NCBI RefSeq assembly: GCF_024138145.1
Contig: NZ_CP099997.1
Coordinates: 2,480,001 to 2,544,000, forward strand
Direction: 5' to 3'
DNA from: Natronosalvus halobius
GTDB lineage: Archaea; Halobacteriota; Halobacteria; Halobacteriales; Natrialbaceae
Length of the DNA stretch: 64,000 bases
The position numbers were made by a program, and so were the translations under genes. A model generated the notes under the pieces. That model had not been told where the DNA came from, ran no database searches, and was given only the letters and a program-made list of their open reading frames with translations. Numbering within the stretch: the stretch's first letter is position 1; the number at the start of each line of letters is the position of its first letter. Positions 1-64,000 of the stretch are shown here, one piece after another.

Positions 1-1399
1 TCCGGTAGACGAAGCCAGCATCAACGACGGCGTTCTCGTCGAGTGCTGCGGTCACGTCAACCAGTGCCGGTTTCTCGTTGAGTTCGGCGGCGGCGTGCTC
101 GAGGTCCATCTCGACGAACTCCTCGTGCGGTGTACCGAGGAGGACTGCGTCGAAGTCGGTGAAGTCGAGTTCGGTCTGGACGTCGATTCCGAACTCGTCG
201 TGAATGGCGTCGGCGTCTGCGAACGGATCGTATCCTTCGATGCCGATGTCGTACTCCTTGAGTTTCTCGACGACGTTCGCAATCTTCGAACTCCGAATGT
301 CGCCTACGCCGGCCTTATACGAGAGGCCCAGAACCAGAACGCGGCTCTCACAGAGAGTCTTCTGACACTCGTTGAGCGCCTTGATCGTCAGGTCGGCGAC
401 ATGCTGTGGTACTTGCTCGTTGACCGCGCGACCCGTCTGGATGAGTTCCGGCGTGAATCCCGCCTGCTCGGACTGGTAGGCCAGGAAGTACGGGTCGACC
501 GGAATACAGTGTCCGCCGACGAGCCCCGGCCGGTAGTCGTGGAAATTCCACTTCGTTCCGGCGGCTTCGAGAACCTCTCGCGTGTCGACGTCGAGTCGCT
601 CGAAGGCCATCGACAGCTCGTTGACGAACGCGATGTTGAGATCCCGCTGGGTGTTCTCGACGACCTTGCTCGCCTCGGCGACCTCGATCGTGGGCGCGCG
701 GTGGACGCCGGCGTCGACGACCGACTCGTAGAGGGTGGCGACGTCCTCGAGTACCTGCTCTGTCTGCCCGCTGACGACCTTCACGACGTCGGCGAGGCCG
801 TGTTCCTCGTCGCCCGGGGTCGCCCGTTCGGGCGAGTAGCCGACGAAGAAGTCCTCGCCGGCGGTCATCCCGGAGGCCTCCTCGAGCGCAGGAATCATGA
901 CCTCGCGGGTCGCACCCGGGTAGACGGTCGACTCGAGGATTACCGTCGCCCCCGCAGTCATCTTCGAGCCGACGGTGCTCGCGGCTGCCTCGACGAAGTC
1001 GAAGTCCGGGCGGTTGTCGCAGTCGACCGGCGTCGGAACCGCGATGATGACGTAGTCGGCGTCGGCGATCTGGCTGGCCTCGGTCGTGTAGGATACGCCG
1101 CTTTCCGCGACGGCATCGTCGGTGAGGTCGCCAGTCGTGTCGACGCCGTTCTGGAGCGTCTCGACCTTCGACTCGTCGACGTCGAATCCGACGACGTCGA
1201 AGTTGGCCTCGGCAAACCGGACGGCGAGTGGCAGTCCAACGTAGCCCAGCCCGACGACGCAGATCGTCGCCTCACGTGCGCGTTCGATCGCCGGCTCCTC
1301 GAGCGTTCCCTCCTGGCCGCGCTGGGAGTAGTCCGTGACGACGGGCACGTTCGATCGATTCTCGCTTCGCGATTCCGTATTGCTGAGTGGTGGATTCAT
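1..1399 (-). CDS. Nucleotide-sugar dehydrogenase (UDP-glucose/UDP-ManNAc dehydrogenase family), 3' end outside the window
   Basis: An enzyme of this family oxidises the C6 hydroxyl of a UDP- or GDP-linked sugar to a uronic acid using two NAD+, feeding S-layer or N-glycan and polysaccharide synthesis. The reverse strand translates into 466 uninterrupted residues and runs off the left edge. A polar N-terminal tail of about 45 residues precedes the Rossmann motif GLGYVGLPLA (near residue 50). The catalytic cysteine lies in GGHCIPVDPY (Cys about 298), and the C-terminal domain follows (GLSYKAGVGDIR). The ATG at 1397-1399 was chosen because it is the first Met before the Rossmann fold. The gene is divergent from the regulator at 1829. 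The exact sugar cannot be told from sequence; the WecC-like (ManNAc) branch and the UDP-glucose branch both fit. Confidence 0.93.
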   Translation of the reverse strand, partial: MNPPLSNTESRSENRSNVPVVTDYSQRGQEGTLEEPAIERAREATICVVGLGYVGLPLAVRFAEANFDVVGFDVDESKVETLQNGVDTTGDLTDDAVAESGVSYTTEASQIADADYVIIAVPTPVDCDNRPDFDFVEAAASTVGSKMTAGATVILESTVYPGATREVMIPALEEASGMTAGEDFFVGYSPERATPGDEEHGLADVVKVVSGQTEQVLEDVATLYESVVDAGVHRAPTIEVAEASKVVENTQRDLNIAFVNELSMAFERLDVDTREVLEAAGTKWNFHDYRPGLVGGHCIPVDPYFLAYQSEQAGFTPELIQTGRAVNEQVPQHVADLTIKALNECQKTLCESRVLVLGLSYKAGVGDIRSSKIANVVEKLKEYDIGIEGYDPFADADAIHDEFGIDVQTELDFTDFDAVLLGTPHEEFVEMDLEHAAAELNEKPALVDVTAALDENAVVDAGFVYR

Positions 1400-1828
1400 G
1401 GGTACATCACCGTCTTCTTCGTGTGCCGGCCGACCGGGTCCGACCGATCGGAAGGTCGTTCATTTGGCGATCCCGGGAGCGGGACGCGCTATTCCCCCTT
1501 TCCAGCCTCCCTCCGTTTACTATACCGCTGGTAAAACTGTTGCAGCGGCGGAGACGATCGTCCTCAGGGCCGGTACCGGCCAGTCACCGGGGTATGAGCC
1601 GAAATTGAGCCACAGAAGTGCCTCGAGGGCTTAGCCTGCCGTTAAGCGGCCCTGTAGCGCTTTATAATGAAAAGGGTGTCTCGTATTAGTGGACGTACGG
1701 TCGTACCCGATCGTCGTTTCGATCGGTCGGCTCGGCCGTGCGTGATCATCCGATTCGCGAGATCACGATCACCGATACCGAAGCCGGAAACGAAATCGAT
1801 CATCAACCAGCTCCGAAGGACCGAAGAT
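1400..1828. promoter_or_regulatory. Divergent intergenic region with a TATA-like box at 1661-1667
   Basis: This stretch separates two divergent genes. A TATA-like element (TTTATAATGAAAAG) starts at 1661 and reads toward the rightward regulator. If it is the promoter, it implies a leader of about 140 bases or an earlier start codon; an open frame does continue upstream to an ATG at 1667, which would sit too close to the box. The same TATAATGAAA core recurs at 5496-5505. No convincing gene was seen here. Confidence 0.4.
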
Positions 1829-2566
1829 ATGACGGCACCCACCTCTCAGATCGATGTTGCCCCGTCCGGGGTCGTGCGTTCCCGGGCCGACACTGGAGAG
1901 TCGACCGATTCGACTCCCCAGCCAGCGCCTGCGAACGTACGGTCGACAGACGACAGCGCCACCGACCGTGGTTCCACAGCACGCTCCGAGTCGGTGTGTG
2001 CGTCTCGTCCCGACGTCGTCAGTCGTCCATCGCCGTCCCGTGACTGCGACTACCGCACGCACGGAATTGGGCTGTCGGCGGGGATGGCGGCTATCGGTAA
2101 CGGGGCACCCGCGGTCGCGTTCGTGAACTGGTTCACGAACCGGCCCGCGTCGGACTGGGATATGGTTCTGGTGACCGTGCTCTCGCTGCTCGTCGGTGGT
2201 CTCGTCGGTATTCGTCTCGCGTACGTCCTGTCTGCTCGAGAGATTAGCGTCACCCTGGGGGGTTCACTCTCGGACCCGGCGGGCGACGAACCGACGGACG
2301 ACCAGCATAGCACCGGGCACGAGTTCCACCACGCCGTCTCGGCTTCCACTCCTTCGTTGCTCCTGAGCGACGAGGGAGAAGTGATCAAACTGCTCATGCA
2401 GAACGACGGAACGCTCCGTCAACACCAGATCGCATCGGAAACGGGATGGTCGAAGTCGAAGGTAAGTCGCATTCTCTCCGATATGCACGACGAGGGAGTG
2501 ATAGAGAAGATCTCGATCGGTCGTGAGAATCACATCACGCTGGTTCCGGAGGCACAACAAGAATAA
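1829..2566 (+). CDS. Membrane-anchored winged-helix (MarR-like) transcriptional regulator
   Basis: The product of 245 residues has three parts. The N-terminal 90 or so residues are Ser/Thr/Asp/Arg-rich and look disordered. Two hydrophobic stretches follow, the second of them (VLVTVLSLLVGGLVGIRLAY) a clear membrane helix. The C-terminal 65 residues form a winged helix (DEGEVIKLLMQNDG, then a recognition helix with SKSKVSRILSDM). Haloarchaea carry many such membrane-tethered wHTH proteins, presumed to sense envelope state; the target is unknown. ATG 1829 has a purine-rich stretch upstream (GAAGGACCGAAGA). The frame is open to an ATG at 1667, but the extra residues are basic and atypical. Being divergent to a nucleotide-sugar dehydrogenase suggests a role in surface glycan control, which is inference only. 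Confidence 0.72.
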   Translation: MTAPTSQIDVAPSGVVRSRADTGESTDSTPQPAPANVRSTDDSATDRGSTARSESVCASRPDVVSRPSPSRDCDYRTHGIGLSAGMAAIGNGAPAVAFVNWFTNRPASDWDMVLVTVLSLLVGGLVGIRLAYVLSAREISVTLGGSLSDPAGDEPTDDQHSTGHEFHHAVSASTPSLLLSDEGEVIKLLMQNDGTLRQHQIASETGWSKSKVSRILSDMHDEGVIEKISIGRENHITLVPEAQQE

Positions 2567-3392
2567 CAGACAGCGCGTCTGTGCGGCGTATCGATCGCCG
2601 TTTTGTAATTGAAATCGCACCACCACCGCAATCGCACCACCACCGCAATCGCACCACCACCGCAATCGCACCACCAGTACACATCACGACTGGGTGCTCC
2701 GGTCCAGCGTTTTCTCGGTACACGTCGAACGAACCGCCGAGACGATTCGGGATCGACTTCCATTCTTTCGATGCGTCGTCCTGGCTGCGTTCCGCTACTG
2801 GCGTGGCCCACAGTATCACCGGAGAGAGCTTCGGCACCACCTGGACCCATCTGCTGGTCGTCCCTCAAACGATGAGAACGTCTCGTATTTCCTCGTCCTC
2901 ACGAAAGGGGTCGAGGAGAAACCCGAAGCGGATCCACCAGGTGTCCCGCCCGTCGGCGCAGGCCGACGGGCTCGAGAACGCACTCGAGACCCCGACCAAT
3001 CTCGACGAACGCGTCCGTCAGGTCACTCGGCGATCAGGCTGCGAGGCGGCGGGGATTGTCCGGTGAGCCGACCCCAATTCGTCGGTGGTGCTCTCGATAA
3101 CTCGGTACTGTAATGGTTGTTCGAAGGAATATCGATCGTCAGCCACCCGTCTGACGACTCGTCGGGGAACCGAGCCCTGAACAAGATCGGCAGCTTGAGG
3201 GGTTCAGCCCATTGATACCGGCACCACTAATCAGTAAAAAGTACGTTCGTATCCTGTGAAACGGTTTTAACAGGGGAATATGAGGGGCCGGAATGCGTCT
3301 TACCTGAGGTATAGTAATACCGTCATTCCGTCTGGTGAACGAGTAGATGCCCACCCGCCAGCTGGCGGAGCAATCACGGGTACCACACATCC
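2567..3392. other. Gene-poor stretch of about 830 bases
   Basis: No frame here shows convincing haloarchaeal coding character. Overlapping frames of 80-160 codons exist on both strands, but they are Arg/Ser/His-rich rather than acidic and match nothing I recognise. The stretch holds the 17-base tandem repeat at 2613-2676, a palindrome GGTAT-AGTA-ATACC at 3308-3321, and a perfect 14-base palindrome CCGCCAGCTGGCGG at 3355-3368. A minus-strand frame around 3040-3217 has reasonable codon use but no start and may be a gene remnant. Confidence 0.45.
2613..2676 (+). repeat. Tandem repeat, 17-base unit, about 3.8 copies
   Basis: The unit AATCGCACCACCACCGC occurs perfectly at 2613-2629, 2630-2646 and 2647-2663, then 13 bases of a fourth copy at 2664-2676. 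It begins about 45 bases after the stop codon of the upstream regulator gene. The 17-base unit is not a multiple of three, and no acceptable protein spans it, so it is probably non-coding. Confidence 0.95.
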
Positions 3393-3545
3393 ATGATACG
3401 AACTAGCCGCCATCTACGCACCGCTGTCTCGACGAGCACGACCACGGAAACCGACACAGTGGTCCGGTCGACCGCTGGTCGATCGTCTCGTTCGTCCGTC
3501 ACGGCACCGCCAACCGCGGCGTCTGCTCCAGAGGTGAGCGGCTAA
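3393..3545 (+). CDS. Possible 50-codon ORF overlapping the glmS start
   Basis: An ATG at 3393 opens 50 codons that end in TAA at 3543-3545, so that stop and the glmS start share a base (TAATG). The product would be Ser/Thr-rich (about 40 percent Ser+Thr), not acidic, and resembles no known family. The overlap is the arrangement expected of translational coupling, but composition argues against a functional protein; it may be an untranslated leader or a regulatory upstream ORF. A perfect palindrome at 3355-3368 lies just before it. Confidence 0.2.
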   Translation: MIRTSRHLRTAVSTSTTTETDTVVRSTAGRSSRSSVTAPPTAASAPEVSG

Positions 3546-5353
3546 TGTGTGGAATCATCGCGCGAGTTGGTCACGACGACGCGACCGAGACGCTCCTCTC
3601 GTCGCTCGAGAACCTCGAGTACCGCGGCTACGACTCCGCCGGAATCGCCGTCCAGAACGGCTCCGGCGTGAAGGTCCACAAGTGCTCGGGAGAGGTCGCC
3701 GACCTCAAGTCCCGTCTCCAGACGAAACCCAGCGGGAATATCGGAATCGGGCACACCCGCTGGAGTACCCACGGACCGCCGACGGACGCGAACGCCCACC
3801 CCCACACAGACACCGCGGGTGACGTCGCCGTCGTTCACAACGGCGTCATCGAGAACTACGACGAACTCAGGGACGAACTCCAGGCGAAGGGCCACGAGTT
3901 CAAGAGCGACACCGACACCGAGGTCATCCCCCACCTGATCGACGAGTACCGGGCCGAGGCCCCCGACACGGAGACGGCCGTTCGCCGCGCCGTCTCGACG
4001 CTCGAGGGGAGCTACGCGATCGCCGCCATCGTCGACGGCGAAGAAGCCGTATACGCCGCCCGAAAGGGCTCTCCGCTCGTCCTCGGGCTCGACTCCAACG
4101 AGTGGTACCTCGCGAGCGACGTCCCCGCGTTCCTGGATCACACCGACGAGGTGATCTACCTCGAGGACGGCGATGTCGTCGTGCTCGACCCCGACAACTA
4201 CTGGATCACCGACCTCGAGGGAACCCCCGTCGAGCGCTCGGTCGATACCGTCGAGTGGGACCCCGAAGACGCCGGCAAAGGCGAGTACGACCACTACATG
4301 CTCAAGGAGATTCACAACCAGCCGACCTCGCTCGCCAACACCATCGAGGGACGAGTCGACGACGGCGAGGTCGTCCTGGAGGACCTCCCCGCGGGGACGT
4401 TCTCCGAGGTCGAGTACGTCCAGTTCGTCGCCTGCGGAACCTCCTACCACGCGGCGGTCTACGGTACCCAACAGCTCCGCAAGGCGGGGATCCGGACGGA
4501 AGTCATCCGTGCAAGCGAGTACGACTCGACTGCGGGGCCGGTCTGTGAGCGAACCCTGACGATCGCCGTCACCCAGAGCGGCGAGACAGCCGACACGCTC
4601 GAGGCGCTCCGCAGCGCCGACGAACAGGGGGCGCGAACGCTCGCCGTCACCAACGTCGTCGGGTCGACGGCGGCACGAACTGCCGACGACGCGCTGTACA
4701 TCCGGGCGGGGCCGGAAGTCGGCGTCGCCGCGACGAAGACGTTCTCCTCGCAGGCGGTCACGCTGACCCTGCTCGGCCAGCGACTCGCCGCTGACGTAAC
4801 GTCGGCTACGCCCCGGGACGACCAGGCCGAACTCCTGGAGGACCTCGAGCGGCTTCCGGACCAGGTCGAGACGCTCCTCGAGTCGACCGATGCGGAGCGA
4901 CTGGCGGCAGCGTACGTCGACAGCCCGTCGTACTTCTTCATCGGGAACGACCTGGGCCATCCGGTGGCGCTCGAGGGCGCCCTGAAGTTCAAGGAGATCA
5001 CCTACGAGCACGCGGAAGGGTTCGCCTCGGGCGAACTCAAGCACGGGCCGCTCGCGCTCGTGACCGACGAGACGCCGATCTTCGCCACCTGTACGGGGGC
5101 GAACGACGAGAAGACCAAGACGAACGCGATCGAGGCCCAGAGTCGCGGCGCACCGATCGTCGCCGTCGGCCCCGAGGAGAACCCGCTGACTGACGTCGCC
5201 GACGTTCAACTCGAAATCCCTGAGACCCACCCCGTCTGGGCGGGCCTGCTGGCGACGGTACAGCTCCAGCTGGTGTCGTACCACGCAGCGAATCAACTCG
5301 GGCGGCCGATTGACAAGCCACGGAACCTCGCGAAGAGCGTCACGGTCGAATAG
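3545..5353 (+). CDS. glmS: Glutamine--fructose-6-phosphate aminotransferase (isomerizing)
   Basis: GlmS makes glucosamine-6-phosphate from fructose-6-phosphate and glutamine, the first step toward UDP-GlcNAc used in surface glycans and N-glycosylation. The 602-residue protein matches the family's usual length. It starts MCGI, placing the N-terminal nucleophile Cys2 for the glutaminase (class II amidotransferase) domain, which covers about residues 2-220. Two SIS sugar-isomerase domains follow, with the phosphate-binding motifs CGTSYHAA and TQSGETADT. It ends in the typical NLAKSVTVE tail. The start is fixed by the need for Cys2. The nucleotide-sugar dehydrogenase upstream could act in the same amino-sugar supply line, but it is not in an operon with it. 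Confidence 0.97.
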   Translation: MCGIIARVGHDDATETLLSSLENLEYRGYDSAGIAVQNGSGVKVHKCSGEVADLKSRLQTKPSGNIGIGHTRWSTHGPPTDANAHPHTDTAGDVAVVHNGVIENYDELRDELQAKGHEFKSDTDTEVIPHLIDEYRAEAPDTETAVRRAVSTLEGSYAIAAIVDGEEAVYAARKGSPLVLGLDSNEWYLASDVPAFLDHTDEVIYLEDGDVVVLDPDNYWITDLEGTPVERSVDTVEWDPEDAGKGEYDHYMLKEIHNQPTSLANTIEGRVDDGEVVLEDLPAGTFSEVEYVQFVACGTSYHAAVYGTQQLRKAGIRTEVIRASEYDSTAGPVCERTLTIAVTQSGETADTLEALRSADEQGARTLAVTNVVGSTAARTADDALYIRAGPEVGVAATKTFSSQAVTLTLLGQRLAADVTSATPRDDQAELLEDLERLPDQVETLLESTDAERLAAAYVDSPSYFFIGNDLGHPVALEGALKFKEITYEHAEGFASGELKHGPLALVTDETPIFATCTGANDEKTKTNAIEAQSRGAPIVAVGPEENPLTDVADVQLEIPETHPVWAGLLATVQLQLVSYHAANQLGRPIDKPRNLAKSVTVE

Positions 5354-5493
5354 TCTCTCTCGGCCCTTTCTCTCCACCCACTCGACGTTGCACTCAGTAC
5401 CACTACTAACAGTCATCGAACCCACAGCAAGGAACCGTCGACGAGCACCGCTCACAGCGATCGTACGGCTCGAGTCGCGAGCGGCTTAGTAGC

Positions 5494-5588
5494 CGTATAA
5501 TGAAAGGCTGACGGTCGATACGGTGAGTATGGACACAGCCGTCTCGAGTTCGCGCTCGAGTCACAATCGACCGACACCCCAGAGGTAA
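5494..5588 (+). promoter_or_regulatory. TATA-like promoter and 19-codon leader ORF before the stalk protein
   Basis: A TATA-like box (GTATAATGAAA) lies at 5495-5505 and points right. About 25-30 bases on, an ATG at 5529 opens a 19-codon frame ending in TAA at 5586-5588, just ahead of the ATG at 5594 of the next gene. The box shares the core TATAATGAAA with the one at 1662. Whether the mini-ORF is translated is unknown. Confidence 0.35.
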
Positions 5589-5593
5589 GAACC

Positions 5594-6523
5594 ATGGAAA
5601 ATTACGACCAACAGACGAACGAGACGCGATCGATCCACACCGGCGTACAGCTGTTACTCGTCTTCATCGGCGTCGCCTTCCTCGTCGCCGGGCTGGTACT
5701 CGCCGCAGGTGGGTCGAGCCTCATCGGATCGGATGGTCCAGTTGGCGGGCTCGCACCGTGGGATTCGGGCTCTTCGGGCGACGATGACGAATTCCAGCAA
5801 CCCTCCGAGGACGGGGATTCCGACGGAAGTGACGACTCGAGCGGTGATAGTGATGGCGATGGCGGCGAGCAGACCGAAGATGGGTCGGACGGTGACGAGA
5901 CGGATACCGACGGCGGTGGCGACAGTGGTGATGGCGAAGATGGCGATGGTGGAGACGGTGATGGCGGAGACAGTGATGGCGGAGACAGTGATGGCGGAGA
6001 CAGTGATGGCGGAGACAGTGATGGCGGAGACAGTGATGGCGGAGACAGTGATGATAGTGATAGTACCGATGGCAGTGACGGAAGCGATGACGACGGTAGT
6101 AGCGACGACGGCAGCAGCGGTGACGATGGGAGTGATGACGGCAGCGACGATGGCAGTGACGGCGACGACGGTGATAACAACGACAGCGACGACGGGAGTG
6201 ACGGCGACACGTCGACACTCAGCATCATCGTCGAAGACGACGACGGCAACGCGATCGAAGGCGCTACCGTCCAGGTCGAGGACGACGGGATGATCTTCGG
6301 ATACAGCGAGGAGAAATCGACCGACGGAAACGGATTCGCGGAGTTCGAGCTCGAGGACGGCGAGTACGAAGTCACCGTGACCGCGGACGGCTACGAGGGC
6401 GCCCAGACCACCATCGAGATGTCCGGCGACGACGAGATGCTCATCGCCACGCTCCAGGAGTCTGGCGATAGCGACGGAGGCGACGACAACGAGACGACCG
6501 ACGACAACGAGACCGACGGCTAA
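5594..6523 (+). CDS. Membrane-anchored surface protein with Asp/Ser/Gly repeat stalk and carboxypeptidase-regulatory-like domain
   Basis: The 309-residue product has a short cytoplasmic N-terminus, one hydrophobic helix (about residues 19-42) acting as signal anchor, then about 150 residues made almost wholly of Asp, Gly and Ser, including six exact GGDSD units. The C-terminal domain of about 80 residues (starting LSIIVEDDDGNAIEGATVQV) is a beta-sandwich of the carboxypeptidase regulatory / PEGA type, often found on extracellular proteins. The likely picture is a small domain held away from the membrane by a highly charged flexible stalk suited to high salt. Ligand and role are unknown. The repeat DNA makes the stalk length prone to change by slippage. 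Confidence 0.8.
   Translation: MENYDQQTNETRSIHTGVQLLLVFIGVAFLVAGLVLAAGGSSLIGSDGPVGGLAPWDSGSSGDDDEFQQPSEDGDSDGSDDSSGDSDGDGGEQTEDGSDGDETDTDGGGDSGDGEDGDGGDGDGGDSDGGDSDGGDSDGGDSDGGDSDGGDSDDSDSTDGSDGSDDDGSSDDGSSGDDGSDDGSDDGSDGDDGDNNDSDDGSDGDTSTLSIIVEDDDGNAIEGATVQVEDDGMIFGYSEEKSTDGNGFAEFELEDGEYEVTVTADGYEGAQTTIEMSGDDEMLIATLQESGDSDGGDDNETTDDNETDG
5963..6052 (+). repeat. In-frame 15-base tandem repeat, 6 perfect copies
   Basis: Unit GGCGGAGACAGTGAT, encoding GGDSD, is repeated six times without a mismatch. Related but diverged units flank it on both sides. It lies inside the stalk of the surface protein, and copy-number change would keep the reading frame. Confidence 0.97.
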
Positions 6524-6554
6524 CGCCAGATAGCTGCGGCCCCAGAATCCGACC

Positions 6555-6574
6555 GCGCTCGATCGGCTTTTTTT
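6555..6574 (+). terminator. T-tract terminator
   Basis: A run of seven T at 6568-6574 follows a GC-rich stretch able to form a weak stem (CCGACCG before CGATCGG), 30-50 bases after the stop of the stalk protein. Oligo-T runs are the usual archaeal termination signal. Confidence 0.5.
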
Positions 6575-6698
6575 GTACGGGTTCGATCACTTCCGACACT
6601 CGACGAGTACGTTGCCAGCTCGAGAGGCGGCGCTCGAGGGCTCCACGTCGGGAGATTCCAGGAATTATCACCGCTCATTAGCCGCCAACGCCCAGGTG

Positions 6699-7757
6699 TC
6701 AGGCGTTCCGCCCCAGTTCAGCGAGCAAGTGACCGACGTGAATGCGATCGCTCGCTCCTTCGGTCATCTCGAACTCGACATCCGCCGCGAGGCGGTGCAT
6801 CCGCGCGAGCGCCTCACCCTGGTAGCGCTTTCTGGCGACGGTCAGGATTTCCTCGAGGACCTCCCCACCGTCGAGTCCCTCGTCGACGAGCAACTCGTCG
6901 AGCGTCGACCGGGCGTCGGTGAACGCGCCCGCCTCGGCGTCGTCGAGCATGGACTCGACCTCGTCGCCGTAGCCGACGGTCCCAATCGTCTCGTAGGCCG
7001 TCGACATCGTGAGTTCGCCCTCGGTTTCGACGGTCGTCTGAGCCGCCAGGATCGCCCGCCGGAGATTGCCGTCGGCGTAGCCCGCGACGAACTCGAGGCC
7101 GTCCCAGTCGTAGTCGACGTCTTCAGCCTCGACGATCCGCTCCAGGACGGCGACCGTTTCCTCGCTCGAGGGGGCGCGCATCGAGACGGGGAAACACCGC
7201 GAGCGGATCGGTGGGATGAGCTTCGTGGGCTGGCGCGTCGCGAGGACGAACTGGGTCGTCCGGTGGTGCTGTTCCATGATCCGGCGCAGCGCCTGCTGAA
7301 AGTCTTCGCGAACGGCCTCGGCGTTGTCCAGGAGGACAGTCTTGTACGATCCCGAGACAGGAGCGTAGCTCGCCGATTCCTTGAGGACGTGGTTGATCAT
7401 GTCGCGTTTGGACATCGACGAGCGGCCGGTCAGGAAGTGTGCGAACCGAGGGTCGTTCTTGATTTCGGTCTTCGTCCGCCCGAAGAAGTCCGCGACGTTG
7501 ATGATGATCAGGTCGTTGTCCGCAGTACCGCTGGACCCCGTTCGGCGTTCCCCGGAGTCATTCGTAGCCGACTCCGGGACCCCGTGCGCCGCCGCCGCGA
7601 GTGCCTTCGTTGCCGCCGTCTTCCCACTTCCGGGCGGGCCCTGCAGAATGAGGTTGATCGGCTCCTCGACGGCGCGCTCGAGGTACGCGCGGGCGTCGTC
7701 TTGGGGCAACTCCTCGAGGGTCGGCGCGTACGTTTCCGTCCACAGCGGCGCGTCCAT
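6699..7757 (-). CDS. Replication factor C small-subunit-like clamp loader ATPase
   Basis: This AAA+ protein of 352 residues belongs to the RFC small-subunit family, which loads the PCNA sliding clamp on DNA. Walker A is intact (GPPGSGKT, residues 40-47). An insertion of about 20 polar residues follows near 63-82. Walker B reads VLLDNAEAV (141-149), so the usual DEAD box is DNAE, with Asn at the catalytic Glu position. The SRC motif (186-188), which supplies the arginine finger to the neighbouring subunit, is present. The C-terminal collar domain is complete. Haloarchaea have several RFC subunits; this divergent one is probably the extra small subunit (often called RfcC or RfcS2), and its changed Walker B suggests weak or no hydrolysis of its own. 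It is convergent with the stalk protein gene. Confidence 0.88.
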   Translation of the reverse strand: MDAPLWTETYAPTLEELPQDDARAYLERAVEEPINLILQGPPGSGKTAATKALAAAAHGVPESATNDSGERRTGSSGTADNDLIIINVADFFGRTKTEIKNDPRFAHFLTGRSSMSKRDMINHVLKESASYAPVSGSYKTVLLDNAEAVREDFQQALRRIMEQHHRTTQFVLATRQPTKLIPPIRSRCFPVSMRAPSSEETVAVLERIVEAEDVDYDWDGLEFVAGYADGNLRRAILAAQTTVETEGELTMSTAYETIGTVGYGDEVESMLDDAEAGAFTDARSTLDELLVDEGLDGGEVLEEILTVARKRYQGEALARMHRLAADVEFEMTEGASDRIHVGHLLAELGRNA

Positions 7758-7842
7758 CGCCTGTTCGTAGGGAGGGGCGAGGTAAGAATCGGTCGGTTAG
7801 CGAGCGGTTTGCGGCCAGCGGTTCGCAATCAGCATTCCAACG

Positions 7843-8946
7843 TCACCCCTCCTGGATCTGGTCGTCGTCCGACGGGAGCGCTGCCCGAATTCGATCGCCG
7901 TCGATCACGATTGCATCGGCGTTCGGGAACCCCTCTTCCTCGTCGTACTCGTCCGGTTCGCCCGAGTAGAGCACGACGAACAGGGTTTCGTCGCCTTCGG
8001 CCTCGAACTCGAGAGTGACGTTCTCGTGGGTCCCAGCGGAGAGGTTCTCGCTGATCCCGCGAACGGCCTGCGACTCGTTTTCGACGGTCAGGAACCCGTC
8101 TTCGGGAAGCGTGACGTTGACGGTCGCCGTCGACTCGTTCGCCTCGAGTAGCGCGAGTTCGGGGGGCGTGTCGTACTGGATGGTGAGCGTGTCGAGTTGG
8201 CCGTGGTCGGTCGTGTAGATGCCGATCGTTCGGTCTCCGGGGTCGAGCCGCGCCGTCTCGAGTTCGAAGCTGACGGTGGTGGTCTCCTCGGCCTCGAGAG
8301 CGATGATCTTTCGCTCGAGTACCTCGCCATCGACACGAATCTCGACGCGCTGACGATTCTCGACGTCCCTTGGGTTGCGGATTTCAGCCTCTACGGTGAC
8401 CGTCTCGTTGGTCGTCGCCGTCGTCGGCAGCGAGAGCGACTCTACCTGGAACGAGTCGGTTGGGGTGTCGCCCTCGCGCTCGCTCAGGGTGACGCTCGCG
8501 GTATCGGAGACCGGAAGGTCGTTTTCGGTGTACGGACGATCCTCCTGGCCGTCGCTCTCCTCGAACGTGTAGGTCCCTTCGTCCGCCGTGTCCTGGTGGA
8601 CCGTCGCCGTGAGTTGCCCGACGAGGTCGCCGCCGTCCTCATCGGTCTGCTCGATCGTGACGTTCTCGTGTGAGCCGGAATCGAGGCGATCGGAGACCGC
8701 GACCGTCTCGCCGGCGCTGTTCGTGATGACGATGAATCCCCCGTCTGAGAGCGTGACCGACTCGACCTCGACGCCCGAGCCGTTGGTCGTCTGATCGGGG
8801 AACGTGATCGATGCCTCGGGTTCCTCTTCGACGCCGAACAACGCCGGCGCCTGGCCGACGGCGAGTCCGGCGGCGAGGACGACGGCGATAGCGACCAGTA
8901 ACGCGAGCAGCAGTTTGGCCGTTCCGAGGGTGAGGTTCGAACTCAT
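7843..8946 (-). CDS. Secreted or anchored surface protein with two DUF7282-like domains
   Basis: The 367-residue product starts with a hydrophobic helix (residues 8-30, LGTAKLLLALLVAIAVVLAA) that serves as signal peptide or anchor. Residues about 45-155 resemble the haloarchaeal DUF7282 domain (SVTLSDGGFIVI, then SGSHENVTI). A CARDB-like beta domain sits in the middle (about 170-270). A second DUF7282-like module follows (VTLPEDGFLTV, then SAGTHENVTL). No PGF-CTERM tail is seen. Haloarchaeal surface proteins with such modules are uncharacterised. A TATA-like box reading left lies at about 8983-8990. Confidence 0.75.
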   Translation of the reverse strand: MSSNLTLGTAKLLLALLVAIAVVLAAGLAVGQAPALFGVEEEPEASITFPDQTTNGSGVEVESVTLSDGGFIVITNSAGETVAVSDRLDSGSHENVTIEQTDEDGGDLVGQLTATVHQDTADEGTYTFEESDGQEDRPYTENDLPVSDTASVTLSEREGDTPTDSFQVESLSLPTTATTNETVTVEAEIRNPRDVENRQRVEIRVDGEVLERKIIALEAEETTTVSFELETARLDPGDRTIGIYTTDHGQLDTLTIQYDTPPELALLEANESTATVNVTLPEDGFLTVENESQAVRGISENLSAGTHENVTLEFEAEGDETLFVVLYSGEPDEYDEEEGFPNADAIVIDGDRIRAALPSDDDQIQEG

Positions 8947-9138
8947 CGAAGCTTCGGGTACGTTGTCCTACGAGACACACACGGTAAAATGACCGGTTCG
9001 TTCCCGTCGACTTGTCGGTGTAGTCGTCGAATACCGGGTCGGTCAGTGACGGCGAATCCATTACCTCGATGTCGGACGCGTCGACGGTCGAATTTGGATT
9101 CGAAGCGGGTTTAGCCCCAGCGGACGGATCACGGACCA

Positions 9139-10074
9139 ATGACACTGTGCGTGACGTTCCTGGGGACGAGCGGGGCGATTCCGACGACCGGTCGGAACCC
9201 GAGCAGCCTCTTCGTCGCCCGCGAGGGCGAGCAGTTCCTGTTCGACGCCGGCGAGGGGACCCAGCGCCAGATGATGCGCTTTGGGACCGGGTTCTCAGTT
9301 TCTCACCTGTTCGTCACGCACACCCACGGCGACCACGTCCTCGGGATTCCAGGCCTCCTCCAGACGATGGCGTTCAACGACCGCGAGGAGCCGCTGGCTA
9401 TTCACTGCCCGCGTGGGACGCGCCGTCACCTTCGGTCGCTCGTCACCCTCCTCGGCAATCGACCCTCGTTTCCGGTCCGCATCAACGAGGTCGACGGCGG
9501 TGACGTCGTCTACCGCGGCGGCGACTACGAGGTACGGGCGTTCGACACCGACCACGACACCCGATCGGTCGGCTACGCGCTGGTCGAGGACGATCGAAAG
9601 GGACGCTTCGACCGCGAGCGAGCCGAGGAACTCGGCGTCCCCGTCGGCCCCGCCTTTTCGCGACTCCACGAGGGCGAGCCGGTCGAACTCGAGGACGGCG
9701 CCGTCGTCCGGCCCGAACAGGTCGTCGGCGAGCCACGTCCTGGTCGGTCGCTCGTCTACACGGGCGACACGCGCCCCACCGAGGCGACCCTCGAGGTCGC
9801 CGACGACCCCGACCTGCTGATTCACGACGCGACGTTCGCCGACGACTGGGCCGACCGGGCCGACCACACGGCTCACTCGACGGCGCGCCAGGCCGGCCGG
9901 GTCGCCAGCCGGGCCGGGGCGAAACGGCTCGCGCTGGTCCACATCTCCTCGCGGTACGCCGGCCGACCGACGTCTCACCTCGCAGAGGCCCGCGAGGCGT
10001 TCGACGGCGATCCGGAGGTCGTTTCAATTCCCGACGACGGCGGCTCCATCGATGTTCCGTATCCGGACGAGTGA
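9139..10074 (+). CDS. rnz: Ribonuclease Z (tRNA 3' endonuclease)
   Basis: RNase Z removes the 3' trailer from tRNA precursors. The 311-residue protein is the short (RNaseZ-S) form, a metallo-beta-lactamase with the zinc motif HTHGDH (His61, His63, Asp65, His66) and downstream ligands in VYTGDTRP and LVHISSRY. A TATA-like box (GTTTAG, 9108-9113) is about 28 bases before the ATG, so the mRNA is probably leaderless. The RNA subunit of RNase P, which matures the tRNA 5' end, is encoded 5 kb downstream. Confidence 0.96.
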   Translation: MTLCVTFLGTSGAIPTTGRNPSSLFVAREGEQFLFDAGEGTQRQMMRFGTGFSVSHLFVTHTHGDHVLGIPGLLQTMAFNDREEPLAIHCPRGTRRHLRSLVTLLGNRPSFPVRINEVDGGDVVYRGGDYEVRAFDTDHDTRSVGYALVEDDRKGRFDRERAEELGVPVGPAFSRLHEGEPVELEDGAVVRPEQVVGEPRPGRSLVYTGDTRPTEATLEVADDPDLLIHDATFADDWADRADHTAHSTARQAGRVASRAGAKRLALVHISSRYAGRPTSHLAEAREAFDGDPEVVSIPDDGGSIDVPYPDE

Positions 10075-10260
10075 GGCGGTGCTCGAGAAGCGACGAGTCG
10101 ACCATGCGAGGCGACGAGCGAGGGCGTTTCGTCCAGCAGATGGCGGGAAGCGTTCGGCTACTAACAAGCGCATAAACCAAACATATCGAAAAGCCGACCG
10201 GACCTTAACGAGACGGTAGTCGAATTTAGACTCAGTTCATCGACTTTACGTTCGTAATTG

Positions 10261-10302
10261 CTATATAACTCATCGTCGACCGGCCGATATGGTGAGTACG
10301 CA
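10261..10302 (+). promoter_or_regulatory. TATA box that fixes the start of the following gene
   Basis: CTATATAACT at 10261-10270 is a strong archaeal TATA box. It overlaps an upstream in-frame TTG at 10258, which therefore cannot be the start, and it lies about 35 bases before the GTG at 10303. Confidence 0.6.
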
Positions 10303-10968
10303 GTGTTAGAGTACATCAAACCCTTCACCGACATCGTCTTTCCGGCGGTGTACATCCTGTTCTTCATCGGGACGATCGGCGTTCTGGCGTTCGCCAACAG
10401 ATCCATCGCGAAAAAGGTCTGGTTGGCGTGTTTTTTCGCCCTGTTGGTGGCGGTGACGGTCGTCGGGATGACCGTCATGCCCGTCGTCGAGATGCACAAG
10501 TACTCCCAGCCGAACAGCGACGAGATGACCTACTACGAGGTCCGAATCGTCGACTCAGCGGGGAACGAAATCGAGCTCGACGATCGTGCTACGCCGCCGA
10601 TGACTGGCTCGCGGACGTCGTCTGTGGGCCAGAAGATGGCCTACCAGTACGACGATGAGGAACGCATGGAGATGGGTAGATTCTACATCGAGAAGGTGAA
10701 CAGGTATCGAGCGACGATCGAATCGGGCGGTCCCCCGATCTATACGGCGCTGGAACCGCCACGCTACGTCGACGACCAGCAGTGGACCGCCGAGCAACTC
10801 AAGAACTACGAAGAGTTCGAGTCAGTCCGTATCTACGAGCGAACCATAGTCGTTAACGAGGATAACGATGCAGTCGAGCGCAACGAGGAAACGCACCTCG
10901 TGACGATCGACATCGCTAACGAGACCGTTACCGAAAACGAGACTGCAATCGAGGGTGAGCAGGCATGA
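10303..10968 (+). CDS. Membrane protein of unknown function, partner of the HTTM-DCC protein
   Basis: The 221-residue product starts with GTG (10303), chosen from the TATA box. Two membrane helices lie in the first 65 residues (PAVYILFFIGTIGVLAFA and VWLACFFALLVAVTVVGMTV). The rest is a soluble, charged domain, probably outside the cell given the N-terminal topology, with no cysteine and no recognised motif. The stop overlaps the next start (ATGA at 10965-10968), so both genes are almost certainly co-translated. HTTM/carboxylase-like proteins are often paired with a membrane protein of this build, so the two may form a complex; that is inference. Confidence 0.75.
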   Translation: MLEYIKPFTDIVFPAVYILFFIGTIGVLAFANRSIAKKVWLACFFALLVAVTVVGMTVMPVVEMHKYSQPNSDEMTYYEVRIVDSAGNEIELDDRATPPMTGSRTSSVGQKMAYQYDDEERMEMGRFYIEKVNRYRATIESGGPPIYTALEPPRYVDDQQWTAEQLKNYEEFESVRIYERTIVVNEDNDAVERNEETHLVTIDIANETVTENETAIEGEQA

Positions 10969-12221
10969 GCGCGTTCGTCAACTACTTCGACGACGACACC
11001 CGATCGACCCCGATCAACCTCGCCGTCGTTCGCGTGCTCCTCGGATCGTGGGTGCTCTGGCGAATGCTCTCGCTCGACTGGGACTTCTACGGCGAGTGGC
11101 CCCGGCACTTCAACCCGCCAATCGCCTACCTCCATCAGGACGTCTTCTTCACCCTGCTGCCGTACCTGCAGTGGGTCCTCGCAGGGTTGCTGGTCCTGTT
11201 CATCGTCGGGTACAAGACCCGGTGGTCGGGCGGTCTCGCCAGCCTCCTGATGATGCACATGCTGGCAGTCAAGTCGACCATCTACCTCGCGGGGACCATC
11301 GAGTCGCTGTTCGCCTGTGCGTACATGATTCTCCTGTTCGCACTGTTCTGCGAGGACGACGTGCTGTCGGTCGATACCGTGATTCGAACGAAAGACAGGT
11401 CGATCGATCAATTAAATACGTTCCTGAAAGAAGGGAGTGACGAAACGCATCGGGCGCGCGCCCTGAAGTGGGGGTTGCTCACCGTCGGCCTGCTCTACCT
11501 CGGGTCCGCCTGGGGCAAGTTCATGAACGGGCCGATCGACATCTGGCTCTCCGGCGCCGACCTTCAACGGGACATCCTGCGCAACCAGGAGATGACCGGT
11601 ATGGTACGGCCGCTCGCCCAGCCCATCCTCGAGTACGACGCGCTGGCCTGGATCGGTTTCCTCGGTACCGGCCTGGTCCAGGCGTCGCTCATCGTCGTGG
11701 TTCTGCTGGGGCTGCCGATCACGCTGTCCGCGCTCGGCCTGATTGGGTTCCACCTCTCCGTAGTCGCGACGCTGGGCCTGTACTTCATCGACATGATCCT
11801 CGTCCTCTCGCTGTTCGCCGCCTGGGACGTGGCCTACCGCTGGCTCGCCGCGGATGCGGACGACCGCGTCACGCTGGTCTACGACGAGCGCTGTTACTTC
11901 TGCGCCCGGAGCCTCTATCTCTTCAAGCACCTCGACGTCAACGACTCGGTTCGGTTTCGCTCGCAGTCGGACGCGCCGCGAGAACTCGTCGACCGCGACG
12001 GCGTCGACCTCGACGAAGAGATGTACCTGTTCCGCGACGGTGAGGCCTACGGCGGCTACGAGGCATTCCGCCAGCTGTTCAAGCAGTTCCGGGTCTTTGC
12101 CCCGATCGTCCTCCTGATGGCGCTCCCGCCGGTCAGGATGGTCGGCAACCGCGTGTACGCCTACATCGCGCGCAACCGGAGTCGCCACTTCGTCTGCAGC
12201 ATCGACGCCGAGCAGTCCTGA
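10965..12221 (+). CDS. HTTM (vitamin K-dependent carboxylase-like) membrane domain fused to a DCC (DUF393) thiol-disulfide oxidoreductase-like domain
   Basis: The 418-residue protein has an N-terminal membrane domain with about seven or eight hydrophobic helices (residues 15-295), matching the HTTM family, distantly related to vitamin K-dependent gamma-glutamyl carboxylase. A soluble DUF393/DCC domain follows, with the defining motif VYDERCYFC (Asp307, Cys310, Cys313), the redox pair on a thioredoxin-like fold. Such fusions are known in bacteria and archaea but their substrate is not established. Helix layout puts the CxxC domain on the cytoplasmic side, though this is uncertain. The gene overlaps its membrane partner by four bases. 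A T5 run at 12236-12240 may end the transcript. Confidence 0.85.
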   Translation: MSAFVNYFDDDTRSTPINLAVVRVLLGSWVLWRMLSLDWDFYGEWPRHFNPPIAYLHQDVFFTLLPYLQWVLAGLLVLFIVGYKTRWSGGLASLLMMHMLAVKSTIYLAGTIESLFACAYMILLFALFCEDDVLSVDTVIRTKDRSIDQLNTFLKEGSDETHRARALKWGLLTVGLLYLGSAWGKFMNGPIDIWLSGADLQRDILRNQEMTGMVRPLAQPILEYDALAWIGFLGTGLVQASLIVVVLLGLPITLSALGLIGFHLSVVATLGLYFIDMILVLSLFAAWDVAYRWLAADADDRVTLVYDERCYFCARSLYLFKHLDVNDSVRFRSQSDAPRELVDRDGVDLDEEMYLFRDGEAYGGYEAFRQLFKQFRVFAPIVLLMALPPVRMVGNRVYAYIARNRSRHFVCSIDAEQS

Positions 12222-12275
12222 GACGTTTTTCGCCTCCGCGTCGGATTTATACGTCGTTCTGCCCTATACTGCGCC

Positions 12276-14255
12276 GTGAGTACGCGAACGAACGCACTCG
12301 ACGCGGTCGTCTTCGGCGTCGACGTTCAGAGCGGTGACGTTCGCGGCGACGCACCCTCCTACGCACTCGTCGTCTACGACGGCGACGAGGACGGCCTCGA
12401 GCGAGACGTCGTCTCCCACCGGAAACTGCGCCGCCTGATCGCCGACATCGAGCCAGCCATCGTCGCGACCGACAATATGTACGAACTGGCCGCGGACAAG
12501 GATCAGTTGATCCACTTTCTCGGCTCGCTCCCCGCCGGGACCAAACTCGTCCAGGTGACCGGCGACGAACGCCCCGAGTCCCTCTCGCGGGTCGCGAAGC
12601 GCCACGGCGTCCCCTACGGCAAGGAGCCCATGAAGGAAGCCGAGGCCGCGGCCCGCCTGGCGGCCCACAGTGTCGGCTACGAGGTGTCGGCCTTTACCGA
12701 CACCACGGAGGTCAAAGTCTCCAGAGGTCGCTCGACCGGCAAGGGCGGCTGGAGCGCCGACCGCTATACCCGACGGATTCACGGCTCGGTCAAGCGCCGC
12801 GCCCGCGAAGTCGAGAGTGCCCTCGAGGACGCCGGCCTCGACTTCGAACGCGAGGTCCGGGAAGCCTACGGCGGGTTCGCCAACGCCGTTTTTACCGTCG
12901 ATGCCCGCCCCCAGGACATTCCGGTGTCGAACGAGCGCTCGGGCGACGTGCGCGTCGAGATCGAACGGGAGCGACGCGACGGCATCGAGTTTCGCCCGCT
13001 CGCGAAGCGCCGCGATCACGTCGTCGTCGGCGTCGACCCCGGGACGACCACCGCGGTCGCCATCGTCGGTCTCCAGGGCGAGGTGCTCGACGTCTGGAGT
13101 TCGCGAACGAACACCATGGCCGACGTGATCGAGTGGATCGTCGAGCGCGGCCGCCCGGTGATCGTCGCCGCGGACGTGACGCCGATGCCCGAAACCGTCG
13201 AGAAGATCCGCCGGAGCTTCAACGCGGCGGGCTGGACGCCCCAGCGAGACCTGCCGGTCGACGAGAAACAGCACCGCACGGCGGACGAACCCTACGACGA
13301 CGACCACCAGCGCGACGCGATGGCCGCCGCCCTCTACGCCGTCGACGCCCACGAGGACCAGTTCGAGCGCATCGCCCGCAAACTCCCCGCCGGGATCGAT
13401 CGCGGCGAGGTGACCGCCCGGGTCGTCGCGGACGGCGAGACCGTCGAGACCGTCCTCGAAGACCTGACCGAGGACGAAGAGAGCGACGAGGAGGAGCGCG
13501 AGCACCAGCCTCGAGAGCTGACGGCCGAGGAACGGCGCATCCGCGACCTCGAGCGCCAGGTCGAGCGCCTCGAGGGCCACGTCGAGACCCTCGAGGGTCG
13601 GATCGAGGATCGGGACGACCAGATCGAGGACCTCGAGGCGGAACTCGCCGTTACCCGCCGGGAGGAGCGCCGCCAGATCCGCAAGGAGCGGGAAGTGAGT
13701 CGACTCGAGCGCAAGGCCGACCGCCTCGAGAGCGAGCGCGACGAGGCCCGCGAGGAGGTCGACGCCCTCGAGGAGAAAGTCGAGCGGATGAAGACCCTCT
13801 GGAAGCTCGATCACTCGAACTTCGCGGACGTTTCCGAGAAGAAGGCCGGCCTCGTCCCCGTGAAGGTGATCGAGAAGTTCACGAAGGGGGCGATCAGGGC
13901 GGCCGAGGAGGCCTACGGCATCGCGCCCGGCGACGTGGTCTACGTGCGCGACGCCAGCGGCGCGGGGCGCTCGACCGCGGAGCTCCTGGCGAGTTTCGAG
14001 CCGCGAGTCGTGCTGAAGAACGGCAACCTCTCGGAGATCGCCGACGCCATCCTCTTCGACCGCGAGATTCCGGTCGGCCCCGGCGACGACGTGGCGATGC
14101 AGGAAGTGGACGAGCTGGCCGTGGCCCGCGAATCGGATGTCGAGGCGGTCATCGAGGACTGGCACGACCGGGCGCTCGAACGCAAGCGCGACCAGAAGGC
14201 GGAGATGGTCGATCAGCTGATCAGCGAGCACCGGGCGGGCGATAACGAGGTCTGA
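12276..14255 (+). CDS. DUF460 family protein: RNase H-like domains with a long coiled coil
   Basis: The 659-residue protein belongs to archaeal DUF460. Two RNase H-like/actin-like halves can be traced (VVFGVDVQSGDV near residue 11 and VVVGVDPGTTTAVAIV near 250), resembling Holliday-junction-resolvase-type folds. A long coiled coil runs from about 405 to 510 (ERQVERLEGHVETLEG pattern). A conserved C-terminal domain follows (GVDP-independent, with VVLKNGNLSEIADAILF). Function is unknown; conservation and fold suggest nucleic-acid processing. The GTG at 12276 is supported by a TATA box (ATTTATAC, 12245-12252) about 27 bases ahead, giving a leaderless mRNA. Confidence 0.88.
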   Translation: MSTRTNALDAVVFGVDVQSGDVRGDAPSYALVVYDGDEDGLERDVVSHRKLRRLIADIEPAIVATDNMYELAADKDQLIHFLGSLPAGTKLVQVTGDERPESLSRVAKRHGVPYGKEPMKEAEAAARLAAHSVGYEVSAFTDTTEVKVSRGRSTGKGGWSADRYTRRIHGSVKRRAREVESALEDAGLDFEREVREAYGGFANAVFTVDARPQDIPVSNERSGDVRVEIERERRDGIEFRPLAKRRDHVVVGVDPGTTTAVAIVGLQGEVLDVWSSRTNTMADVIEWIVERGRPVIVAADVTPMPETVEKIRRSFNAAGWTPQRDLPVDEKQHRTADEPYDDDHQRDAMAAALYAVDAHEDQFERIARKLPAGIDRGEVTARVVADGETVETVLEDLTEDEESDEEEREHQPRELTAEERRIRDLERQVERLEGHVETLEGRIEDRDDQIEDLEAELAVTRREERRQIRKEREVSRLERKADRLESERDEAREEVDALEEKVERMKTLWKLDHSNFADVSEKKAGLVPVKVIEKFTKGAIRAAEEAYGIAPGDVVYVRDASGAGRSTAELLASFEPRVVLKNGNLSEIADAILFDREIPVGPGDDVAMQEVDELAVARESDVEAVIEDWHDRALERKRDQKAEMVDQLISEHRAGDNEV

Positions 14256-14282
14256 CCGGATTCGGCGTGTCTTTTTCGAGCC

Positions 14283-14462
14283 CTAAACCATTCCGAACGA
14301 CTGGAGCACGCCCGTGACCAGCGACTTGACGACGAGGGCGACCCCGATGAGCATGAGGGCGAGGCCGCCAGCGATCAGGTAATTCTGGGTGGCGATCAGG
14401 GCGATTCCGGCGATCGCGAGGATCACGCCGAGGATTCCGAGCGGGCCGAGATTTTTGCGCAT
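14283..14462 (-). CDS. Small two-helix membrane protein (DUF7470-like)
   Basis: A 59-residue product with start MRKNLGPLGILGVILAIAG. Two hydrophobic helices (about 6-24 and 28-46) are joined by a short polar loop, and the protein ends VLQSFGMV. Small proteins like this are widely conserved in haloarchaea without known function. It is convergent with the DUF460 gene, 27 bases away. It is easily missed because of its size. Confidence 0.72.
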   Translation of the reverse strand: MRKNLGPLGILGVILAIAGIALIATQNYLIAGGLALMLIGVALVVKSLVTGVLQSFGMV

Positions 14463-14559
14463 ACCCGCTGTGGACAGTCGATACTCTTAATCGCGGTGGT
14501 TTGTGAGCGGGGCTCGAGTCGAAACGAGGGGCGGTTTTCGGAACCTGATTGTCGAGCGC

Positions 14560-14643
14560 CGAACGCCAGCCGCCGACCACCGAACGCCGAGCCTCGAACC
14601 TCGAACGCCGAAACTTGAGCGCCGAGCGTCAGCCCCCGAACGC
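14560..14643 (+). repeat. Degenerate 21-base tandem repeat, 4 units, upstream of rnpB
   Basis: Units begin at 14560, 14581, 14602 and 14623. The first three start with CGAACGCC and the fourth with CGAGCGTC; the remaining 13 bases are only loosely conserved. The array ends about 20 bases before the putative rnpB TATA-like box (14662-14669). Confidence 0.75.
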
Positions 14644-14692
14644 AAATACGCGTAAACGAGACACTTAACCGGCGACCGACCCTACCAGCAGA

Positions 14693-15133
14693 CGGGAGAG
14701 AGAGCCTGGCTGCCGCGATGGCCGGTCCGGAAACGGATCGGCCACCACACGCGAGCGCTCGTATTTCGGTTTCGGGCGCTCGCGCCTGCGAGGAAAGTCC
14801 CCCCACCCGTCGGGCGGGTGACCGGACGCAAGTCCGGAGCGGGAGACCGCTGGCTCTGGAACAGCAACGACACGTCTCGGCCCGATCGATGATGCGCGCG
14901 AACCCAACCGCGAGGACGGGGAGGTAACCCGCAGAGAGTCTGCGTGGTCGATTTGGACCGCGTTACGTGAGGCGGTGTAGCCGCCCCACGGACGGCCGAG
15001 GATCGATGGAACGGCGAATCCTCACCGGTGCAAGTCCGCGTCGCAGGTAGCCCGACAGGACCGCTTTAGGCGGGCGGCGCGGACGCTCAGCCGAATGCCG
15101 GGTCGAACAGAAGGGGGCTTACTCCTCTCACCC
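14693..15133 (+). ncRNA. rnpB: RNase P RNA, archaeal type A
   Basis: This is the catalytic RNA that cuts the 5' leader from tRNA precursors. The universally conserved regions are present: CR-I GAGGAAAGTCC at 14790-14800 and CR-V ACAGAAGGGGGCTTA at 15107-15121. The outer ends can pair as helix P1 (GGGAGAGAG at 14694-14702 with CTCCTCTCACCC at 15122-15133). Between them are the usual GC-rich helices and the CR-IV-like stretch GCAAGTCCGCGTCGCAGGTAG. A TATA-like ACTTAA at 14663-14668 is placed for a start near 14692. The ends are estimated from P1 pairing to within a few bases. No protein frame is supported here. Confidence 0.96.
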
Positions 15134-15179
15134 AGTTTCGTGGGCCTGAGCCACGGCCATGGGTACGGATACGGAATCG

Positions 15180-15974
15180 CTACTCGAGCAACCAATGTTG
15201 AACCGCCGTCTCGACTACGGCACCCGGATCGCACCGCAGGTACGGAAAGTAGAACGTGTGCGTCTCCCCTGGCTCGAGTTCGGCGCTGGCAGAATCGTTG
15301 AACACGACGATTCCGTCCTCGAGCAGCGCCTCGACGACGACTCCGACCTCGCCGGTTTTCACCTGCGTCACGTTCCGTAACGTGACGGCGGACCCGTAGA
15401 CCGGCTCGCCGTCGGCCGTCCCTAGCTGGCCCCAACCCTTCTCGACGAGCGCCGATCCGTCTTCGATCGTTGGGCCCGGGCCCGACGTTCCGCCCTCCGG
15501 TTCCTCGAGCGTGTATCGATCCACGCCATCCGCGCTCCCCTCCGTCGTGACGATCTCGAAGAGGTACGTCTCCCGACTCCGTTCGACGAACAGCTTACTC
15601 TCGACGACGCGGTCTCCGTCGTCCCGGTCGAACGCCGCCCGTACCGTTTCTATGTAACTACCGGGGCGGTCGAACTCGATGCGTCCGCGAACGCCGTATC
15701 GATCGGTCCCGTCGTCGTCGAAGAAGTGGTGATCCGTGATCGTGCCACCCGGATTACCCTCGATGCGCCCGTTGCGATCCTCGCCGTCGGCGCAGATCGG
15801 TGTCGCCGACCGGTCGAACGATTCCTCGGCAACTACCTCGTCGGACCAGTTCGTCGGTGGTGCCAGTTCCGAACTGGTCACGTTGGTCGCGTCGTCGTCG
15901 ACGCCAGGGACGCTCGAGAGGCAGCCACCGACGAAACTCGAGCAGAGGGTCGCGAGGTAGGGTCGACGTTTCAC
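15180..15974 (-). CDS. Lipoprotein of unknown function
   Basis: The 264-residue product has a short signal ending in a lipobox (VGGC, Cys18), so it is probably lipid-anchored on the outer face of the membrane. The mature part is acidic and beta-rich, with no family I recognise. A C-terminal region (about 190-264) resembles a FxLYD-like beta sandwich: it includes VTQVKTGEVGVVVEALLEDG, then SASAELEPGETHTFYFPY. This fold is common in haloarchaeal lipoproteins. Single gene, convergent with rnpB. Confidence 0.75.
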   Translation of the reverse strand: MKRRPYLATLCSSFVGGCLSSVPGVDDDATNVTSSELAPPTNWSDEVVAEESFDRSATPICADGEDRNGRIEGNPGGTITDHHFFDDDGTDRYGVRGRIEFDRPGSYIETVRAAFDRDDGDRVVESKLFVERSRETYLFEIVTTEGSADGVDRYTLEEPEGGTSGPGPTIEDGSALVEKGWGQLGTADGEPVYGSAVTLRNVTQVKTGEVGVVVEALLEDGIVVFNDSASAELEPGETHTFYFPYLRCDPGAVVETAVQHWLLE

Positions 15975-16117
15975 GAGGGAAACTAGAGTACGATGGTAGA
16001 AAAGGACACCTCAAGCTCAAACTGCGGCTGTACCTATAGTAGCTACGGAAGGTATAGCCCGCTACCCACCCCGACGCGAGACGGGAGCTTTAACGCCTCG
16101 CGCCGGAAAGCGAGAGT

Positions 16118-17275
16118 ATGTCGAATCCGTTCGGAATCGTCCCCGGCGAGGCCATCCTGGAGGGACGAGCCACCGACGCCTACTTCGAGCGTACCCGGGC
16201 GACCCTCGAACACGCGGGTCGCAACCCCCGCATCGTCGCGGAAGTGACGGCCGACCAGTTTCCAACAGGGGAGTTCGAGGTCTTCACGGGCGTCCAGGAC
16301 GTCGCGACGCTCTTTTCGGGCCGCGCAGTCGACGTCGACGCCCTCCCCGAGGGCACGTTGTTCGACGGCGGGCCGGTCATGCGCATCGAGGGGCCCTACC
16401 TCGAGTTCGCCGAACTCGAGACCTCCCTCCTGGGCTTTCTCTCTCAGCCAAGCGGTTTCGCGACGGCGGCGCTCGAGGCCCGTCTGGCCGCGCCCGACTC
16501 CCAAGTACTCTCCTTCGGCGCGCGCCACGTCCACCCCGCCATCGCCGCTACGGTCGAACGATCGGCCCTGCTCGCCGGACTCGACGGCTTCTCCCACGTC
16601 GCCGCGGGCGACGTCCTCGGGCGTGAGGCCGGCGGGACGATGCCCCACGCGCTGATGCTCATCTTCGGCGAAGGCGAGCAGGACGCGGCCTGGATGGCCT
16701 TCGACGAGGCCGTCCCCGAGGACGTGCCTCGAGTCGCGCTGGTCGACACCTTCTGGGACGAGAGTAGCGAAACCCTGCTCGCCGCCGAGACCCTCGGCGA
16801 CCGTCTCGACGGGATTCGCCTGGATACGACGGGGTCACGACGCGGCGACTTCCGCCACATCACCCGCGAGGTCCGCTGGGAACTCGACGCTCGCGGCCGT
16901 GAGGACGTCGACATCTTCTGCAGCGGCGGGCTGACCCCCGAGACGATTCGGGAGCTTCGGGACGTCGCCGACGGCTTCGGCATCGGGAGCTACGTGACGG
17001 GCGCCGACAGCGTCGACTTTGCACTCGACATCGTCGAAATCGAGGGCGAGATGACCTCGAAACGCGGGAAGCTCTCGGGCGATAAGCAGGTCTACCGCAC
17101 CGCCGAGGGGGGTCACGAGGTCCGGCTGGCCGACCAGCCCGCTCCCGAGGACGGCGACGCGCTGCTCGAGCCGCTGGTTCGCGACGGCGAGGTCGTCCGC
17201 GAGGCGGACCTCGAGGCGGCGACCGAGCGGTGTCTCGCCGATGCGGCAGCCGTCGGGTTCGGGAGCGACGACTGA
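16118..17275 (+). CDS. Nicotinate phosphoribosyltransferase
   Basis: The enzyme joins nicotinic acid to PRPP to give nicotinate mononucleotide, the entry step of the Preiss-Handler NAD pathway. The 385-residue length fits the archaeal/short NAPRTase subgroup. Recognisable parts are FTGVQDVATL in the N-terminal domain, GTMPHALML, the phosphate-binding stretch RLDTTGSRRGDFRHI and the C-terminal GGLTPETIREL barrel strand. ATG 16118 lies about 28 bases after a TATA-like GCTTTAAC (16087-16094), so the mRNA is probably leaderless. A nicotinamidase-like gene lies 1.2 kb downstream, so both steps from nicotinamide to NaMN are encoded close together. Confidence 0.93.
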   Translation: MSNPFGIVPGEAILEGRATDAYFERTRATLEHAGRNPRIVAEVTADQFPTGEFEVFTGVQDVATLFSGRAVDVDALPEGTLFDGGPVMRIEGPYLEFAELETSLLGFLSQPSGFATAALEARLAAPDSQVLSFGARHVHPAIAATVERSALLAGLDGFSHVAAGDVLGREAGGTMPHALMLIFGEGEQDAAWMAFDEAVPEDVPRVALVDTFWDESSETLLAAETLGDRLDGIRLDTTGSRRGDFRHITREVRWELDARGREDVDIFCSGGLTPETIRELRDVADGFGIGSYVTGADSVDFALDIVEIEGEMTSKRGKLSGDKQVYRTAEGGHEVRLADQPAPEDGDALLEPLVRDGEVVREADLEAATERCLADAAAVGFGSDD

Positions 17276-17350
17276 GAGCCGTCCACTTGCCAGTCTCGAA
17301 CTTGATCGCGTCTATCGTTCGTCTATACTACCGGCCGCCTCGAGGCCCAC

Positions 17351-18370
17351 TCACTCGTCGACCTGGACATCCACCCGAGGGACGAAGGGTCCGAAATCTG
17401 CAGTTTTGCTGGCGATCGTCGCAATTCTGAAGGTGTACACTAACAGGACGACGAACGGCAGGAACGCGAGCGTGACCGCGACGCTCACGACGACGACGAG
17501 CGCGAGCGTGCTCTCGAGGCCCGCGATGATCGACGGGTACGTCATCATGAACAGGCCGCCGCCGAGCAGTGTCGGGAACCCCACGTACAACAGGAGTTTC
17601 GAAAGGTGAGCGAGTTCGTGTTGCATGTACAGCGTCTTGAACGACTGGCGGGCGACGGCGAGGTAGCCGAGCAGTTCGATCAGCGAGTCGAGTCCCTCGA
17701 TGGCCTCCATCGAAAGTTCGTCGGCGTACCGGGCTCGAATCGTCCGGGCGGCGTGGAGGTGCGCCCCGTTAAAGTGACCCAGGACCGCTGAGAGCGCATC
17801 GAACGTCCCGAACTCCGCAGTCTCGAGCGTCTTCGAGACGGTCTCGCCCTCCTCCGTGACGGCTCCGGCGAACGTCTCGAGGCTCGCGGCGACGGCTCCG
17901 TCGGCGTCCGTCGCGTCCGACTCGAGGTCGCCCACCTCCGCCACGACGGCGTCGACGATGAGCCGGAGGAACTCGGCAGGCGCGGCCGGACTGACCGGCG
18001 TCTCGGTCGCGTCTTCGACCGTTCGTCGGAAGTCGGTCATCGCCTCGTAGCGCTGTTGCAGGTCGCCGGTCCACCCCAGTTCCTGGGAGAGGACGAGCTG
18101 GTTGATCGCGAGGACGATGGTAATGAACGGGAGGGTGCCACCGACGATCGCGCCGACGAGCGTCGTCGCCGTAGCAGGATTCGTGACCGGAATCCAGCCG
18201 GCAGCACCGATCGCCAGACAGACGGTGAACACCAGTCCGGCAAAGAGAGCCGTCAACACGTAGCGATTCCCGTCGAGCAGGACCCAGCGCTGCGCCGGCG
18301 ACTCGCGGAGTCGTTCGTGAACGAGGTCGCTCTGGGTCTTCGTCTCGTCGATCGCTCGCTCGGCGCCCAT
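17351..18370 (-). CDS. Four-helix membrane protein of unknown function
   Basis: The 339-residue product has two hydrophobic helices near the N-terminus (about 37-60 and 70-92), a cytoplasmic, mostly helical middle region of about 150 residues with acidic and Ala-rich stretches, and two more helices near the C-terminus (about 262-285 and 288-315). The overall layout resembles bestrophin-like or other channel-like proteins, but no diagnostic motif is visible. It sits in reverse orientation between the two NAD-salvage genes. Confidence 0.7.
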   Translation of the reverse strand: MGAERAIDETKTQSDLVHERLRESPAQRWVLLDGNRYVLTALFAGLVFTVCLAIGAAGWIPVTNPATATTLVGAIVGGTLPFITIVLAINQLVLSQELGWTGDLQQRYEAMTDFRRTVEDATETPVSPAAPAEFLRLIVDAVVAEVGDLESDATDADGAVAASLETFAGAVTEEGETVSKTLETAEFGTFDALSAVLGHFNGAHLHAARTIRARYADELSMEAIEGLDSLIELLGYLAVARQSFKTLYMQHELAHLSKLLLYVGFPTLLGGGLFMMTYPSIIAGLESTLALVVVVSVAVTLAFLPFVVLLVYTFRIATIASKTADFGPFVPRVDVQVDE

Positions 18371-18504
18371 GGATCGGTATCAACGACCGTCGAAAAAAGC
18401 GTGTGTCTTCGTTGCAGTCGATGGGGCCGAGTTTCGAGTTCGATTTACGCCTGGACTGACCCGCCGTGCGTGGATTTATGGCTCGACAGTGGATATTTTC
18501 GACT

Positions 18505-19086
18505 ATGCACCTCGAGCCAGACGCCACCGCAGTGGTCGTCGTCGACATGCAAAACGGCTTCTGTCACCCCGACGGGGCGCTGTACGCGTCGGGCAGCGAA
18601 TCCGTGATCGACCCAATCGCGACCCTGGTCGAGCGAGCGCGAGAGGCAGGGAGTCGAATCGTCTACAGCCGTGACGTCCATCCCCCCGAACAGTTCGAGG
18701 ACGCCCATTACTACGACGAGTTCGACCGGTGGGGCGAACACGTCCTGGAGGGGTCGTGGGAGACCGAACTGGTCGAGGAACTCGACGTTCGTGAGGAGGA
18801 CCTGATCGTCGAGAAGCACACCTACGACGCCTTCCACGAGACCCAGCTCGACGGCTGGCTCTCTGCGCGCGAAATCTCGGATCTGGTCATCTGTGGCACC
18901 CTCGCGAACGTTTGCGTCCTCCACACCGGCGGGAGCGCGGGACTCCGGGATTACCGCCCGCTCATGGTTGCGGACTGCATCGGGGCGCTCGAGGACGACC
19001 ACCACGAGTACGCCCTGGAGCACGCGGACTGGCTGTTCGGTGAGGTCGTCGAGAGCGACGACTTGTCGTTCGACGGTTCAGCATAG
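18505..19086 (+). CDS. Nicotinamidase-like isochorismatase-family cysteine hydrolase
   Basis: The 193-residue product belongs to the isochorismatase superfamily, with the catalytic triad Asp14 (VVVDMQNGF), Lys104 (VEKHTYDAF) and Cys137 (GTLANVCVLH). Metal-ligand positions typical of nicotinamidase are present: Asp57 and His59 (SRDVHPP) and His79 (RWGEHVLEGS, the counterpart of WPxHCVQGT). It therefore probably converts nicotinamide to nicotinic acid, feeding the phosphoribosyltransferase at 16118. ATG 18505 was preferred to the in-frame ATG at 18466 because a TATA box (GATTTATGG, 18473-18481) lies about 28 bases before it. A related hydrolase activity cannot be excluded. Confidence 0.88.
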   Translation: MHLEPDATAVVVVDMQNGFCHPDGALYASGSESVIDPIATLVERAREAGSRIVYSRDVHPPEQFEDAHYYDEFDRWGEHVLEGSWETELVEELDVREEDLIVEKHTYDAFHETQLDGWLSAREISDLVICGTLANVCVLHTGGSAGLRDYRPLMVADCIGALEDDHHEYALEHADWLFGEVVESDDLSFDGSA

Positions 19087-19245
19087 GGTCCTGGAGAACC
19101 AATCTCTCGGGGAAGCGACGCTCGAGCGGAACTCAATGCTATAATATCGATAGTGTTGCTCGAGCGCCGCGGCGACCGAGCGATCGGTCGGCAACGATTT
19201 CCACCAGACGACAGTTAAATACGGTCGGACCGGTACTCCTCGAGC

Positions 19246-20772
<1,527 letters not shown>

Positions 20773-20818
20773 TCGAGAAGTCGATGCGTTCATCTCGCTC
20801 GATCGACCACCACGAGGT

Positions 20819-21340
20819 ATGTCCCCCGCCGCGTCCATTCGCCCGGCGATGATCGCCGACGCTCCGACGCTGGCGCGTCTCTACCGCGACGCCTACGCGA
20901 CCAACGTCGACCTCGGCTTTCCTTCGCGAGCGGCGCGCGCCGACCGCGGGGCCCTCGAGGCCTGGATTCGGGAGAGTCGCGTATTCGTTGCGGTCACCGC
21001 TGGAGAGGACTCAGGCGGCAGGGCTGACGACCGGCCCGCCGCCGGCAAACTCGTCGGCGCCATCCGCTACCGCGACGAAGGGAAGTACGACCCCGACGCC
21101 CCCGAGTTCGGCCGCCTCGCGGTCCCCCCGCGCGCTCGAGGCCAGGGAATCGGCAATGAGTTGATCGAGCACGTCGAGACGCTCGCCCGGCGGGAAGACC
21201 ACGACCGGATGCGATTGCGGACGTTCGCCGACCACCCGTTTCTCCCCGAGGTTTACCGTCGGCGCGGCTACCACGACGTGCGGGTTCGGGAACTCGAGGG
21301 GGCGCCGTTCGACGTGTTGCACATGCAAAAGGAGCTGTAG
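20819..21340 (+). CDS. GNAT-family N-acetyltransferase
   Basis: The 173-residue product has the GNAT fold: beta strand and acetyl-CoA motif A (FGRLAVPPRARGQGIGNELI, with R/Q-x-x-G-x-G/A as RGQGIG), then LRTFADHPFLPEVYRRRGY as motif B. The substrate is not predictable. It follows gpmI by 46 bases on the same strand and may be co-transcribed. It is convergent with pepF. Confidence 0.88.
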   Translation: MSPAASIRPAMIADAPTLARLYRDAYATNVDLGFPSRAARADRGALEAWIRESRVFVAVTAGEDSGGRADDRPAAGKLVGAIRYRDEGKYDPDAPEFGRLAVPPRARGQGIGNELIEHVETLARREDHDRMRLRTFADHPFLPEVYRRRGYHDVRVRELEGAPFDVLHMQKEL

Positions 21341-21446
21341 CCCGACCCACACGTTCGGCCTCCGAACTGGCCCCCGTCGCTGGCGAGGGGATCGTATTCG
21401 GACAAGTCGAATCGATCGGCAAACCAGAATCGCTACCCCGACGCCT

Positions 21447-23240
21447 TCACTCGAGCAGGGCGTCCAGTTCCTCGAGTCGGTCGCGGTAGGTCGACAGCGC
21501 CCGGTCGATCGGTTCCGACGAGCGCATGTCGACGCCGGCGATCTCGAGCAATTCGAGGGGGTACTCCCGGGAACCCCGGCGGAGGAATTCGAGGTAGTCC
21601 TCGGCCGCATCGGCACCGTTCTCGACGATGTCGTCGGCGATGGCGAGCGCCGCGGAGATTCCCGTCGAGTACTGGTAGACGTAGAACGCGCGGTAGAAGT
21701 GCGGGATGCGCATCCACTCACGGGGAATCTGGTCGTCGATTTCGGCGGGTTCGTAGTACTGGGCCTTGAGGTCACCGTACAGTTCGTCGAGGCGGTCGGC
21801 CGTCAGCGGCTCGCCTCCCTCCTCGAGCGCGTGTGCCTCGTGTTCGAACTCGGCGAAGAGCGTCTGGCGGTACAGCGTCGAACGCACCCGCTCTAAGAAC
21901 TCGTTGAGGATGGCCTTGCGGAACTCGGGGTCCTCGACGGTCTCGAGCAGGTGGTGGGTCAGCAGGGCCTCGTTGACCGTGCTCGCGACCTCGGCGGTGA
22001 AAATCTCGTAGCCCGAGTAGATGTACGGCTGTTCTTGCTTCGTCAGTTCCGAGTGCATCGAGTGGCCGAGTTCGTGAGCCAGCGTGTACATCGAGGCGAC
22101 GTCGTCCTGGTAGTTCATCAGGATGAACGGCTGGGTGTCGTAGGTACCCCCGGAGTAGGCGCCCGTGCGCTTGCCCTCGTTCTCGTAGACGTCGACCCAC
22201 CGTGACTCCAGGCCCTCCGCGACGCGGGACTGGTACTCCTCGCCCAGGGGGGCAACGGCGTCGACGACGTACTGGGCGGCGTCGTCGTACTCGACGTCCG
22301 GCCCTTCTTCGCCGGTCAGTGGCATGTAGACGTCCCACATTCGGAGTTCGTCGACGCCGAGCGCCTCGCGCTTGAGGTCGGCGTGACGGTGGAGGTGCTC
22401 GAGGTTGTCGTGGACGCTGTCGACGAGCGTGTCGTACACCTCGACGGGGACGTTGGGGCCGTCGAGGGCCGCCTCGCGGGCGGTCTCGTAGTTTCGTGCC
22501 CGGGCGAGTTTGACGTCGGCTTTGACGCTGTTCTTGTAGGAGGCGGCGACCGTGTTTCGGACCGATTCCCACTCGTCGAAGTAGGCCTCGTAGACCCGCT
22601 GTCGGAAGTCGCGGTCGGGTCGCTTGAGCAGGTTGACGAAGTTACTCTGGGTGATCTCGACGGATTCACCGTCGGGATCCTCGACCGTCGGAAAGCCCAT
22701 GTCGGCGTTCGAGAGCATGCTGTAGACCTCGCCGGGTGCACCGGTGACCTCGCTCAGGTCCGCCAGCAGCGCCTCCACCTCGGCCGAGCGCGTGTGGGGT
22801 TTCATCCGCAACACGTCGTCGACGTAGTGGGCGTAGGTCACGAGGTCGGGTTCGTCCTCGACCACGGCTTCGAAGTCCTCCCGGGACAGTTCCTGCAGTT
22901 CCGGCTCGATGAACGAGGCCGCAGACTGGGCATCGGCGGCCAGCGACTGTGCCCGTGCGCTCAGGGCCTGGTACTCCTGGTTCGTCGTGTCCTCATCGCT
23001 TCGCATCCGGGCGTAGGCGGCGATCGTCGAGATCTGGCGCATGAGCCGGTCGCGCAGTTCGAGAATCTCGAGTAACGTCTCGGCGTCCTCGGTCGTCTGG
23101 CCCTCGTAGGCTGCCAGGTCCTCGACCTGGTCCGTCGCCGCCTCGTAGGCGTCCTCCCAGTCGTCGTCGGTGGCGTAGATGCTCTCGAGATCCCAGGTGT
23201 ACTCCTCCTCGATCTCCGAGCGCGTGGGAACGGAACTCAT
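21447..23240 (-). CDS. pepF: Oligoendopeptidase F (M3 family)
   Basis: PepF is a cytoplasmic zinc metallopeptidase that cuts short peptides of about 7-17 residues. The 597-residue length is typical for the family. The catalytic motif is seen in YTLAHELGHSMHS (HExxH), with the third ligand Glu about 25 residues on (IFTAEVASTVNEAL). The N-terminal helical M3 prodomain-like region is complete. ATG 23240 follows no closer alternative. It stands alone in a convergent pair with the GNAT gene. Confidence 0.95.
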   Translation of the reverse strand: MSSVPTRSEIEEEYTWDLESIYATDDDWEDAYEAATDQVEDLAAYEGQTTEDAETLLEILELRDRLMRQISTIAAYARMRSDEDTTNQEYQALSARAQSLAADAQSAASFIEPELQELSREDFEAVVEDEPDLVTYAHYVDDVLRMKPHTRSAEVEALLADLSEVTGAPGEVYSMLSNADMGFPTVEDPDGESVEITQSNFVNLLKRPDRDFRQRVYEAYFDEWESVRNTVAASYKNSVKADVKLARARNYETAREAALDGPNVPVEVYDTLVDSVHDNLEHLHRHADLKREALGVDELRMWDVYMPLTGEEGPDVEYDDAAQYVVDAVAPLGEEYQSRVAEGLESRWVDVYENEGKRTGAYSGGTYDTQPFILMNYQDDVASMYTLAHELGHSMHSELTKQEQPYIYSGYEIFTAEVASTVNEALLTHHLLETVEDPEFRKAILNEFLERVRSTLYRQTLFAEFEHEAHALEEGGEPLTADRLDELYGDLKAQYYEPAEIDDQIPREWMRIPHFYRAFYVYQYSTGISAALAIADDIVENGADAAEDYLEFLRRGSREYPLELLEIAGVDMRSSEPIDRALSTYRDRLEELDALLE

Positions 23241-23307
23241 GGGACGAAGTTTCGGAACGAAGGTGGTAAAGGGTATCGAAGCGCCCCCGAATACCCGCCG
23301 TCAGTCG

Positions 23308-23640
23308 TTAATCGCTATCGCTGTCGCCCGCCGGCTCGCTCGAGGGCCGCGACGCGAGCGCCCCGAGAACGACCAGCACCGCGGCCGGGAGCGCCGCGAG
23401 CTGGATCACGTCGTCCCAGATCGAGAAGATCACCAGGCCGAGTGCTCCCAGGTACGCCGGCCTGGTCCGTCCGGTACGGACGCCGTACCCGCCGACCCAC
23501 CCCGAGAGCACCAGCGCCGCGAGGAGGGCGAACCGGCCGTGCGTGTAACCGAACTCGAGGAGCAACGCAGGCACGAGCAGGGTCACCCCGGCAATCGCGA
23601 CGAACGCGCTCCATCGAAGCAGGTCGCGCCAGAGCACCAT
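23308..23640 (-). CDS. Small membrane protein of unknown function
   Basis: The 110-residue product has three or four hydrophobic helices (about 11-30, 36-52, 63-80 and 82-96) and an acidic, Ser-rich tail. The ATG at 23638-23640 (MVLWRDLLRWSAFV) was chosen because further upstream the frame becomes Arg-rich. It is divergent from the RecJ-like gene and lies just upstream of pepF on the same strand. No family was recognised. Confidence 0.68.
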   Translation of the reverse strand: MVLWRDLLRWSAFVAIAGVTLLVPALLLEFGYTHGRFALLAALVLSGWVGGYGVRTGRTRPAYLGALGLVIFSIWDDVIQLAALPAAVLVVLGALASRPSSEPAGDSDSD

Positions 23641-23783
23641 CGTTCGCGACCAGGGACGGACGGGTGATAACCGTTGAGACTCTCGCGCCAGGAGGCGCGG
23701 GACGGCCCGACACCGAACGGATCTCCAGGAGCGGGGCACCCGCAGGTTTATCCCGGAAGCCGACCCAACCACCAATCGATACG

Positions 23784-25280
23784 ATGGCAGGCCCGATCCC
23801 CGCCCTCGAGGAACGCGCCACCGCCTGCGCCGAGCACCTGCTCGAGTGCGACCGCGTGCTCCTCGCCTCCCACATCGACGCCGACGGACTGACGAGCGCC
23901 GCAGTCGCCGCGAGCGCCCTCGAACGAGCGGAGCTGCCCTTCGAGACCGTCTTCGAGAAGCAACTCGACGCCGAGGCGATCGAGGCAATCGCCGACACCG
24001 ACTACGACACCGTGCTGTTCACCGACTTCGGGAGCGGCCAACTCGACGTGATCGCCGACCACGAGGACGCCGGCGACTTCACGCCCGTCATCGCCGACCA
24101 CCACCAGCCCGCGGAGGCCGACACCACCTACCACCTCAACCCCCTCCTGTTCGGCATCAATGGTGCCTCCGAACTCTCGGGTGCCGGGGCGAGTTACGTC
24201 CTCGCGCGGGCGCTCGCGGAAGCAGGCGAGGGATCCGGAACGGCTGGGGCGGCCGAAACGGCGGGAGAGCCGACGGCAACGGACGGCGGCAGCGCCACCG
24301 CTCGAGCCGACAACCGCGACCTCGCCGCGCTGGCTGTCGTCGGCGCCGTCGGCGACATGCAGGCCTCCGGCGGCGAACTCCACGGTGCCAACGCGAAGAT
24401 CGTCGCCGAGGGCGTCGAGGCCGGCGTCCTCGAGACCGCGACCGACCTCGCCCTCTACGGGAAACAGACCCGCCCCCTTCCGAAACTGCTCGAGTACGCG
24501 AGCGACGTCAACATTCCGGGAATCTCGAACGACGGCAACGGCGCGCTCCGCTTCCTGGACGGCCTCGACCTCGAGTTGAAACGTGACGGCGAGTGGCGCT
24601 GCTGGGCAAATCTCACGAGTGAGGAGAAACAGACCGTCGCGAGCGCGCTCGTCAAGAAGGCCGTCACGAGCGGCGTCCCGGCGCACAAGATCGACGACCT
24701 CGTGGGCACGAGCTACGTCCTCGCGGCCGAGCCCGTCGGCACCGAACTCCGTGACGCCAGCGAATTCTCGACCCTGCTCAACGCGACGGCCCGCTACGAG
24801 CGCGCCGACGTGGGTCTCGGGGTCTGTCTCGGTGATCGAGACGAGGCCCTCGAGCGCGCTCGCCAACTGCTCAGGGAACACCGCCGCAATCTCTCGAACG
24901 GTATCGATCTCGTGACCAGGGAGGGCGTCACGAAGGAAGCCCACGTCCAGTGGTTCGACGCGGGCGACCGCATCCGCGAGACCATCGTCGGCATCGTCGC
25001 CGGGATGGCCGTTGGCAACGCCGGCATCAGCCGGTCCATGCCCATCCTCGCGTTCGCGAACAAGAACGACGAGGAGGTCAAAGTATCCGCCCGCGGGACC
25101 CACAGCCTCGTCAGAAAAGGGCTCGACCTCTCGGTCGTGATGGGCGAGGCGTCACGGTCAGTCGGCGGGGACGGCGGTGGACACGACGTCGCTGCCGGGG
25201 CGACGGTACCCGCAGGGAAGCAAGCGGAGTTCGTCGAGCGCGCCGACGAAATCGTCGGTGAGCAACTCGGCGATAGCTGA
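23784..25280 (+). CDS. RecJ-like single-stranded DNA exonuclease (DHH superfamily)
   Basis: The 498-residue protein shows DHH-family motifs: SHIDADGLTS (motif I), VLFTDFGSGQ (II) and VIADHHQPAE (III, the DHH signature) in the N-terminal domain, then a C-terminal DHHA1-like domain with SRSVGGDGGGHDVAAGA (GGGH motif). Archaeal RecJ homologues include GAN (bound to GINS at the replication fork) and RecJ-like repair nucleases; this could be either. A poorly conserved Gly/Ala/Thr-rich insertion sits at about residues 150-175. ATG 23784 is preferred over further-upstream starts because a TATA-like GTTTATCC (23745-23752) is about 35 bases ahead. Confidence 0.9.
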   Translation: MAGPIPALEERATACAEHLLECDRVLLASHIDADGLTSAAVAASALERAELPFETVFEKQLDAEAIEAIADTDYDTVLFTDFGSGQLDVIADHEDAGDFTPVIADHHQPAEADTTYHLNPLLFGINGASELSGAGASYVLARALAEAGEGSGTAGAAETAGEPTATDGGSATARADNRDLAALAVVGAVGDMQASGGELHGANAKIVAEGVEAGVLETATDLALYGKQTRPLPKLLEYASDVNIPGISNDGNGALRFLDGLDLELKRDGEWRCWANLTSEEKQTVASALVKKAVTSGVPAHKIDDLVGTSYVLAAEPVGTELRDASEFSTLLNATARYERADVGLGVCLGDRDEALERARQLLREHRRNLSNGIDLVTREGVTKEAHVQWFDAGDRIRETIVGIVAGMAVGNAGISRSMPILAFANKNDEEVKVSARGTHSLVRKGLDLSVVMGEASRSVGGDGGGHDVAAGATVPAGKQAEFVERADEIVGEQLGDS

Positions 25281-25313
25281 TGGCTGATAGCTGGTCACTG
25301 ACGGCTGAGAACT
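25271..25313 (+). repeat. Short imperfect CTGA-type repeats overlapping the recJ stop
   Basis: From the recJ stop codon (25278-25280) onward the sequence repeats a loose GCTGATAG/GCTGATGG-like pattern about five times in 43 bases (AGCTGATGGCTGATAGCTGG is the clearest part). It is imperfect and probably arose by slippage. Confidence 0.45.
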
Positions 25314-25335
25314 GACACGAGTTCCACCCCGACAG

Positions 25336-26091
25336 CTACTGTGAGCGATCCATCGACGCCGGCACCGTCGGTATCAGCGGCGTTCGCTTCGTGATCACGT
25401 ACGACGATTTCCGCACCGCGCCCTTCGCGTACTGGACGGTGCTCTTTCGGATCGGCGTCCGTTTCCCCTGGATGCGCGTTCTCCCCTCGAGGATGGCGTC
25501 GACGAGGTGGTCGCCGTCGATGGTCGTCTTGGTGACGTCCTCGTCGGCACTCGTCACGGTCACCTCGGTGTACGCACGGCCGACGTTCGGGAGGTAGTGG
25601 GCGTCGCTGCCGCCGACCTTCGGGTACTCGCGTCGCTGCGCGAACCGGCGTGCTCGACGATTCTGGTAGCCCGTAAAGAGCATCGAGTTGTACACCTCGA
25701 CGGCGTCCACGTCGAGGATGTGGCGCCGTCGAACCCCGTGGCGACTTCGCTGGAACGGATGGGGAACGATGGCGAGGCCGCCGAGTTCGCGAACCCGTTC
25801 GACGGTCGTCTGGAACGGCCGGCCCGGTTCGGGTCGCTCCTCGACACCGATCGCGAGGAGGTGGCCCTGTGCCGTCGACACCTCGACGCCGGGAATTCCG
25901 ACGAGCCCGTAACGTGAGGCGAGTTCGGCTGCCTCGAGGGACGCATCGATTTCGTCGTGGTCGGTGATGACGACACCGTCGAGACCGATGTCTGCCGCGT
26001 GCTCGAGGATGAGCTCGACGGGCTCGTGTCCGTCGTAGGAAGTCTCCGAGTGGACGTGAAAATCGATAGCGAAGGGGATGTGAGCGGACAT
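25336..26091 (-). CDS. PHP-domain metal-dependent phosphoesterase
   Basis: The 251-residue product has the PHP fold used by histidinol phosphatase and polymerase-associated phosphoesterases. Metal-binding motifs are FHVHSETSYDG (motif I), VITDHDEID (II), GVEVST, AIVPHPF (III) and GGSDAHYLPNVG (IV). Proteins of this type hydrolyse phosphate esters such as AMP or 3',5'-nucleotides; the substrate here is unknown. The ATG at 26089-26091 was chosen because it sits just before the first motif and a TATA box (TTATAAAC read on the other strand, 26133-26140) is correctly placed upstream. Confidence 0.87.
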   Translation of the reverse strand: MSAHIPFAIDFHVHSETSYDGHEPVELILEHAADIGLDGVVITDHDEIDASLEAAELASRYGLVGIPGVEVSTAQGHLLAIGVEERPEPGRPFQTTVERVRELGGLAIVPHPFQRSRHGVRRRHILDVDAVEVYNSMLFTGYQNRRARRFAQRREYPKVGGSDAHYLPNVGRAYTEVTVTSADEDVTKTTIDGDHLVDAILEGRTRIQGKRTPIRKSTVQYAKGAVRKSSYVITKRTPLIPTVPASMDRSQ

Positions 26092-26211
26092 ACGAGGAGA
26101 GTAGGTCTCGATGAGAGATAACCGGTTGCGCGTTATAAACTTTCTACTCTCGGGAAGCAAGAACACCGACGACCGACCCTTCGGTGTCCCTCCAGTGAAC
26201 CGACCGTCCAC

Positions 26212-27003
26212 GTCCGTCTAATTCCATATATCATCATGTGATATATGCCTGCTATTGGCGTTCGGAGGCAGATGCTCTGTAAGAGCCCTCGAACAGCCAT
26301 TAATCGGGTTTCATCGGGAACTGGCGACTCGGATCCGAGTTTCATCGGCAAAGCGGAGCCCACTCGGCAACGCGCAGGCGGTCGACAACGACGAGCGACT
26401 CGAGGACGCACCCGACGCCTCCTCGAGATTGGCCAACAGAAGCGAGAAACCGAGCCATGCTAATCCCACGTAACCGAGCGACGACCGACCGAGGGCCAAT
26501 CGACGAGCGAGAAGCCAGGGGCTCCAGAGCAACAGCGACACACCCCCGAGCCCACATAAGAACCTCTCGGAGTGGACTCGAGGGCCACCATCACTAGCGC
26601 GCGAGAAGACGGTGTCCTGGACGGACGACTCCGCTTCAATTCCCCGTCGTGATCGGCCGATAAACTGGTGGACACTCGAACGAACCGCCCCGTTCGGTTC
26701 GACCACTCGTCGGGCCACCATTCGTCGGCGATGGCGAGACGCGTCCTGGAGTGACGATACCGGTGTAAACGTTCCGCAGGAACGTGACGCAGCGGAGTGG
26801 TTGGTTTCGCGTCGTCTTCGATCGAGTCCGAGAAAAGCGCGGGTCCGGACGGAAGGGGAAGTGAGCGACGGATTTAGCGAACGTTCAGGGACGAGCCCGG
26901 ACGGCGGGAGTCAACCACCCATGCAATCGCCGGCGGTTGTATCCGGCTCTCATGCCTCTCTCGGGCAGTCATAAATCGAATGATGATATACAGAACGCCA
27001 GTA
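26212..27003. other. Gene-poor stretch with one possible decayed membrane-protein frame
   Basis: No confident gene was seen in nearly 800 bases. On the minus strand a frame at 26311-26721 contains two hydrophobic segments (LCGLGGVSLLLWSPWLLA and LGYVGLAWLGFSLLLANL) in otherwise Ser/Arg-rich sequence; its middle part could be a small or decayed membrane protein. The right end (26970-27000) is AT-rich. An AT-rich palindrome lies at 26226-26246. Confidence 0.4.
26226..26246. promoter_or_regulatory. AT-rich inverted repeat, possible operator
   Basis: ATATATCA at 26226-26233 is mirrored by TGATATAT at 26239-26246 across a 5-base spacer, a perfect 8-base inverted repeat in a GC-rich genome. It lies about 90 bases upstream of the PHP-gene TATA box. 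The layout is that of a dimeric regulator site, but no regulator is known. Confidence 0.4.
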
Positions 27004-27189
27004 TTAGACAAATAGCGATTCGTCGATCGCTACGAACTCGTCGATCACGAAATCCAGCGCGTCGACGGCGATTCCGGCGAGGAACGGGCGTCGCCGCGTT
27101 GTAGAGACTCTCGAGTCAACTCGGGACGCGGTTCCCGCTGACGCCGTTCGACGATTGTACGAGAGAAGAACGAAGAGGACCGCCAACAT
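27004..27189 (-). CDS. Possible small ORF abutting the upstream gene
   Basis: A 61-residue frame whose ATG (27187-27189) directly follows the TGA of the gene at 27190 (TGAATG). The N-terminus is hydrophobic (MLAVLFVLLSY), then a basic stretch, then an acidic tail ending DEFVAIDESLFV. The close junction suggests co-translation, but composition is only weakly haloarchaeal and no family is recognised. Confidence 0.3.
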   Translation of the reverse strand: MLAVLFVLLSYNRRTASAGTASRVDSRVSTTRRRPFLAGIAVDALDFVIDEFVAIDESLFV

Positions 27190-27567
27190 TCACTCCGGGC
27201 CTGGAACAGTGTCACCGAGCTCGATCTCGTCGAGCGCTGCCTGGACGGCGATTGGATCGTCGGGCGTCTCGACGGTGTTGTGGATTCGGTGCAGGCACTC
27301 GAGCAATCCGTCGAGCGCTGCGCGTTTCGTCGAGACGTGACCGATCGATTCGGTGACCTCGAGTTCACCGATCTGATGGCGAAGCTGGAGTTTCCAGCAC
27401 CGACCGAGGCCGAGCCGTGGGTTCGCCTGGTCTCCGTCGGTCTGCTCGGCGAGAACCTCGAGGAACGGCTCGTGGCGGCGGTAGACGAACCGGCCGTCGC
27501 TGACGGTGGACGGCCCCCATCCTGGCGGCAACGCTTCGTGTGGGATGGGGTGGTGGTCCAGTGACAT
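27190..27567 (-). CDS. Conserved-looking haloarchaeal protein of unknown function
   Basis: The 125-residue product starts MSLDHHPIPHEALPPGWGP and contains a compact alpha/beta region (VSDGRFVYRRHEPFLEVLAE, then a strand-rich part and a helical C-terminus). It has good codon bias from the ATG at 27565-27567, while the upstream extension is Pro/Arg-rich and unlikely to be coding. No cysteine and no signal peptide. Function unknown. Confidence 0.65.
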   Translation of the reverse strand: MSLDHHPIPHEALPPGWGPSTVSDGRFVYRRHEPFLEVLAEQTDGDQANPRLGLGRCWKLQLRHQIGELEVTESIGHVSTKRAALDGLLECLHRIHNTVETPDDPIAVQAALDEIELGDTVPGPE

Positions 27568-27835
27568 ACAGCCGATGGGAGGCCACTGCCTTACGAGTGG
27601 ATTGGGCTTGCGTAAGTAACCACCCTTAATAGGATCCCCATGCCGTATCGTGTTTTCTGAGAGTCGATCCAGGTGAAGCGTCGCCGGATCGTTTGGTTGT
27701 CGTCTCGGGAGTCCTCCTCGGGAAAGGCCGGTTCGAAACGGTGGGCAAACGGCCGGCGCCAGCCCCGCTTTCGTGTTCGTAGACGGACGAACGGATTCAA
27801 CGAGTACTATACGTTCGAGTCCCAATTGCCCGGGT

Positions 27836-28150
27836 ATGACCGAGTTCGACCCGGCGAAGTTCGAGGACAAGTACGTCCACTACTTCCCCGAACTCCAGCA
27901 AGCCTACAAGAACGCGTTCAGCCGCATCAACGAGCGCTACGACTCCTCGCTCGTCCACGCGATCGACCAGCAGGTACTCAACGAGAGCGAGCCCTTTTAC
28001 GACGAGGAAGACGGCTTCTGGATCGAACTCCCCGACGATCCCCACGACCGGATCACCGGCGTCGTCGTCGACCGGGAACGGTTCGAGACGGTGCTCGAGG
28101 CCCACGTCGACGCCATCGAGACGGAACTCGAGCGCGTCTTCAACGTGTGA
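27836..28150 (+). CDS. DUF5783-like haloarchaeal protein
   Basis: The 104-residue acidic product (starting MTEFDPAKFEDKYVHYFPEL) resembles a family widespread in haloarchaea that I recall as DUF5783. It is soluble, helical at both ends, and has no known catalytic motif. A TATA box (ACTATACG, 27806-27813) is about 25 bases before ATG 27836, so the mRNA should be leaderless. It is followed by a NifU-like gene on the same strand 75 bases downstream with its own TATA-like box. Confidence 0.78.
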   Translation: MTEFDPAKFEDKYVHYFPELQQAYKNAFSRINERYDSSLVHAIDQQVLNESEPFYDEEDGFWIELPDDPHDRITGVVVDRERFETVLEAHVDAIETELERVFNV

Positions 28151-28225
28151 AACCGGACCGGAGCCAAACGTCGGCCGAACATTGACGACGGAAGGTTTAG
28201 GGAGGGCGACGCCCAACGAGTGAGT

Positions 28226-28576
28226 ATGAGCACGGAGACCCAGGAAGGCGACGACCTCGAAGAGCGCGTGGCGAACTTCCTGCGACGGAACTTCCCACAG
28301 ATCCAGATGCACGGCGGGAGCGCGGCCATCCAGGAGATCGACCGCGAGACCGGCGAGGTGTACATTCAGCTCGGCGGTGCCTGCAGCGGTTGTGGCATCT
28401 CCCCAATGACGATCCAGGCGATCAAGAGCCGGATGGTCAAGGAAATTCCCGAAGTCACGAAGGTCCACGCGGGTACGGGTATGGACGGCGCCGGTGGCGC
28501 CGGCATGAGCCCCTCGTTCCCCGGCGAGACCGTCGACGACGGCGAGGACGACGAAGGGCCGCAGGCCCCGTTCTGA
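28226..28576 (+). CDS. NifU C-terminal-domain Fe-S cluster scaffold protein
   Basis: The 116-residue product has the NifU/NFU domain (about residues 10-80), which binds a labile Fe-S cluster between subunits and passes it to client proteins. The cluster motif is GACSGCG (CxxC), preceded by QMHGGSAAIQEID. The acidic, Gly-rich tail is typical of haloarchaea. A GTG at 28220 is also in frame; ATG 28226 was preferred. A TATA-like GGTTTAGG lies at 28193-28200. Confidence 0.9.
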   Translation: MSTETQEGDDLEERVANFLRRNFPQIQMHGGSAAIQEIDRETGEVYIQLGGACSGCGISPMTIQAIKSRMVKEIPEVTKVHAGTGMDGAGGAGMSPSFPGETVDDGEDDEGPQAPF

Positions 28577-28592
28577 TTACGCTACGTCGTAA

Positions 28593-29495
28593 CTACCTCC
28601 CGTCAAGCGTTTCTCGTTCCCACGCCCGCACGAGCGCCGCGAGTGTTTGGTTCGTCGAAACGGCGAGACCGCAGGCGGCGGCCCGGTCACAGACGTAGCC
28701 GTTTATCGCGTCGATCTCGGTTCGTTTTCCGGCGCGAACGTCCTGGCGCATCGACGACGCGTTCGTCGCCGTCGTTGTCGCGACCGACTCGAGCGCGGCG
28801 AGCGCCTCCCGGTTGGCGAGCGAGACTCCGTTCGCGCGGGCGAGCCGAGCCGTCTCGCGCGCCGCGGCCCGCGACAGGTCACGGAGGGGGTCCTCCAGGA
28901 CGGCCCCGTTCGGCGCGTCGGCGAGGGCCGTCACGGGATTGATCGCGGCGTTGACGGCTAGTTTCTCCCACAACCGGTGTGGCATCGACGACGAGACGAT
29001 CGTCTCGAGTCCCGAGCGAGAGAAGGCCTCGCCGACGCGATCAGCGACCGGCGATGGGCCACCGTCTCGAGCGCCGAGAACGAGTTCCCCGAGACCGGTG
29101 CAGGTGACGACGCCGGGTTCCTCCAGGATCGCTCCGTAGGTCGCCGTCCCTGCGAGGACCGGACACGACAGGTGTTCGGCGAGAGTCTCCTCGTTGCCCA
29201 TGCCGTTTTGCAGCGAGAGTGCGGCCTCGAACGTGCCCGTCGCGAGGGTTCGGGCGGCGTCCTCGGTGGCATAGGATTTGACCGTGACGACGGCGATGTC
29301 GGCCTCGAGGTCGGCCCCGTCGGCTCTCGCATCTGGATTGGCGGTCTCCTCGAGGGTACCCGTGATTTGGAGGCCGTCCTCGGCGACGACGCTCGCGTGT
29401 GGCTCTCGAGCGACGAGCGTGACGTCGTGGGAGCGCGCGAGCAGGCCGCCGACGAGGCTGCCCAGACTGCCGGCGCCGAAGACGACGATGTCCAT
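28593..29495 (-). CDS. 2-dehydropantoate 2-reductase (ketopantoate reductase) family
   Basis: The enzyme reduces ketopantoate to pantoate with NADPH in coenzyme A synthesis. The 300-residue product has the N-terminal Rossmann motif FGAGSLGSLVGG (residues 6-17), the central VKSYATEDAA and QNGMGNEE motifs, and the C-terminal helical domain with the catalytic Lys/Asn/Glu set in KLAVNAAINPVTAL and SSMRQDVRAGKRTEIDAING. Archaea often make pantoate by this route. The family also includes related ketoacid reductases. It is convergent with the NifU gene. Confidence 0.9.
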   Translation of the reverse strand: MDIVVFGAGSLGSLVGGLLARSHDVTLVAREPHASVVAEDGLQITGTLEETANPDARADGADLEADIAVVTVKSYATEDAARTLATGTFEAALSLQNGMGNEETLAEHLSCPVLAGTATYGAILEEPGVVTCTGLGELVLGARDGGPSPVADRVGEAFSRSGLETIVSSSMPHRLWEKLAVNAAINPVTALADAPNGAVLEDPLRDLSRAAARETARLARANGVSLANREALAALESVATTTATNASSMRQDVRAGKRTEIDAINGYVCDRAAACGLAVSTNQTLAALVRAWERETLDGR

Positions 29496-29843
29496 AGCGG
29501 AGATGGCTCGAGGAAGTGGTAAAACGGTTCCCCTCCGCCCTCACTAGCGGTACTCCGTAGTAGACGGGAACGGGCCGGTTCGCCGAGCAACGCCTCAGTC
29601 TTCACCGGCGTGCCGGCGGTCACCGTCGATAGCGACGGGCCGAGGGGAGGCTCGCTACTGGCGCTACGTTGACTCTCGAACTGTGACGGCGGAGACGATC
29701 GGTTTTCTCATCGGGATTAAGTTGTACTTAAGGAGGGTGTGTTCAAATTAGAGATTTCTCATTGAGTCCCATAAAATGGGAGATATCTAAGCAAAGCTCC
29801 CATTAATAAAAGAGATCGGAAAAAATTTTGGTGTGGAGAGGAG
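29496..29843. other. Intergenic region before the Lrp/AsnC regulator, AT-rich at its right end
   Basis: The left half (29496-29690) is GC-rich and shows no gene. From about 29700 the sequence turns AT-rich and holds the inverted repeats described at 29717-29804, then a purine-rich leader (GTGTGGAGAGGAG) that may serve as ribosome-binding site for the ATG at 29844. Confidence 0.5.
29717..29804. promoter_or_regulatory. Cluster of inverted repeats, probable Lrp/AsnC operator
   Basis: Three overlapping or neighbouring palindromes are seen: TTAAGT-TGT-ACTTAA at 29717-29731 (15 bases), TCCCATAAAATGGGA at 29767-29781 (15 bases), and AATGGGAG (29775-29782) with CTCCCATT (29797-29804). The last two share bases, so only one can form at a time. 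Fifteen-base palindromes are typical of Lrp-type dimers, and many of these regulators control their own gene. Confidence 0.55.
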
Positions 29844-30332
29844 ATGCCGAGTATGGCGACGCCCCCGTTCGATGAAACGGACAGACAGTTGCTCGACCTG
29901 TTACAGGAAAACGCGCGATACAAGGCGACCAGTCTGGCCGAGGAGATCGGGGTCTCCGACAACACCGTCCACAATCGGATGGCTCGATTAGAGGAGGACG
30001 GGATCATCACCGGCTACACGACGGCCATCGATTACCACTCGACCGGGCTTCGACTCTTCTTTCACTTCACCTGCACGACCCGGATCAGCGAGCGGTCCGC
30101 CGTGGCCAAAGAGACACTGGCGCTCCCACAGGTCGTCGAGGTGACCGAACTGATGACGGGCCAGGAGAACCTCCACATCAAGGCGGTCGGCGCCGAGGAC
30201 GCGGACATCACTCACGTCGCCGAACAGCTCGACGACCTCGCGCTAGAGATCAACGACGAGAACCTCATCCGGGCTGAATACACGCGTCCCTTCAAGTACG
30301 TGTGCGGGCTGGAGCCGACAGACGACCACTGA
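29844..30332 (+). CDS. Lrp/AsnC-family transcriptional regulator
   Basis: The 162-residue product has an N-terminal winged helix (FDETDRQLLDLLQENARY, recognition part SDNTVHNRMARLEEDGII) and a C-terminal alpha-beta RAM/AsnC ligand-binding domain (about 65-150). Family members bind amino acids or related effectors and act as octamers. The effector is not readable here. ATG 29844 is preceded by the GAGG-rich stretch at 29834-29841; ATG 29853 is an alternative. No obvious target gene is adjacent, so autoregulation or distant targets are likely. Confidence 0.92.
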   Translation: MPSMATPPFDETDRQLLDLLQENARYKATSLAEEIGVSDNTVHNRMARLEEDGIITGYTTAIDYHSTGLRLFFHFTCTTRISERSAVAKETLALPQVVEVTELMTGQENLHIKAVGAEDADITHVAEQLDDLALEINDENLIRAEYTRPFKYVCGLEPTDDH

Positions 30333-30492
30333 TCGAACCAGGAAACGCCGCCCGTCGAGCCGAGCGGAGCCTGGACGCTTACTTAGGATAGTCGTTTCGA
30401 AGGGAGGGTACGTTGGCCAGGTTAGAAAATTCCCAACACGTACTTATACCCGAGGGAGAAAAGCACACATAGATTCAGCAACAGGTGAAAAC

Positions 30493-30684
30493 GTGAGCGA
30501 CACCCCCACCGGAAAATCAGTACCGTGCCCAGAGTGTAACGAAACGGCGTTCGCGATCGTCCCGAAGAACAGCGACATTGTGGACGACGAGGCAAACGCG
30601 GGGGGGAAAGTCTGGGTCAATTGTCGGAGCTGTGGGGTCCAGTTTCTCGCCCACTACCGGCGGCGCGACCGAGACCCGGCGTAA
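30493..30684 (+). CDS. Small zinc-ribbon protein
   Basis: The 63-residue product has two CxxC pairs, CPEC (residues 12-15) and CRSC (near 45-48), the pattern of a zinc ribbon. Such small proteins are abundant in haloarchaea and most have no known role. It starts with GTG at 30493, with a TATA-like CTTATACC at 30443-30450. The stop codon sits in the loop of the hairpin at 30675-30692. Confidence 0.78.
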   Translation: MSDTPTGKSVPCPECNETAFAIVPKNSDIVDDEANAGGKVWVNCRSCGVQFLAHYRRRDRDPA

Positions 30685-30692
30685 ACGCCGGG
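30675..30692 (+). terminator. Hairpin overlapping a stop codon, followed by TTT
   Basis: CCCGGCG (30675-30681) pairs perfectly with CGCCGGG (30686-30692) across a TAAA loop; the TAA in the loop is the stop of the zinc-ribbon gene. A TTT run follows. The layout fits a transcript end or an mRNA-stabilising hairpin. Confidence 0.5.
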
Positions 30693-30790
30693 TTTCCTCG
30701 GCCTGAGTATTACTTGTCGATTCATGAATACGTTCGAGTTCGATCGCTCACCGGCAACGACGAGATACCACCGCCGGTAATAAACCACAC

Positions 30791-30800
30791 TTGTAGTAGT
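30791..30800 (+). promoter_or_regulatory. Motif TTGTAGTAGT, upstream of the thioesterase gene
   Basis: TTGTAGTAGT lies about 45 bases before ATG 30845. The same ten bases occur inverted at 31390-31399, upstream of the ribonucleotide reductase gene. The pair may be a shared regulatory site. Confidence 0.35.
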
Positions 30801-30844
30801 CCAAATTAGATAGTAATTAGTGGATCGGGACTCCAGAACGCATC

Positions 30845-31375
30845 ATGAACCGCGAGCGGTCCGTGAGCAGGGCGAGGTCACTTCAAACGTCGTACACCGA
30901 AGTGAGCGAGATTTTAATGCCCAACGAGACGAACAACCTCGAGCGTGCGCTCGGCGGCGCCGTACTCCACTGGATGGACATCTGTGGCGCGATCGCCGGC
31001 AAACGGTTCGCTCGACGGCAGGTGGTGACGGCCGCGATGGACCACGTCGACTTCATCGCGCCGATCGAACTCGGCGACATCGTAACCGTGACCGGTTACG
31101 TATTCGACACGGGGGTGACCAGCATGGACGTCCGAGTCGACGTTCGTGCCGAGCGCCCCCAACACGGCGAAACGAACGAGACGGCGACCTCGTTTTTCAC
31201 CTTCATCGCGCTGGACGAATCCGAGACGCCGACGGCCGTGCCAGCACTTCGCTGTCCGACGACGGCCGAAATCGACCTTCGCGACCGAGCGCTCGAAGCG
31301 CGTCGCTCCCGGCGCCGGGAACTCGCGTGCGAACTCGAGAAGCCCGCCGACGGCGAAGGTCGAACGACCAATTGA
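30845..31375 (+). CDS. Acyl-CoA thioesterase (hotdog fold, BFIT/ACOT-type)
   Basis: The 176-residue product belongs to the 4HBT hotdog superfamily, which hydrolyses acyl-CoA to free acid and CoA. Family motifs are PNETNNLERALGGAVLHWMD (N-terminal, the usual PNxxNxxGxxxGGxxxxWMD form) and an active-site stretch following HVDFIAPIELGDIV. The substrate chain length cannot be predicted. It precedes nrdA by 170 bases on the same strand, and both have the ACTACTACAA-type motif upstream, in opposite orientation. Confidence 0.9.
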   Translation: MNRERSVSRARSLQTSYTEVSEILMPNETNNLERALGGAVLHWMDICGAIAGKRFARRQVVTAAMDHVDFIAPIELGDIVTVTGYVFDTGVTSMDVRVDVRAERPQHGETNETATSFFTFIALDESETPTAVPALRCPTTAEIDLRDRALEARRSRRRELACELEKPADGEGRTTN

Positions 31376-31389
31376 ACAACTAAACTTTC

Positions 31390-31399
31390 ACTACTACAA
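31390..31399 (-). promoter_or_regulatory. Motif ACTACTACAA, upstream of nrdA
   Basis: This is the inverted copy of the motif at 30791-30800. It lies 15 bases after the thioesterase stop codon and about 150 bases before the chosen nrdA ATG. A TATA-like GCGTTTATG is at 31413-31421. Confidence 0.35.
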
Positions 31400-31546
31400 T
31401 TTCATTGGGGAGCGTTTATGTGAGTCCGGTCGGATACCGGTACTGCGGAGGCGACGCGGGACCGAAGGAGCCACACACCAGTATCGACAGTGGCAACGCT
31501 GCCGGTTTCGGGCGCCGTCGTCTCGCACCGAACGACGAACTTACCT

Positions 31547-33985
31547 ATGAGCTACCACACGCCGACATCGATTCCAGACGTCCGCTCGATTCTCGAGCGC
31601 GCACAGCCTGCCGACGGACCGTCACTACTCGCGGACGAATCGCTTCTCGATACGATCGATCGTTCCCTCTACGAGGGAGCGACGGTCGACGAGCAATACG
31701 AGGCCGTCATCCAGGCGCTAACGGCTCGAATCGAGCGCGATCCCGCGTACAAACGTATCGCCGGAACGGTCGCCCGACACCGATACTACCGAACCGTCCT
31801 CGGCACGAACGTCTCCGGGGACGAACTCGAGCAGGCCTATCGCGCGACGTTCGTGGCCAACCTCGAGCGGGCGGTCGACGCGAGCCGTCTCGACGAACGC
31901 CTCCTCGAACGATTCGACCTCGAGGCACTCGCCGAGGCGCTCGACCTCGACCGGGACGGGTACCTCGAGTACATGGCGATGGAGACGCTCGTCCAGCGGT
32001 ACGTCCTTCGAATCGAACAGGGCGACGAGCCACTGGAGTTACCGCAGGCGTTCTGGATGCGGGTGGCGATGGGGCTCGCTCTCGAGGAGGACGACCCGCA
32101 AGACCGGGCGATAGAATTCTACGAGGTGCTCTCGAAACTCGAGTTCACGCCGTCGACGCCGACGCTCTTTCACAGCGGGACAGCCCATCCACAGCTCTCG
32201 TCGTGTTACCTGACGACCGTTCCGGACGACCTCGAGGGGATCTTCGACGCCTACAAACACCACGCACAGCTCTCGAAGTGGAGCGGCGGCCTGGGTAACG
32301 ACTGGACAAACGTTCGAGCCGAGGGCGCGTTGATCGAGTCGACCGGCGTCGAGTCGACCGGTGTCGTCCCCTTTCTTCGAATCAGCAACGACGTGACGGC
32401 AGCGATCAACCGCTCCGGAAAACGCCGTGGAGCAGCCTGTGCCTACCTGGCGTGCTGGCACCTCGACTTTCCCGCCTTCGTCGACCTCAAGCGCAACACC
32501 GGCGACGAGCGACGTCGGACCCCGGACATGAACACCGCCGCGTGGATCCCGGACCTCTTCGTCAAGCGCGTCCAGGACGGTGGCGAGTGGACGCTGTTCA
32601 GTCCCGACGAGGTACCCGATCTCCACGAACTCACCGGCGCGGCGTTCGAGGAACGATACCGGGAGTACGAGCACCTGGCCGACGCGGGCGAACTGCGCCA
32701 GTACGAGCGCGTCGACGCCGAGTCGCTCTGGCGGCAGTTGCTTACCCGCGTGTTCGAAACCGGTCACCCGTGGCTGACGTTCAAGGATCCGTGTAACGTC
32801 CGCTCGCCGCAGGACCACGTCGGGACCGTCCACTCCTCGAACCTCTGTACGGAGATCACGCTGAACACGAGCGCCGACGAACACGCCGTGTGCAACCTCG
32901 GGAGCGTCAACTTCGCGACCCACGTCGCGGACGGCGAACTCGACCGCGAACACCTCGCCTCGACGGTCGAAACCGCAATGCGGATGCTCGACAACGTCGT
33001 TGACCTGTGTTTCTACCCGACCGATGCGGCCGAGCACTCGAACCAACGTCATCGCCCGGTCGGCCTGGGCACGATGGGCTTTCACGACGCGCTGATGGAA
33101 CTGGGGATCCCGATGGGCAGCGAGGACGCCATCGAGAAAGCGAACCGCTGGCAGGAGTTTGTATCGTATCACGCTATACAAAACTCCTCGAGACTCGCCG
33201 CCGAACGAGGGACGTATCCGTCCTACGAGGGATCGAAGTGGGACCGCGGCCTCCTGCCGCAAGATACCGTGGACCGCCTCGAGGCCGAACGTGGCCGGGC
33301 GATTCCGACCGATCGCGAGGAGACGCTCGCGTGGGAGACCGTTCGCGAGCACGTCGCCGAACACGGCATGCGAAACTCGAACACGATGGCGATCGCGCCG
33401 ACGGCGACCATCTCGACGATCAACGGGACGACGCCGTCGATCGAACCGATGTACTCGAACCTCTACGTGAAGTCGAACATGTCGGGTGATTTTACGATCG
33501 TCAACGAGCACCTGGTCGAGGACCTGCGAGAGCGAGGGTGCTGGGACGACGACCTCGTCGATCGGCTCAAGTATCACGACGGCTCCGTCCAGGAGCTCGA
33601 CACGGTTCCCGACGAGGTAAAAGCGCTGTACCGGGGCGCGTTCGAGATCGACCCGCGCCACCAGCTTCGGCTCACGGCCCACCGACAGACGTGGATCGAC
33701 CAGTCGATATCTCACAACGTCTTCTTCCCGTCGACCGACGGCACGTTGCTCGGCGACGTCTACAAAACGGCCTGGGAGCTGGGGCTGAAAACGACGTACT
33801 ACCTGCGCACCCTCGGTGCCTCCCAGATCGAGAAGTCGACCCTCGACATGGCCGAATACGGGAAGACCCAGCACCGTGGCGAGCGAGGGGACGAAGGGAG
33901 CGAATCGGGTCCCGGCGACGCCGACGAGGACTCGAGCGACGACCTCCCCGCCCTCGACGATCCGACCTGTGAGGCCTGTCAGTAA
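31547..33985 (+). CDS. nrdA: Ribonucleoside-diphosphate reductase, large (alpha) subunit, class I
   Basis: The large subunit reduces ribonucleotides to deoxyribonucleotides using a thiyl radical. The 812-residue protein carries the three active-site cysteines: Cys220 (LSSCYLTT) and Cys449 (VCNLGSVNF), the redox pair, and Cys434 (SNLCTEI), the thiyl radical site. The C-terminal tail ends PTCEACQ, the CxxC that re-reduces the active site. No N-terminal ATP-cone (about 90 residues with VxKRDGxxE) is seen before the core, so overall dATP activity control is probably absent. The start is uncertain: ATG 31547 was preferred because upstream codons to 31490 look non-coding. nrdB follows 16 bases later. 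Confidence 0.94.
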   Translation: MSYHTPTSIPDVRSILERAQPADGPSLLADESLLDTIDRSLYEGATVDEQYEAVIQALTARIERDPAYKRIAGTVARHRYYRTVLGTNVSGDELEQAYRATFVANLERAVDASRLDERLLERFDLEALAEALDLDRDGYLEYMAMETLVQRYVLRIEQGDEPLELPQAFWMRVAMGLALEEDDPQDRAIEFYEVLSKLEFTPSTPTLFHSGTAHPQLSSCYLTTVPDDLEGIFDAYKHHAQLSKWSGGLGNDWTNVRAEGALIESTGVESTGVVPFLRISNDVTAAINRSGKRRGAACAYLACWHLDFPAFVDLKRNTGDERRRTPDMNTAAWIPDLFVKRVQDGGEWTLFSPDEVPDLHELTGAAFEERYREYEHLADAGELRQYERVDAESLWRQLLTRVFETGHPWLTFKDPCNVRSPQDHVGTVHSSNLCTEITLNTSADEHAVCNLGSVNFATHVADGELDREHLASTVETAMRMLDNVVDLCFYPTDAAEHSNQRHRPVGLGTMGFHDALMELGIPMGSEDAIEKANRWQEFVSYHAIQNSSRLAAERGTYPSYEGSKWDRGLLPQDTVDRLEAERGRAIPTDREETLAWETVREHVAEHGMRNSNTMAIAPTATISTINGTTPSIEPMYSNLYVKSNMSGDFTIVNEHLVEDLRERGCWDDDLVDRLKYHDGSVQELDTVPDEVKALYRGAFEIDPRHQLRLTAHRQTWIDQSISHNVFFPSTDGTLLGDVYKTAWELGLKTTYYLRTLGASQIEKSTLDMAEYGKTQHRGERGDEGSESGPGDADEDSSDDLPALDDPTCEACQ

Positions 33986-34001
33986 CCAGTATTCACCACC
34001 A

Positions 34002-34997
34002 ATGTCTCTCATCAACACCGACAGCGAACACGACCCGAACAAGATCCTCCCCATCGAGTACGACTGGGCGCGAGAGTACTACGAAGCCGGTGTCGACAAC
34101 AACTGGGTTCCTGCCGAGATTCCGATGCAGGACGACGTCACCCAGTGGAACGGTGACGAACTCTCCGCGGCCGAACGACAACTCGTCGAGTGGAACCTCG
34201 GCTTCTTCTCGACGGCGGAGTCGCTCACGGCGAACAACATCGTCCTCGCACTGTACGAGTACGTGACCGCACCCGAGTGTCGACAGTACCTCCTGCGCCA
34301 GGCCTACGAGGAGGCGATTCACACGGATACCTTCATCTACTGCTGTGACTCGCTGGGATTCGATCCGGAGTACCTCTACGGGATGTACGACCGGATTCCG
34401 GCGATCGAGGAGAAAGACGCCTTCGTCGTCGACCTGACGCGAGCCATCGATCGCCCGACGTTCACCATCGACACCGACGACGACCTGCGGGAGTTTTTCC
34501 GGGACCTCGTCGGCTTCTACGTCATCATGGAGGGCATATTCTTCTACGCCGGCTTCGCCATGATGCTCGGGCTCAAACGCCAGCAGAAACTGGTCGGCGT
34601 CGGCCAGCAGTTCGAGTACATCATGCGTGACGAATCGCTCCACGTCGGCTTCGGCGTCGACCTGATCAATCAACTCCGCCGGGAACACCCCGGCGCCTGG
34701 ACCGACGACTTCGGCGAGGAGGTGGTCGACCTGATCACCCGGGCCGTCGAGTTAGAGCGCGTCTACGCTCACGAGGCCTGCCCGGACGAGATACTGGGTA
34801 TGGGGCCCAATCAGTTCGCCACGTACGTCGAACACGTCGCCGACCGCCGTCTCGAGCAACTCGGCTTGCCGGCCCAGTACGGGGTCGAGAACCCGTTCCC
34901 GTGGCTCTCCGAGCAGGTCGATCTGAACAAGGAGAAGAACTTCTTCGAGACGCAAGTGACCGAGTACCGCAGTGGCGGTAGCCTCGAGTGGGAGTAA
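34002..34997 (+). CDS. nrdB: Ribonucleoside-diphosphate reductase, small (beta) subunit, class Ic-like
   Basis: The small subunit houses the metal cofactor that starts radical transfer to nrdA. The 331-residue protein shows metal ligands Glu73 (TAES), Glu104 and His107 (EAIH), Glu177 (MEGIF), Glu211 and His214 (DESLH). At the position of the E. coli radical Tyr122 (four residues after the EAIH His) there is Phe111, and the first ligand is Glu rather than Asp. In the described class Ic enzymes (Chlamydia trachomatis type) this pair marks a Mn/Fe cofactor that replaces the tyrosyl radical. A Tyr near the C-terminus (VTEYRSGGS) remains for electron transfer. It is in an operon with nrdA, 16 bases downstream. 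Confidence 0.95.
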   Translation: MSLINTDSEHDPNKILPIEYDWAREYYEAGVDNNWVPAEIPMQDDVTQWNGDELSAAERQLVEWNLGFFSTAESLTANNIVLALYEYVTAPECRQYLLRQAYEEAIHTDTFIYCCDSLGFDPEYLYGMYDRIPAIEEKDAFVVDLTRAIDRPTFTIDTDDDLREFFRDLVGFYVIMEGIFFYAGFAMMLGLKRQQKLVGVGQQFEYIMRDESLHVGFGVDLINQLRREHPGAWTDDFGEEVVDLITRAVELERVYAHEACPDEILGMGPNQFATYVEHVADRRLEQLGLPAQYGVENPFPWLSEQVDLNKEKNFFETQVTEYRSGGSLEWE

Positions 34998-35003
34998 CCG
35001 CAG

Positions 35004-35333
35004 TCAGTCTTCCGTCCAGTACATGAGGTTCTCCTTCTCGGTGCCGCAGTTCGGACAGGTGTCGGGAAAGCCCTCGTCGATCGCTCCCATCTCGCCACAT
35101 TCGGTACAGCGCCACATCAACTCGGCTTCGCCGTACTCGTGGCCCGAGCGAGCGTGTTCGACGCTCATCGCCTCGACGCCCTCCCGGGTCGTGACGAAGA
35201 AGCCGCCGAGGTCGAATCCGCGGACGGTTCCGAGTTCCTCTCCGTCTTCGCCGTAGACGGTCTGGCCGAACTGGACCTCGTGGACGTCTTCGACGGCTTC
35301 TTCGTCGCCCTCTCTGGCCGGTGTTTCTCCCAT
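35004..35333 (-). CDS. Small zinc-ribbon (rubredoxin-like) protein, DUF7130-like
   Basis: The 109-residue acidic product ends with two CxxC knuckles: CTEC and CPNC. The N-terminal half has a beta-rich stretch (VQFGQTVYGEDGEELGTVRGF) resembling a PRC-barrel. Similar proteins are common in haloarchaea and uncharacterised. The ATG at 35331-35333 lies about 28 bases after a TATA-like TTTTATGC (read on the minus strand, 35360-35367). Divergent from ribosomal protein S6e, convergent with nrdB. Confidence 0.82.
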   Translation of the reverse strand: MGETPAREGDEEAVEDVHEVQFGQTVYGEDGEELGTVRGFDLGGFFVTTREGVEAMSVEHARSGHEYGEAELMWRCTECGEMGAIDEGFPDTCPNCGTEKENLMYWTED

Positions 35334-35459
35334 GGGCGAAGCTCCCACGAGTACGGGCATAAAACTACAACGCCCACCAGCCCGGCCGCCGACGAAACCC
35401 CCCATCCCGAGAAACGGCCGATCGACGTATTTTTCACCGCAGACCGTTTTTGCCCGCCC

Positions 35460-35870
35460 ATGGCAAGTTTCACTGTCGTCGTCGGCGACCCCGAGTCGGG
35501 GCTCGCCCACCAGCTCGAGGCGGAGGGTCAGGACGCGAACCGGTTCATCGGCAAGGAGATCGGCCAGGAGGTCGACGGAAGCGCCGTCGGCCTCGACGGC
35601 TACACGCTCGAGATCACCGGTGGCTCGGACAACGCGGGCCGCCCCCACAACGAGACGGTCGCGGGCTCCCGGCTCCAGGAAGTCCTGATGAACGAGCGCC
35701 AGACGGGTTACAAGCCCGGCCGTGATGGCGAACGGCGCCGAATCACCGCTCGTGGACGCGAGATGTCCGCCGAGACCGCCCAGATCAACGCGACGATCAC
35801 CGAGCGCGGCTCCGAGAGCGTCGAGAGCCTGCTGGGCCTCGAGTCCGACGAGGACGGAGACGACGAGTAA
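35460..35870 (+). CDS. rps6e: 30S ribosomal protein S6e
   Basis: S6e is a component of the archaeal small ribosomal subunit. The 136-residue product carries the family signature (DANRFIGKEIGQEVDG, then GYTLEITGGSDNAGRPH) and RDGERRRITARGREMS. The ATG at 35460 follows a TATA-like GTATTTTT (35429-35436) at leaderless distance. The acidic C-terminal tail is typical of haloarchaeal S6e. Confidence 0.96.
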   Translation: MASFTVVVGDPESGLAHQLEAEGQDANRFIGKEIGQEVDGSAVGLDGYTLEITGGSDNAGRPHNETVAGSRLQEVLMNERQTGYKPGRDGERRRITARGREMSAETAQINATITERGSESVESLLGLESDEDGDDE

Positions 35871-35885
35871 TCCTTCCGCGCTTCT

Positions 35886-36329
35886 ATGACCGATCGAATT
35901 TCGAGTGACAACCCGAGCGTCGAGACGGTTCGAGCGACGCTGGCGGAGACCGCCACCGGCGTTCGCATCGAGATCCCCGGCGACGAGATGGGACATTTTC
36001 CCGACGAGGCGGGCGAGGTCGTCCGATTCGTCCTGGACGGAACCGAGCGATTTGGCCGGGTCGATCGCGGCCTGACCGGCGACGAACTGGTCGTCCCCGG
36101 TCTCTACGAGACGCCGGACCAGGCGCGAGATCCGCGCGACGGCGTCGACGCCCTGCCCGACTGGATCGACGACCACGGCGCTCGCCGCGGCGGGTCGGTC
36201 CTGCTCGACGTCGTCGAACCCGACTTCCTCTACGGCGTTCGCGCCCCTGGCGAGAGCGCTGTCTACGACGCCCACGAACCGCCGTCGACGAGCCTCCAGG
36301 ACATCGCGAAGGGGCTCGAGGACCAGTAG
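35886..36329 (+). CDS. Haloarchaeal protein of unknown function (DUF7112-like)
   Basis: The 147-residue soluble, acidic product has beta-rich motifs (RIEIPGDEMGHFPDEAGEV, then LDVVEPDFLYGVRAPGE). It begins 15 bases after the S6e stop and is probably co-transcribed with it, a neighbourhood often seen in haloarchaea. No catalytic residues are obvious. Function unknown. Confidence 0.72.
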   Translation: MTDRISSDNPSVETVRATLAETATGVRIEIPGDEMGHFPDEAGEVVRFVLDGTERFGRVDRGLTGDELVVPGLYETPDQARDPRDGVDALPDWIDDHGARRGGSVLLDVVEPDFLYGVRAPGESAVYDAHEPPSTSLQDIAKGLEDQ

Positions 36330-36464
36330 CGCCGTTGGGTGAGCGTGGTGGTGGATCGAGCGTAGCGACGGCTGGAAGAACGCGACGGCTGGACGAACGC
36401 GGCCGCAGTAACGAGTTCGACGATTCCAGACCATTTCGAACCGAAACTCCCTTGTAGCTCGCTG

Positions 36465-36478
36465 ACTAACCGGTTAGT
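36465..36478. promoter_or_regulatory. Perfect 14-base palindrome, probable TetR operator
   Basis: ACTAACCGGTTAGT reads the same on both strands and ends two bases before the GTG start of the TetR gene. A dimer bound here would cover the start of a leaderless transcript, the classic position for self-repression. Confidence 0.7.
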
Positions 36479-36480
36479 TA

Positions 36481-37143
36481 GTGACCGACGAGAGCGCCCG
36501 CGACGAAATTATGACGGCGACCTACGAGGCTCTGTGCAAACACGGCTACACGGAACTCACCACACAGGCCATCGCCGACCAGACGGACAAGAGCAAGTCC
36601 CTGCTGTTCTATCACTACGACTCCAAGGACGACATCGTCTCGGCATTTTTCGACTTCCTGCTCGAGCACTTCGACGAGCGCCTCGCGGCCAGCCAGGAGG
36701 TATCCCCGGTCGACCGTCTGGCCGCACTCGTCGACTGGTTCCTCTACGACCCCGACGACGACGAGCGCGCATCCTTTCACACGGCGATGCTCGAATTACG
36801 CGCCCAGGCGCCGTACAACGAGCGGTTCCAGGCACACCTCCGGCGCAGCGACGACGCGCTCCGTGCAGCGTTCGAGGGAATCCTCCAGGACGGCCTCGAG
36901 GCCGGCGTCTTTCGCGACCACGACCCCGCGGAGACGGCGACGGTGCTGATCGCCGCCCTCGACGGCGCGCGCATCCGGCAGCTGACGATGGACCGGGACG
37001 CCTATCTCGAAGAGGTGCGGTCAGGCGTTGCCAACGTCGTCGTCGCGGACCTGCTCGTCGAGGGCGAATCCTTCCCCGAGCGAGGGGCCGTCTCGCTCGA
37101 GGCCGCGGACGCGGACACGGCGGCCGGTGACGACCCCGAATGA
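36481..37143 (+). CDS. TetR/AcrR-family regulator
   Basis: The 220-residue product has an N-terminal TetR helix-turn-helix (TELTTQAIADQTDKSKSLLF, then YHYDSKDDIVSAFFD) and a helical C-terminal ligand-binding domain (about 60-200). It starts with GTG 36481, directly after the palindrome, and its stop overlaps the start of the MATE gene (ATGA, 37140-37143). Known TetR proteins repress an adjacent exporter until a drug or lipid ligand binds; that is the likely role here. The acidic tail past residue 200 is dispensable in appearance. Confidence 0.93.
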   Translation: MTDESARDEIMTATYEALCKHGYTELTTQAIADQTDKSKSLLFYHYDSKDDIVSAFFDFLLEHFDERLAASQEVSPVDRLAALVDWFLYDPDDDERASFHTAMLELRAQAPYNERFQAHLRRSDDALRAAFEGILQDGLEAGVFRDHDPAETATVLIAALDGARIRQLTMDRDAYLEEVRSGVANVVVADLLVEGESFPERGAVSLEAADADTAAGDDPE

Positions 37144-38612
37144 GCCGAAAACGCGACCGATCGGTCAACGTCACGGACGGCGACCTGTTCAAGCCCCTCC
37201 TCGTGCTGTCGGCCCCCATCGTCTTCTCCCAACTTCTGCAAGTGGGCTACAACCTCGCAGACACCTTCTGGGTCGGTCACCTCGGGAGCGACGCCGTCGC
37301 CGCACTCTCCTATTCCTGGGCTATCGTCTTCCTGATGGTGAGCATCGGGGGTGGCCTCACCGCCGCGGGAACCGTCCTGGTCTCTCAGTACAAGGGCGCG
37401 GAGGACTTCCGGAAATCTCACCACGTCGCTGGACAGACCCTCTCGTTCGTGACCGTCGTCGCCTTCGTCTTCGGCGCGCTCGGCTTCGCGCTCTCGCCCT
37501 GGCTGATCCAGCTGGTGGGCGCCGAACCGGGCACCGCCGCTTACACCTACGCGGTCAACTACACCCGGATCATCTTCGTCAGCGTCGGTTTCATGTTCTG
37601 GTTCTTCATCTTCGACGCCCTCTCGCGAGGCTGGGGCGACACCCGGACGCCGATGTACCTGATGGCGCTCAGCGTGACGATGAACGTCGTCCTGGACCCC
37701 ATCCTCATCCTGGGATTCGTCGACAACCCGATCTTCGCCTGGATCGGCGCGACTGGTCTCGAGTCGACGCTCTACGCACAGACCGGTTTCACCGGCTTCG
37801 GCGTCGAGGGAGCCGCGGTGGCGACGGTCTTCTCTCGCGGCGTCGCCGCCCTCGTCGGCCTCTACCTGCTCTTCAGCGGACGGGTCGGGCTCGAGCCGAC
37901 CCTCGCGGACCTGCGCCTCGAACTGCCGACGGTGAAGAAGATCCTCGAGATCGGTGGGCCCATCGCGACCGAGCAGGGCTTTCGCTCCTCGGGGATCGCC
38001 CTGCTGACCGCGCTGGTGGCAATCGCCGGAACCGACGCGGTCGCGGCCTACGGGATCGCTAACCGGCTCTCCTCGCTGCTCTTCTTGCCGGCGCTCGGGC
38101 TGGCCCGCGGCACGGAAGCCGTCGTCGGGCAGAACCTCGGCGCCGAGCAGGTGGGCCGGGCCTGGAAGGCCGTCAAGCTGAGTTCCGTCGTCGTCGTCGG
38201 AATCTTCGTCGCCGTCGTCGCGGTCGCCTACCCGCTGGCCGAACCGATTACCGCCGTCTTCATCCAGGGCGAGGGGAGCGAGCAGGTCGTCACCTACGGC
38301 GCCGCGTTCATCCTGATCGCGGGGCCCTCCTACATCTTCATGGGCGTCTTCCAGGTGCTGCTGGGTGGCCTCCGGGGCAGTGGCAGCACCCGCGCGGCGA
38401 TGTTCCTCTCGATTCAGGAACTCTGGATGTATCGCATCCCCATCTCGGCGATCGCCATCCTCCACTTCGGGCTGGGCATCTACGGCGTCTGGTACGCCAT
38501 CGCCCTCTCGTACGTCCTATCGGCCATCGTCACCGCCGTCTGGTTCCTGCGCGGGACCTGGACCGACAACGTCGTGACCGAGGACGTCGCGTCGGCACCC
38601 GCCGGTGATTGA
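37140..38612 (+). CDS. MATE-family efflux transporter
   Basis: The 490-residue product has twelve hydrophobic helices and the MATE fold (two bundles of six). Family motifs include VGYNLADTFWVGHLGSDAV near residue 36 and GTRAAM-like GSGSTRAAM near 415. MATE proteins export cationic drugs or metabolites using Na+ or H+ gradients; Na+ is likely in a halophile. The gene is translationally coupled to the TetR regulator (4-base overlap) and is followed directly by the gene at 38614. Confidence 0.94.
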   Translation: MSRKRDRSVNVTDGDLFKPLLVLSAPIVFSQLLQVGYNLADTFWVGHLGSDAVAALSYSWAIVFLMVSIGGGLTAAGTVLVSQYKGAEDFRKSHHVAGQTLSFVTVVAFVFGALGFALSPWLIQLVGAEPGTAAYTYAVNYTRIIFVSVGFMFWFFIFDALSRGWGDTRTPMYLMALSVTMNVVLDPILILGFVDNPIFAWIGATGLESTLYAQTGFTGFGVEGAAVATVFSRGVAALVGLYLLFSGRVGLEPTLADLRLELPTVKKILEIGGPIATEQGFRSSGIALLTALVAIAGTDAVAAYGIANRLSSLLFLPALGLARGTEAVVGQNLGAEQVGRAWKAVKLSSVVVVGIFVAVVAVAYPLAEPITAVFIQGEGSEQVVTYGAAFILIAGPSYIFMGVFQVLLGGLRGSGSTRAAMFLSIQELWMYRIPISAIAILHFGLGIYGVWYAIALSYVLSAIVTAVWFLRGTWTDNVVTEDVASAPAGD

Positions 38613-38613
38613 G

Positions 38614-39597
38614 ATGACCGGGTCGAATCCCTTCGTAGACGACGGTAATGGCGACGGTGACGATGACGGCAACGGTGCCGAACCCGTGCGAGGGACGGGG
38701 CTCACCCCGCCCGTCCGGACGCTCTCACTGCGTGCCTGTCCACGTCCGGACGACTCGTTTCCGGTCGCCCTCTGTCGGACCGTCGCGACGACCGTCGACG
38801 CCGACTCGAGCGTCGCGGCCGAGGCGCCAGCGCTCGAGCCCCTGGCCAGCGCACTGATCGCCCTCGAGGGGTACGTCCGGTTGCGACGCGCGACGCTATC
38901 GGAGAGAACCGACGACCGCGAGACGGCGCTACTGGCGAGCGATTACCTGTTCGCTCGCGCCCACGGCGCGGTCGGGACGGCCCCGCTCGACGCCGAGCGA
39001 GCGCTCGCGAGCGTTCGTGCGTTCACTGCCGCCTCGAGCGAGTTACCTGCGGCGATCGGTCGTAGCGAGAGAGCGGGCGACGAGGAGGTGGAAACGGAAT
39101 CGGAATCAAAATTAAAATCAGAATCGGAATCGGCATCGGAACCGGAACCCGAACCGACTGTCGAAACAGGCCCACTAGCCGTCCTCGCCGGCTGTGGCTG
39201 CGTCCTGGGCGCCATCGTCGGTGACCGATCCGACGCGGCCGACCCGCTTCGAGCGTACGGGCGCCAACTCGGAACCCTCCTGGACGCCGTCCCGGGCGGG
39301 TCGCTCGACGAAATCGCGAGCCCACCCGAACGCCTCGCTCGAGACCACCGAAAGACGGTCCGCCAGGCGATGATTCGTGGTCTCCAGGGCGAAGTGATCA
39401 CTGGTTCGCTCCCCGACGACCCCCGTCTTCGGACAGCGCTCGTCCCACGGCTCGAGGCGGCGATGACCGCCCACGAACGCCTCGCCGATCACCTCGACGA
39501 GACCGCGCTGGGTCGGCTCGAGCGACCGCTTCGTTGGCTCGAGGCCGAACTGGGTCGTGGAAATGGGTTCGAAGCGACTGAGGGCCGGCGTGACTGA
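38614..39597 (+). CDS. Divergent polyprenyl-synthase-like protein (DUF7114-like), probably non-catalytic
   Basis: The 327-residue product resembles trans-isoprenyl diphosphate synthases in part: ETALLASDYLFARAHGAV matches the helix that usually carries ALLxGDxL. However, the two DDxxD metal motifs needed for catalysis are not visible. A low-complexity insertion of alternating Glu/Ser/Lys and Glu/Pro occupies about residues 155-180. ATG 38614 starts two bases after the MATE stop, so it is in the TetR-MATE operon; the link between a prenyl-synthase relative and this exporter is unexplained. Other fold assignments are possible. Confidence 0.65.
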   Translation: MTGSNPFVDDGNGDGDDDGNGAEPVRGTGLTPPVRTLSLRACPRPDDSFPVALCRTVATTVDADSSVAAEAPALEPLASALIALEGYVRLRRATLSERTDDRETALLASDYLFARAHGAVGTAPLDAERALASVRAFTAASSELPAAIGRSERAGDEEVETESESKLKSESESASEPEPEPTVETGPLAVLAGCGCVLGAIVGDRSDAADPLRAYGRQLGTLLDAVPGGSLDEIASPPERLARDHRKTVRQAMIRGLQGEVITGSLPDDPRLRTALVPRLEAAMTAHERLADHLDETALGRLERPLRWLEAELGRGNGFEATEGRRD

Positions 39598-39754
39598 CCG
39601 CGACCGTTGCCGGTCTCTGGGAAGAACTGAGCCTCACCTAGTGGGAGTGCCCAGTACAGCGAAGACGTTGATCGACTGAGTTGCAGCATCTACTAGGGCT
39701 TGAAATTCAGTTGCGTGGAAGAGAATTTTTATCGCAAATCAAACTGCGGACCAA

Positions 39755-39916
39755 ATGTCAGAAATATCCCATTATGCTGACGAGGGCACGAAACTGACGA
39801 CGCTCGGGCTAACTGACAGTCACGAACAAACCTGGATTGGACTGGAAACGGTGAATACCCTTATACGATCCACCGTCGCAGTTGAATCGCCCCATCAGCG
39901 GGGGAGAACACCATGA
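39755..39916 (+). CDS. Possible small ORF coupled to the next gene
   Basis: A 53-residue frame (starting MSEISHYADEGTKLTTLGLT) begins at ATG 39755, about 28 bases after a TATA-like TTTTTATC (39726-39733). It ends at TGA 39914-39916, overlapping the next ATG by four bases (ATGA). The promoter spacing and the overlap support a real gene; the composition is moderately haloarchaeal; no family is recognised. A second TATA-like box (CTTATACG, 39859-39866) lies inside it and could drive the next gene alone. Confidence 0.4.
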   Translation: MSEISHYADEGTKLTTLGLTDSHEQTWIGLETVNTLIRSTVAVESPHQRGRTP

Positions 39917-40386
39917 ATCGACGCCAGCTACTACAGGCAGCGGGCGGGATCGCGGGAGCAAGCATCTTGGGGACGTCAGGCGTCCTCGCACAGCAGGACC
40001 AGGGGGGCCAGGGGCGCGACAATCGCCGCCGACGCGACGCCGAACTCCTGGACGACGTGACGGTCGAAGCCAAAACGTCCGACCCTGAAGCGTCGAACTT
40101 CGAGGAGGAGTTCACCTACTACGTCGTTCGATTCGCGGGAGAGTACACCTTCGAAGAGTACCGCGAGCCCGCTCGCACTGGGCCCGACGTCTATGGACTA
40201 GCGGGGAGTGGGAGCGCGTTCTGGTTCGGCGTCAGTGCCCCGGACGGAGACGGTATTCAACACGAAATCCAACACCGCGGACAGGCAGTGCTCTACCTTA
40301 CCGACGACGAGGGGAACTGGTACGAGGTGCGGGCCCGGTTCGATGGCCAGGGCAATCTCGTCAACGTGAACGGCGTCTCTCCGTAA
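39913..40386 (+). CDS. Tat-exported protein of unknown function
   Basis: The 157-residue product starts MNRRQLLQAAGGIAGASILG, a twin-arginine signal peptide with a likely cut after VLAQ. The mature part is basic at first (RDNRRRRDAELLDD), then a beta-rich acidic domain with several Tyr/Phe/Trp residues (EEFTYYVVRFAGEYTFEEYR; FWFGVSAPDGDG). No cysteine, so no lipobox. No family recognised. Confidence 0.75.
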   Translation: MNRRQLLQAAGGIAGASILGTSGVLAQQDQGGQGRDNRRRRDAELLDDVTVEAKTSDPEASNFEEEFTYYVVRFAGEYTFEEYREPARTGPDVYGLAGSGSAFWFGVSAPDGDGIQHEIQHRGQAVLYLTDDEGNWYEVRARFDGQGNLVNVNGVSP

Positions 40387-40482
40387 TCCAGTTCACTGGT
40401 CCCCGTTTACGAGAATAACCGGATGAGGGTTCGGAGGAACTACGCTAAAGATCACTTCGCATGTATGAAGACTGGTTGATAG

Positions 40483-40632
40483 AGGTGTCACCGTGACGAG
40501 CGCGGCTCCCCGGCTACACCCGCCCTCTGGAACGACGAAGGCAAGCGGGTCAGACAACTCCGTGAGACGTACTTCACGGCGACGCGCCGCCTTCAGAAAC
40601 GCGTCGCTCACCCACTGTTCGAACTAAACTGA
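40483..40632 (+). pseudogene. Remnant of a tnpB (IS200/IS605-type OrfB) gene
   Basis: In frame from about 40483 to the TGA at 40630-40632, the translation includes CHRDERGSPATPALWNDEGK followed by RVRQLRETYFTATRRLQKR. This is a recognisable internal segment of a haloarchaeal TnpB type (DEHGSPTSPDLWNDEGK in the intact family, as I recall it), just after the RuvC-I region. The similarity breaks off after QKR, and no intact start or the rest of the protein is present. It is thus a decayed fragment of about 45 codons, of a different TnpB type from the gene at 53351. Confidence 0.75.
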
Positions 40633-40643
40633 ACGACAGCTAT

Positions 40644-41744
40644 ATGGAAAAGAAACGGGAAGTAATGCCAGTGAACCGGAGACAGTTCCTGGCCACTATG
40701 ACCGGCAGTTCGATCGCCATTGCCGGCTGCACGCAGACCGAGACGGACGTCCCAGGGCTCGAGCCGGAACGGGAACTGTGGTCGTTTCAATCAATCGACC
40801 AGCAACGCGTCTCGGCGACGCCTGCTGTCCGCGAGGGTCGGGTCTACGTTGGAAGCAACGATCACAACGTCTATTCGCTGGCTGCGGATACCGGTCGCGA
40901 GATCTGGCGGTTCGAAACGGGCGATGAAGTGAAGTCTTCGCCAGCGATCGACGATGAAACACTGTATATCGGAAGTCTCGACCACCATCTCTACGCACTC
41001 GGACTCGACGGCACCGAACGCTGGTCCGTCGAAACGGGAGACGAAGTGCATGCGTCGCCGACGGTCACAGCGGATCGGGTACTAATCGGGAGTCGGGATT
41101 CGTATCTGTACGCGCTCGAATCGGATCGTGGTGAGGCGATATGGCGGAGGCGTATTGGCGGTATTGTTCTATCGAAACCGACAGTCGACTCCGAGGAAGT
41201 CTACATCGGCGGTGGGGACGGCGATCTCGTCAAGTTGCACCGGGACGATGGCACGATCGGGTGGCGGGTCCCAACCGACCACCGGGTTTCAGTCACGCCG
41301 ACTATCGCTGGCGATCGGGTCCTCTTTGCCGACCACGGCGATGCCGATCAGGGTGGCCGCGTGTACGCTGTCTCCCGGGCAGACGGGGATCCACTGTGGA
41401 CGAAAGAAGTGGGCGAGGGTGTCGCCTCCTCACCGACGGTCCACGACGGGACTGTGTACTTCGGCAGTTGGGATACGAACATCTATGCGGTCGATCTCGA
41501 GACGGGAGAGTCAACGTGGGAGGTTGACGCGTACGGTCACGTGAGTTCGTCGCCGACGATCGCGGACGGCGTCCTCTACATCGGTGATTCGTGGGGCATC
41601 GTGTACGCACTCGACCCGCAGACGGGTGAGGCCCACTGGCGATTCGAAACGGGAAACGCCGTGAACGCCTCGCCCACGATCGTCGATGGCGTCGCGTACA
41701 TCGCGAGCAACGACGGCCACGTGTACGCACTCGACGTAACGTGA
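40644..41744 (+). CDS. PQQ-type beta-propeller lipoprotein
   Basis: The 366-residue product has a Tat-type signal (NRRQFLATMTG) with a lipobox ending IAGC (Cys29), so it should be lipid-anchored outside the cell. The rest is about seven to eight repeats of the PQQ/WD-like propeller blade (pattern VYVGSNDHNVYSLAADTGREIWRFETG, here shown only in part as VYVGSNDHNVYSLAADTG). These repeats fold into a propeller but no PQQ-dehydrogenase active-site motifs are seen, so it may be a scaffold like BamB rather than an enzyme. ATG 40644 or 40665 could be the start. Confidence 0.88.
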   Translation: MEKKREVMPVNRRQFLATMTGSSIAIAGCTQTETDVPGLEPERELWSFQSIDQQRVSATPAVREGRVYVGSNDHNVYSLAADTGREIWRFETGDEVKSSPAIDDETLYIGSLDHHLYALGLDGTERWSVETGDEVHASPTVTADRVLIGSRDSYLYALESDRGEAIWRRRIGGIVLSKPTVDSEEVYIGGGDGDLVKLHRDDGTIGWRVPTDHRVSVTPTIAGDRVLFADHGDADQGGRVYAVSRADGDPLWTKEVGEGVASSPTVHDGTVYFGSWDTNIYAVDLETGESTWEVDAYGHVSSSPTIADGVLYIGDSWGIVYALDPQTGEAHWRFETGNAVNASPTIVDGVAYIASNDGHVYALDVT

Positions 41745-42319
41745 CTCCCGATCCGACCATTCGGTCGGGCTGCCGTCTTCCGCTCTGGTTCATGGCACCG
41801 AACGCGACGCACCGATGCACGACCTCGAGGTGATCTCGAAGGCCAGCCCGCTACCGGTCGCGCCGTAACGAAACGGTCACACCCGAAAACCGGCCGTATT
41901 CTACGATAACCATCCGGTAAATGTCCTCGAGCAACGGCTCTCGCTCGTGCCGCCGATACTCGAGTTGGTGACCTGGGAGAACGTCCGTCCAGGGCTCTCT
42001 CGGTGGCCCCCTCACGACGTGTGACAGTTATTTTCGGCTGACGAAGGAATACCCAATTCCGAGTCAGCCACCTCTGGATTTGGGTATTGGAGAGTCATCG
42101 AGAGTCGCCGAACGCTGGTTCTGCGAGGGCTCAACGCTCGCCGAGCACGGCAGCACCGTCACTGACTGGTGTCGTATTGCTCAATACCATCACCTCGCGA
42201 CTCGCCGATCTCGGGGGCTGTATCGTCGGGTTCATCGTCGATGATCTCCTCGAGCATTCGGCTCCTGGAGGCGGGATGATTCGACGCTGTCAAACAGCAC
42301 GAACGACTACCAGTCGCTA
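41745..42319. other. Gene-poor stretch with inverted repeats
   Basis: No gene of useful length was supported. It contains an imperfect 13-base inverted repeat (AATACCCAATTCC at 42048-42060 and GGATTTGGGTATT at 42076-42088, one mismatch) and a palindrome GTATTG-CT-CAATAC at 42174-42187. A minus-strand run of 32 acidic codons starting at an ATG near 42257 has suitable composition but no recognised relation. Confidence 0.45.
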
Positions 42320-43597
42320 ATGGATATTCGGTTCCTGGGCGGTGCAGGAGAAGTCGGTCGGAGCGCAATCCTCGTCAACGACCGGCTCCTGCTCGACTAC
42401 GGGATGAAGTCGGGGAACCCGCCGCAGTTCCCGGGCGACGTCGACCCCGAGGCGGTGGTGGTGAGCCACGGCCACCTCGACCACGTGGGAGCGATCCCCT
42501 CGCTTCTCAGTGGCGGCGCCCGACCGCCGATTCACTGGACGCCACCGACGCGTGATCTCGCGTTGACGCTCGCACGGGACACGCTGAAACTGCACGGCGG
42601 GACGATGCAGTGTCCGTTCACCGAGACGGACGTCCAGCGCGTGACGCAGGTCTCGAAGACACATGGCTACCGGGAGCCGTTCGAGGTCGCGGGTCACGAG
42701 GTGACTTTCTTCGACGCCGGCCACATTCCAGGGAGCGCTCATGTGCTCATCAGCGAGGGGCGAAGCCCCTCGAGCAATCGGACGGCGTCCGATGTCGACG
42801 ATCGCGAGACCCGACTGCTCTACACCGGCGATTTCCACACGGACGATCAGCAGCTCGTGTCCGCGTCGACTGCCCGCCCCGACGCGGACGCAGTGATCTG
42901 TGAGAGCACGTATTCGGACGTCGAACACGACGTTCGGGGTGAAGTCGAAGAGCGGTTCGCCGAAAGCGTCGAGCGAACACTCTGGGAGGGCGGGACCGTC
43001 GTGGTTCCCGCGTTCGCTATCGGACGGACCCAAGAGATGATGCTGGTATGTGACGCGTACGACATCCCCTGTTACGTCGATGGAATGGGGAAGCGAATCG
43101 CGGAAATGCTGATGCATCATCCTGGGTTCGTCCGCGATGCAGACGCACTCCAGCAGGCGAAATCTCACTCGCGATTCGTTACCGGACAGGACGGCCAGCG
43201 CAAACGCATCGCGGATCAGAACGCGGCGATTATAACGACCAGCGGGATGCTCCACGGCGGCCCCGCGATGACCTACGTCCCCGCGATCCGGGGCCACCCG
43301 GCGAACAAGATCGCCATGACGGGCTACCAGGTCGAGGGGACCCCCGGCCGGGACCTCCTCGAGACCGGCAGCGCCGAAATCGACGGCCGGGTGATGCCCG
43401 TCAGCGCCCAAGTCGAGCAGTACGACTTCTCGGCCCACGCCGACCGGGCGGGGCTCGAGTCGTTCCTCGAGTCCTACCGCGATTCACGGGTGCTCGTGAA
43501 CCACGGGGACCGCTGTGGCTGGTTCGCCGAGGAACTCCGGGCCGACGGCTTCGACGCGTCCGCCCCCGATCTGGGCGAGCGCGTAGTCCTCGAGTAG
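42320..43597 (+). CDS. Beta-CASP metallo-beta-lactamase ribonuclease (CPSF/RNase J-like)
   Basis: The 425-residue product is a metallo-beta-lactamase with the zinc motif SHGHLDHVGA (His50, His52, Asp54, His55) and a beta-CASP domain, as in archaeal aCPSF2-type and RNase J-type RNA nucleases. Later motifs are DAGHIPGSAH, YTGDF, ESTY, VVPAFAIGRTQE and the C-terminal SAHADR. It lacks the N-terminal KH domains of aCPSF1. An insertion of about 15 residues with a Ser/Arg-rich sequence occurs after GSAHVLISEG. Role probably RNA maturation or decay. Confidence 0.9.
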   Translation: MDIRFLGGAGEVGRSAILVNDRLLLDYGMKSGNPPQFPGDVDPEAVVVSHGHLDHVGAIPSLLSGGARPPIHWTPPTRDLALTLARDTLKLHGGTMQCPFTETDVQRVTQVSKTHGYREPFEVAGHEVTFFDAGHIPGSAHVLISEGRSPSSNRTASDVDDRETRLLYTGDFHTDDQQLVSASTARPDADAVICESTYSDVEHDVRGEVEERFAESVERTLWEGGTVVVPAFAIGRTQEMMLVCDAYDIPCYVDGMGKRIAEMLMHHPGFVRDADALQQAKSHSRFVTGQDGQRKRIADQNAAIITTSGMLHGGPAMTYVPAIRGHPANKIAMTGYQVEGTPGRDLLETGSAEIDGRVMPVSAQVEQYDFSAHADRAGLESFLESYRDSRVLVNHGDRCGWFAEELRADGFDASAPDLGERVVLE

Positions 43598-43631
43598 AAA
43601 GAGTGTGAACTGCTCGGTCGACCTCCAGAGA

Positions 43632-44723
43632 TCACTCCTCGGACTCGTAGGGTTCGCCGACGGAGGAGGGAACCTGCGTCTTCCCCCAGCCCGTGAGGAC
43701 CACGATGACGACGACGTACGGAAGCAGCCCCAGCAGCTTCGAGGAGGCCTCGATGTTGAGCGTCTGGAACTGGCCTTGCAACATGTCGACGCCGCCGAAG
43801 AGGAGGGCGGCCGCCGCCGCTCCGAGCGGGTTGTAGTTGCCGAACAGGTAGGCGACGATGCCGAGCCAGCCGCGACCATCGACCATCGTCTGCCCGGTCC
43901 CGATGAACGACGAACTATGTGCGAGAAGCACCGCACCGCCGAGGCCGGCCAGCCCACCGGAGAAGATCACCGTCGCGTAGCGGACTCGATTGACGTCGAT
44001 ACCGGCGGTGTCGAGCGCCTCCGGATTCTCGCCGGCTGCCTGAATCCAGTAGCCGTACTGCGTGCGGTAGAGGAAGACCCACGCCCCGACCGCGACGAGA
44101 ACGGTGAGCCAGACCAGCGGCGACTGGTCGAAGACGACCCGACCGAGGAAGGGAATCTCGCTGAGTCCCGGAACCGTCAACCGCCCGACTCCGGGGAGGC
44201 GCGGACTGTTTCTGCTCCCCCAGATGACGGCCGCCGTGAACGGCACGAGCCCGAGGCCGATGAACCAGACCCCCAGCCCGGCCACGATCTGATCCGCCTT
44301 GTACCGGATCAACAATACGGCGAAGAGCACGGCCAGCCCCATCGTGAGCAGGACCGAAATAACGATCCCGACCCAGGCGTGGACGGCCCCGCCGGCGCCG
44401 ACGAAGTACGTCGCGGCGGCGGCGAAGAAGGCGCCGAAGATCATGAACCCCTCGAGGCCGATGTTGAACACGCCGCTTTTCTCCGCGTACAGCCCGCCAA
44501 TCGCCGCGAGCGTGATGGGGGCGGCCATCTCCATCGACCGGGCGACGTAGCCCGGCGTCACGATGCTGGCGAGGGTCTCGAGGCCGTCGGACAGCACCTC
44601 GGCGAGCGGAACGTCGAAGACGACGGCCCCGACGACCCCGAGGGCTGCCAGCATGACGAGCACGAGGCCGACGAGTCGGACGCCGCGGTGACGAGCGTAC
44701 TCGAGGCTGTCGAGGCCGCTCAT
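43632..44723 (-). CDS. ABC transporter permease (nucleoside/simple sugar type), second permease
   Basis: The 363-residue product is a BPD_transp_2-type permease with about ten hydrophobic helices, conserved stretches FNIGLEGFMIFGAFFAA (residues about 90-106) and GFMIFGAFF. It belongs to the nucleoside (BmpC/NupQ-like) branch. The start (ATG 44723) overlaps the previous gene by four bases, so it is the last gene of the four-gene transporter operon. Confidence 0.92.
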   Translation of the reverse strand: MSGLDSLEYARHRGVRLVGLVLVMLAALGVVGAVVFDVPLAEVLSDGLETLASIVTPGYVARSMEMAAPITLAAIGGLYAEKSGVFNIGLEGFMIFGAFFAAAATYFVGAGGAVHAWVGIVISVLLTMGLAVLFAVLLIRYKADQIVAGLGVWFIGLGLVPFTAAVIWGSRNSPRLPGVGRLTVPGLSEIPFLGRVVFDQSPLVWLTVLVAVGAWVFLYRTQYGYWIQAAGENPEALDTAGIDVNRVRYATVIFSGGLAGLGGAVLLAHSSSFIGTGQTMVDGRGWLGIVAYLFGNYNPLGAAAAALLFGGVDMLQGQFQTLNIEASSKLLGLLPYVVVIVVLTGWGKTQVPSSVGEPYESEE

Positions 44724-45853
44724 CGGTCGTCACCACCGAGACCGGCTCGTTTGGCAGCCATTCGGAACAGCTCCGGTGCGGCCACGAAGACGATGACGAT
44801 GCCGACGATGCCGTCGATCAACTGGACGGGCACGTCGCTGTAGGTCTGGATGTACGAACTCGACGAGTTGAGCCCGCCGAACAACAGCCCAGCCGGCAGG
44901 ACGCCGAGCGGATTGTTCGCGGCGAGCAGGCTGACGGCGATTGCGTCGTAGCCGTAGGTGTGGATGCTGGCCGGTTCGATGAACCGCCCCTGGAACATGA
45001 TGACGTAGACCGCGCTGGCGAGCCCGGCGACGGCCCCGGAGAACGTCATCGTCGCGACGATCGTCCGTTTCGCATCGACGCCAGAGTACACCGCCGCCCC
45101 GGCCTGGTAGCCGCTGGTCACCATGTCGTACCCGATCCCCGTCCGCGTCATCGCGATAGCGACGACCGCGACGAGTGCGAGCGTCAGGACGAGACCGATC
45201 ACCGAGAACCCCGAATCGCCGAAGACGATCGGCGGGAGGCCGACGTAATCCGGGAGCCGTTCGGTTTGGACGTTCGTCGATCCCTCCGCCCGGAGCGGGT
45301 TCGTGAGCAGCCAGCTGACGACACCGATCGCGATGAAGTTCAACATGATCGTCGTGATGATCTCGTTCGCGTCGGCGTACGCCTTCAACACACCGGGAAG
45401 CGCTCCATAGAGGCCGCCACCGACGGCGGCGGCGACCGTCCCAATGAGCATCAACCCGATTCCACCGACGGTCCCGGTCGGCAAGAACGGGGCCGTCCAG
45501 AGGATCGACACGGTGCAAAACAGGCCGCCGACGACGAACTGTCCCTGCACGCCGATGTTGAACACGCCGGCTCTGAACGCGATCGCCACGGCGACGCCCG
45601 TCAGAATGAAGAACGTCGAGAGCCGCAACGTCCGCGCCAGGATGCGCTCGCTGCCGAGCGCGCCGACGATCAGGTTGTTCAGGAATAGTATCGGATTGTA
45701 TCCGGCGGCAGCCACGATCACCAGGCCGATGAGAATCGCCGTCGTGACCGACGCAAGGGCGATTCCGAGGCGTTCCAGGACCGTCGCCTGGAGGAGTCGA
45801 CCGGCGACGCGATCCGCCATCGAACGGGGACCGCTCTGGTCGGCCGAGCTCAT
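44720..45853 (-). CDS. ABC transporter permease (nucleoside/simple sugar type), first permease
   Basis: The 377-residue product is the partner permease of the heterodimeric membrane channel. About ten hydrophobic helices and the motif FNIGVQGQFVVGGLF (near residue 98) place it in BPD_transp_2 (BmpB/NupP-like). ATG 45853 overlaps the ATPase gene stop by four bases. Confidence 0.92.
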   Translation of the reverse strand: MSSADQSGPRSMADRVAGRLLQATVLERLGIALASVTTAILIGLVIVAAAGYNPILFLNNLIVGALGSERILARTLRLSTFFILTGVAVAIAFRAGVFNIGVQGQFVVGGLFCTVSILWTAPFLPTGTVGGIGLMLIGTVAAAVGGGLYGALPGVLKAYADANEIITTIMLNFIAIGVVSWLLTNPLRAEGSTNVQTERLPDYVGLPPIVFGDSGFSVIGLVLTLALVAVVAIAMTRTGIGYDMVTSGYQAGAAVYSGVDAKRTIVATMTFSGAVAGLASAVYVIMFQGRFIEPASIHTYGYDAIAVSLLAANNPLGVLPAGLLFGGLNSSSSYIQTYSDVPVQLIDGIVGIVIVFVAAPELFRMAAKRAGLGGDDR

Positions 45854-47424
45854 GGCTGGACCTCGCTGTCGGGCTCCGACAGCTCGTTCTGGTCGACGAG
45901 GCGCTGGCCCGCCATCAGGAGACCGAGTTCCTCCTCGGTGACCGCGGCTGGATCGACGGTGTCGATGAACGACCCCTCGTACATGACCGCGGTTCGGTCC
46001 GAGAGCTTCTGGATCTCCTCGAGCTTCGACGAGACGAGAACGATTGCCAATCCGTCATCCCTGAGTTCGATCAACCGATTGTGAATGAACTCGATCGACC
46101 CGATGTCGACGCCGCGAGTCGGGTGCGAGGCGATCAACAGCGATGGATTATGTCCGACCTCTCGGCCGACGATGAACTTCTGCTGGTTCCCGCCAGATAG
46201 CGACGCCGCCCTGGTGTCGGCGTCGGGCGGTTGGACGTCGAACTCCGCGATGATCTCCTCGGTGTGATCACGGACGTGCGCCCAGTCGATGAACCCGTTT
46301 TTCGCGAACGGCTCGATGGTCTGGTTGCCGAGCAGTCCGTTCCGGACCAGATCGTAGTCCATCACCAGCCCCTCGGCGTGGCGGTCCTCGGGAATGTAGG
46401 CGATGCCCGCCTCGATGCGGTCGCGTCGCGACAGCGTGGTGATGTCGTCGCCGTCGAATCGGATCGCTCCCGAATCGGGCGTCCGGAGACCGGTGAGGGC
46501 CTCGACGAGTTCGGTCTGGCCGTTTCCCTGCACGCCGGCAATGCCGAGGATCTCGCCCTCCCGAACCTGGAGGTCGACCCCGGAGACCTTCTCGAGGCCG
46601 CGGTCGCCCGTGACCCGTATCCCCTCGACCTCGAGGAGCGGTGATCCCGGTTCGGTTTCGCGAGGCTGACGATCGAACAGCACCTCGCGACCGACCATCA
46701 TCTGGGCCAGCTCCTGCTCGGAGGTGTCCGAGGCGGGGACGGTGCCGACCGCCTTCCCGTCGCGGAGAACGGTGATGTCGTCGGCGATCGCCATGACTTC
46801 GTCGAGCTTGTGCGAGATGAAGATGAGCGAGCGACCGTCCGCTCTGAGGTCTTCCATGACGGCCATCAGCCCGTCGACCTCCTGTGGCGTGAGGACGGCC
46901 GTCGGCTCGTCGAGGATGAGGACGTCCGCTCCCCGGTAGAGGCTCTTGACGATTTCGACGCGCTGTCTCGTCCCGAGGTCGAGGTCCTGGATCGGGGTGT
47001 CGAGGTGGTCGGCGACCTCGAACCCGTAACGGTCGCTGATCGCCTCGATCGACCCTCGTGCGGCCTCCTCGTCGACGAATCCGTTCTCGACGGGTTCGTG
47101 GCCGAGGATGACGTTCTGGAGGACGGTCATCGGCTCGACGAGCTGGAAGTGCTGGTGGATCATGCCGATCCCCGCGTCCATCGCGTCGCGAGGCGTGTCG
47201 ATCGTCCGTTCCTCGCCGTCGATGGCGATCGTCCCCTCGTCCTGATCGTAGAGTCCGTAGAGCACGCTCATGAGCGTCGTCTTCCCCGAGCCGTTTTCGC
47301 CGAGGAGAGCGTGGATCGAGCCGGCCTCGAGCGTGAAATCGACGCGCTCGTTGGCGACGACGTCGCCGAACCGTTTCGTGATCCCCTCGAGTCGGACGGC
47401 CGGTGGTGAGTTGTGCGAAGTCAT
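45850..47424 (-). CDS. ABC transporter ATP-binding protein, two-domain (RbsA/NupO-like)
   Basis: The 524-residue protein has two ATPase halves. The first has an intact Walker A (GENGSGKTT, about residues 38-46) and Walker B (LILDEPTAVLTP). The second has a degenerate Walker A (GVQGNGQTE), with SLSGGNQQK as its signature sequence, which is usual for this family. It energises uptake through the two permeases downstream. It follows the substrate-binding gene by 54 bases. Confidence 0.94.
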   Translation of the reverse strand: MTSHNSPPAVRLEGITKRFGDVVANERVDFTLEAGSIHALLGENGSGKTTLMSVLYGLYDQDEGTIAIDGEERTIDTPRDAMDAGIGMIHQHFQLVEPMTVLQNVILGHEPVENGFVDEEAARGSIEAISDRYGFEVADHLDTPIQDLDLGTRQRVEIVKSLYRGADVLILDEPTAVLTPQEVDGLMAVMEDLRADGRSLIFISHKLDEVMAIADDITVLRDGKAVGTVPASDTSEQELAQMMVGREVLFDRQPRETEPGSPLLEVEGIRVTGDRGLEKVSGVDLQVREGEILGIAGVQGNGQTELVEALTGLRTPDSGAIRFDGDDITTLSRRDRIEAGIAYIPEDRHAEGLVMDYDLVRNGLLGNQTIEPFAKNGFIDWAHVRDHTEEIIAEFDVQPPDADTRAASLSGGNQQKFIVGREVGHNPSLLIASHPTRGVDIGSIEFIHNRLIELRDDGLAIVLVSSKLEEIQKLSDRTAVMYEGSFIDTVDPAAVTEEELGLLMAGQRLVDQNELSEPDSEVQP

Positions 47425-47478
47425 GAAGTAGTCAAAGATGTGAGAACGGAAAACCTGACTGCACGGTCGTCTCGTCGA

Positions 47479-48588
47479 CTAGCATCCAGTCGGTCCGCAC
47501 TCGAAGTCGATCTCGCCGTCGATGATGGCCTGCTTTGCGTCCTCGATATTCTGGTCGAGGGAGTCGGGCATGCTATCCTCGAACGCCTGCCCAGTCACCC
47601 AGTCGATCTGTCCACCTTCGGTCGAGAGGTTCTGTTCGCCCTGGACGCTCTCCCACTCGTCGTTGACGACGGCTCCGGCGACCTCGTAGGTGGCCTCGTT
47701 GAGGGCTTTGATGGCCGAGCCAAGGATCACGTCCTGATAGCTGTCGAACGCGACCGACTGGTCGCTGTCGACGCCGAGCGCGAATCGGCCGTTGTCTTCG
47801 GCGGCCTGGAACGCCCCTTCGCCGGCGGCCGAGGCCGCGTGCCAGACGATGTCGGCCCCGCTCTCGATCTGCGAGACGGCCTGGTCGTTGACCCCCGAGG
47901 GGTCGTTGAAGCTGCCGCCGTAACCGGTGAGCACCTCGATACTGTCGTCGACCCAGTGGACGCCCTGTTCGTACGAAACCTGAAACGCCTCGATCAGCGG
48001 GATTTCCTCGCCACCGACGAAGCCGACGACGCTCTCGTCGGGATTGGTCGAACTCCCCTCGTGTTCGACCTCCTCCTGGGTCAGCGTTCCGGCGCCGACA
48101 CCGGCGAGGAACGACATTTCGTTGTTCATCTCGATCCACCCCGAGACGTTCTCCGCCTCGACGACGTTGTTGATGAGCATCCAGTTCACGTCCGGGTACT
48201 CCTGGGCGTTCTCCTGGAGCGGCTCAGTGTGCTGGTCGGCGACCAGGACGATCAGATCCGGCTCGGATTCGGCGGCGTCAGCCTGGCGCTGGCCGTACTC
48301 GCCCTGGTTGGTCTCTTCGATCGTATTGACGTCGATGTCCCACTCGTCGGCTGCCTCTTCCAGTCCTTCGAGCGCGTTGTCGTTGAACGCCTGGTCGTCG
48401 AAGCCCGCTGGGCTCGAGATAATGGTCATCTGATACTCGGCGTCGCCTCCCATATCCCCGCCGATACACCCGGCGAGGGCCATCCCACCGACGACCGCCC
48501 CCGATCGAAGAACGGAACGCCGATCGACCGGTACGGTTGTATCGCGCGACTCTCCAGACCCATCACGTCCACCAGTCCTGGAAAACAT
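47479..48588 (-). CDS. BMP-family substrate-binding lipoprotein
   Basis: The 369-residue product has a Tat signal (RRSVLRSGAVVGGMALAGC) ending in a lipobox, so it is an anchored binding protein outside the membrane. The mature domain matches the BMP/basic membrane protein family (periplasmic binding fold), which captures purine nucleosides. Conserved parts are GFDDQAFNDNALEGL and WHAASAAGEGAF. It leads the operon at 43632-48588. A TATA box (GATTTTATAG read on the minus strand, about 48617-48626) is roughly 30 bases before ATG 48588, so the mRNA may be leaderless. Confidence 0.92.
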   Translation of the reverse strand: MFSRTGGRDGSGESRDTTVPVDRRSVLRSGAVVGGMALAGCIGGDMGGDAEYQMTIISSPAGFDDQAFNDNALEGLEEAADEWDIDVNTIEETNQGEYGQRQADAAESEPDLIVLVADQHTEPLQENAQEYPDVNWMLINNVVEAENVSGWIEMNNEMSFLAGVGAGTLTQEEVEHEGSSTNPDESVVGFVGGEEIPLIEAFQVSYEQGVHWVDDSIEVLTGYGGSFNDPSGVNDQAVSQIESGADIVWHAASAAGEGAFQAAEDNGRFALGVDSDQSVAFDSYQDVILGSAIKALNEATYEVAGAVVNDEWESVQGEQNLSTEGGQIDWVTGQAFEDSMPDSLDQNIEDAKQAIIDGEIDFECGPTGC

Positions 48589-48950
48589 ATCACTACCAGA
48601 TATGGGACTCCTACTATAAAATCATTTAGACCCAACAGGTCACTATTGCCGTTAAAAGCGCCGTATGGGGCAGAATCCAGATTGTATTTTGTAATTTATA
48701 TCCTGGTTCATCGAAATAGTGTAATATATATTTAAATGGTTGGTCGTCAGGTGCAGTTGAGGGCGGGCCGACAAAAACGGACTGGACATCAGTACCATCA
48801 GGGGACCGGCCGTTCGTCACGTGAGTTCCACTAGTGCTTGATAGGGATCGGTGTGGTGGCTTTTCAGATGACCACGCGTAAACGACCCCCTCATTCACCG
48901 AGACACGCACGCCGATCCTCAAGTTCCGGCGAGCAACACGGTGAGCACTG
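48589..48950. promoter_or_regulatory. Intergenic region with the transporter promoter, AT-rich part
   Basis: It carries the leftward promoter described above. An AT-rich patch (about 48675-48745, ATTTATATC and TAATATATATTTAAAT) stands out from the GC-rich surroundings and may hold further promoter or operator elements; no gene was seen. Confidence 0.45.
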
Positions 48951-49511
48951 ATGGGGCGCGTCCTCGTCGCGTACGGCTCGACCGAGGGCCAGACGGCCGC
49001 CATCGCCGACCGGATCGGTGACGTACTCGCCGACGCCGGCCACGACCCGCTCGTGATCAGCACGAAACACCCGCCGCCGGAGATCGACATCGCGCGCTAC
49101 GACGGAGTCGTCGTCGCCGCCTCGGTCCACATGGGCGACCACCAACCAGACGCCGTGTCGTTCGTCCGCGAAAACCTCGACGCGCTCGAACGCATCCCCT
49201 CGGCGTTCGTCTCGGTTAGCCTGACAGCAGCGACCGACAGCGAGGACGCTGACCGGACTACGAACGAGTACGTTCAGGATGTCCTCCAGGAGACCGGGTG
49301 GTCGCCGACGCGGACCCACATCGTCGCCGGTGCGCTGAAATACCGCGAGTACGGACTGCTCACGCGCTTCGTCGTGCGCCGCATTGCCGGCAAGGAGGGA
49401 CTGGCGACCGACACCAGCCGAGATCACGAGTACACAGACTGGGACGACATCGAGGCGTTTGCCGGCGAGTTCGCGACGCTTGTAGACGATCATAGTTCGA
49501 ACGCCTCGTAA
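48951..49511 (+). CDS. Flavodoxin-domain protein (HemG-like protoporphyrinogen oxidase family)
   Basis: The 186-residue product has the flavodoxin FMN-binding fold, with the phosphate loop YGSTEGQTAAIADRI (residues 8-22) and VVAASVHMGDHQPDAV as the second FMN contact, both characteristic of the HemG-like family. In bacteria HemG oxidises protoporphyrinogen IX using FMN; whether this haloarchaeal protein does the same is not known. It is single, with 109 bases of spacer behind it. Confidence 0.86.
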   Translation: MGRVLVAYGSTEGQTAAIADRIGDVLADAGHDPLVISTKHPPPEIDIARYDGVVVAASVHMGDHQPDAVSFVRENLDALERIPSAFVSVSLTAATDSEDADRTTNEYVQDVLQETGWSPTRTHIVAGALKYREYGLLTRFVVRRIAGKEGLATDTSRDHEYTDWDDIEAFAGEFATLVDDHSSNAS

Positions 49512-49514
49512 CTA

Positions 49515-50210
49515 TTCATAACCGGACTGAGTATCCGGAAGAACGGTGAAGACGTAAGTTGGAGGCGGAACTAGGAAGACGTGTTTGAGCGGTCGGTGGG
49601 AACTCGAGATAGCGGTCAGTCACTGATAGTCGTCACTAGCGGGGAGAAGATGAGTAGGGAGTGGTTCGAAAACGTGGCGGAGATCGCCCGCTCAAATATT
49701 CATAATCGGTTTCAGTCTTGCGGTTTTCAAGTTGGTAGCCACTCGAAAGTGAAGCGAGACGAAGAGTGACTCGAATTGGGATCTCGAAATTGGGTTCGGC
49801 GGTGTCGAGCCTTCTCTGCGGAGATCACGTTCACCTGCTCGAATCGAACGGGTGGGCTCTCAGCAGGCTGTCTGAAAGTTCATAATCGGTTCTCTGCTAT
49901 CGGTTTTGAGAGTAGAACCAGCACTGTAATAGCCAGGAAGGCCGAGACGGCCTTTGAGAGAGAAAACGCGTACTATAGGGAATCTCGTTGGCGGTCATGC
50001 CTGTATGGCTGCTCGAGGCTTGGCTCTACGCAGCGAGTGCCGGCCACGAGACGGCTGCGCTCACCGCCTACTCTGTGTACCCGCCTCGAGAAAGGTAGAT
50101 GCGCCCCAAACTGCCCGAGAGGCCCCATATTCGGAAATTGGGGTTGGGGCCACGTTCTTGAAGGAGCACTTTCCTATGTACGCTCCCCCTCGACGATCTT
50201 CATAATTGGC
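49515..50210 (+). repeat. Dispersed motif TTCATAA(T/C)(C/T)GG, three to four copies, gene-poor region
   Basis: TTCATAACCGG (49515), TTCATAATCGGTT (49699-49711), TTCATAATCGGTT (49879-49891) and TTCATAATTGGC (50199-50210) recur, with the first three spaced 184 and 180 bases apart. A related CATAATTGGG sits inverted near 50250-50260. The two perfect copies are followed by sequence with partial similarity (CGGTTTTCAAG versus CGGTTTTGAGA), which suggests decayed tandem units. A perfect hairpin (AAGGCCG-AGA-CGGCCTT) is at 49938-49954. No coding frame of the region from 49512 to 50254 looks real. Confidence 0.5.
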
Positions 50211-50254
50211 TTCGAGTCAGGGTCCGTAACGACTCTTCCGGACGTATTGCCCAA

Positions 50255-50584
50255 TTATGAGTGAATTGAAGCGCGATAAGTCCAACCTCGCAAGCGCTGA
50301 GGTCCGGCTGAGACGTCAACCACGATTATAGCGGCAACTGTACCGATGCCGACAGCGATTGCGAACCCAGCGGCGCAAATGACAGGGGTGGGCTGCACCG
50401 GGCCGCCAAACCTGAGGACGACACCGGTTAGCCAATTCAGGGCGGAGACCGCTGGCAGCGCTACTACAAACCCAAGAAGTCGCCGACCAACCACAACGCC
50501 CTGGCCAGCGACCGCGATAAGTAGCAGCGACGAGGGGAGTCCAACAGCCAACCCAGTGACGACGCTCTGGTGCCCCGAAAACAT
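50255..50584 (-). CDS. Small membrane protein of unknown function
   Basis: The 109-residue product (starting MFSGHQSVVTGLAVGL) has three hydrophobic helices, including LLGFVVALPAVSALNWLTGVV and ICAAGFAIAVGIGTVAAIIVV. The ATG at 50582-50584 was chosen; upstream residues are Ser/Arg-rich. It is divergent from the gene at 50613, 28 bases away. No family recognised. Confidence 0.6.
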   Translation of the reverse strand: MFSGHQSVVTGLAVGLPSSLLLIAVAGQGVVVGRRLLGFVVALPAVSALNWLTGVVLRFGGPVQPTPVICAAGFAIAVGIGTVAAIIVVDVSAGPQRLRGWTYRASIHS

Positions 50585-50612
50585 TTTTCCGGCCGTCCGA
50601 TGTCGAGCGCGT

Positions 50613-51044
50613 ATGGATCCCGACGACAAGAACGCGGACGACGCGAAGGCGACCGACCTCGAGTTGAGCGACACCGAGAAGGACGCCCTCCACGACCTCC
50701 AGCTCGCGGTCGAACACCTCCACCGGGGCTACGGCGCCCTGCTCGAGTGTCACCACGAGGTCGGCCACGCGATGGATCAGATCGCCGACGCCGAGGACCG
50801 CCTCCAGGAGGCGGGCCACGAGACCTGGGCGAACGATCTCAGGAACGAGTACCTGCCCGCCGGTTCGGTGGGCGACCGGTGGACCTACGAGTTGATCGAG
50901 GAGTTCTCCGACGGGTTCCTGCGAGAGCTCACCGACTTCGAGGCGACCGTCCGGGACGAACTCGCCGACGGCCAGGGACACGTCACCGAGCGCGAACAGC
51001 AGCGACGGTGGCGCGAGCGAGCCGAGGGATGGGAATCGGGCTAA
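50613..51044 (+). CDS. Small acidic helical protein of unknown function
   Basis: The 143-residue product is highly acidic and almost entirely helical (AVEHLHRGYGALLECHHEVGH; DGFLRELTDFEATVRDELAD). It resembles a family seen in haloarchaea without known function. ATG 50613 is the first Met of good composition; the frame further upstream is Pro/Ala-rich and unlikely to be coding. No TATA box close to the start was obvious. Confidence 0.7.
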   Translation: MDPDDKNADDAKATDLELSDTEKDALHDLQLAVEHLHRGYGALLECHHEVGHAMDQIADAEDRLQEAGHETWANDLRNEYLPAGSVGDRWTYELIEEFSDGFLRELTDFEATVRDELADGQGHVTEREQQRRWRERAEGWESG

Positions 51045-51153
51045 CTCGAGGTTGAGAAGTGGGAAAACCGGAACGCGAGCGAACGGACTGCGGCGGGGCT
51101 AATCGGGTGCTGAAAGAGAGAAGCTGTCGGCGATAGCGACGGCAGACGCGAAC

Positions 51154-53127
51154 TCAGTCGTCGGCGGGTGCCGCCCCGGAGCCGCCCTCGGCCTGGGCCT
51201 TCGTCCAGGCGAGTTTGCCGCCGGCAGCGAGGATGTCGCGCTCGCGCTCGGAGGCGTTCAGCGTGGCGGTGAACTCCTCCTCGCCGTTGACGCGAACGGT
51301 GAACTCCTCGGCGCCGCTCGAGACGGCTTCCTCGACGTCGTCGACGATCTCGATGTCGTCGCCCTGGTCGATGGCGTCGTAGGTCTCCTCGTCGATGGTC
51401 AGCGGGAGCAGGCCGAAGTTGAAGAGGTTCGCGCGGTGGATCCGGGCGAAACTCTGGGCCAGCACGCCGTCGACCCCCAGGTACATCGGGCACAGGGCCG
51501 CGTGCTCGCGCGAAGAGCCCTGGCCGTAGTTCTCGCCGGCGACCAGGAAGCCGCCGTCGGACTCGAGTGCACGCTGGGCGAAGGTGTCGTCAACGCGGCT
51601 GAGCGTAAATTCGGAGAGTTTGGGGACGTTCGACCGGTACATCAGGATGTCCTGGGTCGCGGGGATGATGTGGTCGGTCGTGATGTTGTCCGCCATCTTC
51701 AGCAGCGCCGGGCCCTCGAGGTCGGCCTCGAGGGGGTCCTTGAGGGGGACGTCGCCGATGTTGGGCCCCTTGATGAGTTCGTCGTCGACGGCCTCGTCGG
51801 GGCTGATGAGGTCGGCTTTCGAGGCGTCGTAGGTCTCGGCGAGTTCGAAGCCGGGGTCCTCGAGGTCGCCGAGTTCCTCGGCCAGGTCGCGCGGGTCGAC
51901 GATTTCGCCTTTGAGTGCCGCGGCGGCGGCGACCTCCGGGGAACAGAGGTAGACGTTGTCGTCTTCGATGCCCGAACGACCCTCGAAGTTGCGGTTGAAC
52001 GTCCGCAGGCTCACGGAGTCGGAAGCGGGCACGTGGCCGATGCCGATACACGCACCACAGGTCGCCTCCGAGAAGTTGACGCCGGCGGCCATCATCTCGG
52101 CGACCCAGCCCTGGCGGGCCAGCAGTTCCGAAGCCTGCTTCGAGCCGGGGGCGACGATCATCTCGGTTGTCTTGTTCACCTCGCGGCCCTCGAGCATCTT
52201 CGCTGCGGGGAGGATGTCCTCGAAGGCGCCGTTGGTACAGGAGCCGACGATGACCTGATCGACGTCCGTTCCCGCGACCTCGCTGACGGGCACGACCTTG
52301 TCGGGCATCGACGGTTCGGCGATCAGCGGCTCGAGATCCGAGAGGTCGAGGACGATCTCGTCGTCGTACTCGGCGTCGTCGTCGGGCTGGAGTTCGACGT
52401 ACTCCTCGCCGCGACCGACGCGCTCGAGGTAGTCTTTGGTCTGCTCATCGGTCGCGAAGATCGAACTCGTCGCACCGAGTTCCGTCCCCATGTTGGTAAT
52501 CGTCATCCGCTCGGGGGCACTGAGGCTCTCGGCACCGGGGCCGGTGTACTCCAGGATCTTGCCGACGCCGCCCTTGACGGTGAGTCGGCGGAGCATCTCC
52601 AGGATGACGTCTTTCGCGGTGGCCCACTCGGGGAGTTCGCCCTCGAGGCGGACGTTGACGACCTCGGGCATCTCGATGTAGTAGGGGGCGCCGCCCATCG
52701 CGACGGTGATGTCGATCCCGCCGGCGCCGATGGCGAGTTCGCCCAGCCCACCCGGCGTCGGGGTGTGACTGTCCGAGCCGAGCAGGGTCTTGCCGGGGGC
52801 AGCGAAGTTCTCGCGGTGGACGTTGTGGCAGATGCCGTTGCCGGGGCGAGAGAAGTGGGCCCCGTAGGTGCCGGCTGCAGAACGCAGGAATCGGTGGTCG
52901 TCGGTGTTCTTGAAATCGAACTGGTAGGTCTGGTGGTCACAGTACTGGGCGGCCAGTTCGGTCTGGACCTCGTCCAGTCCCATCGCCTCGAACTGGAGCC
53001 AGACCATCGTGCCGGTCGTGTCCTGTGTCAGCACCTGGTCGATCTCGATCCCGATCTCCTCGCCGGTCTCGAGATCGCCCTCGACGAGGTGGTCGTCGAG
53101 AATTTTCTCGGTGAGCGTCTGTCCCAT
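51154..53127 (-). CDS. Aconitate hydratase (aconitase)
   Basis: Aconitase isomerises citrate to isocitrate in the citric acid cycle through a 4Fe-4S cluster. The 657-residue protein contains the cluster cysteines in GSCTNGAFED and TCGACIGIGH, and substrate motifs GSDSHTPTPGGLGELAIGAG, GRSGIEDDNVYLCSPEVAAA and the C-terminal swivelling domain (NYGQGSSREHAALCPMYLG). Length and domain order match the mAcn-like/monomeric forms typical of haloarchaea. ATG 53127 is preceded by 220 bases of spacer, then the insertion element. Confidence 0.95.
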   Translation of the reverse strand: MGQTLTEKILDDHLVEGDLETGEEIGIEIDQVLTQDTTGTMVWLQFEAMGLDEVQTELAAQYCDHQTYQFDFKNTDDHRFLRSAAGTYGAHFSRPGNGICHNVHRENFAAPGKTLLGSDSHTPTPGGLGELAIGAGGIDITVAMGGAPYYIEMPEVVNVRLEGELPEWATAKDVILEMLRRLTVKGGVGKILEYTGPGAESLSAPERMTITNMGTELGATSSIFATDEQTKDYLERVGRGEEYVELQPDDDAEYDDEIVLDLSDLEPLIAEPSMPDKVVPVSEVAGTDVDQVIVGSCTNGAFEDILPAAKMLEGREVNKTTEMIVAPGSKQASELLARQGWVAEMMAAGVNFSEATCGACIGIGHVPASDSVSLRTFNRNFEGRSGIEDDNVYLCSPEVAAAAALKGEIVDPRDLAEELGDLEDPGFELAETYDASKADLISPDEAVDDELIKGPNIGDVPLKDPLEADLEGPALLKMADNITTDHIIPATQDILMYRSNVPKLSEFTLSRVDDTFAQRALESDGGFLVAGENYGQGSSREHAALCPMYLGVDGVLAQSFARIHRANLFNFGLLPLTIDEETYDAIDQGDDIEIVDDVEEAVSSGAEEFTVRVNGEEEFTATLNASERERDILAAGGKLAWTKAQAEGGSGAAPADD

Positions 53128-53233
53128 AGCATCCCAAACTGGGCTATCCTGCCTGATAAATCCAGCGTGTTTCCGGGTGGGTGAGCGTCCAGAACATGGT
53201 TGTAAAACGGTTTATACAGAATTGAGGAGAATA

Positions 53234-54700
53234 CCTGACCCTTCAGGGTCAGGATGAATCCGACAACTCCTACACAGTCCACCGTCGATAGCAAGGCCGG
53301 ATATTCCACGTCAACCGATACTATTAACAAAAAGGCGTTCATAACCACTTATGAAGCCAGAAATGAGTCGAACCGTCCGAACGTTCGAGGCGACGATTAC
53401 GAACCAGCGACAGGTCCGTGACGACCTCGACCAGCTTGGATGGGCCGCCTCAAAGCTCTGGAACGTCGGTCGCTACTACGCACAAGAACGGTGGGATGAA
53501 ACGGGCGAGATCCCCGATGACGGGGAACTCAAAGCCGAACTCAAAAGGCACGAACGCTACACGGACTTGCATTCTCAATCCAGTCAGCGCGTTCTCGAAG
53601 AACTCGCTGAAGCGTTCAACGGCTGGCTCGGCAAGCGTCGTAACGGCGACGACCGTGCCCGACCGCCCGGCTTCCGTAAAAACGGAGACTCCCACCCACG
53701 TTCAACCGTGTCGTTCAAAGCGGCTGGCTTCAAGCACGACGCACAGTTCACCCGTGTCCGCCTCTCAAAAGGCCGTAACCTCAAAGAACACCGGTCAGAC
53801 TTCATCTTGTGCGAGTACCAGACGCGTCCTGATGTTGACCTGACCGAGTGGGACATTCAACAGGTTCGCGCCGTCTACAAGCGCGACGAGTGGCGACTCC
53901 AATTCGTCTGCCGAACCACCATCAACCCGGAACCGCCGGGCGACGAAGTGGCCGGTGTTGACCTCGGGATATGCAACTTCGCCGTTGTCTCGTTCGGCGG
54001 CGAGTCGGTGTTGTACCCCGGTGGCGCACTCAAAGAGGACGAATACTACTTCACGAAGAAGAAAGCCAAGTGCGACGATTCCTCATCCCGAGAGGCCACT
54101 CGTCTTGATCGGAAGCGGACTGGTCGTCGGACGCACTTCTTGCATACCCTCTCGAAAGCAATCGTGGAGGAGTGTGTCGAACGGAGTGTCGGGACGCTTG
54201 TCGTTGGCGACCTCGGTGGTATCCGAGAGGACGACAAAAGCGGTGAGGTCCGCAACTGGGGCGACCACGGCAATCTCGACTTGCACGGATGGGCGTTCGA
54301 CCGGTTCACAACGCTCCTTGAGTACAAGGCGGAAGCCGAAGGTATCGACGTGGAGTTGGTGTCCGAACGCGATACGTCGAAGTCGTGTTCGGCGTGCGGC
54401 CACACAGACGATACTCAGCGCGTCGAACGCGGGTTGTACGTGTGTGAGGAGTGTGATACGGTTGCGAACGCGGACGTGAACGGTGCGGAGAATATTCGGC
54501 AAAAGGTACTCCCGAGTCTTGCCTACGATGGGGGAGATAGGGATAACGGCTGGTTGGCACAGCCAGCGGTTCACCTGTTCGACTGTAGTGAGGGCCGCTT
54601 CGCCCCACGAGAACAGGTTGCTAACCGCGAACCCTAATATCCCAACTCAGCGGTGCGGTGCCGTGGGATTCCTGCGTCTTCAGGCGCGGGAGGATGTCAA
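53234..54700 (+). mobile_element. Solo-tnpB insertion element (IS200/IS605 superfamily, IS1341-type)
   Basis: The element contains only tnpB. Its ends carry matching subterminal hairpins: CCTGACCC-TTCA-GGGTCAGG at 53234-53253 (perfect 8-base stem) on the left and CCTGCGTC-TTCA-GGCGCGGG at 54671-54690 (8 bases with two G-U pairs) on the right, followed by AGGATG on either side (left as AGGATGAATC, right as AGGATGTCAA). Without a tnpA transposase it cannot move by itself. The right hairpin region is where the guide RNA of TnpB systems usually ends. The ends are estimates. Confidence 0.75.
53351..54637 (+). CDS. tnpB: TnpB-family RNA-guided nuclease (OrfB, IS1341-type)
   Basis: The 428-residue product has a helical N-terminus (about 1-190), the RuvC-I motif GVDLGICNFAV (Asp204), a zinc finger with CSAC (346-349) and CEEC (365-368), and RuvC-III VANADVNGAENI (Asp375). 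The RuvC-II position reads LVVGDLGGIRED (283-294): Gly286 stands where the catalytic Glu of ISDra2 TnpB would be, with Glu293 seven residues on as a possible replacement. The C-terminal tail ends with FAPREQVANREP, typical of the haloarchaeal type. No frameshift is seen, so the gene appears intact. ATG 53363 is an alternative start. Confidence 0.92.
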   Translation: MKPEMSRTVRTFEATITNQRQVRDDLDQLGWAASKLWNVGRYYAQERWDETGEIPDDGELKAELKRHERYTDLHSQSSQRVLEELAEAFNGWLGKRRNGDDRARPPGFRKNGDSHPRSTVSFKAAGFKHDAQFTRVRLSKGRNLKEHRSDFILCEYQTRPDVDLTEWDIQQVRAVYKRDEWRLQFVCRTTINPEPPGDEVAGVDLGICNFAVVSFGGESVLYPGGALKEDEYYFTKKKAKCDDSSSREATRLDRKRTGRRTHFLHTLSKAIVEECVERSVGTLVVGDLGGIREDDKSGEVRNWGDHGNLDLHGWAFDRFTTLLEYKAEAEGIDVELVSERDTSKSCSACGHTDDTQRVERGLYVCEECDTVANADVNGAENIRQKVLPSLAYDGGDRDNGWLAQPAVHLFDCSEGRFAPREQVANREP

Positions 54701-54879
54701 TCTGCAATAATTGCGCTCACAGGTATGCGTTCGAGACAGTAACGAGAAACTGGCACTCGAGTTCGTGTGCATATTCTTCCAGATGCGTCTCCGACGTCGT
54801 CGAGCGTGGAAGGCAAGAATTGCCGCAGTCTACGACGAGAATCAGTAGCTATACAGCCCCAGATAGATCAGCTACCAAC

Positions 54880-55020
54880 ATGAACGGCGATCGAGTTGGC
54901 AGCGTACTCGAAGGCGCGGTCGATCGCTGGACCGAACTCGATACCGACTGGCAGGGCGTGGTCGTCGGCCTGGTGATCGTCGCCCTCGTCGGCGGTTTCG
55001 GCGTAGATGTCGCATGGTAG
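54880..55020 (+). CDS. 46-residue single-helix membrane peptide overlapping the YeiH-type gene
   Basis: An ATG at 54880 opens 46 codons ending at TAG 55018-55020. The peptide has an acidic, soluble N-terminus (MNGDRVGSVLEGAVDRWTEL) and a hydrophobic helix (WQGVVVGLVIVALVGGFGV). A TATA-like CTATACAG (54849-54856) is about 25-30 bases ahead, which would give a leaderless mRNA. Its end overlaps the exporter start by seven bases (ATG at 55014), so translation is probably coupled. It was not found as a known family. Confidence 0.62.
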   Translation: MNGDRVGSVLEGAVDRWTELDTDWQGVVVGLVIVALVGGFGVDVAW

Positions 55021-56003
55021 CGGCCGTCGCCAGAACGCTGCCCGGCCTGGTCGTGCTCTGTCTCGGAGCGGTACTCGCTCGCGGCCTCTCGACGCTCGCA
55101 GGGCCGAACGAGTTGCTCCTGGCGATTGCCCTCGGGGTCGTGCTGGCGAACGGAGTCGGCGTTCCCGATCGGCTCCGTCCAGGACTGGCGACCCACAAGA
55201 TCTGGCTCGCCGCGGGAATCGTGTTGCTCGGCGCGTCGGTGACCCTCGAGTCGATCCTCGAGACGGGGGCGACGGTCCTCTTGTTGCTGGCCGCGACGGT
55301 GACGCTGACCGTCCTCACCGTCGAGGCGATCGCTCGAACCGTCGGCGGACTCCCGGAACGCTTCGGGTCGTTGCTCGCGGCGGGTGCCGGAATCTGTGGC
55401 GTCTCCGCCGTCGTCGCCGTCGGCGGCGGAATCCGCGCCCGGGAGACCCAGATCGCCTACGCGGCGGGCGTCGTATTACTGGTCGACGCGATCACGCTCG
55501 TCGTCTACCCGATCGTCGGCTCCGTGCTCGAACTCTCCGGACAGGTCTTCGGCGTCTGGGCCGGCGTCAGCATGCTCTCGACTGGTCCGGTGGTCGCCGT
55601 CGGGTTCGCCCACTCGGAGACCGCCGGGCAGTGGGCGACGATGACGAAACTCGCTCGCAACGCCCTCATCGGCGTCGTCGCGGTCGGCTACGCGAGCTAC
55701 TACGCTCGCCGGAACTCCGGCGAATCGACGTCCCTGGGTCTGCTGTGGTCGAACGTCCCAAAGTTCGTGCTGGGGTTTCTCGCGCTCGTCGCGCTCTCGA
55801 GCGCGGGCGTCTTCTCGCCGGCCCAGCAGGAGTCGCTCGCGAATGCGGTCGACTGGCTGTTCCTGCTCGCGTTCGTCGGCCTCGGGACGGAGATCCGGGT
55901 GGCGGACCTCAGGCGAGCTGGCATCACTCCCGCGCTCGTCGTGATCGCCGCGGTGATGATCGCGAGCGTGGTGTCGCTCGCGGTTGCACTCGCGGTGTTG
56001 TGA
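55014..56003 (+). CDS. YeiH/YadS-type putative sulfate exporter family membrane protein
   Basis: The 329-residue product has about ten hydrophobic helices and conserved motifs of the Cons_hypoth698/UPF0324 family (AAGIVLLGASVTLES, GAGICGVSAVVAVGGGI, GVSMLSTGPVVAVG). Family members are proposed to export sulfate, sulfonates or related anions; the true substrate is not settled. ATG 55014 overlaps the 46-codon gene upstream. It ends 25 bases before the convergent gene at 56028. Confidence 0.9.
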   Translation: MVAAVARTLPGLVVLCLGAVLARGLSTLAGPNELLLAIALGVVLANGVGVPDRLRPGLATHKIWLAAGIVLLGASVTLESILETGATVLLLLAATVTLTVLTVEAIARTVGGLPERFGSLLAAGAGICGVSAVVAVGGGIRARETQIAYAAGVVLLVDAITLVVYPIVGSVLELSGQVFGVWAGVSMLSTGPVVAVGFAHSETAGQWATMTKLARNALIGVVAVGYASYYARRNSGESTSLGLLWSNVPKFVLGFLALVALSSAGVFSPAQQESLANAVDWLFLLAFVGLGTEIRVADLRRAGITPALVVIAAVMIASVVSLAVALAVL

Positions 56004-56027
56004 GCCGCGTCGGTGGCTCGAGCGGAA

Positions 56028-56411
56028 CTAGAGGTTCAGGACTACGAGGACGAACTGGCACGCGACGATCACGCCGAGGGTCGCCAGTACGCAGGCGTCG
56101 TAGACGAGCCGGAACTCGTCGAACTCGTCGACCGCTCCTCGGCGCACCAGCCAGGTTCGGAGCCACCGGGCGCCGACGTACAACCCGATCAGTGCCACGG
56201 GAAACGCGACCAGGACGCCCAGCGTCGGCGCATATTCGGGACCGTAGTAGGTGCCGATCGTCCACCGAATTCGGACGGTGTCCGCGAGGTGCCCGTACGA
56301 GACGGCGCTCAACGCGACGCTCGCGAGGACGATCACGAGACCACCGAGTGAGAGCGGTCGCGCGCGTTCGAGGTTCGAGCCGTCCGGTCGGCCAGGGGTA
56401 GTCGTGACCAT
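56028..56411 (-). CDS. Small membrane protein (DUF1648-like)
   Basis: The 127-residue product has three or four hydrophobic helices (about 22-42, 60-80, 104-125). The loop after the first helix, YGHLADTVRIRWTIG, recalls the DUF1648/SdpI pattern with Arg in place of the usual His. Function unknown. Divergent from the regulator at 56517. Confidence 0.65.
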   Translation of the reverse strand: MVTTTPGRPDGSNLERARPLSLGGLVIVLASVALSAVSYGHLADTVRIRWTIGTYYGPEYAPTLGVLVAFPVALIGLYVGARWLRTWLVRRGAVDEFDEFRLVYDACVLATLGVIVACQFVLVVLNL

Positions 56412-56516
56412 GGCGTTTTTCGAGACGGTAAGGACCAGTATAACGGCTCGAGCACGGCTTCAGACTCTGTAGTCGTGGGAAGTTCTATACGAGTGTAGGC
56501 TCGAAATGATGCCATC

Positions 56517-56885
56517 GTGAGTGAGGATGCGGACGCCGACGCCGAGGATGACGCGGACGTCGAGCGACTCGCGACCGTGCTCGAGGATCCGACAACGCGG
56601 ACCATCCTCACCGAGACGAGCCAGGAACCACTGTCGGCGAGAACCCTGAGCGAGCGGTGTGGAGTCTCCGAACCCACGATCTACCGTCGGCTCGAGGACC
56701 TTCGCGAGTGCGACCTGCTCGTCGAGCGGACGAAACCGGACCCCGAACGCGGCCACCACCGAACCATGTATTCGACGAACTTCGAACGACTCACGGTCGA
56801 ACTGCGCGACGGACACCTCGAGTTGCGGGTCGACCGCCGCGAGGACCCCGCGGACCGATTCACGCGGCTGATCGAGGGGATGTGA
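56517..56885 (+). CDS. ArsR-type winged-helix regulator
   Basis: The 122-residue product has a winged helix with recognition motif SERCGVSEPTIYRRLEDLRE and an acidic N-terminal tail. It starts with GTG at 56517, with a TATA box (CTATACGA, 56483-56490) about 27 bases ahead. Its stop (56883-56885) is one base before the ATG of the membrane protein at 56887, so they form a two-gene unit, a pairing seen often in haloarchaea. The regulated signal is unknown. Confidence 0.82.
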   Translation: MSEDADADAEDDADVERLATVLEDPTTRTILTETSQEPLSARTLSERCGVSEPTIYRRLEDLRECDLLVERTKPDPERGHHRTMYSTNFERLTVELRDGHLELRVDRREDPADRFTRLIEGM

Positions 56886-56886
56886 G

Positions 56887-57222
56887 ATGGCGTTCCAGCC
56901 GCTCCAGTTGTGGGATCCGGCGATGCCGCCGGACTGGGTGATCGCGTTCCAGCAGGTGACGCAGATCGTGAGCGTGCTCATCGGCGTGTTCATCGCCTAC
57001 CAGGCCTACCGCGGCTACCGACGCAACGACAGTCGACCGATGCTGTTTCTCGCGCTCGGGTTCGTCCTCGTGCTCGCCGTGCCGTTCAGTCTCTTCGTCC
57101 TGTACGCCGCGATTCCGGGAATCCCCCAATCCGCCGTCGTCGTCGCCTCACAGTCGAGCCAGGTGACGGGTCTGCTGGCAATCCTCTACGCTCTCTGGAT
57201 GCCGACCGGAGGAAGAGGGTAA
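56887..57222 (+). CDS. Small membrane protein coupled to the regulator (DUF7521-like)
   Basis: The 111-residue product has three hydrophobic helices (about 24-42, 52-73, 83-103). The family is common in haloarchaea beside an ArsR-type regulator, and its role is unknown; it may act as a membrane signal partner. It is convergent with the surface protease gene 18 bases away. Confidence 0.78.
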   Translation: MAFQPLQLWDPAMPPDWVIAFQQVTQIVSVLIGVFIAYQAYRGYRRNDSRPMLFLALGFVLVLAVPFSLFVLYAAIPGIPQSAVVVASQSSQVTGLLAILYALWMPTGGRG

Positions 57223-57240
57223 GGTTGAACTCGAGGCCGC

Positions 57241-59358
57241 CTACTGAAACCGCCGCCCAAGAACGACCCCCAGAGCGACGGCGACGATCGCCGCCCCGAC
57301 GCCGAATCCCGGTACGGACTCAGCCCCCTCCGAAACCCGAGACTCGATCCCGGACTCGACGGTTACCGTCACCCGCTGGTCGCCGGCCCCAATCTCGTGG
57401 CGCCCGCGATCCTCGAACGACAACGTCGTCTCGACGGTCGTCGACTCGCCCGGTCCGAGGGTGACGGTCTCCTCGGCGGCCACGCCGTCGACGGTGCGGA
57501 TCTCGACGGTCGTCCGCCCGACCCGAGACTGCTCGTTCTCGACCGTCGCCGTCACCGTGATCTCCTCCCCGCGTTCGACCCGGTCGGGGCTGGCCTCGAG
57601 GGCCGTCACCGTGAGGTCGGCGGGGTCGACGACGTCCACGACGAACGGGTCGTCACCGACGTGGAGCGCGTATCGACCGGCCGACTCGGGCGTCCAGGAC
57701 AGGCGTTCGACGGTCGCCTCGCCGGACTCGAGGCGACCGGTCGCTTCGGCCGCAATGGTGTCGTCGACCAGGACGGTCGCCCGGTAGGGCCCCTCCCGAT
57801 CGCCGCGATTGTCGACCGCGACCGGGAACGTGACCGTCTCGCCCACGACGAGCGTCCGGGGAACGCCGTCGGTAGTCGTCTCGCGGAGGCCCTCGATTTC
57901 GACTCCCTCGCCGTCGGCGAGTCCGTACGTCATCACCGGCGTCGGCTGGTCGAACGCGTCGGCGTGCTCGAACCGGTTCCAGGTGTTGGGGGCCGCCGCC
58001 GTCCGCGCGTAGGTCTCGGCGAACTCGCGAACGTCGCTCCCGCCGCGGTCCTCGAGGTCCGCGAGCCAGTCCTCGAACGTGGCCGTCTCGCGCTGGTTCT
58101 GTGCCCGGAGGACGTCCTCCATGGTCGACTCGCCGTCGCTCTCGAGGCGCAACTGGCGGTCGATGGCGCCGTAGACGAGCGGTCCCTTGACGTAGTCGGT
58201 GAGCGGGTCCTGCCAGGTGCCGGGGTCCGTGAGGACGCCCTCGGCGTATGGCGAGTCCCGGCCCTCGCCGAGCGAGCGTCGGAACGTCAGGTAGTCGAGG
58301 TCGCCGCGTTCGTAGGTGAGCAGGCTAGCGTAGTACTCCGCCTGGGCCTCGACAAGCCAGCCGCTGGCCCGGTCCAGATTCGAGCGGGCGAACCGCTGGC
58401 GGGTGTGGACGTACTCGTGGAGCCAGACGCTGCCCGCCACGTCGAGACGGGCGTCGTCGCGCACCCAGGCGTCGCGCTCGCCGTACTGGATGCCGTTGGC
58501 GCCCCACTCGACCGACCCCGTGGGCGCGGCCACGATCATTACCTCGTTGTGGCGGTTGCCGACGCGAAGCTCCTCGCTGGCGTGAGCGAGCGCCTCGAGC
58601 ACGTCGCCGGGCGATTCCTCGAGGTCTGCGGCCTCGGGCACGACGAGGCGGATGGTCTCGCTTCCGGCGGTCGTCTCGTGGACCTCGTTGGCCCCGAAGA
58701 ACGCGACGTGTTTCCCGGCGACTCCCTCACCGGCGACGGCGACCTCGCGGTGGACGTCGACCGACGAGCGTTCTCGCCAGGCCAACTGGAGTTGCGGCGT
58801 CGCGACGATGCCCCACTCGCCGGTTTCGACGAACGTGTAGCCGCTCCCGTCGTGGCCGTGGCGACCGACGTCCGTCCGGTTCGCCGGGAGCCTGAGCGTG
58901 AGTTGTGGCGAGCGGCCCTCGTGGTCGCTCTCGGCCCACCGGTAGGCGCCGTCGTCGGTCTCCTCGAAGTTGTTCGCCTCCAGGACGGTCGCCTCGGATC
59001 CGGGCGTCACCGTGAGCCGGGTCACCGGCTCCGGCACGTCGTAGGTGACGACCGCCTCGAACTCGCCGGGACGGTCGGGTCGCTGCTGGAGGACGACGGA
59101 TTCGCGAATCAGGTCGGGCTCGGCACTCACACTCGAACTGGCGTTCACGTTCGCGCCATGGGTTTCGAGCGATGGAGACGGCGAAGCGGGCGCAGGGCTG
59201 GCGACGAATGCACCCGCACCGACGCTCGCGGGAACGCTTCCGAGGACGATTACCATCAGGAGGGCAGCGACGAACCGGCGTGTCACACGTCTCCTTCTCT
59301 GCCGCGCGAGCAAGACTGTTCTGGCTTCCTGACGTTCAGTCGATATACGTTCTGGCAT
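57241..59358 (-). CDS. Surface metalloprotease-like protein (gluzincin) with PGF-CTERM sorting signal
   Basis: The 705-residue product has a basic start and a signal helix (about 28-48, FVAALLMVIVLGSVPAS). The catalytic stretch HEYVHTRQ (His314, Glu315, His318) is followed by Glu337 (GWLVEAQAEYY), exactly 18 residues after the second His, the M1-type (gluzincin) spacing. About 400 residues later come two CARDB-like beta domains (VDNRGDREGPYRATV; VENEQSRVGRTTVEI). The C-terminus has VPGFGVGAAIVAVALGVVLG and then RRFQ, matching a PGF-CTERM signal, cleaved by archaeosortase ArtA for attachment to lipid. The active site looks intact; the substrate is unknown. Confidence 0.88.
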   Translation of the reverse strand: MPERISTERQEARTVLLARQRRRRVTRRFVAALLMVIVLGSVPASVGAGAFVASPAPASPSPSLETHGANVNASSSVSAEPDLIRESVVLQQRPDRPGEFEAVVTYDVPEPVTRLTVTPGSEATVLEANNFEETDDGAYRWAESDHEGRSPQLTLRLPANRTDVGRHGHDGSGYTFVETGEWGIVATPQLQLAWRERSSVDVHREVAVAGEGVAGKHVAFFGANEVHETTAGSETIRLVVPEAADLEESPGDVLEALAHASEELRVGNRHNEVMIVAAPTGSVEWGANGIQYGERDAWVRDDARLDVAGSVWLHEYVHTRQRFARSNLDRASGWLVEAQAEYYASLLTYERGDLDYLTFRRSLGEGRDSPYAEGVLTDPGTWQDPLTDYVKGPLVYGAIDRQLRLESDGESTMEDVLRAQNQRETATFEDWLADLEDRGGSDVREFAETYARTAAAPNTWNRFEHADAFDQPTPVMTYGLADGEGVEIEGLRETTTDGVPRTLVVGETVTFPVAVDNRGDREGPYRATVLVDDTIAAEATGRLESGEATVERLSWTPESAGRYALHVGDDPFVVDVVDPADLTVTALEASPDRVERGEEITVTATVENEQSRVGRTTVEIRTVDGVAAEETVTLGPGESTTVETTLSFEDRGRHEIGAGDQRVTVTVESGIESRVSEGAESVPGFGVGAAIVAVALGVVLGRRFQ

Positions 59359-59470
59359 CCTGGCGGTCCATCGACGAAAGCCGGGCTGTTTTCGTTCCCG
59401 GGGGCGTAGCCCGCGCCGTGTACGAGCGACCAGTCACCGTCCAAACGGGCAGCGAGTCGGAGGGCCGTCC

Positions 59471-59929
59471 GTGACCGATCGCCGTGTCCGACGGGCGACG
59501 CCGGACGACGCCCTGGCCGTCCGTCGACTCGTCGACGGCGCGTTGCTCGAGGTCGGTGACGTCGAGTCCCGGATCGACGACGGTGACGTCCTGGTCGCGA
59601 CGGAACCGCGGCCGACGGCCGCAGGCGAGACGCGACGAGTCCTCGGCGCGGTCGTCCTCGAGACGCCGGTTCGAGGCGAAACGAAGGGGGTACACGTCGC
59701 CGCAATTGCCGTCCACCGGCGCCACCGCGGCCGCGGCATCGGGACCGACCTGCTCGAGACGGCGCTCGAGCGAGCGGGCGCGCTGACGGCGAACTTCGAC
59801 GCGGACGTGCGGCCGTTTTACGAGTCGCTCGGCTTCGATGTCGAATCGATCGCGGAGGGGCGGTATCGTGGAGTGCAACGACTCGAATCGGGGACGGAGC
59901 GCCAGGACGACGAACGTGGTCGGTCGTGA
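59471..59929 (+). CDS. GNAT-family acetyltransferase
   Basis: The 152-residue product has GNAT motif A (VHVAAIAVHRRHRGRGIGTD, with RGRGIG binding the CoA pyrophosphate) and a C-terminal strand-helix unit (VRPFYESLGFDVE). It starts with GTG 59471. The substrate is unknown. Divergent from the surface protease. Confidence 0.85.
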   Translation: MTDRRVRRATPDDALAVRRLVDGALLEVGDVESRIDDGDVLVATEPRPTAAGETRRVLGAVVLETPVRGETKGVHVAAIAVHRRHRGRGIGTDLLETALERAGALTANFDADVRPFYESLGFDVESIAEGRYRGVQRLESGTERQDDERGRS

Positions 59930-60062
59930 AGAGCGGAAACGGACGCTCCGAGTGCCGTCGTCGAATCCACTCTCGGCAGCCGAAGGCGTCTCGATCCGGG
60001 TGCTCGCCGTTGGAGATGCCGGACGCAGATTTATACCGGCGAACGTGGTAGGTGGCCCCGGT

Positions 60063-60428
60063 ATGAACCCCAGACAACTCCTCACCGGCAATCCGAAACG
60101 GAGCTCGATGCTCTACCTCGGAATCGGCGCCATCTCGCTGCTGAAAGCGCTGGCAGTCCGCAACGACAAGCGGCGCTTCAAACGCGAACTGCTCGACGCC
60201 GCCCTGTTCCTCGGCGTCGGGATCGCACTGCACAAGTACGGCAGCCTCAGAGAGCAGAAACAACAGGAACTGCGCGAATCCGTTCCCGACGTGCTCCTCC
60301 AGGCGCTCGAGGGCGAGGGGAGCGGCGACGACTTCGCGTCGATGGCCAAGAAACGACTCGGCCGGGAGTCGGAACCGGAGCCCGAACCCTCGCTGCGGGA
60401 TCGAGCGACGGGCTTCGTCCGCTCGTAG
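60063..60428 (+). CDS. Small membrane protein of unknown function
   Basis: The 121-residue product has two short hydrophobic segments (MLYLGIGAISLLKALAV, about 16-32, and AALFLGVGIAL, about 46-56), then a charged tail. ATG 60063 is about 30 bases after a TATA box (GATTTATAC, 60027-60035), giving a leaderless mRNA. The frame continues upstream, but that part does not look coding. No family recognised. Confidence 0.7.
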   Translation: MNPRQLLTGNPKRSSMLYLGIGAISLLKALAVRNDKRRFKRELLDAALFLGVGIALHKYGSLREQKQQELRESVPDVLLQALEGEGSGDDFASMAKKRLGRESEPEPEPSLRDRATGFVRS

Positions 60429-60460
60429 GCTCGTAGACTCGTAGGCTCGTAAGCTCGTAA
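60421..60460 (+). repeat. 8-base tandem repeat GCTCGTA(G/A), 5 copies, starting in the stop region
   Basis: GCTCGTAG (60421), GCTCGTAG (60429), ACTCGTAG (60437), GCTCGTAA (60445) and GCTCGTAA (60453) are in perfect 8-base register. The first unit is formed by the last Ser codon and stop of the gene before it. The rest of the gap to 60718 shows no gene. Confidence 0.9.
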
Positions 60461-60718
60461 AAGCGTAGAATCGCCTCGAGCAAGGACCGAAAGCGTACCA
60501 TCGTTTTTCAGACTTCGACGAGCTTTGAGGTGCCCCCATCGACCTCGCCGTCGTGAGGGGCGAGGCTCGCACCGTCGAGTCGACGGACGCGTTTTTGGAA
60601 GAGGCCCCGGGGCATCACGATAGCAGTTGTCCTGAGTGGAAAGAGCGTTCGACTCGGGCCCCTCGAGAACCCTGTCGATGGCGATTTCGAGATGCTTCAG
60701 GACGTCTGCGAGCGGGGG

Positions 60719-62065
60719 CTACCCGGATATCGGCTCGAGTTCGGCCGTGAAGTGACGGAGTTCGGGCACCTCGGGTTCGCGCTTGATCTCGAGGCCCGTC
60801 GTCTCGTCGGCGCGCTCCAGGACGGCCGCCGCGGTGTCGGCGACGTGTTCGAAGTGCTCGTGGTGGTAGGTCCGGCGGGGGACCGCCAGTCGGACGAGTT
60901 CCGGGCGGTCGGTGCCGGGGAACGCGAAGCTTCCGAGTTCGACACCGCGAACGCCGCCCTCGCGGTAGAGTTCACAGACCAGCACCTGTCCGGGGAAATC
61001 ACTTGACTCGAGATGTGAGAAGACGGCCGCGGCGTCGAGGTAGACCGCGTGGCCCCCGGTGGGAGTGTAGACGGGGACGCCGCGATCCTCGAGCAAGGTT
61101 GCGAGCGTCCGAATGCCTTCGATGCGGTCGGCGACGTAGGCCTCCTCGATGGCCTCGCGGAGGCCGACCGCCAGGGCCTCCATGTCCCGCCCAGCCATGC
61201 CGCCGTAGGTCGGGAAGCCCTCGTAGAGGATCGCCCGCTGTTTGCAGCGGTCGGCCAGCGCCTCCTCCCGGGTGGCGACGAACCCGCCGACGTTCGAGAG
61301 GCCGTCTTTCTTGCCGCTCATCACCAGCGCGTCGGCGTAGCCCAACTGCTCGCGAGCGACGTCGGCGACCGACGCCTCGGCGTGGACAGCCTCGCGCTCG
61401 GTGATGAAGTAGGCGTTCTCGGCGAAGCGACAGGCGTCGATGACGAACGTGGCGTCGATCTCGTCGGCGAATTTGGCGACCCGACGGGTGTTCTCGACGC
61501 TCACCGGCTGCCCCGCCGCCGAGTTGTTCGTGATCGTCTGGATCACCACGGGGACGCGGTCGGCCCCGACCTTCTCGACGACCTCGCGGCCGCGCTCGAT
61601 CGAGAAGTCGCCCTTGAAGTCGCCCGGGGCCCCGGGGTCGGTCGCTACCTCGACCGGGCAGTCGACCGGGTCGGCACCCTGGTTGGCGACGTGGGCCCGC
61701 GTCGTGTCGAAGTGCGTGTTGTTCAGGGCGACGTCACCCTCCTCGAGCAGGGTGCCGTAGAGGACGTTCTCGGCCCCGCGCCCCTGGTGGGCGGGGACGA
61801 CGTGGGGAAAGCCCATGACCTCCTCGACAGCCGCCTCGAGTCGTCGGAAGCTCTTCGATCCGGCGTAGGATTCGTCGCCACGAAGCAGGGCTGCCCACTG
61901 GTCCTCGCTCATCGTTCCCGTCCCGCTGTCGGTCAGCAGGTCGATGAAGACGTCCTCGGCGTCGAGATTGAAGACGTTGTAGCCCGCCTCCTCGAGTGCG
62001 CGCTCGCGCTCGCCGCGCGACGGGAGGTCGATCGGTTCGACCATCGTCGACTTGTAGTGTACCAT
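60719..62065 (-). CDS. tnaA: Tryptophanase-type beta-eliminating lyase
   Basis: The enzyme splits tryptophan to indole, pyruvate and ammonia using pyridoxal phosphate. The 448-residue protein has the Schiff-base lysine in MSGKKDGLSNVGGF, the PLP contacts VIDACRFAENAYFI and QTITNNSAAGQPVS, and NLDAEDVFIDLLTDSGTGTM near the N-terminus, all typical of TnaA or tyrosine phenol-lyase. Tryptophanase is the usual call in haloarchaea, but tyrosine phenol-lyase activity cannot be excluded from sequence alone. The ATG at 62063-62065 (MVHYKSTMVEP) is used; ATG 62044 is an alternative. Confidence 0.92.
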   Translation of the reverse strand: MVHYKSTMVEPIDLPSRGERERALEEAGYNVFNLDAEDVFIDLLTDSGTGTMSEDQWAALLRGDESYAGSKSFRRLEAAVEEVMGFPHVVPAHQGRGAENVLYGTLLEEGDVALNNTHFDTTRAHVANQGADPVDCPVEVATDPGAPGDFKGDFSIERGREVVEKVGADRVPVVIQTITNNSAAGQPVSVENTRRVAKFADEIDATFVIDACRFAENAYFITEREAVHAEASVADVAREQLGYADALVMSGKKDGLSNVGGFVATREEALADRCKQRAILYEGFPTYGGMAGRDMEALAVGLREAIEEAYVADRIEGIRTLATLLEDRGVPVYTPTGGHAVYLDAAAVFSHLESSDFPGQVLVCELYREGGVRGVELGSFAFPGTDRPELVRLAVPRRTYHHEHFEHVADTAAAVLERADETTGLEIKREPEVPELRHFTAELEPISG

Positions 62066-62243
62066 ATCCAGTTCTGGGGCGTGGCGACAGTTCAATCCAT
62101 CTGCGGGTTTCTGGGGATCAGTCGCCCCGAACGTACACCGGGAGACGAATCGGGGCTTCGAGGCACGTCCTGGAGTCGCCGGAGGTGACCTGGTCGGCAC
62201 GCTCGAAACGACGACCAGTCGAGCCCGGAGTAGGGACCAGCGA

Positions 62244-62708
62244 TCAGGGCTCGAGACGGTACCGGACCGTCCGCGCGCCGTCGAACCGGGGGCCCGACCC
62301 GGTGTCGCCGAAGCCGAGTTCCTCGGCGGCCTCCTCGACCGCTCCGTGGCCGTCCGGAACGAGTACCTCGACGGCCATCCCTTCGCACTCGGCGAAGCGA
62401 ACGGGTTCGGCCAGCAGGCGCTCGCAGGCGGCCTCCGTGCCGTCGATCTGGGTGACGTGGACGGTGTCGCCCTGGGCGTCGAAACTGACGAACCCGAGGA
62501 GGTCTTCGGGATCGGACTTGCCGTACTGCGAGGCGTCCGCGTCACTCGCGTCGTCCGCAGGTGGGACGTCGGCGTTCGGGTCGTGGGTACCGTCCTCGGC
62601 CACGCGCACCGTCCGGTCGTGGACGAGGTTCCGGGCCACGTCGGTCGGAGCGTCGGCGATGGCGGCAATCGCGTCGGCGTCGGCCTCGAGGGCATCCCGT
62701 ACGTTCAT
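62244..62708 (-). CDS. Divergent GNAT-like haloarchaeal protein
   Basis: The 154-residue acidic product begins MNVRDALEADADAIAAIADA, the usual GNAT opening, and ends with a strand-helix-strand unit (VEEAAEELGFGDTGSGPRFD), but the acetyl-CoA loop (Q/RxxGxG/A) is not visible. It may therefore be a non-catalytic or altered GNAT. A TATA box (CGGATTTATATTCG read on the minus strand, about 62732-62745) gives a leaderless start. Divergent from the gene at 62819. Confidence 0.72.
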   Translation of the reverse strand: MNVRDALEADADAIAAIADAPTDVARNLVHDRTVRVAEDGTHDPNADVPPADDASDADASQYGKSDPEDLLGFVSFDAQGDTVHVTQIDGTEAACERLLAEPVRFAECEGMAVEVLVPDGHGAVEEAAEELGFGDTGSGPRFDGARTVRYRLEP

Positions 62709-62818
62709 TACTGTTTGTCAATGCCACGCACGAATATAAATCCGACGAGCCACGAGCCCGTCGCCCCAACGCCGTCGACGCGCGCACTTTCTTGTGCCAG
62801 GGAGGCAAAACGCACCCC

Positions 62819-63955
62819 ATGAACGACGCGTCGGCGACAGACGAGACTCGCTGTGCGTTCTGTGGACACTCCTGCCCGCTCGACCCGCTTACAGATGAGG
62901 GCGAGGGAGCGAATCGGGTCTTCTGCTCGCGCGCCTGCCGCGACGCCTTCCAGGAGAACGAAGACGGGTTTCGGCACGATAACGGACACCGGACGCTCCA
63001 GACGGGCGTCGCCGCCCTCGAGGCGAGCCTCCCGCAGGGACTCCCGCGCAACTCGTTCGTCCTCCTGGTGGGCAACTCCGGAACCCGTGAGGAGGCCATC
63101 CAGGCCGAACTGGTCTGGCGCGCGCTCGAGCGCGGCGAACCGGCAATCGTGGTGGCGTTCACCGAACCGCCCACCTCGGTCGTCGAGAACTTCCTCGCGA
63201 TGGACTGGAACGTCCTCCCTTACCTCGAGTCCGGCCGACTTCGGGTCCTCGACTGCTTTACCTCCAGGATGGACGACCCCGAGCGCCTCCACGAACGGAT
63301 GACCGAGTGGAATACCCACCTGCGGCGCGTCGTCGAGCCACAGACGGCCACCGTCCGCGATCCGAGCGATGCCCACGAGGTGCTGAACGTCCTGGACAAC
63401 GGCCTCGAGGACCTCGAGATGATCGAGACGGGGCTGGTCGTCGTCGACTCCATCGCGGAGTTCGCCTCGCTCGTCCAGCCAGTCCAGGCCTACGACTTCG
63501 TCCGGGACGCCCGCGCCGAGGTCTGCAAAGGCCGGTTCGTGCCGCTGATCGCCGGGGGAACGGTGGCGGGCGGCGAGGAGGTCTTCCCCCGGAACCTCGC
63601 GTACGCCGTCGACGGCGTGATCGACCTCGCGCTCGACAACTCGATCGTCGAAGACACGCTCTTTCGTCGGCTTCGGGTGCGCAAGCTCCGGGGTGTCCTC
63701 GCGATCAGCGAGTGGCACACCTACGAGTACACGAGCGGGCTCGGCATGGTGACCTTCGATCCGGTCGAGGAACTCGAGGGCGACCGCGATGGTGGTGGAA
63801 GGCAGGACGGCGACGGCGAGGGTGGGGAGGGGGCGGACGACGATAGCGGAACGAGCGGGACGAACAACGAGACGAGCGGGACGAACGATCCGCGAGACGA
63901 CGTCGATGGAGGCGAACACATCGACGAACCCCACGGCGAGGAACGGAACAGCTAA
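62819..63955 (+). CDS. HTR-like protein: zinc finger plus RecA/KaiC-type domain with degenerate Walker A
   Basis: The 378-residue product starts with an N-terminal zinc finger (CAFC near residue 12, then CSRAC about 24 residues later), resembling a TRASH/FCS finger. A KaiC/RadA-like core follows (about 55-320). Its Walker A position reads LVGNSGTREEAIQ, lacking the Lys needed for normal ATP binding, while the Walker B strand MIETGLVVVDSIAEF is present. The C-terminus is a low-complexity Asp/Gly/Ser tail. Haloarchaeal relatives are annotated HTR-like or RAD55-like; I infer a signalling or regulatory rather than repair role. ATG 62819 precedes the first zinc cysteine. Confidence 0.8.
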   Translation: MNDASATDETRCAFCGHSCPLDPLTDEGEGANRVFCSRACRDAFQENEDGFRHDNGHRTLQTGVAALEASLPQGLPRNSFVLLVGNSGTREEAIQAELVWRALERGEPAIVVAFTEPPTSVVENFLAMDWNVLPYLESGRLRVLDCFTSRMDDPERLHERMTEWNTHLRRVVEPQTATVRDPSDAHEVLNVLDNGLEDLEMIETGLVVVDSIAEFASLVQPVQAYDFVRDARAEVCKGRFVPLIAGGTVAGGEEVFPRNLAYAVDGVIDLALDNSIVEDTLFRRLRVRKLRGVLAISEWHTYEYTSGLGMVTFDPVEELEGDRDGGGRQDGDGEGGEGADDDSGTSGTNNETSGTNDPRDDVDGGEHIDEPHGEERNS

Positions 63956-63980
63956 CTGCTCCAGCCGAAATCCTCCGTCC

Positions 63981-64000
63981 ATGCCCTTCGGTGTCGACGA
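63981..64000 (+). CDS. Possible start of a gene truncated by the right edge
   Basis: An ATG at 63981 opens MPFGVD before the window ends. The position, 25 bases after the preceding stop, is plausible for a co-directional gene, but too little sequence is present to identify it. Confidence 0.3.

Follow-up and report, generated by a model that had tools for sequence, protein, structure and literature searches.

A conserved haloarchaeal gene pair encodes a divergent HTTM-superfamily protein fused to a DCC domain and a membrane-anchored partner

Two overlapping genes of Natronosalvus halobius encode a membrane-anchored partner protein (ORF A) and a divergent HTTM-superfamily membrane core fused to a DCC domain (ORF B). 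They lie in the window, the 64,000-nucleotide stretch of contig NZ_CP099997.1 that was analysed (positions 2,480,001 to 2,544,000); coordinates below are counted from its first nucleotide. The reading that we prefer, with a probability of roughly 40%, is that the pair constitutes a two-protein membrane enzyme, similar to SdpA/SdpB, which would act at the outer cell face to mature a secreted or surface polypeptide.

Results

Organization of the gene pair

A sequence-only reading of this DNA had described an HTTM-DCC fusion gene that overlaps, and is co-translated with, the gene of a membrane partner. This observation was confirmed, the stop codon of ORF A and the start codon of ORF B sharing four bases (Table 1). 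A likely TATA box lies about 35 nt 5' of the ORF A GTG, and the identical string recurs at about this distance in two close relatives. A longer, mechanically assigned ORF A start at 10258 was rejected because it is not kept in relatives, whereas the start at the 10303 position is. The 4-base overlap is found at 22 of 36 other loci; the remainder have other overlaps or short gaps, whose sizes depend on the start codons chosen. Comparison with the two close relatives yielded dN/dS values of 0.10-0.11 for ORF B and 0.25-0.29 for ORF A; both genes are under purifying selection. The pair is flanked upstream by a gene that we take to encode RNase Z and downstream by one that presumably encodes a DUF460 protein, both recognised by eye. 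Elsewhere in the window (5594-6523) is an ORF with an N-terminal stretch resembling a membrane helix, followed by a very long Asp/Gly/Ser repeat region.

Table 1. Features of the gene pair in the window
Feature	Coordinates	Strand	Basis
TATATAA, likely archaeal TATA box of the pair	10262..10268	+	read in sequence; function putative
ORF A, partner: two N-terminal membrane helices and soluble domain, 221 aa, GTG start	10303..10968	+	
ORF A helix 1, residues 6-29	10318..10389	+	AlphaFold model
ORF A helix 2, residues 34-58	10402..10476	+	AlphaFold model
ORF A soluble domain, residues 61-221	10483..10965	+	
ATGA stop/start overlap of ORF A and ORF B	10965..10968	+	read in sequence
ORF B, HTTM-DCC fusion, 418 aa, ATG start	10965..12221	+	
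HTTM-superfamily core of ORF B, residues 1-303, with eight helices and both termini probably inside	10965..11873	+	
Gly110, invariant (35/35), at the place of GGCX His160	11292..11294	+	transitive alignment
Lys185, invariant (35/35), aligned with GGCX Lys218	11517..11519	+	transitive alignment
Phe274, invariant (35/35), at about the place of GGCX Phe299	11784..11786	+	transitive alignment
DCC1-like (PF04134) thiol-disulfide oxidoreductase domain	11874..12191	+	Pfam, E 2.8e-16
CYFC redox motif, C310 and C313	11892..11903	+	read in sequence

Distribution of the pair

Across 391 genomes of the class, an ORF A profile matched 37 places, the window included, spread over 28 genomes. At all 36 places besides the window an HTTM core follows the partner directly on the same strand (37/37 with the window). 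The same was true of a separate collection of named genomes (Natronococcus, Natronolimnohabitans, Halostagnicola and Halogranum), in which 8 of 8 loci were paired, so that pairing in haloarchaeal relatives, which had been proposed as a check, was borne out. When 382 genomes of the class were searched with an ORF B profile, one further strong HTTM core was found without a partner match (genome G337), and this is a shortened copy missing about 40 profile columns. A search of 392 genomes of the phylum with ORF A matched 12, five of which are class members (G000, G003, G020, G098 and G112). The remaining seven, outside the class, matched in a membrane-helix stretch only, and the two of these places that were read (L149 and L151) contain no HTTM gene.

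The neighbourhood of the pair in the window is common to eight loci from eight other genomes, and the other pair loci lie in varied places, among the loci listed. The possibility that an extra gene travels with the pair was rejected, as clustering of the neighbours at L023-L029 and L060-L089 revealed none present in all places. Likewise, no conserved substrate or small peptide gene was seen beside the haloarchaeal pair among the neighbours listed. Some extra copies (L023 and L065-L067) adjoin flippase-like and glycosyltransferase-like genes, named by eye, which would be expected if the pair served the assembly of surface glycans or lipids rather than protein maturation. Most copies, however, lie outside glycan-type islands among the loci listed, and we consider such a role very unlikely.

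The HTTM-superfamily core of ORF B

The Pfam HTTM model PF05090 did not match ORF B at E<=10. Profile-profile comparison nevertheless related ORF B to eight bacterial HTTM proteins (E 4.6e-13) and to 30 haloarchaeal HTTM proteins (E 2.1e-11), scores that none of 30 shuffles reached, and comparison of the two full alignments, ORF B family against HTTM, gave E 4.8e-18. In turn, a profile built from 13 HTTM proteins of bacteria and haloarchaea found human GGCX, the vitamin K-dependent gamma-carboxylase, at E 5.5e-15, with a match spanning residues 49-324 of 758. The earlier assignment of a vitamin K-carboxylase-like (HTTM) domain thus held up, as did the kinship of HTTM and GGCX, though the standard Pfam model misses ORF B. 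On the strength of these profile comparisons, which we regard as decisive, ORF B is classed as a member of the HTTM/GGCX superfamily. We file it as a divergent member rather than under PF05090, because that model did not match any of 35 ORF B homologues at E<=5.

Structural searches were less informative. The AlphaFold model of ORF B was weak (pLDDT 64.6), and a Foldseek search with it returned nothing at E<=0.001. With the same weak model VIA-align placed GGCX at rows 8-9 (Z 6.7, rmsd 6.7-7.2 over 244-245 residues), which is not above background. A PDB sequence search with the ORF B homologue alignment found nothing, and viral contigs contained no match for ORF B. The absence of ORF A (see below) and ORF B matches in the PDB and Foldseek searches is no evidence of a new fold.

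Lysine and arginine make up 15% of the residues on the side of ORF B that carries the N-terminus, loop 4 and the DCC domain, versus 5% on the side of Lys185. From this charge distribution we infer that the DCC domain is probably cytoplasmic and the Lys185 site outward-facing, like the lumen-facing site of GGCX.

Conserved residues of the core

ORF B residues were mapped onto GGCX by chaining two alignments, with K218 of GGCX assigned from the numbering offset of the aligned chains. Conserved residues in the HTTM core were looked for in 35 homologues and found: in addition to Lys185, Gly110 and Phe274, further N, W and R residues of the family are invariant (35/35). Lys185 aligns with K218 of GGCX, the second lysine in its GVKKL string. 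In a study of GGCX, K218 is described as the base that deprotonates vitamin K hydroquinone, its replacement by alanine as abolishing catalysis, F299 as lining the naphthoquinone pocket, and H160 as holding the glutamate together with N159 (PMC12589487).

The retained Lys185 and Phe274, together with glycine in place of His160, are compatible with quinol chemistry and argue against carboxylation of glutamate. Judged from these alignments, quinol-base chemistry of the HTTM core is possible, and glutamate gamma-carboxylation of the GGCX type is unlikely because the H160 position is Gly. The quinone-linked chemistry suggested by the sequence-only reading is therefore allowed by the invariant base lysine, whereas carboxyglutamate formation as in GGCX, which it had named as something to look for, is disfavoured by the glycine in all 35 homologues and by a PF07884 search that turned up no homologue of VKOR, the vitamin K epoxide reductase that recycles the quinone, in the genome at E<=0.001 (assembly 95% complete). 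A genuine archaeal vitamin K-type glutamate gamma-carboxylase would account for the retrieval of GGCX by the HTTM profile and for the retained lysine. Apart from the missing histidine and VKOR, however, the propeptide-binding region of GGCX lies outside the match, which stops at residue 324, and we regard this identity as highly improbable.

The DCC domain

The second half of the proposed fusion was equally clear, the PF04134 match covering ORF B residues 304-409 with 61.2 bits against a cut-off of 27.8. The CxxC motif is intact in 27 of 35 homologues. Four homologues (the first copy at L023, L084, L087 and L088) are missing the DCC domain and four (L025, L065, L067 and L085) are missing one or both cysteines. 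The alignment behind these counts omits L066, in which HTTM and DCC are separated by a frame shift, L089, a close relative with 93% identity, and the second HTTM fragment of L023. As 8 of 35 homologues are without the domain or its CxxC, the DCC domain looks auxiliary to the pair. For the thiol-disulfide role put forward earlier, the presence of the CxxC stands in its favour; a central place for the CxxC is weakened, since the eight homologues without it still keep the pair, and thiol exchange is probably secondary.

The same counts bear on the idea that the HTTM core is a non-enzymatic scaffold or quinone sensor, with the DCC domain carrying out thiol-disulfide exchange on cytoplasmic or membrane proteins. 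The CxxC is intact in the window as well as in the 27 homologues, and the genome's own single-chain HTTM gene adjoins stand-alone DCC and glutaredoxin-reductase fusion genes. This explanation nonetheless seems to us decidedly unlikely: the HTTM core is better conserved than the DCC domain, Lys185, Gly110 and Phe274 being kept throughout the 35 homologues.

Several of the defective sequences are extra copies of the pair. In L025, L065 and L067 one CxxC cysteine is lost, and in L066 the DCC sequence is in another frame than HTTM; we read these four as redox-domain decay in extra copies. The second copy in genome G003 (L023:6449-9121) comprises an HTTM gene that lacks DCC, then a transposase-like gene on the opposite strand, and after it a fragment of another HTTM gene and a DCC fragment with a stop; it was probably broken by insertion.

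The partner protein ORF A

The AlphaFold model of ORF A (mean pLDDT 74) consists of two helices followed by a beta/alpha domain (residues 74-211), in agreement with the earlier description of a partner with two helices and a soluble domain; the soluble part spans about 160 residues. P60, E89, R136 and P153 are invariant in all 36 rows of an alignment that omits L089, and W161 is kept in 35 of them. The loop between the helices is positively charged (3.2 K/R per sequence), which by the positive-inside rule suggests that the soluble domain is outside the cell.

Scans with Pfam, NCBIfam and PADLOC gave no real family match for ORF A, a PDB sequence search with its alignment returned chance rows only, and Foldseek with the model, which is of fair quality, found nothing at E<=0.001. 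PF19136 (DUF5819), the family of the protein encoded before HTTM in bacteria (see below), is absent from the families listed for ORF A and from the 25 of 43 listed for the 36 members. Membership of ORF A in DUF5819 was not accepted (hhalign E 0.29). ORF A does resemble DUF5819 in gene place and layout only: its gene is directly upstream of, and overlaps, an HTTM gene, and it is an anchored outside domain, the side being judged from charge. The description of the partner as unknown therefore stands in that no family was found, and is qualified in that it occupies the place of bacterial DUF5819.

ORF A was also compared with the C-terminal region of haloarchaeal HTTM proteins. Kinship of the soluble domain with this region was rejected, as its score (E 0.055) was equalled or exceeded in 4 of 60 column shuffles and in 13 of 60 block shuffles. 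With helix and soluble domain together, E was 0.0039 and none of 60 full shuffles reached the score. When the helix was kept in the shuffles none of 80 did so, and 2 of 80 did with the remainder shuffled in blocks of 10. Because the helix-kept shuffles averaged 22.1-22.3 compared to 26.3 observed, most of this score comes from the membrane helix. Two of the shuffle sets contained one very high outlier each (134.6 and 131.0); when one set was repeated, the highest of 60 was 20.7.

Related gene sets in bacteria and haloarchaea

All eight DUF5819 genes found in plasmid records have an HTTM gene directly after them. A DCC domain is fused to HTTM in one of these sets (Virgibacillus sp. Bac332 plasmid NZ_CP033047.1) and encoded nearby in four (Streptomyces avidinii, S. 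parvus, Macrococcus and Streptomyces sp. NBC_00344); in Curtobacterium, Bacillus subtilis DK01 and Streptomyces sp. NBC_01431 the stretches read showed none. Since every plasmid DUF5819 gene found precedes HTTM and DCC is fused or near in five of the eight, the window pair repeats, in far-diverged form, a widespread three-part arrangement. The bacterial sets share with it a membrane-anchored soluble-domain protein directly before HTTM, and the Virgibacillus DCC-HTTM fusion is as in the window. The partners themselves differ: the bacterial one has one apparent N-terminal helix and the haloarchaeal one has two, with no detectable sequence similarity between them.

The same parts also occur around ordinary, single-chain HTTM proteins of haloarchaea, PF05090 matching in 87 of 145 genomes of the class. 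These proteins have the HTTM core with the same lysine, and a DCC gene lies beside HTTM at 8 of 31 loci (within a flank of about 1.5 kb). Unlike the window pair, they carry the soluble domain in cis after an extra helix, match PF05090 over its cut-off and are not fused to DCC. Their C-terminal region is related to DUF5819 (E 6e-7). The genome of the window itself contains a second, ordinary HTTM gene of this kind (L028:5527-7068; C1:3407526-3409067, minus strand), whose product of 513 aa has the extra helix and C-terminal soluble domain. Next to it lie the stand-alone DCC gene and a gene that fuses glutaredoxin to a pyridine nucleotide reductase (L028:5527-9255), possibly a redox neighbourhood.

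In four of the eight bacterial sets, a gene encoding a small peptide that appears to be secreted is located just upstream (signal peptides judged by eye), whereas none is conserved in haloarchaea. These peptides (L128:2003-2861, L130:1713-2072, L133:2082-2414 and L136:2071-2430) are 101-119 aa long, mostly Gly/Ala-rich, and belong to no Pfam family; the one from Macrococcus weakly matches a bacteriocin-type model (BLB8/JUQZ-1, E 0.024). They look like bacteriocin precursors, and are candidate substrates. In two Streptomyces plasmids the gene upstream of DUF5819-HTTM (L131:306-1763 and L137:1034-2188) encodes a protein of an ice-binding family that has long Gly-Thr-Thr repeats.

The window pair shares with SdpA/SdpB of Bacillus subtilis the organization of a two-gene membrane pair with one HTTM-superfamily member, and SdpA/SdpB are needed for processing of a secreted precursor. 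By analogy, SdpA/SdpB is the closest functional precedent for the pair. To our knowledge, SdpB has no DCC domain. The SdpB model TIGR04033 did not match ORF B, a TIGR04032 search detected no SdpC homologue in the genome, and four bacterial HTTM proteins scanned against the SdpB model gave E values of 7.1e-14 to 9.7e-22, below the cut-off. The pair might accordingly be the maturation machinery of a peptide toxin of the SDP kind, a halocin, with its precursor encoded elsewhere. Such a function would be in keeping with the small peptide genes of the four bacterial sets, with the requirement for both SdpA and SdpB in processing SdpC into the SDP toxin (PMC6818787) and with the occurrence of an HTTM protein, its role given as unclear, in linaridin clusters (PMC9927463). 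We regard it as unlikely, given that SdpC was not detected in the genome, that no conserved small peptide gene lies beside the pair among the neighbours listed, that no immunity gene was seen, and that eight loci from eight other genomes keep the same neighbourhood, unlike a mobile toxin cassette.

Literature searches found no paper naming DUF5819, no paper on the function of the DUF393/DCC domain (judged from the listing), and nothing related on gamma-carboxylase in archaea or prokaryotes (judged by title). The literature covered contains no established chemistry for HTTM proteins of bacteria or archaea, SdpB included.

Discussion

The interpretation of the pair as a two-protein maturation enzyme draws on the kinship of HTTM and GGCX, the invariant Lys185, Gly110 and Phe274 and other invariant residues, strict pairing, the bacterial sets with their upstream peptide genes, the single-chain haloarchaeal HTTM proteins with their DCC neighbours and DUF5819-related C-terminal region, charge topology and purifying selection. 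Against it count that no substrate gene travels with the haloarchaeal pair among the neighbours listed, that the comparison of ORF A with DUF5819 gave E 0.29 and its similarity to the haloarchaeal C-terminal region comes mostly from the helix, that the ORF B model is weak with GGCX not above background, and that the glutamate-binding histidine of GGCX is absent. In such an enzyme the HTTM core of ORF B would bind reduced menaquinone, and Lys185, by its alignment with K218 of GGCX, would be the base that activates the menaquinol in a pocket that, from the charge topology, faces outward. ORF A, anchored by its two helices, may present the substrate outside the cell, a task that SdpA may perform alongside SdpB and that falls to the luminal C-terminal domain in GGCX; this assignment follows from its constant pairing and its layout. 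On the cytoplasmic side the DCC domain could feed electrons to the quinone or to a thiol, or recycle them. The polypeptide substrate would be encoded elsewhere, and the chemistry is probably something other than glutamate gamma-carboxylation.

The comparison with human GGCX extends to an HTTM core with an invariant equivalent of Lys218, a probably outward-facing site and a soluble domain on the same side, supplied here in trans. ORF B differs in having Gly at the His160 position, no C-terminal luminal domain in cis and a fused DCC domain, and no VKOR was found in the genome. A bolder proposal is a self-contained archaeal 'vitamin K cycle', in which surface proteins presented by ORF A would receive a new kind of modification by means of the menaquinol base and the CxxC of the cytoplasmic DCC domain would replace VKOR in re-reducing the oxidised quinone; we consider this quite improbable.

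In bacteria and archaea alike, HTTM proteins keep the same company, namely an outside domain anchored in the membrane and a redox protein of the DCC type, and an entire branch of the superfamily escapes the standard Pfam model. Some haloarchaea are open to genetic manipulation. Being compact, strictly conserved and not accompanied by other genes, the haloarchaeal pair could serve to test whether vitamin K-like quinol-base chemistry exists there, and on what substrate.
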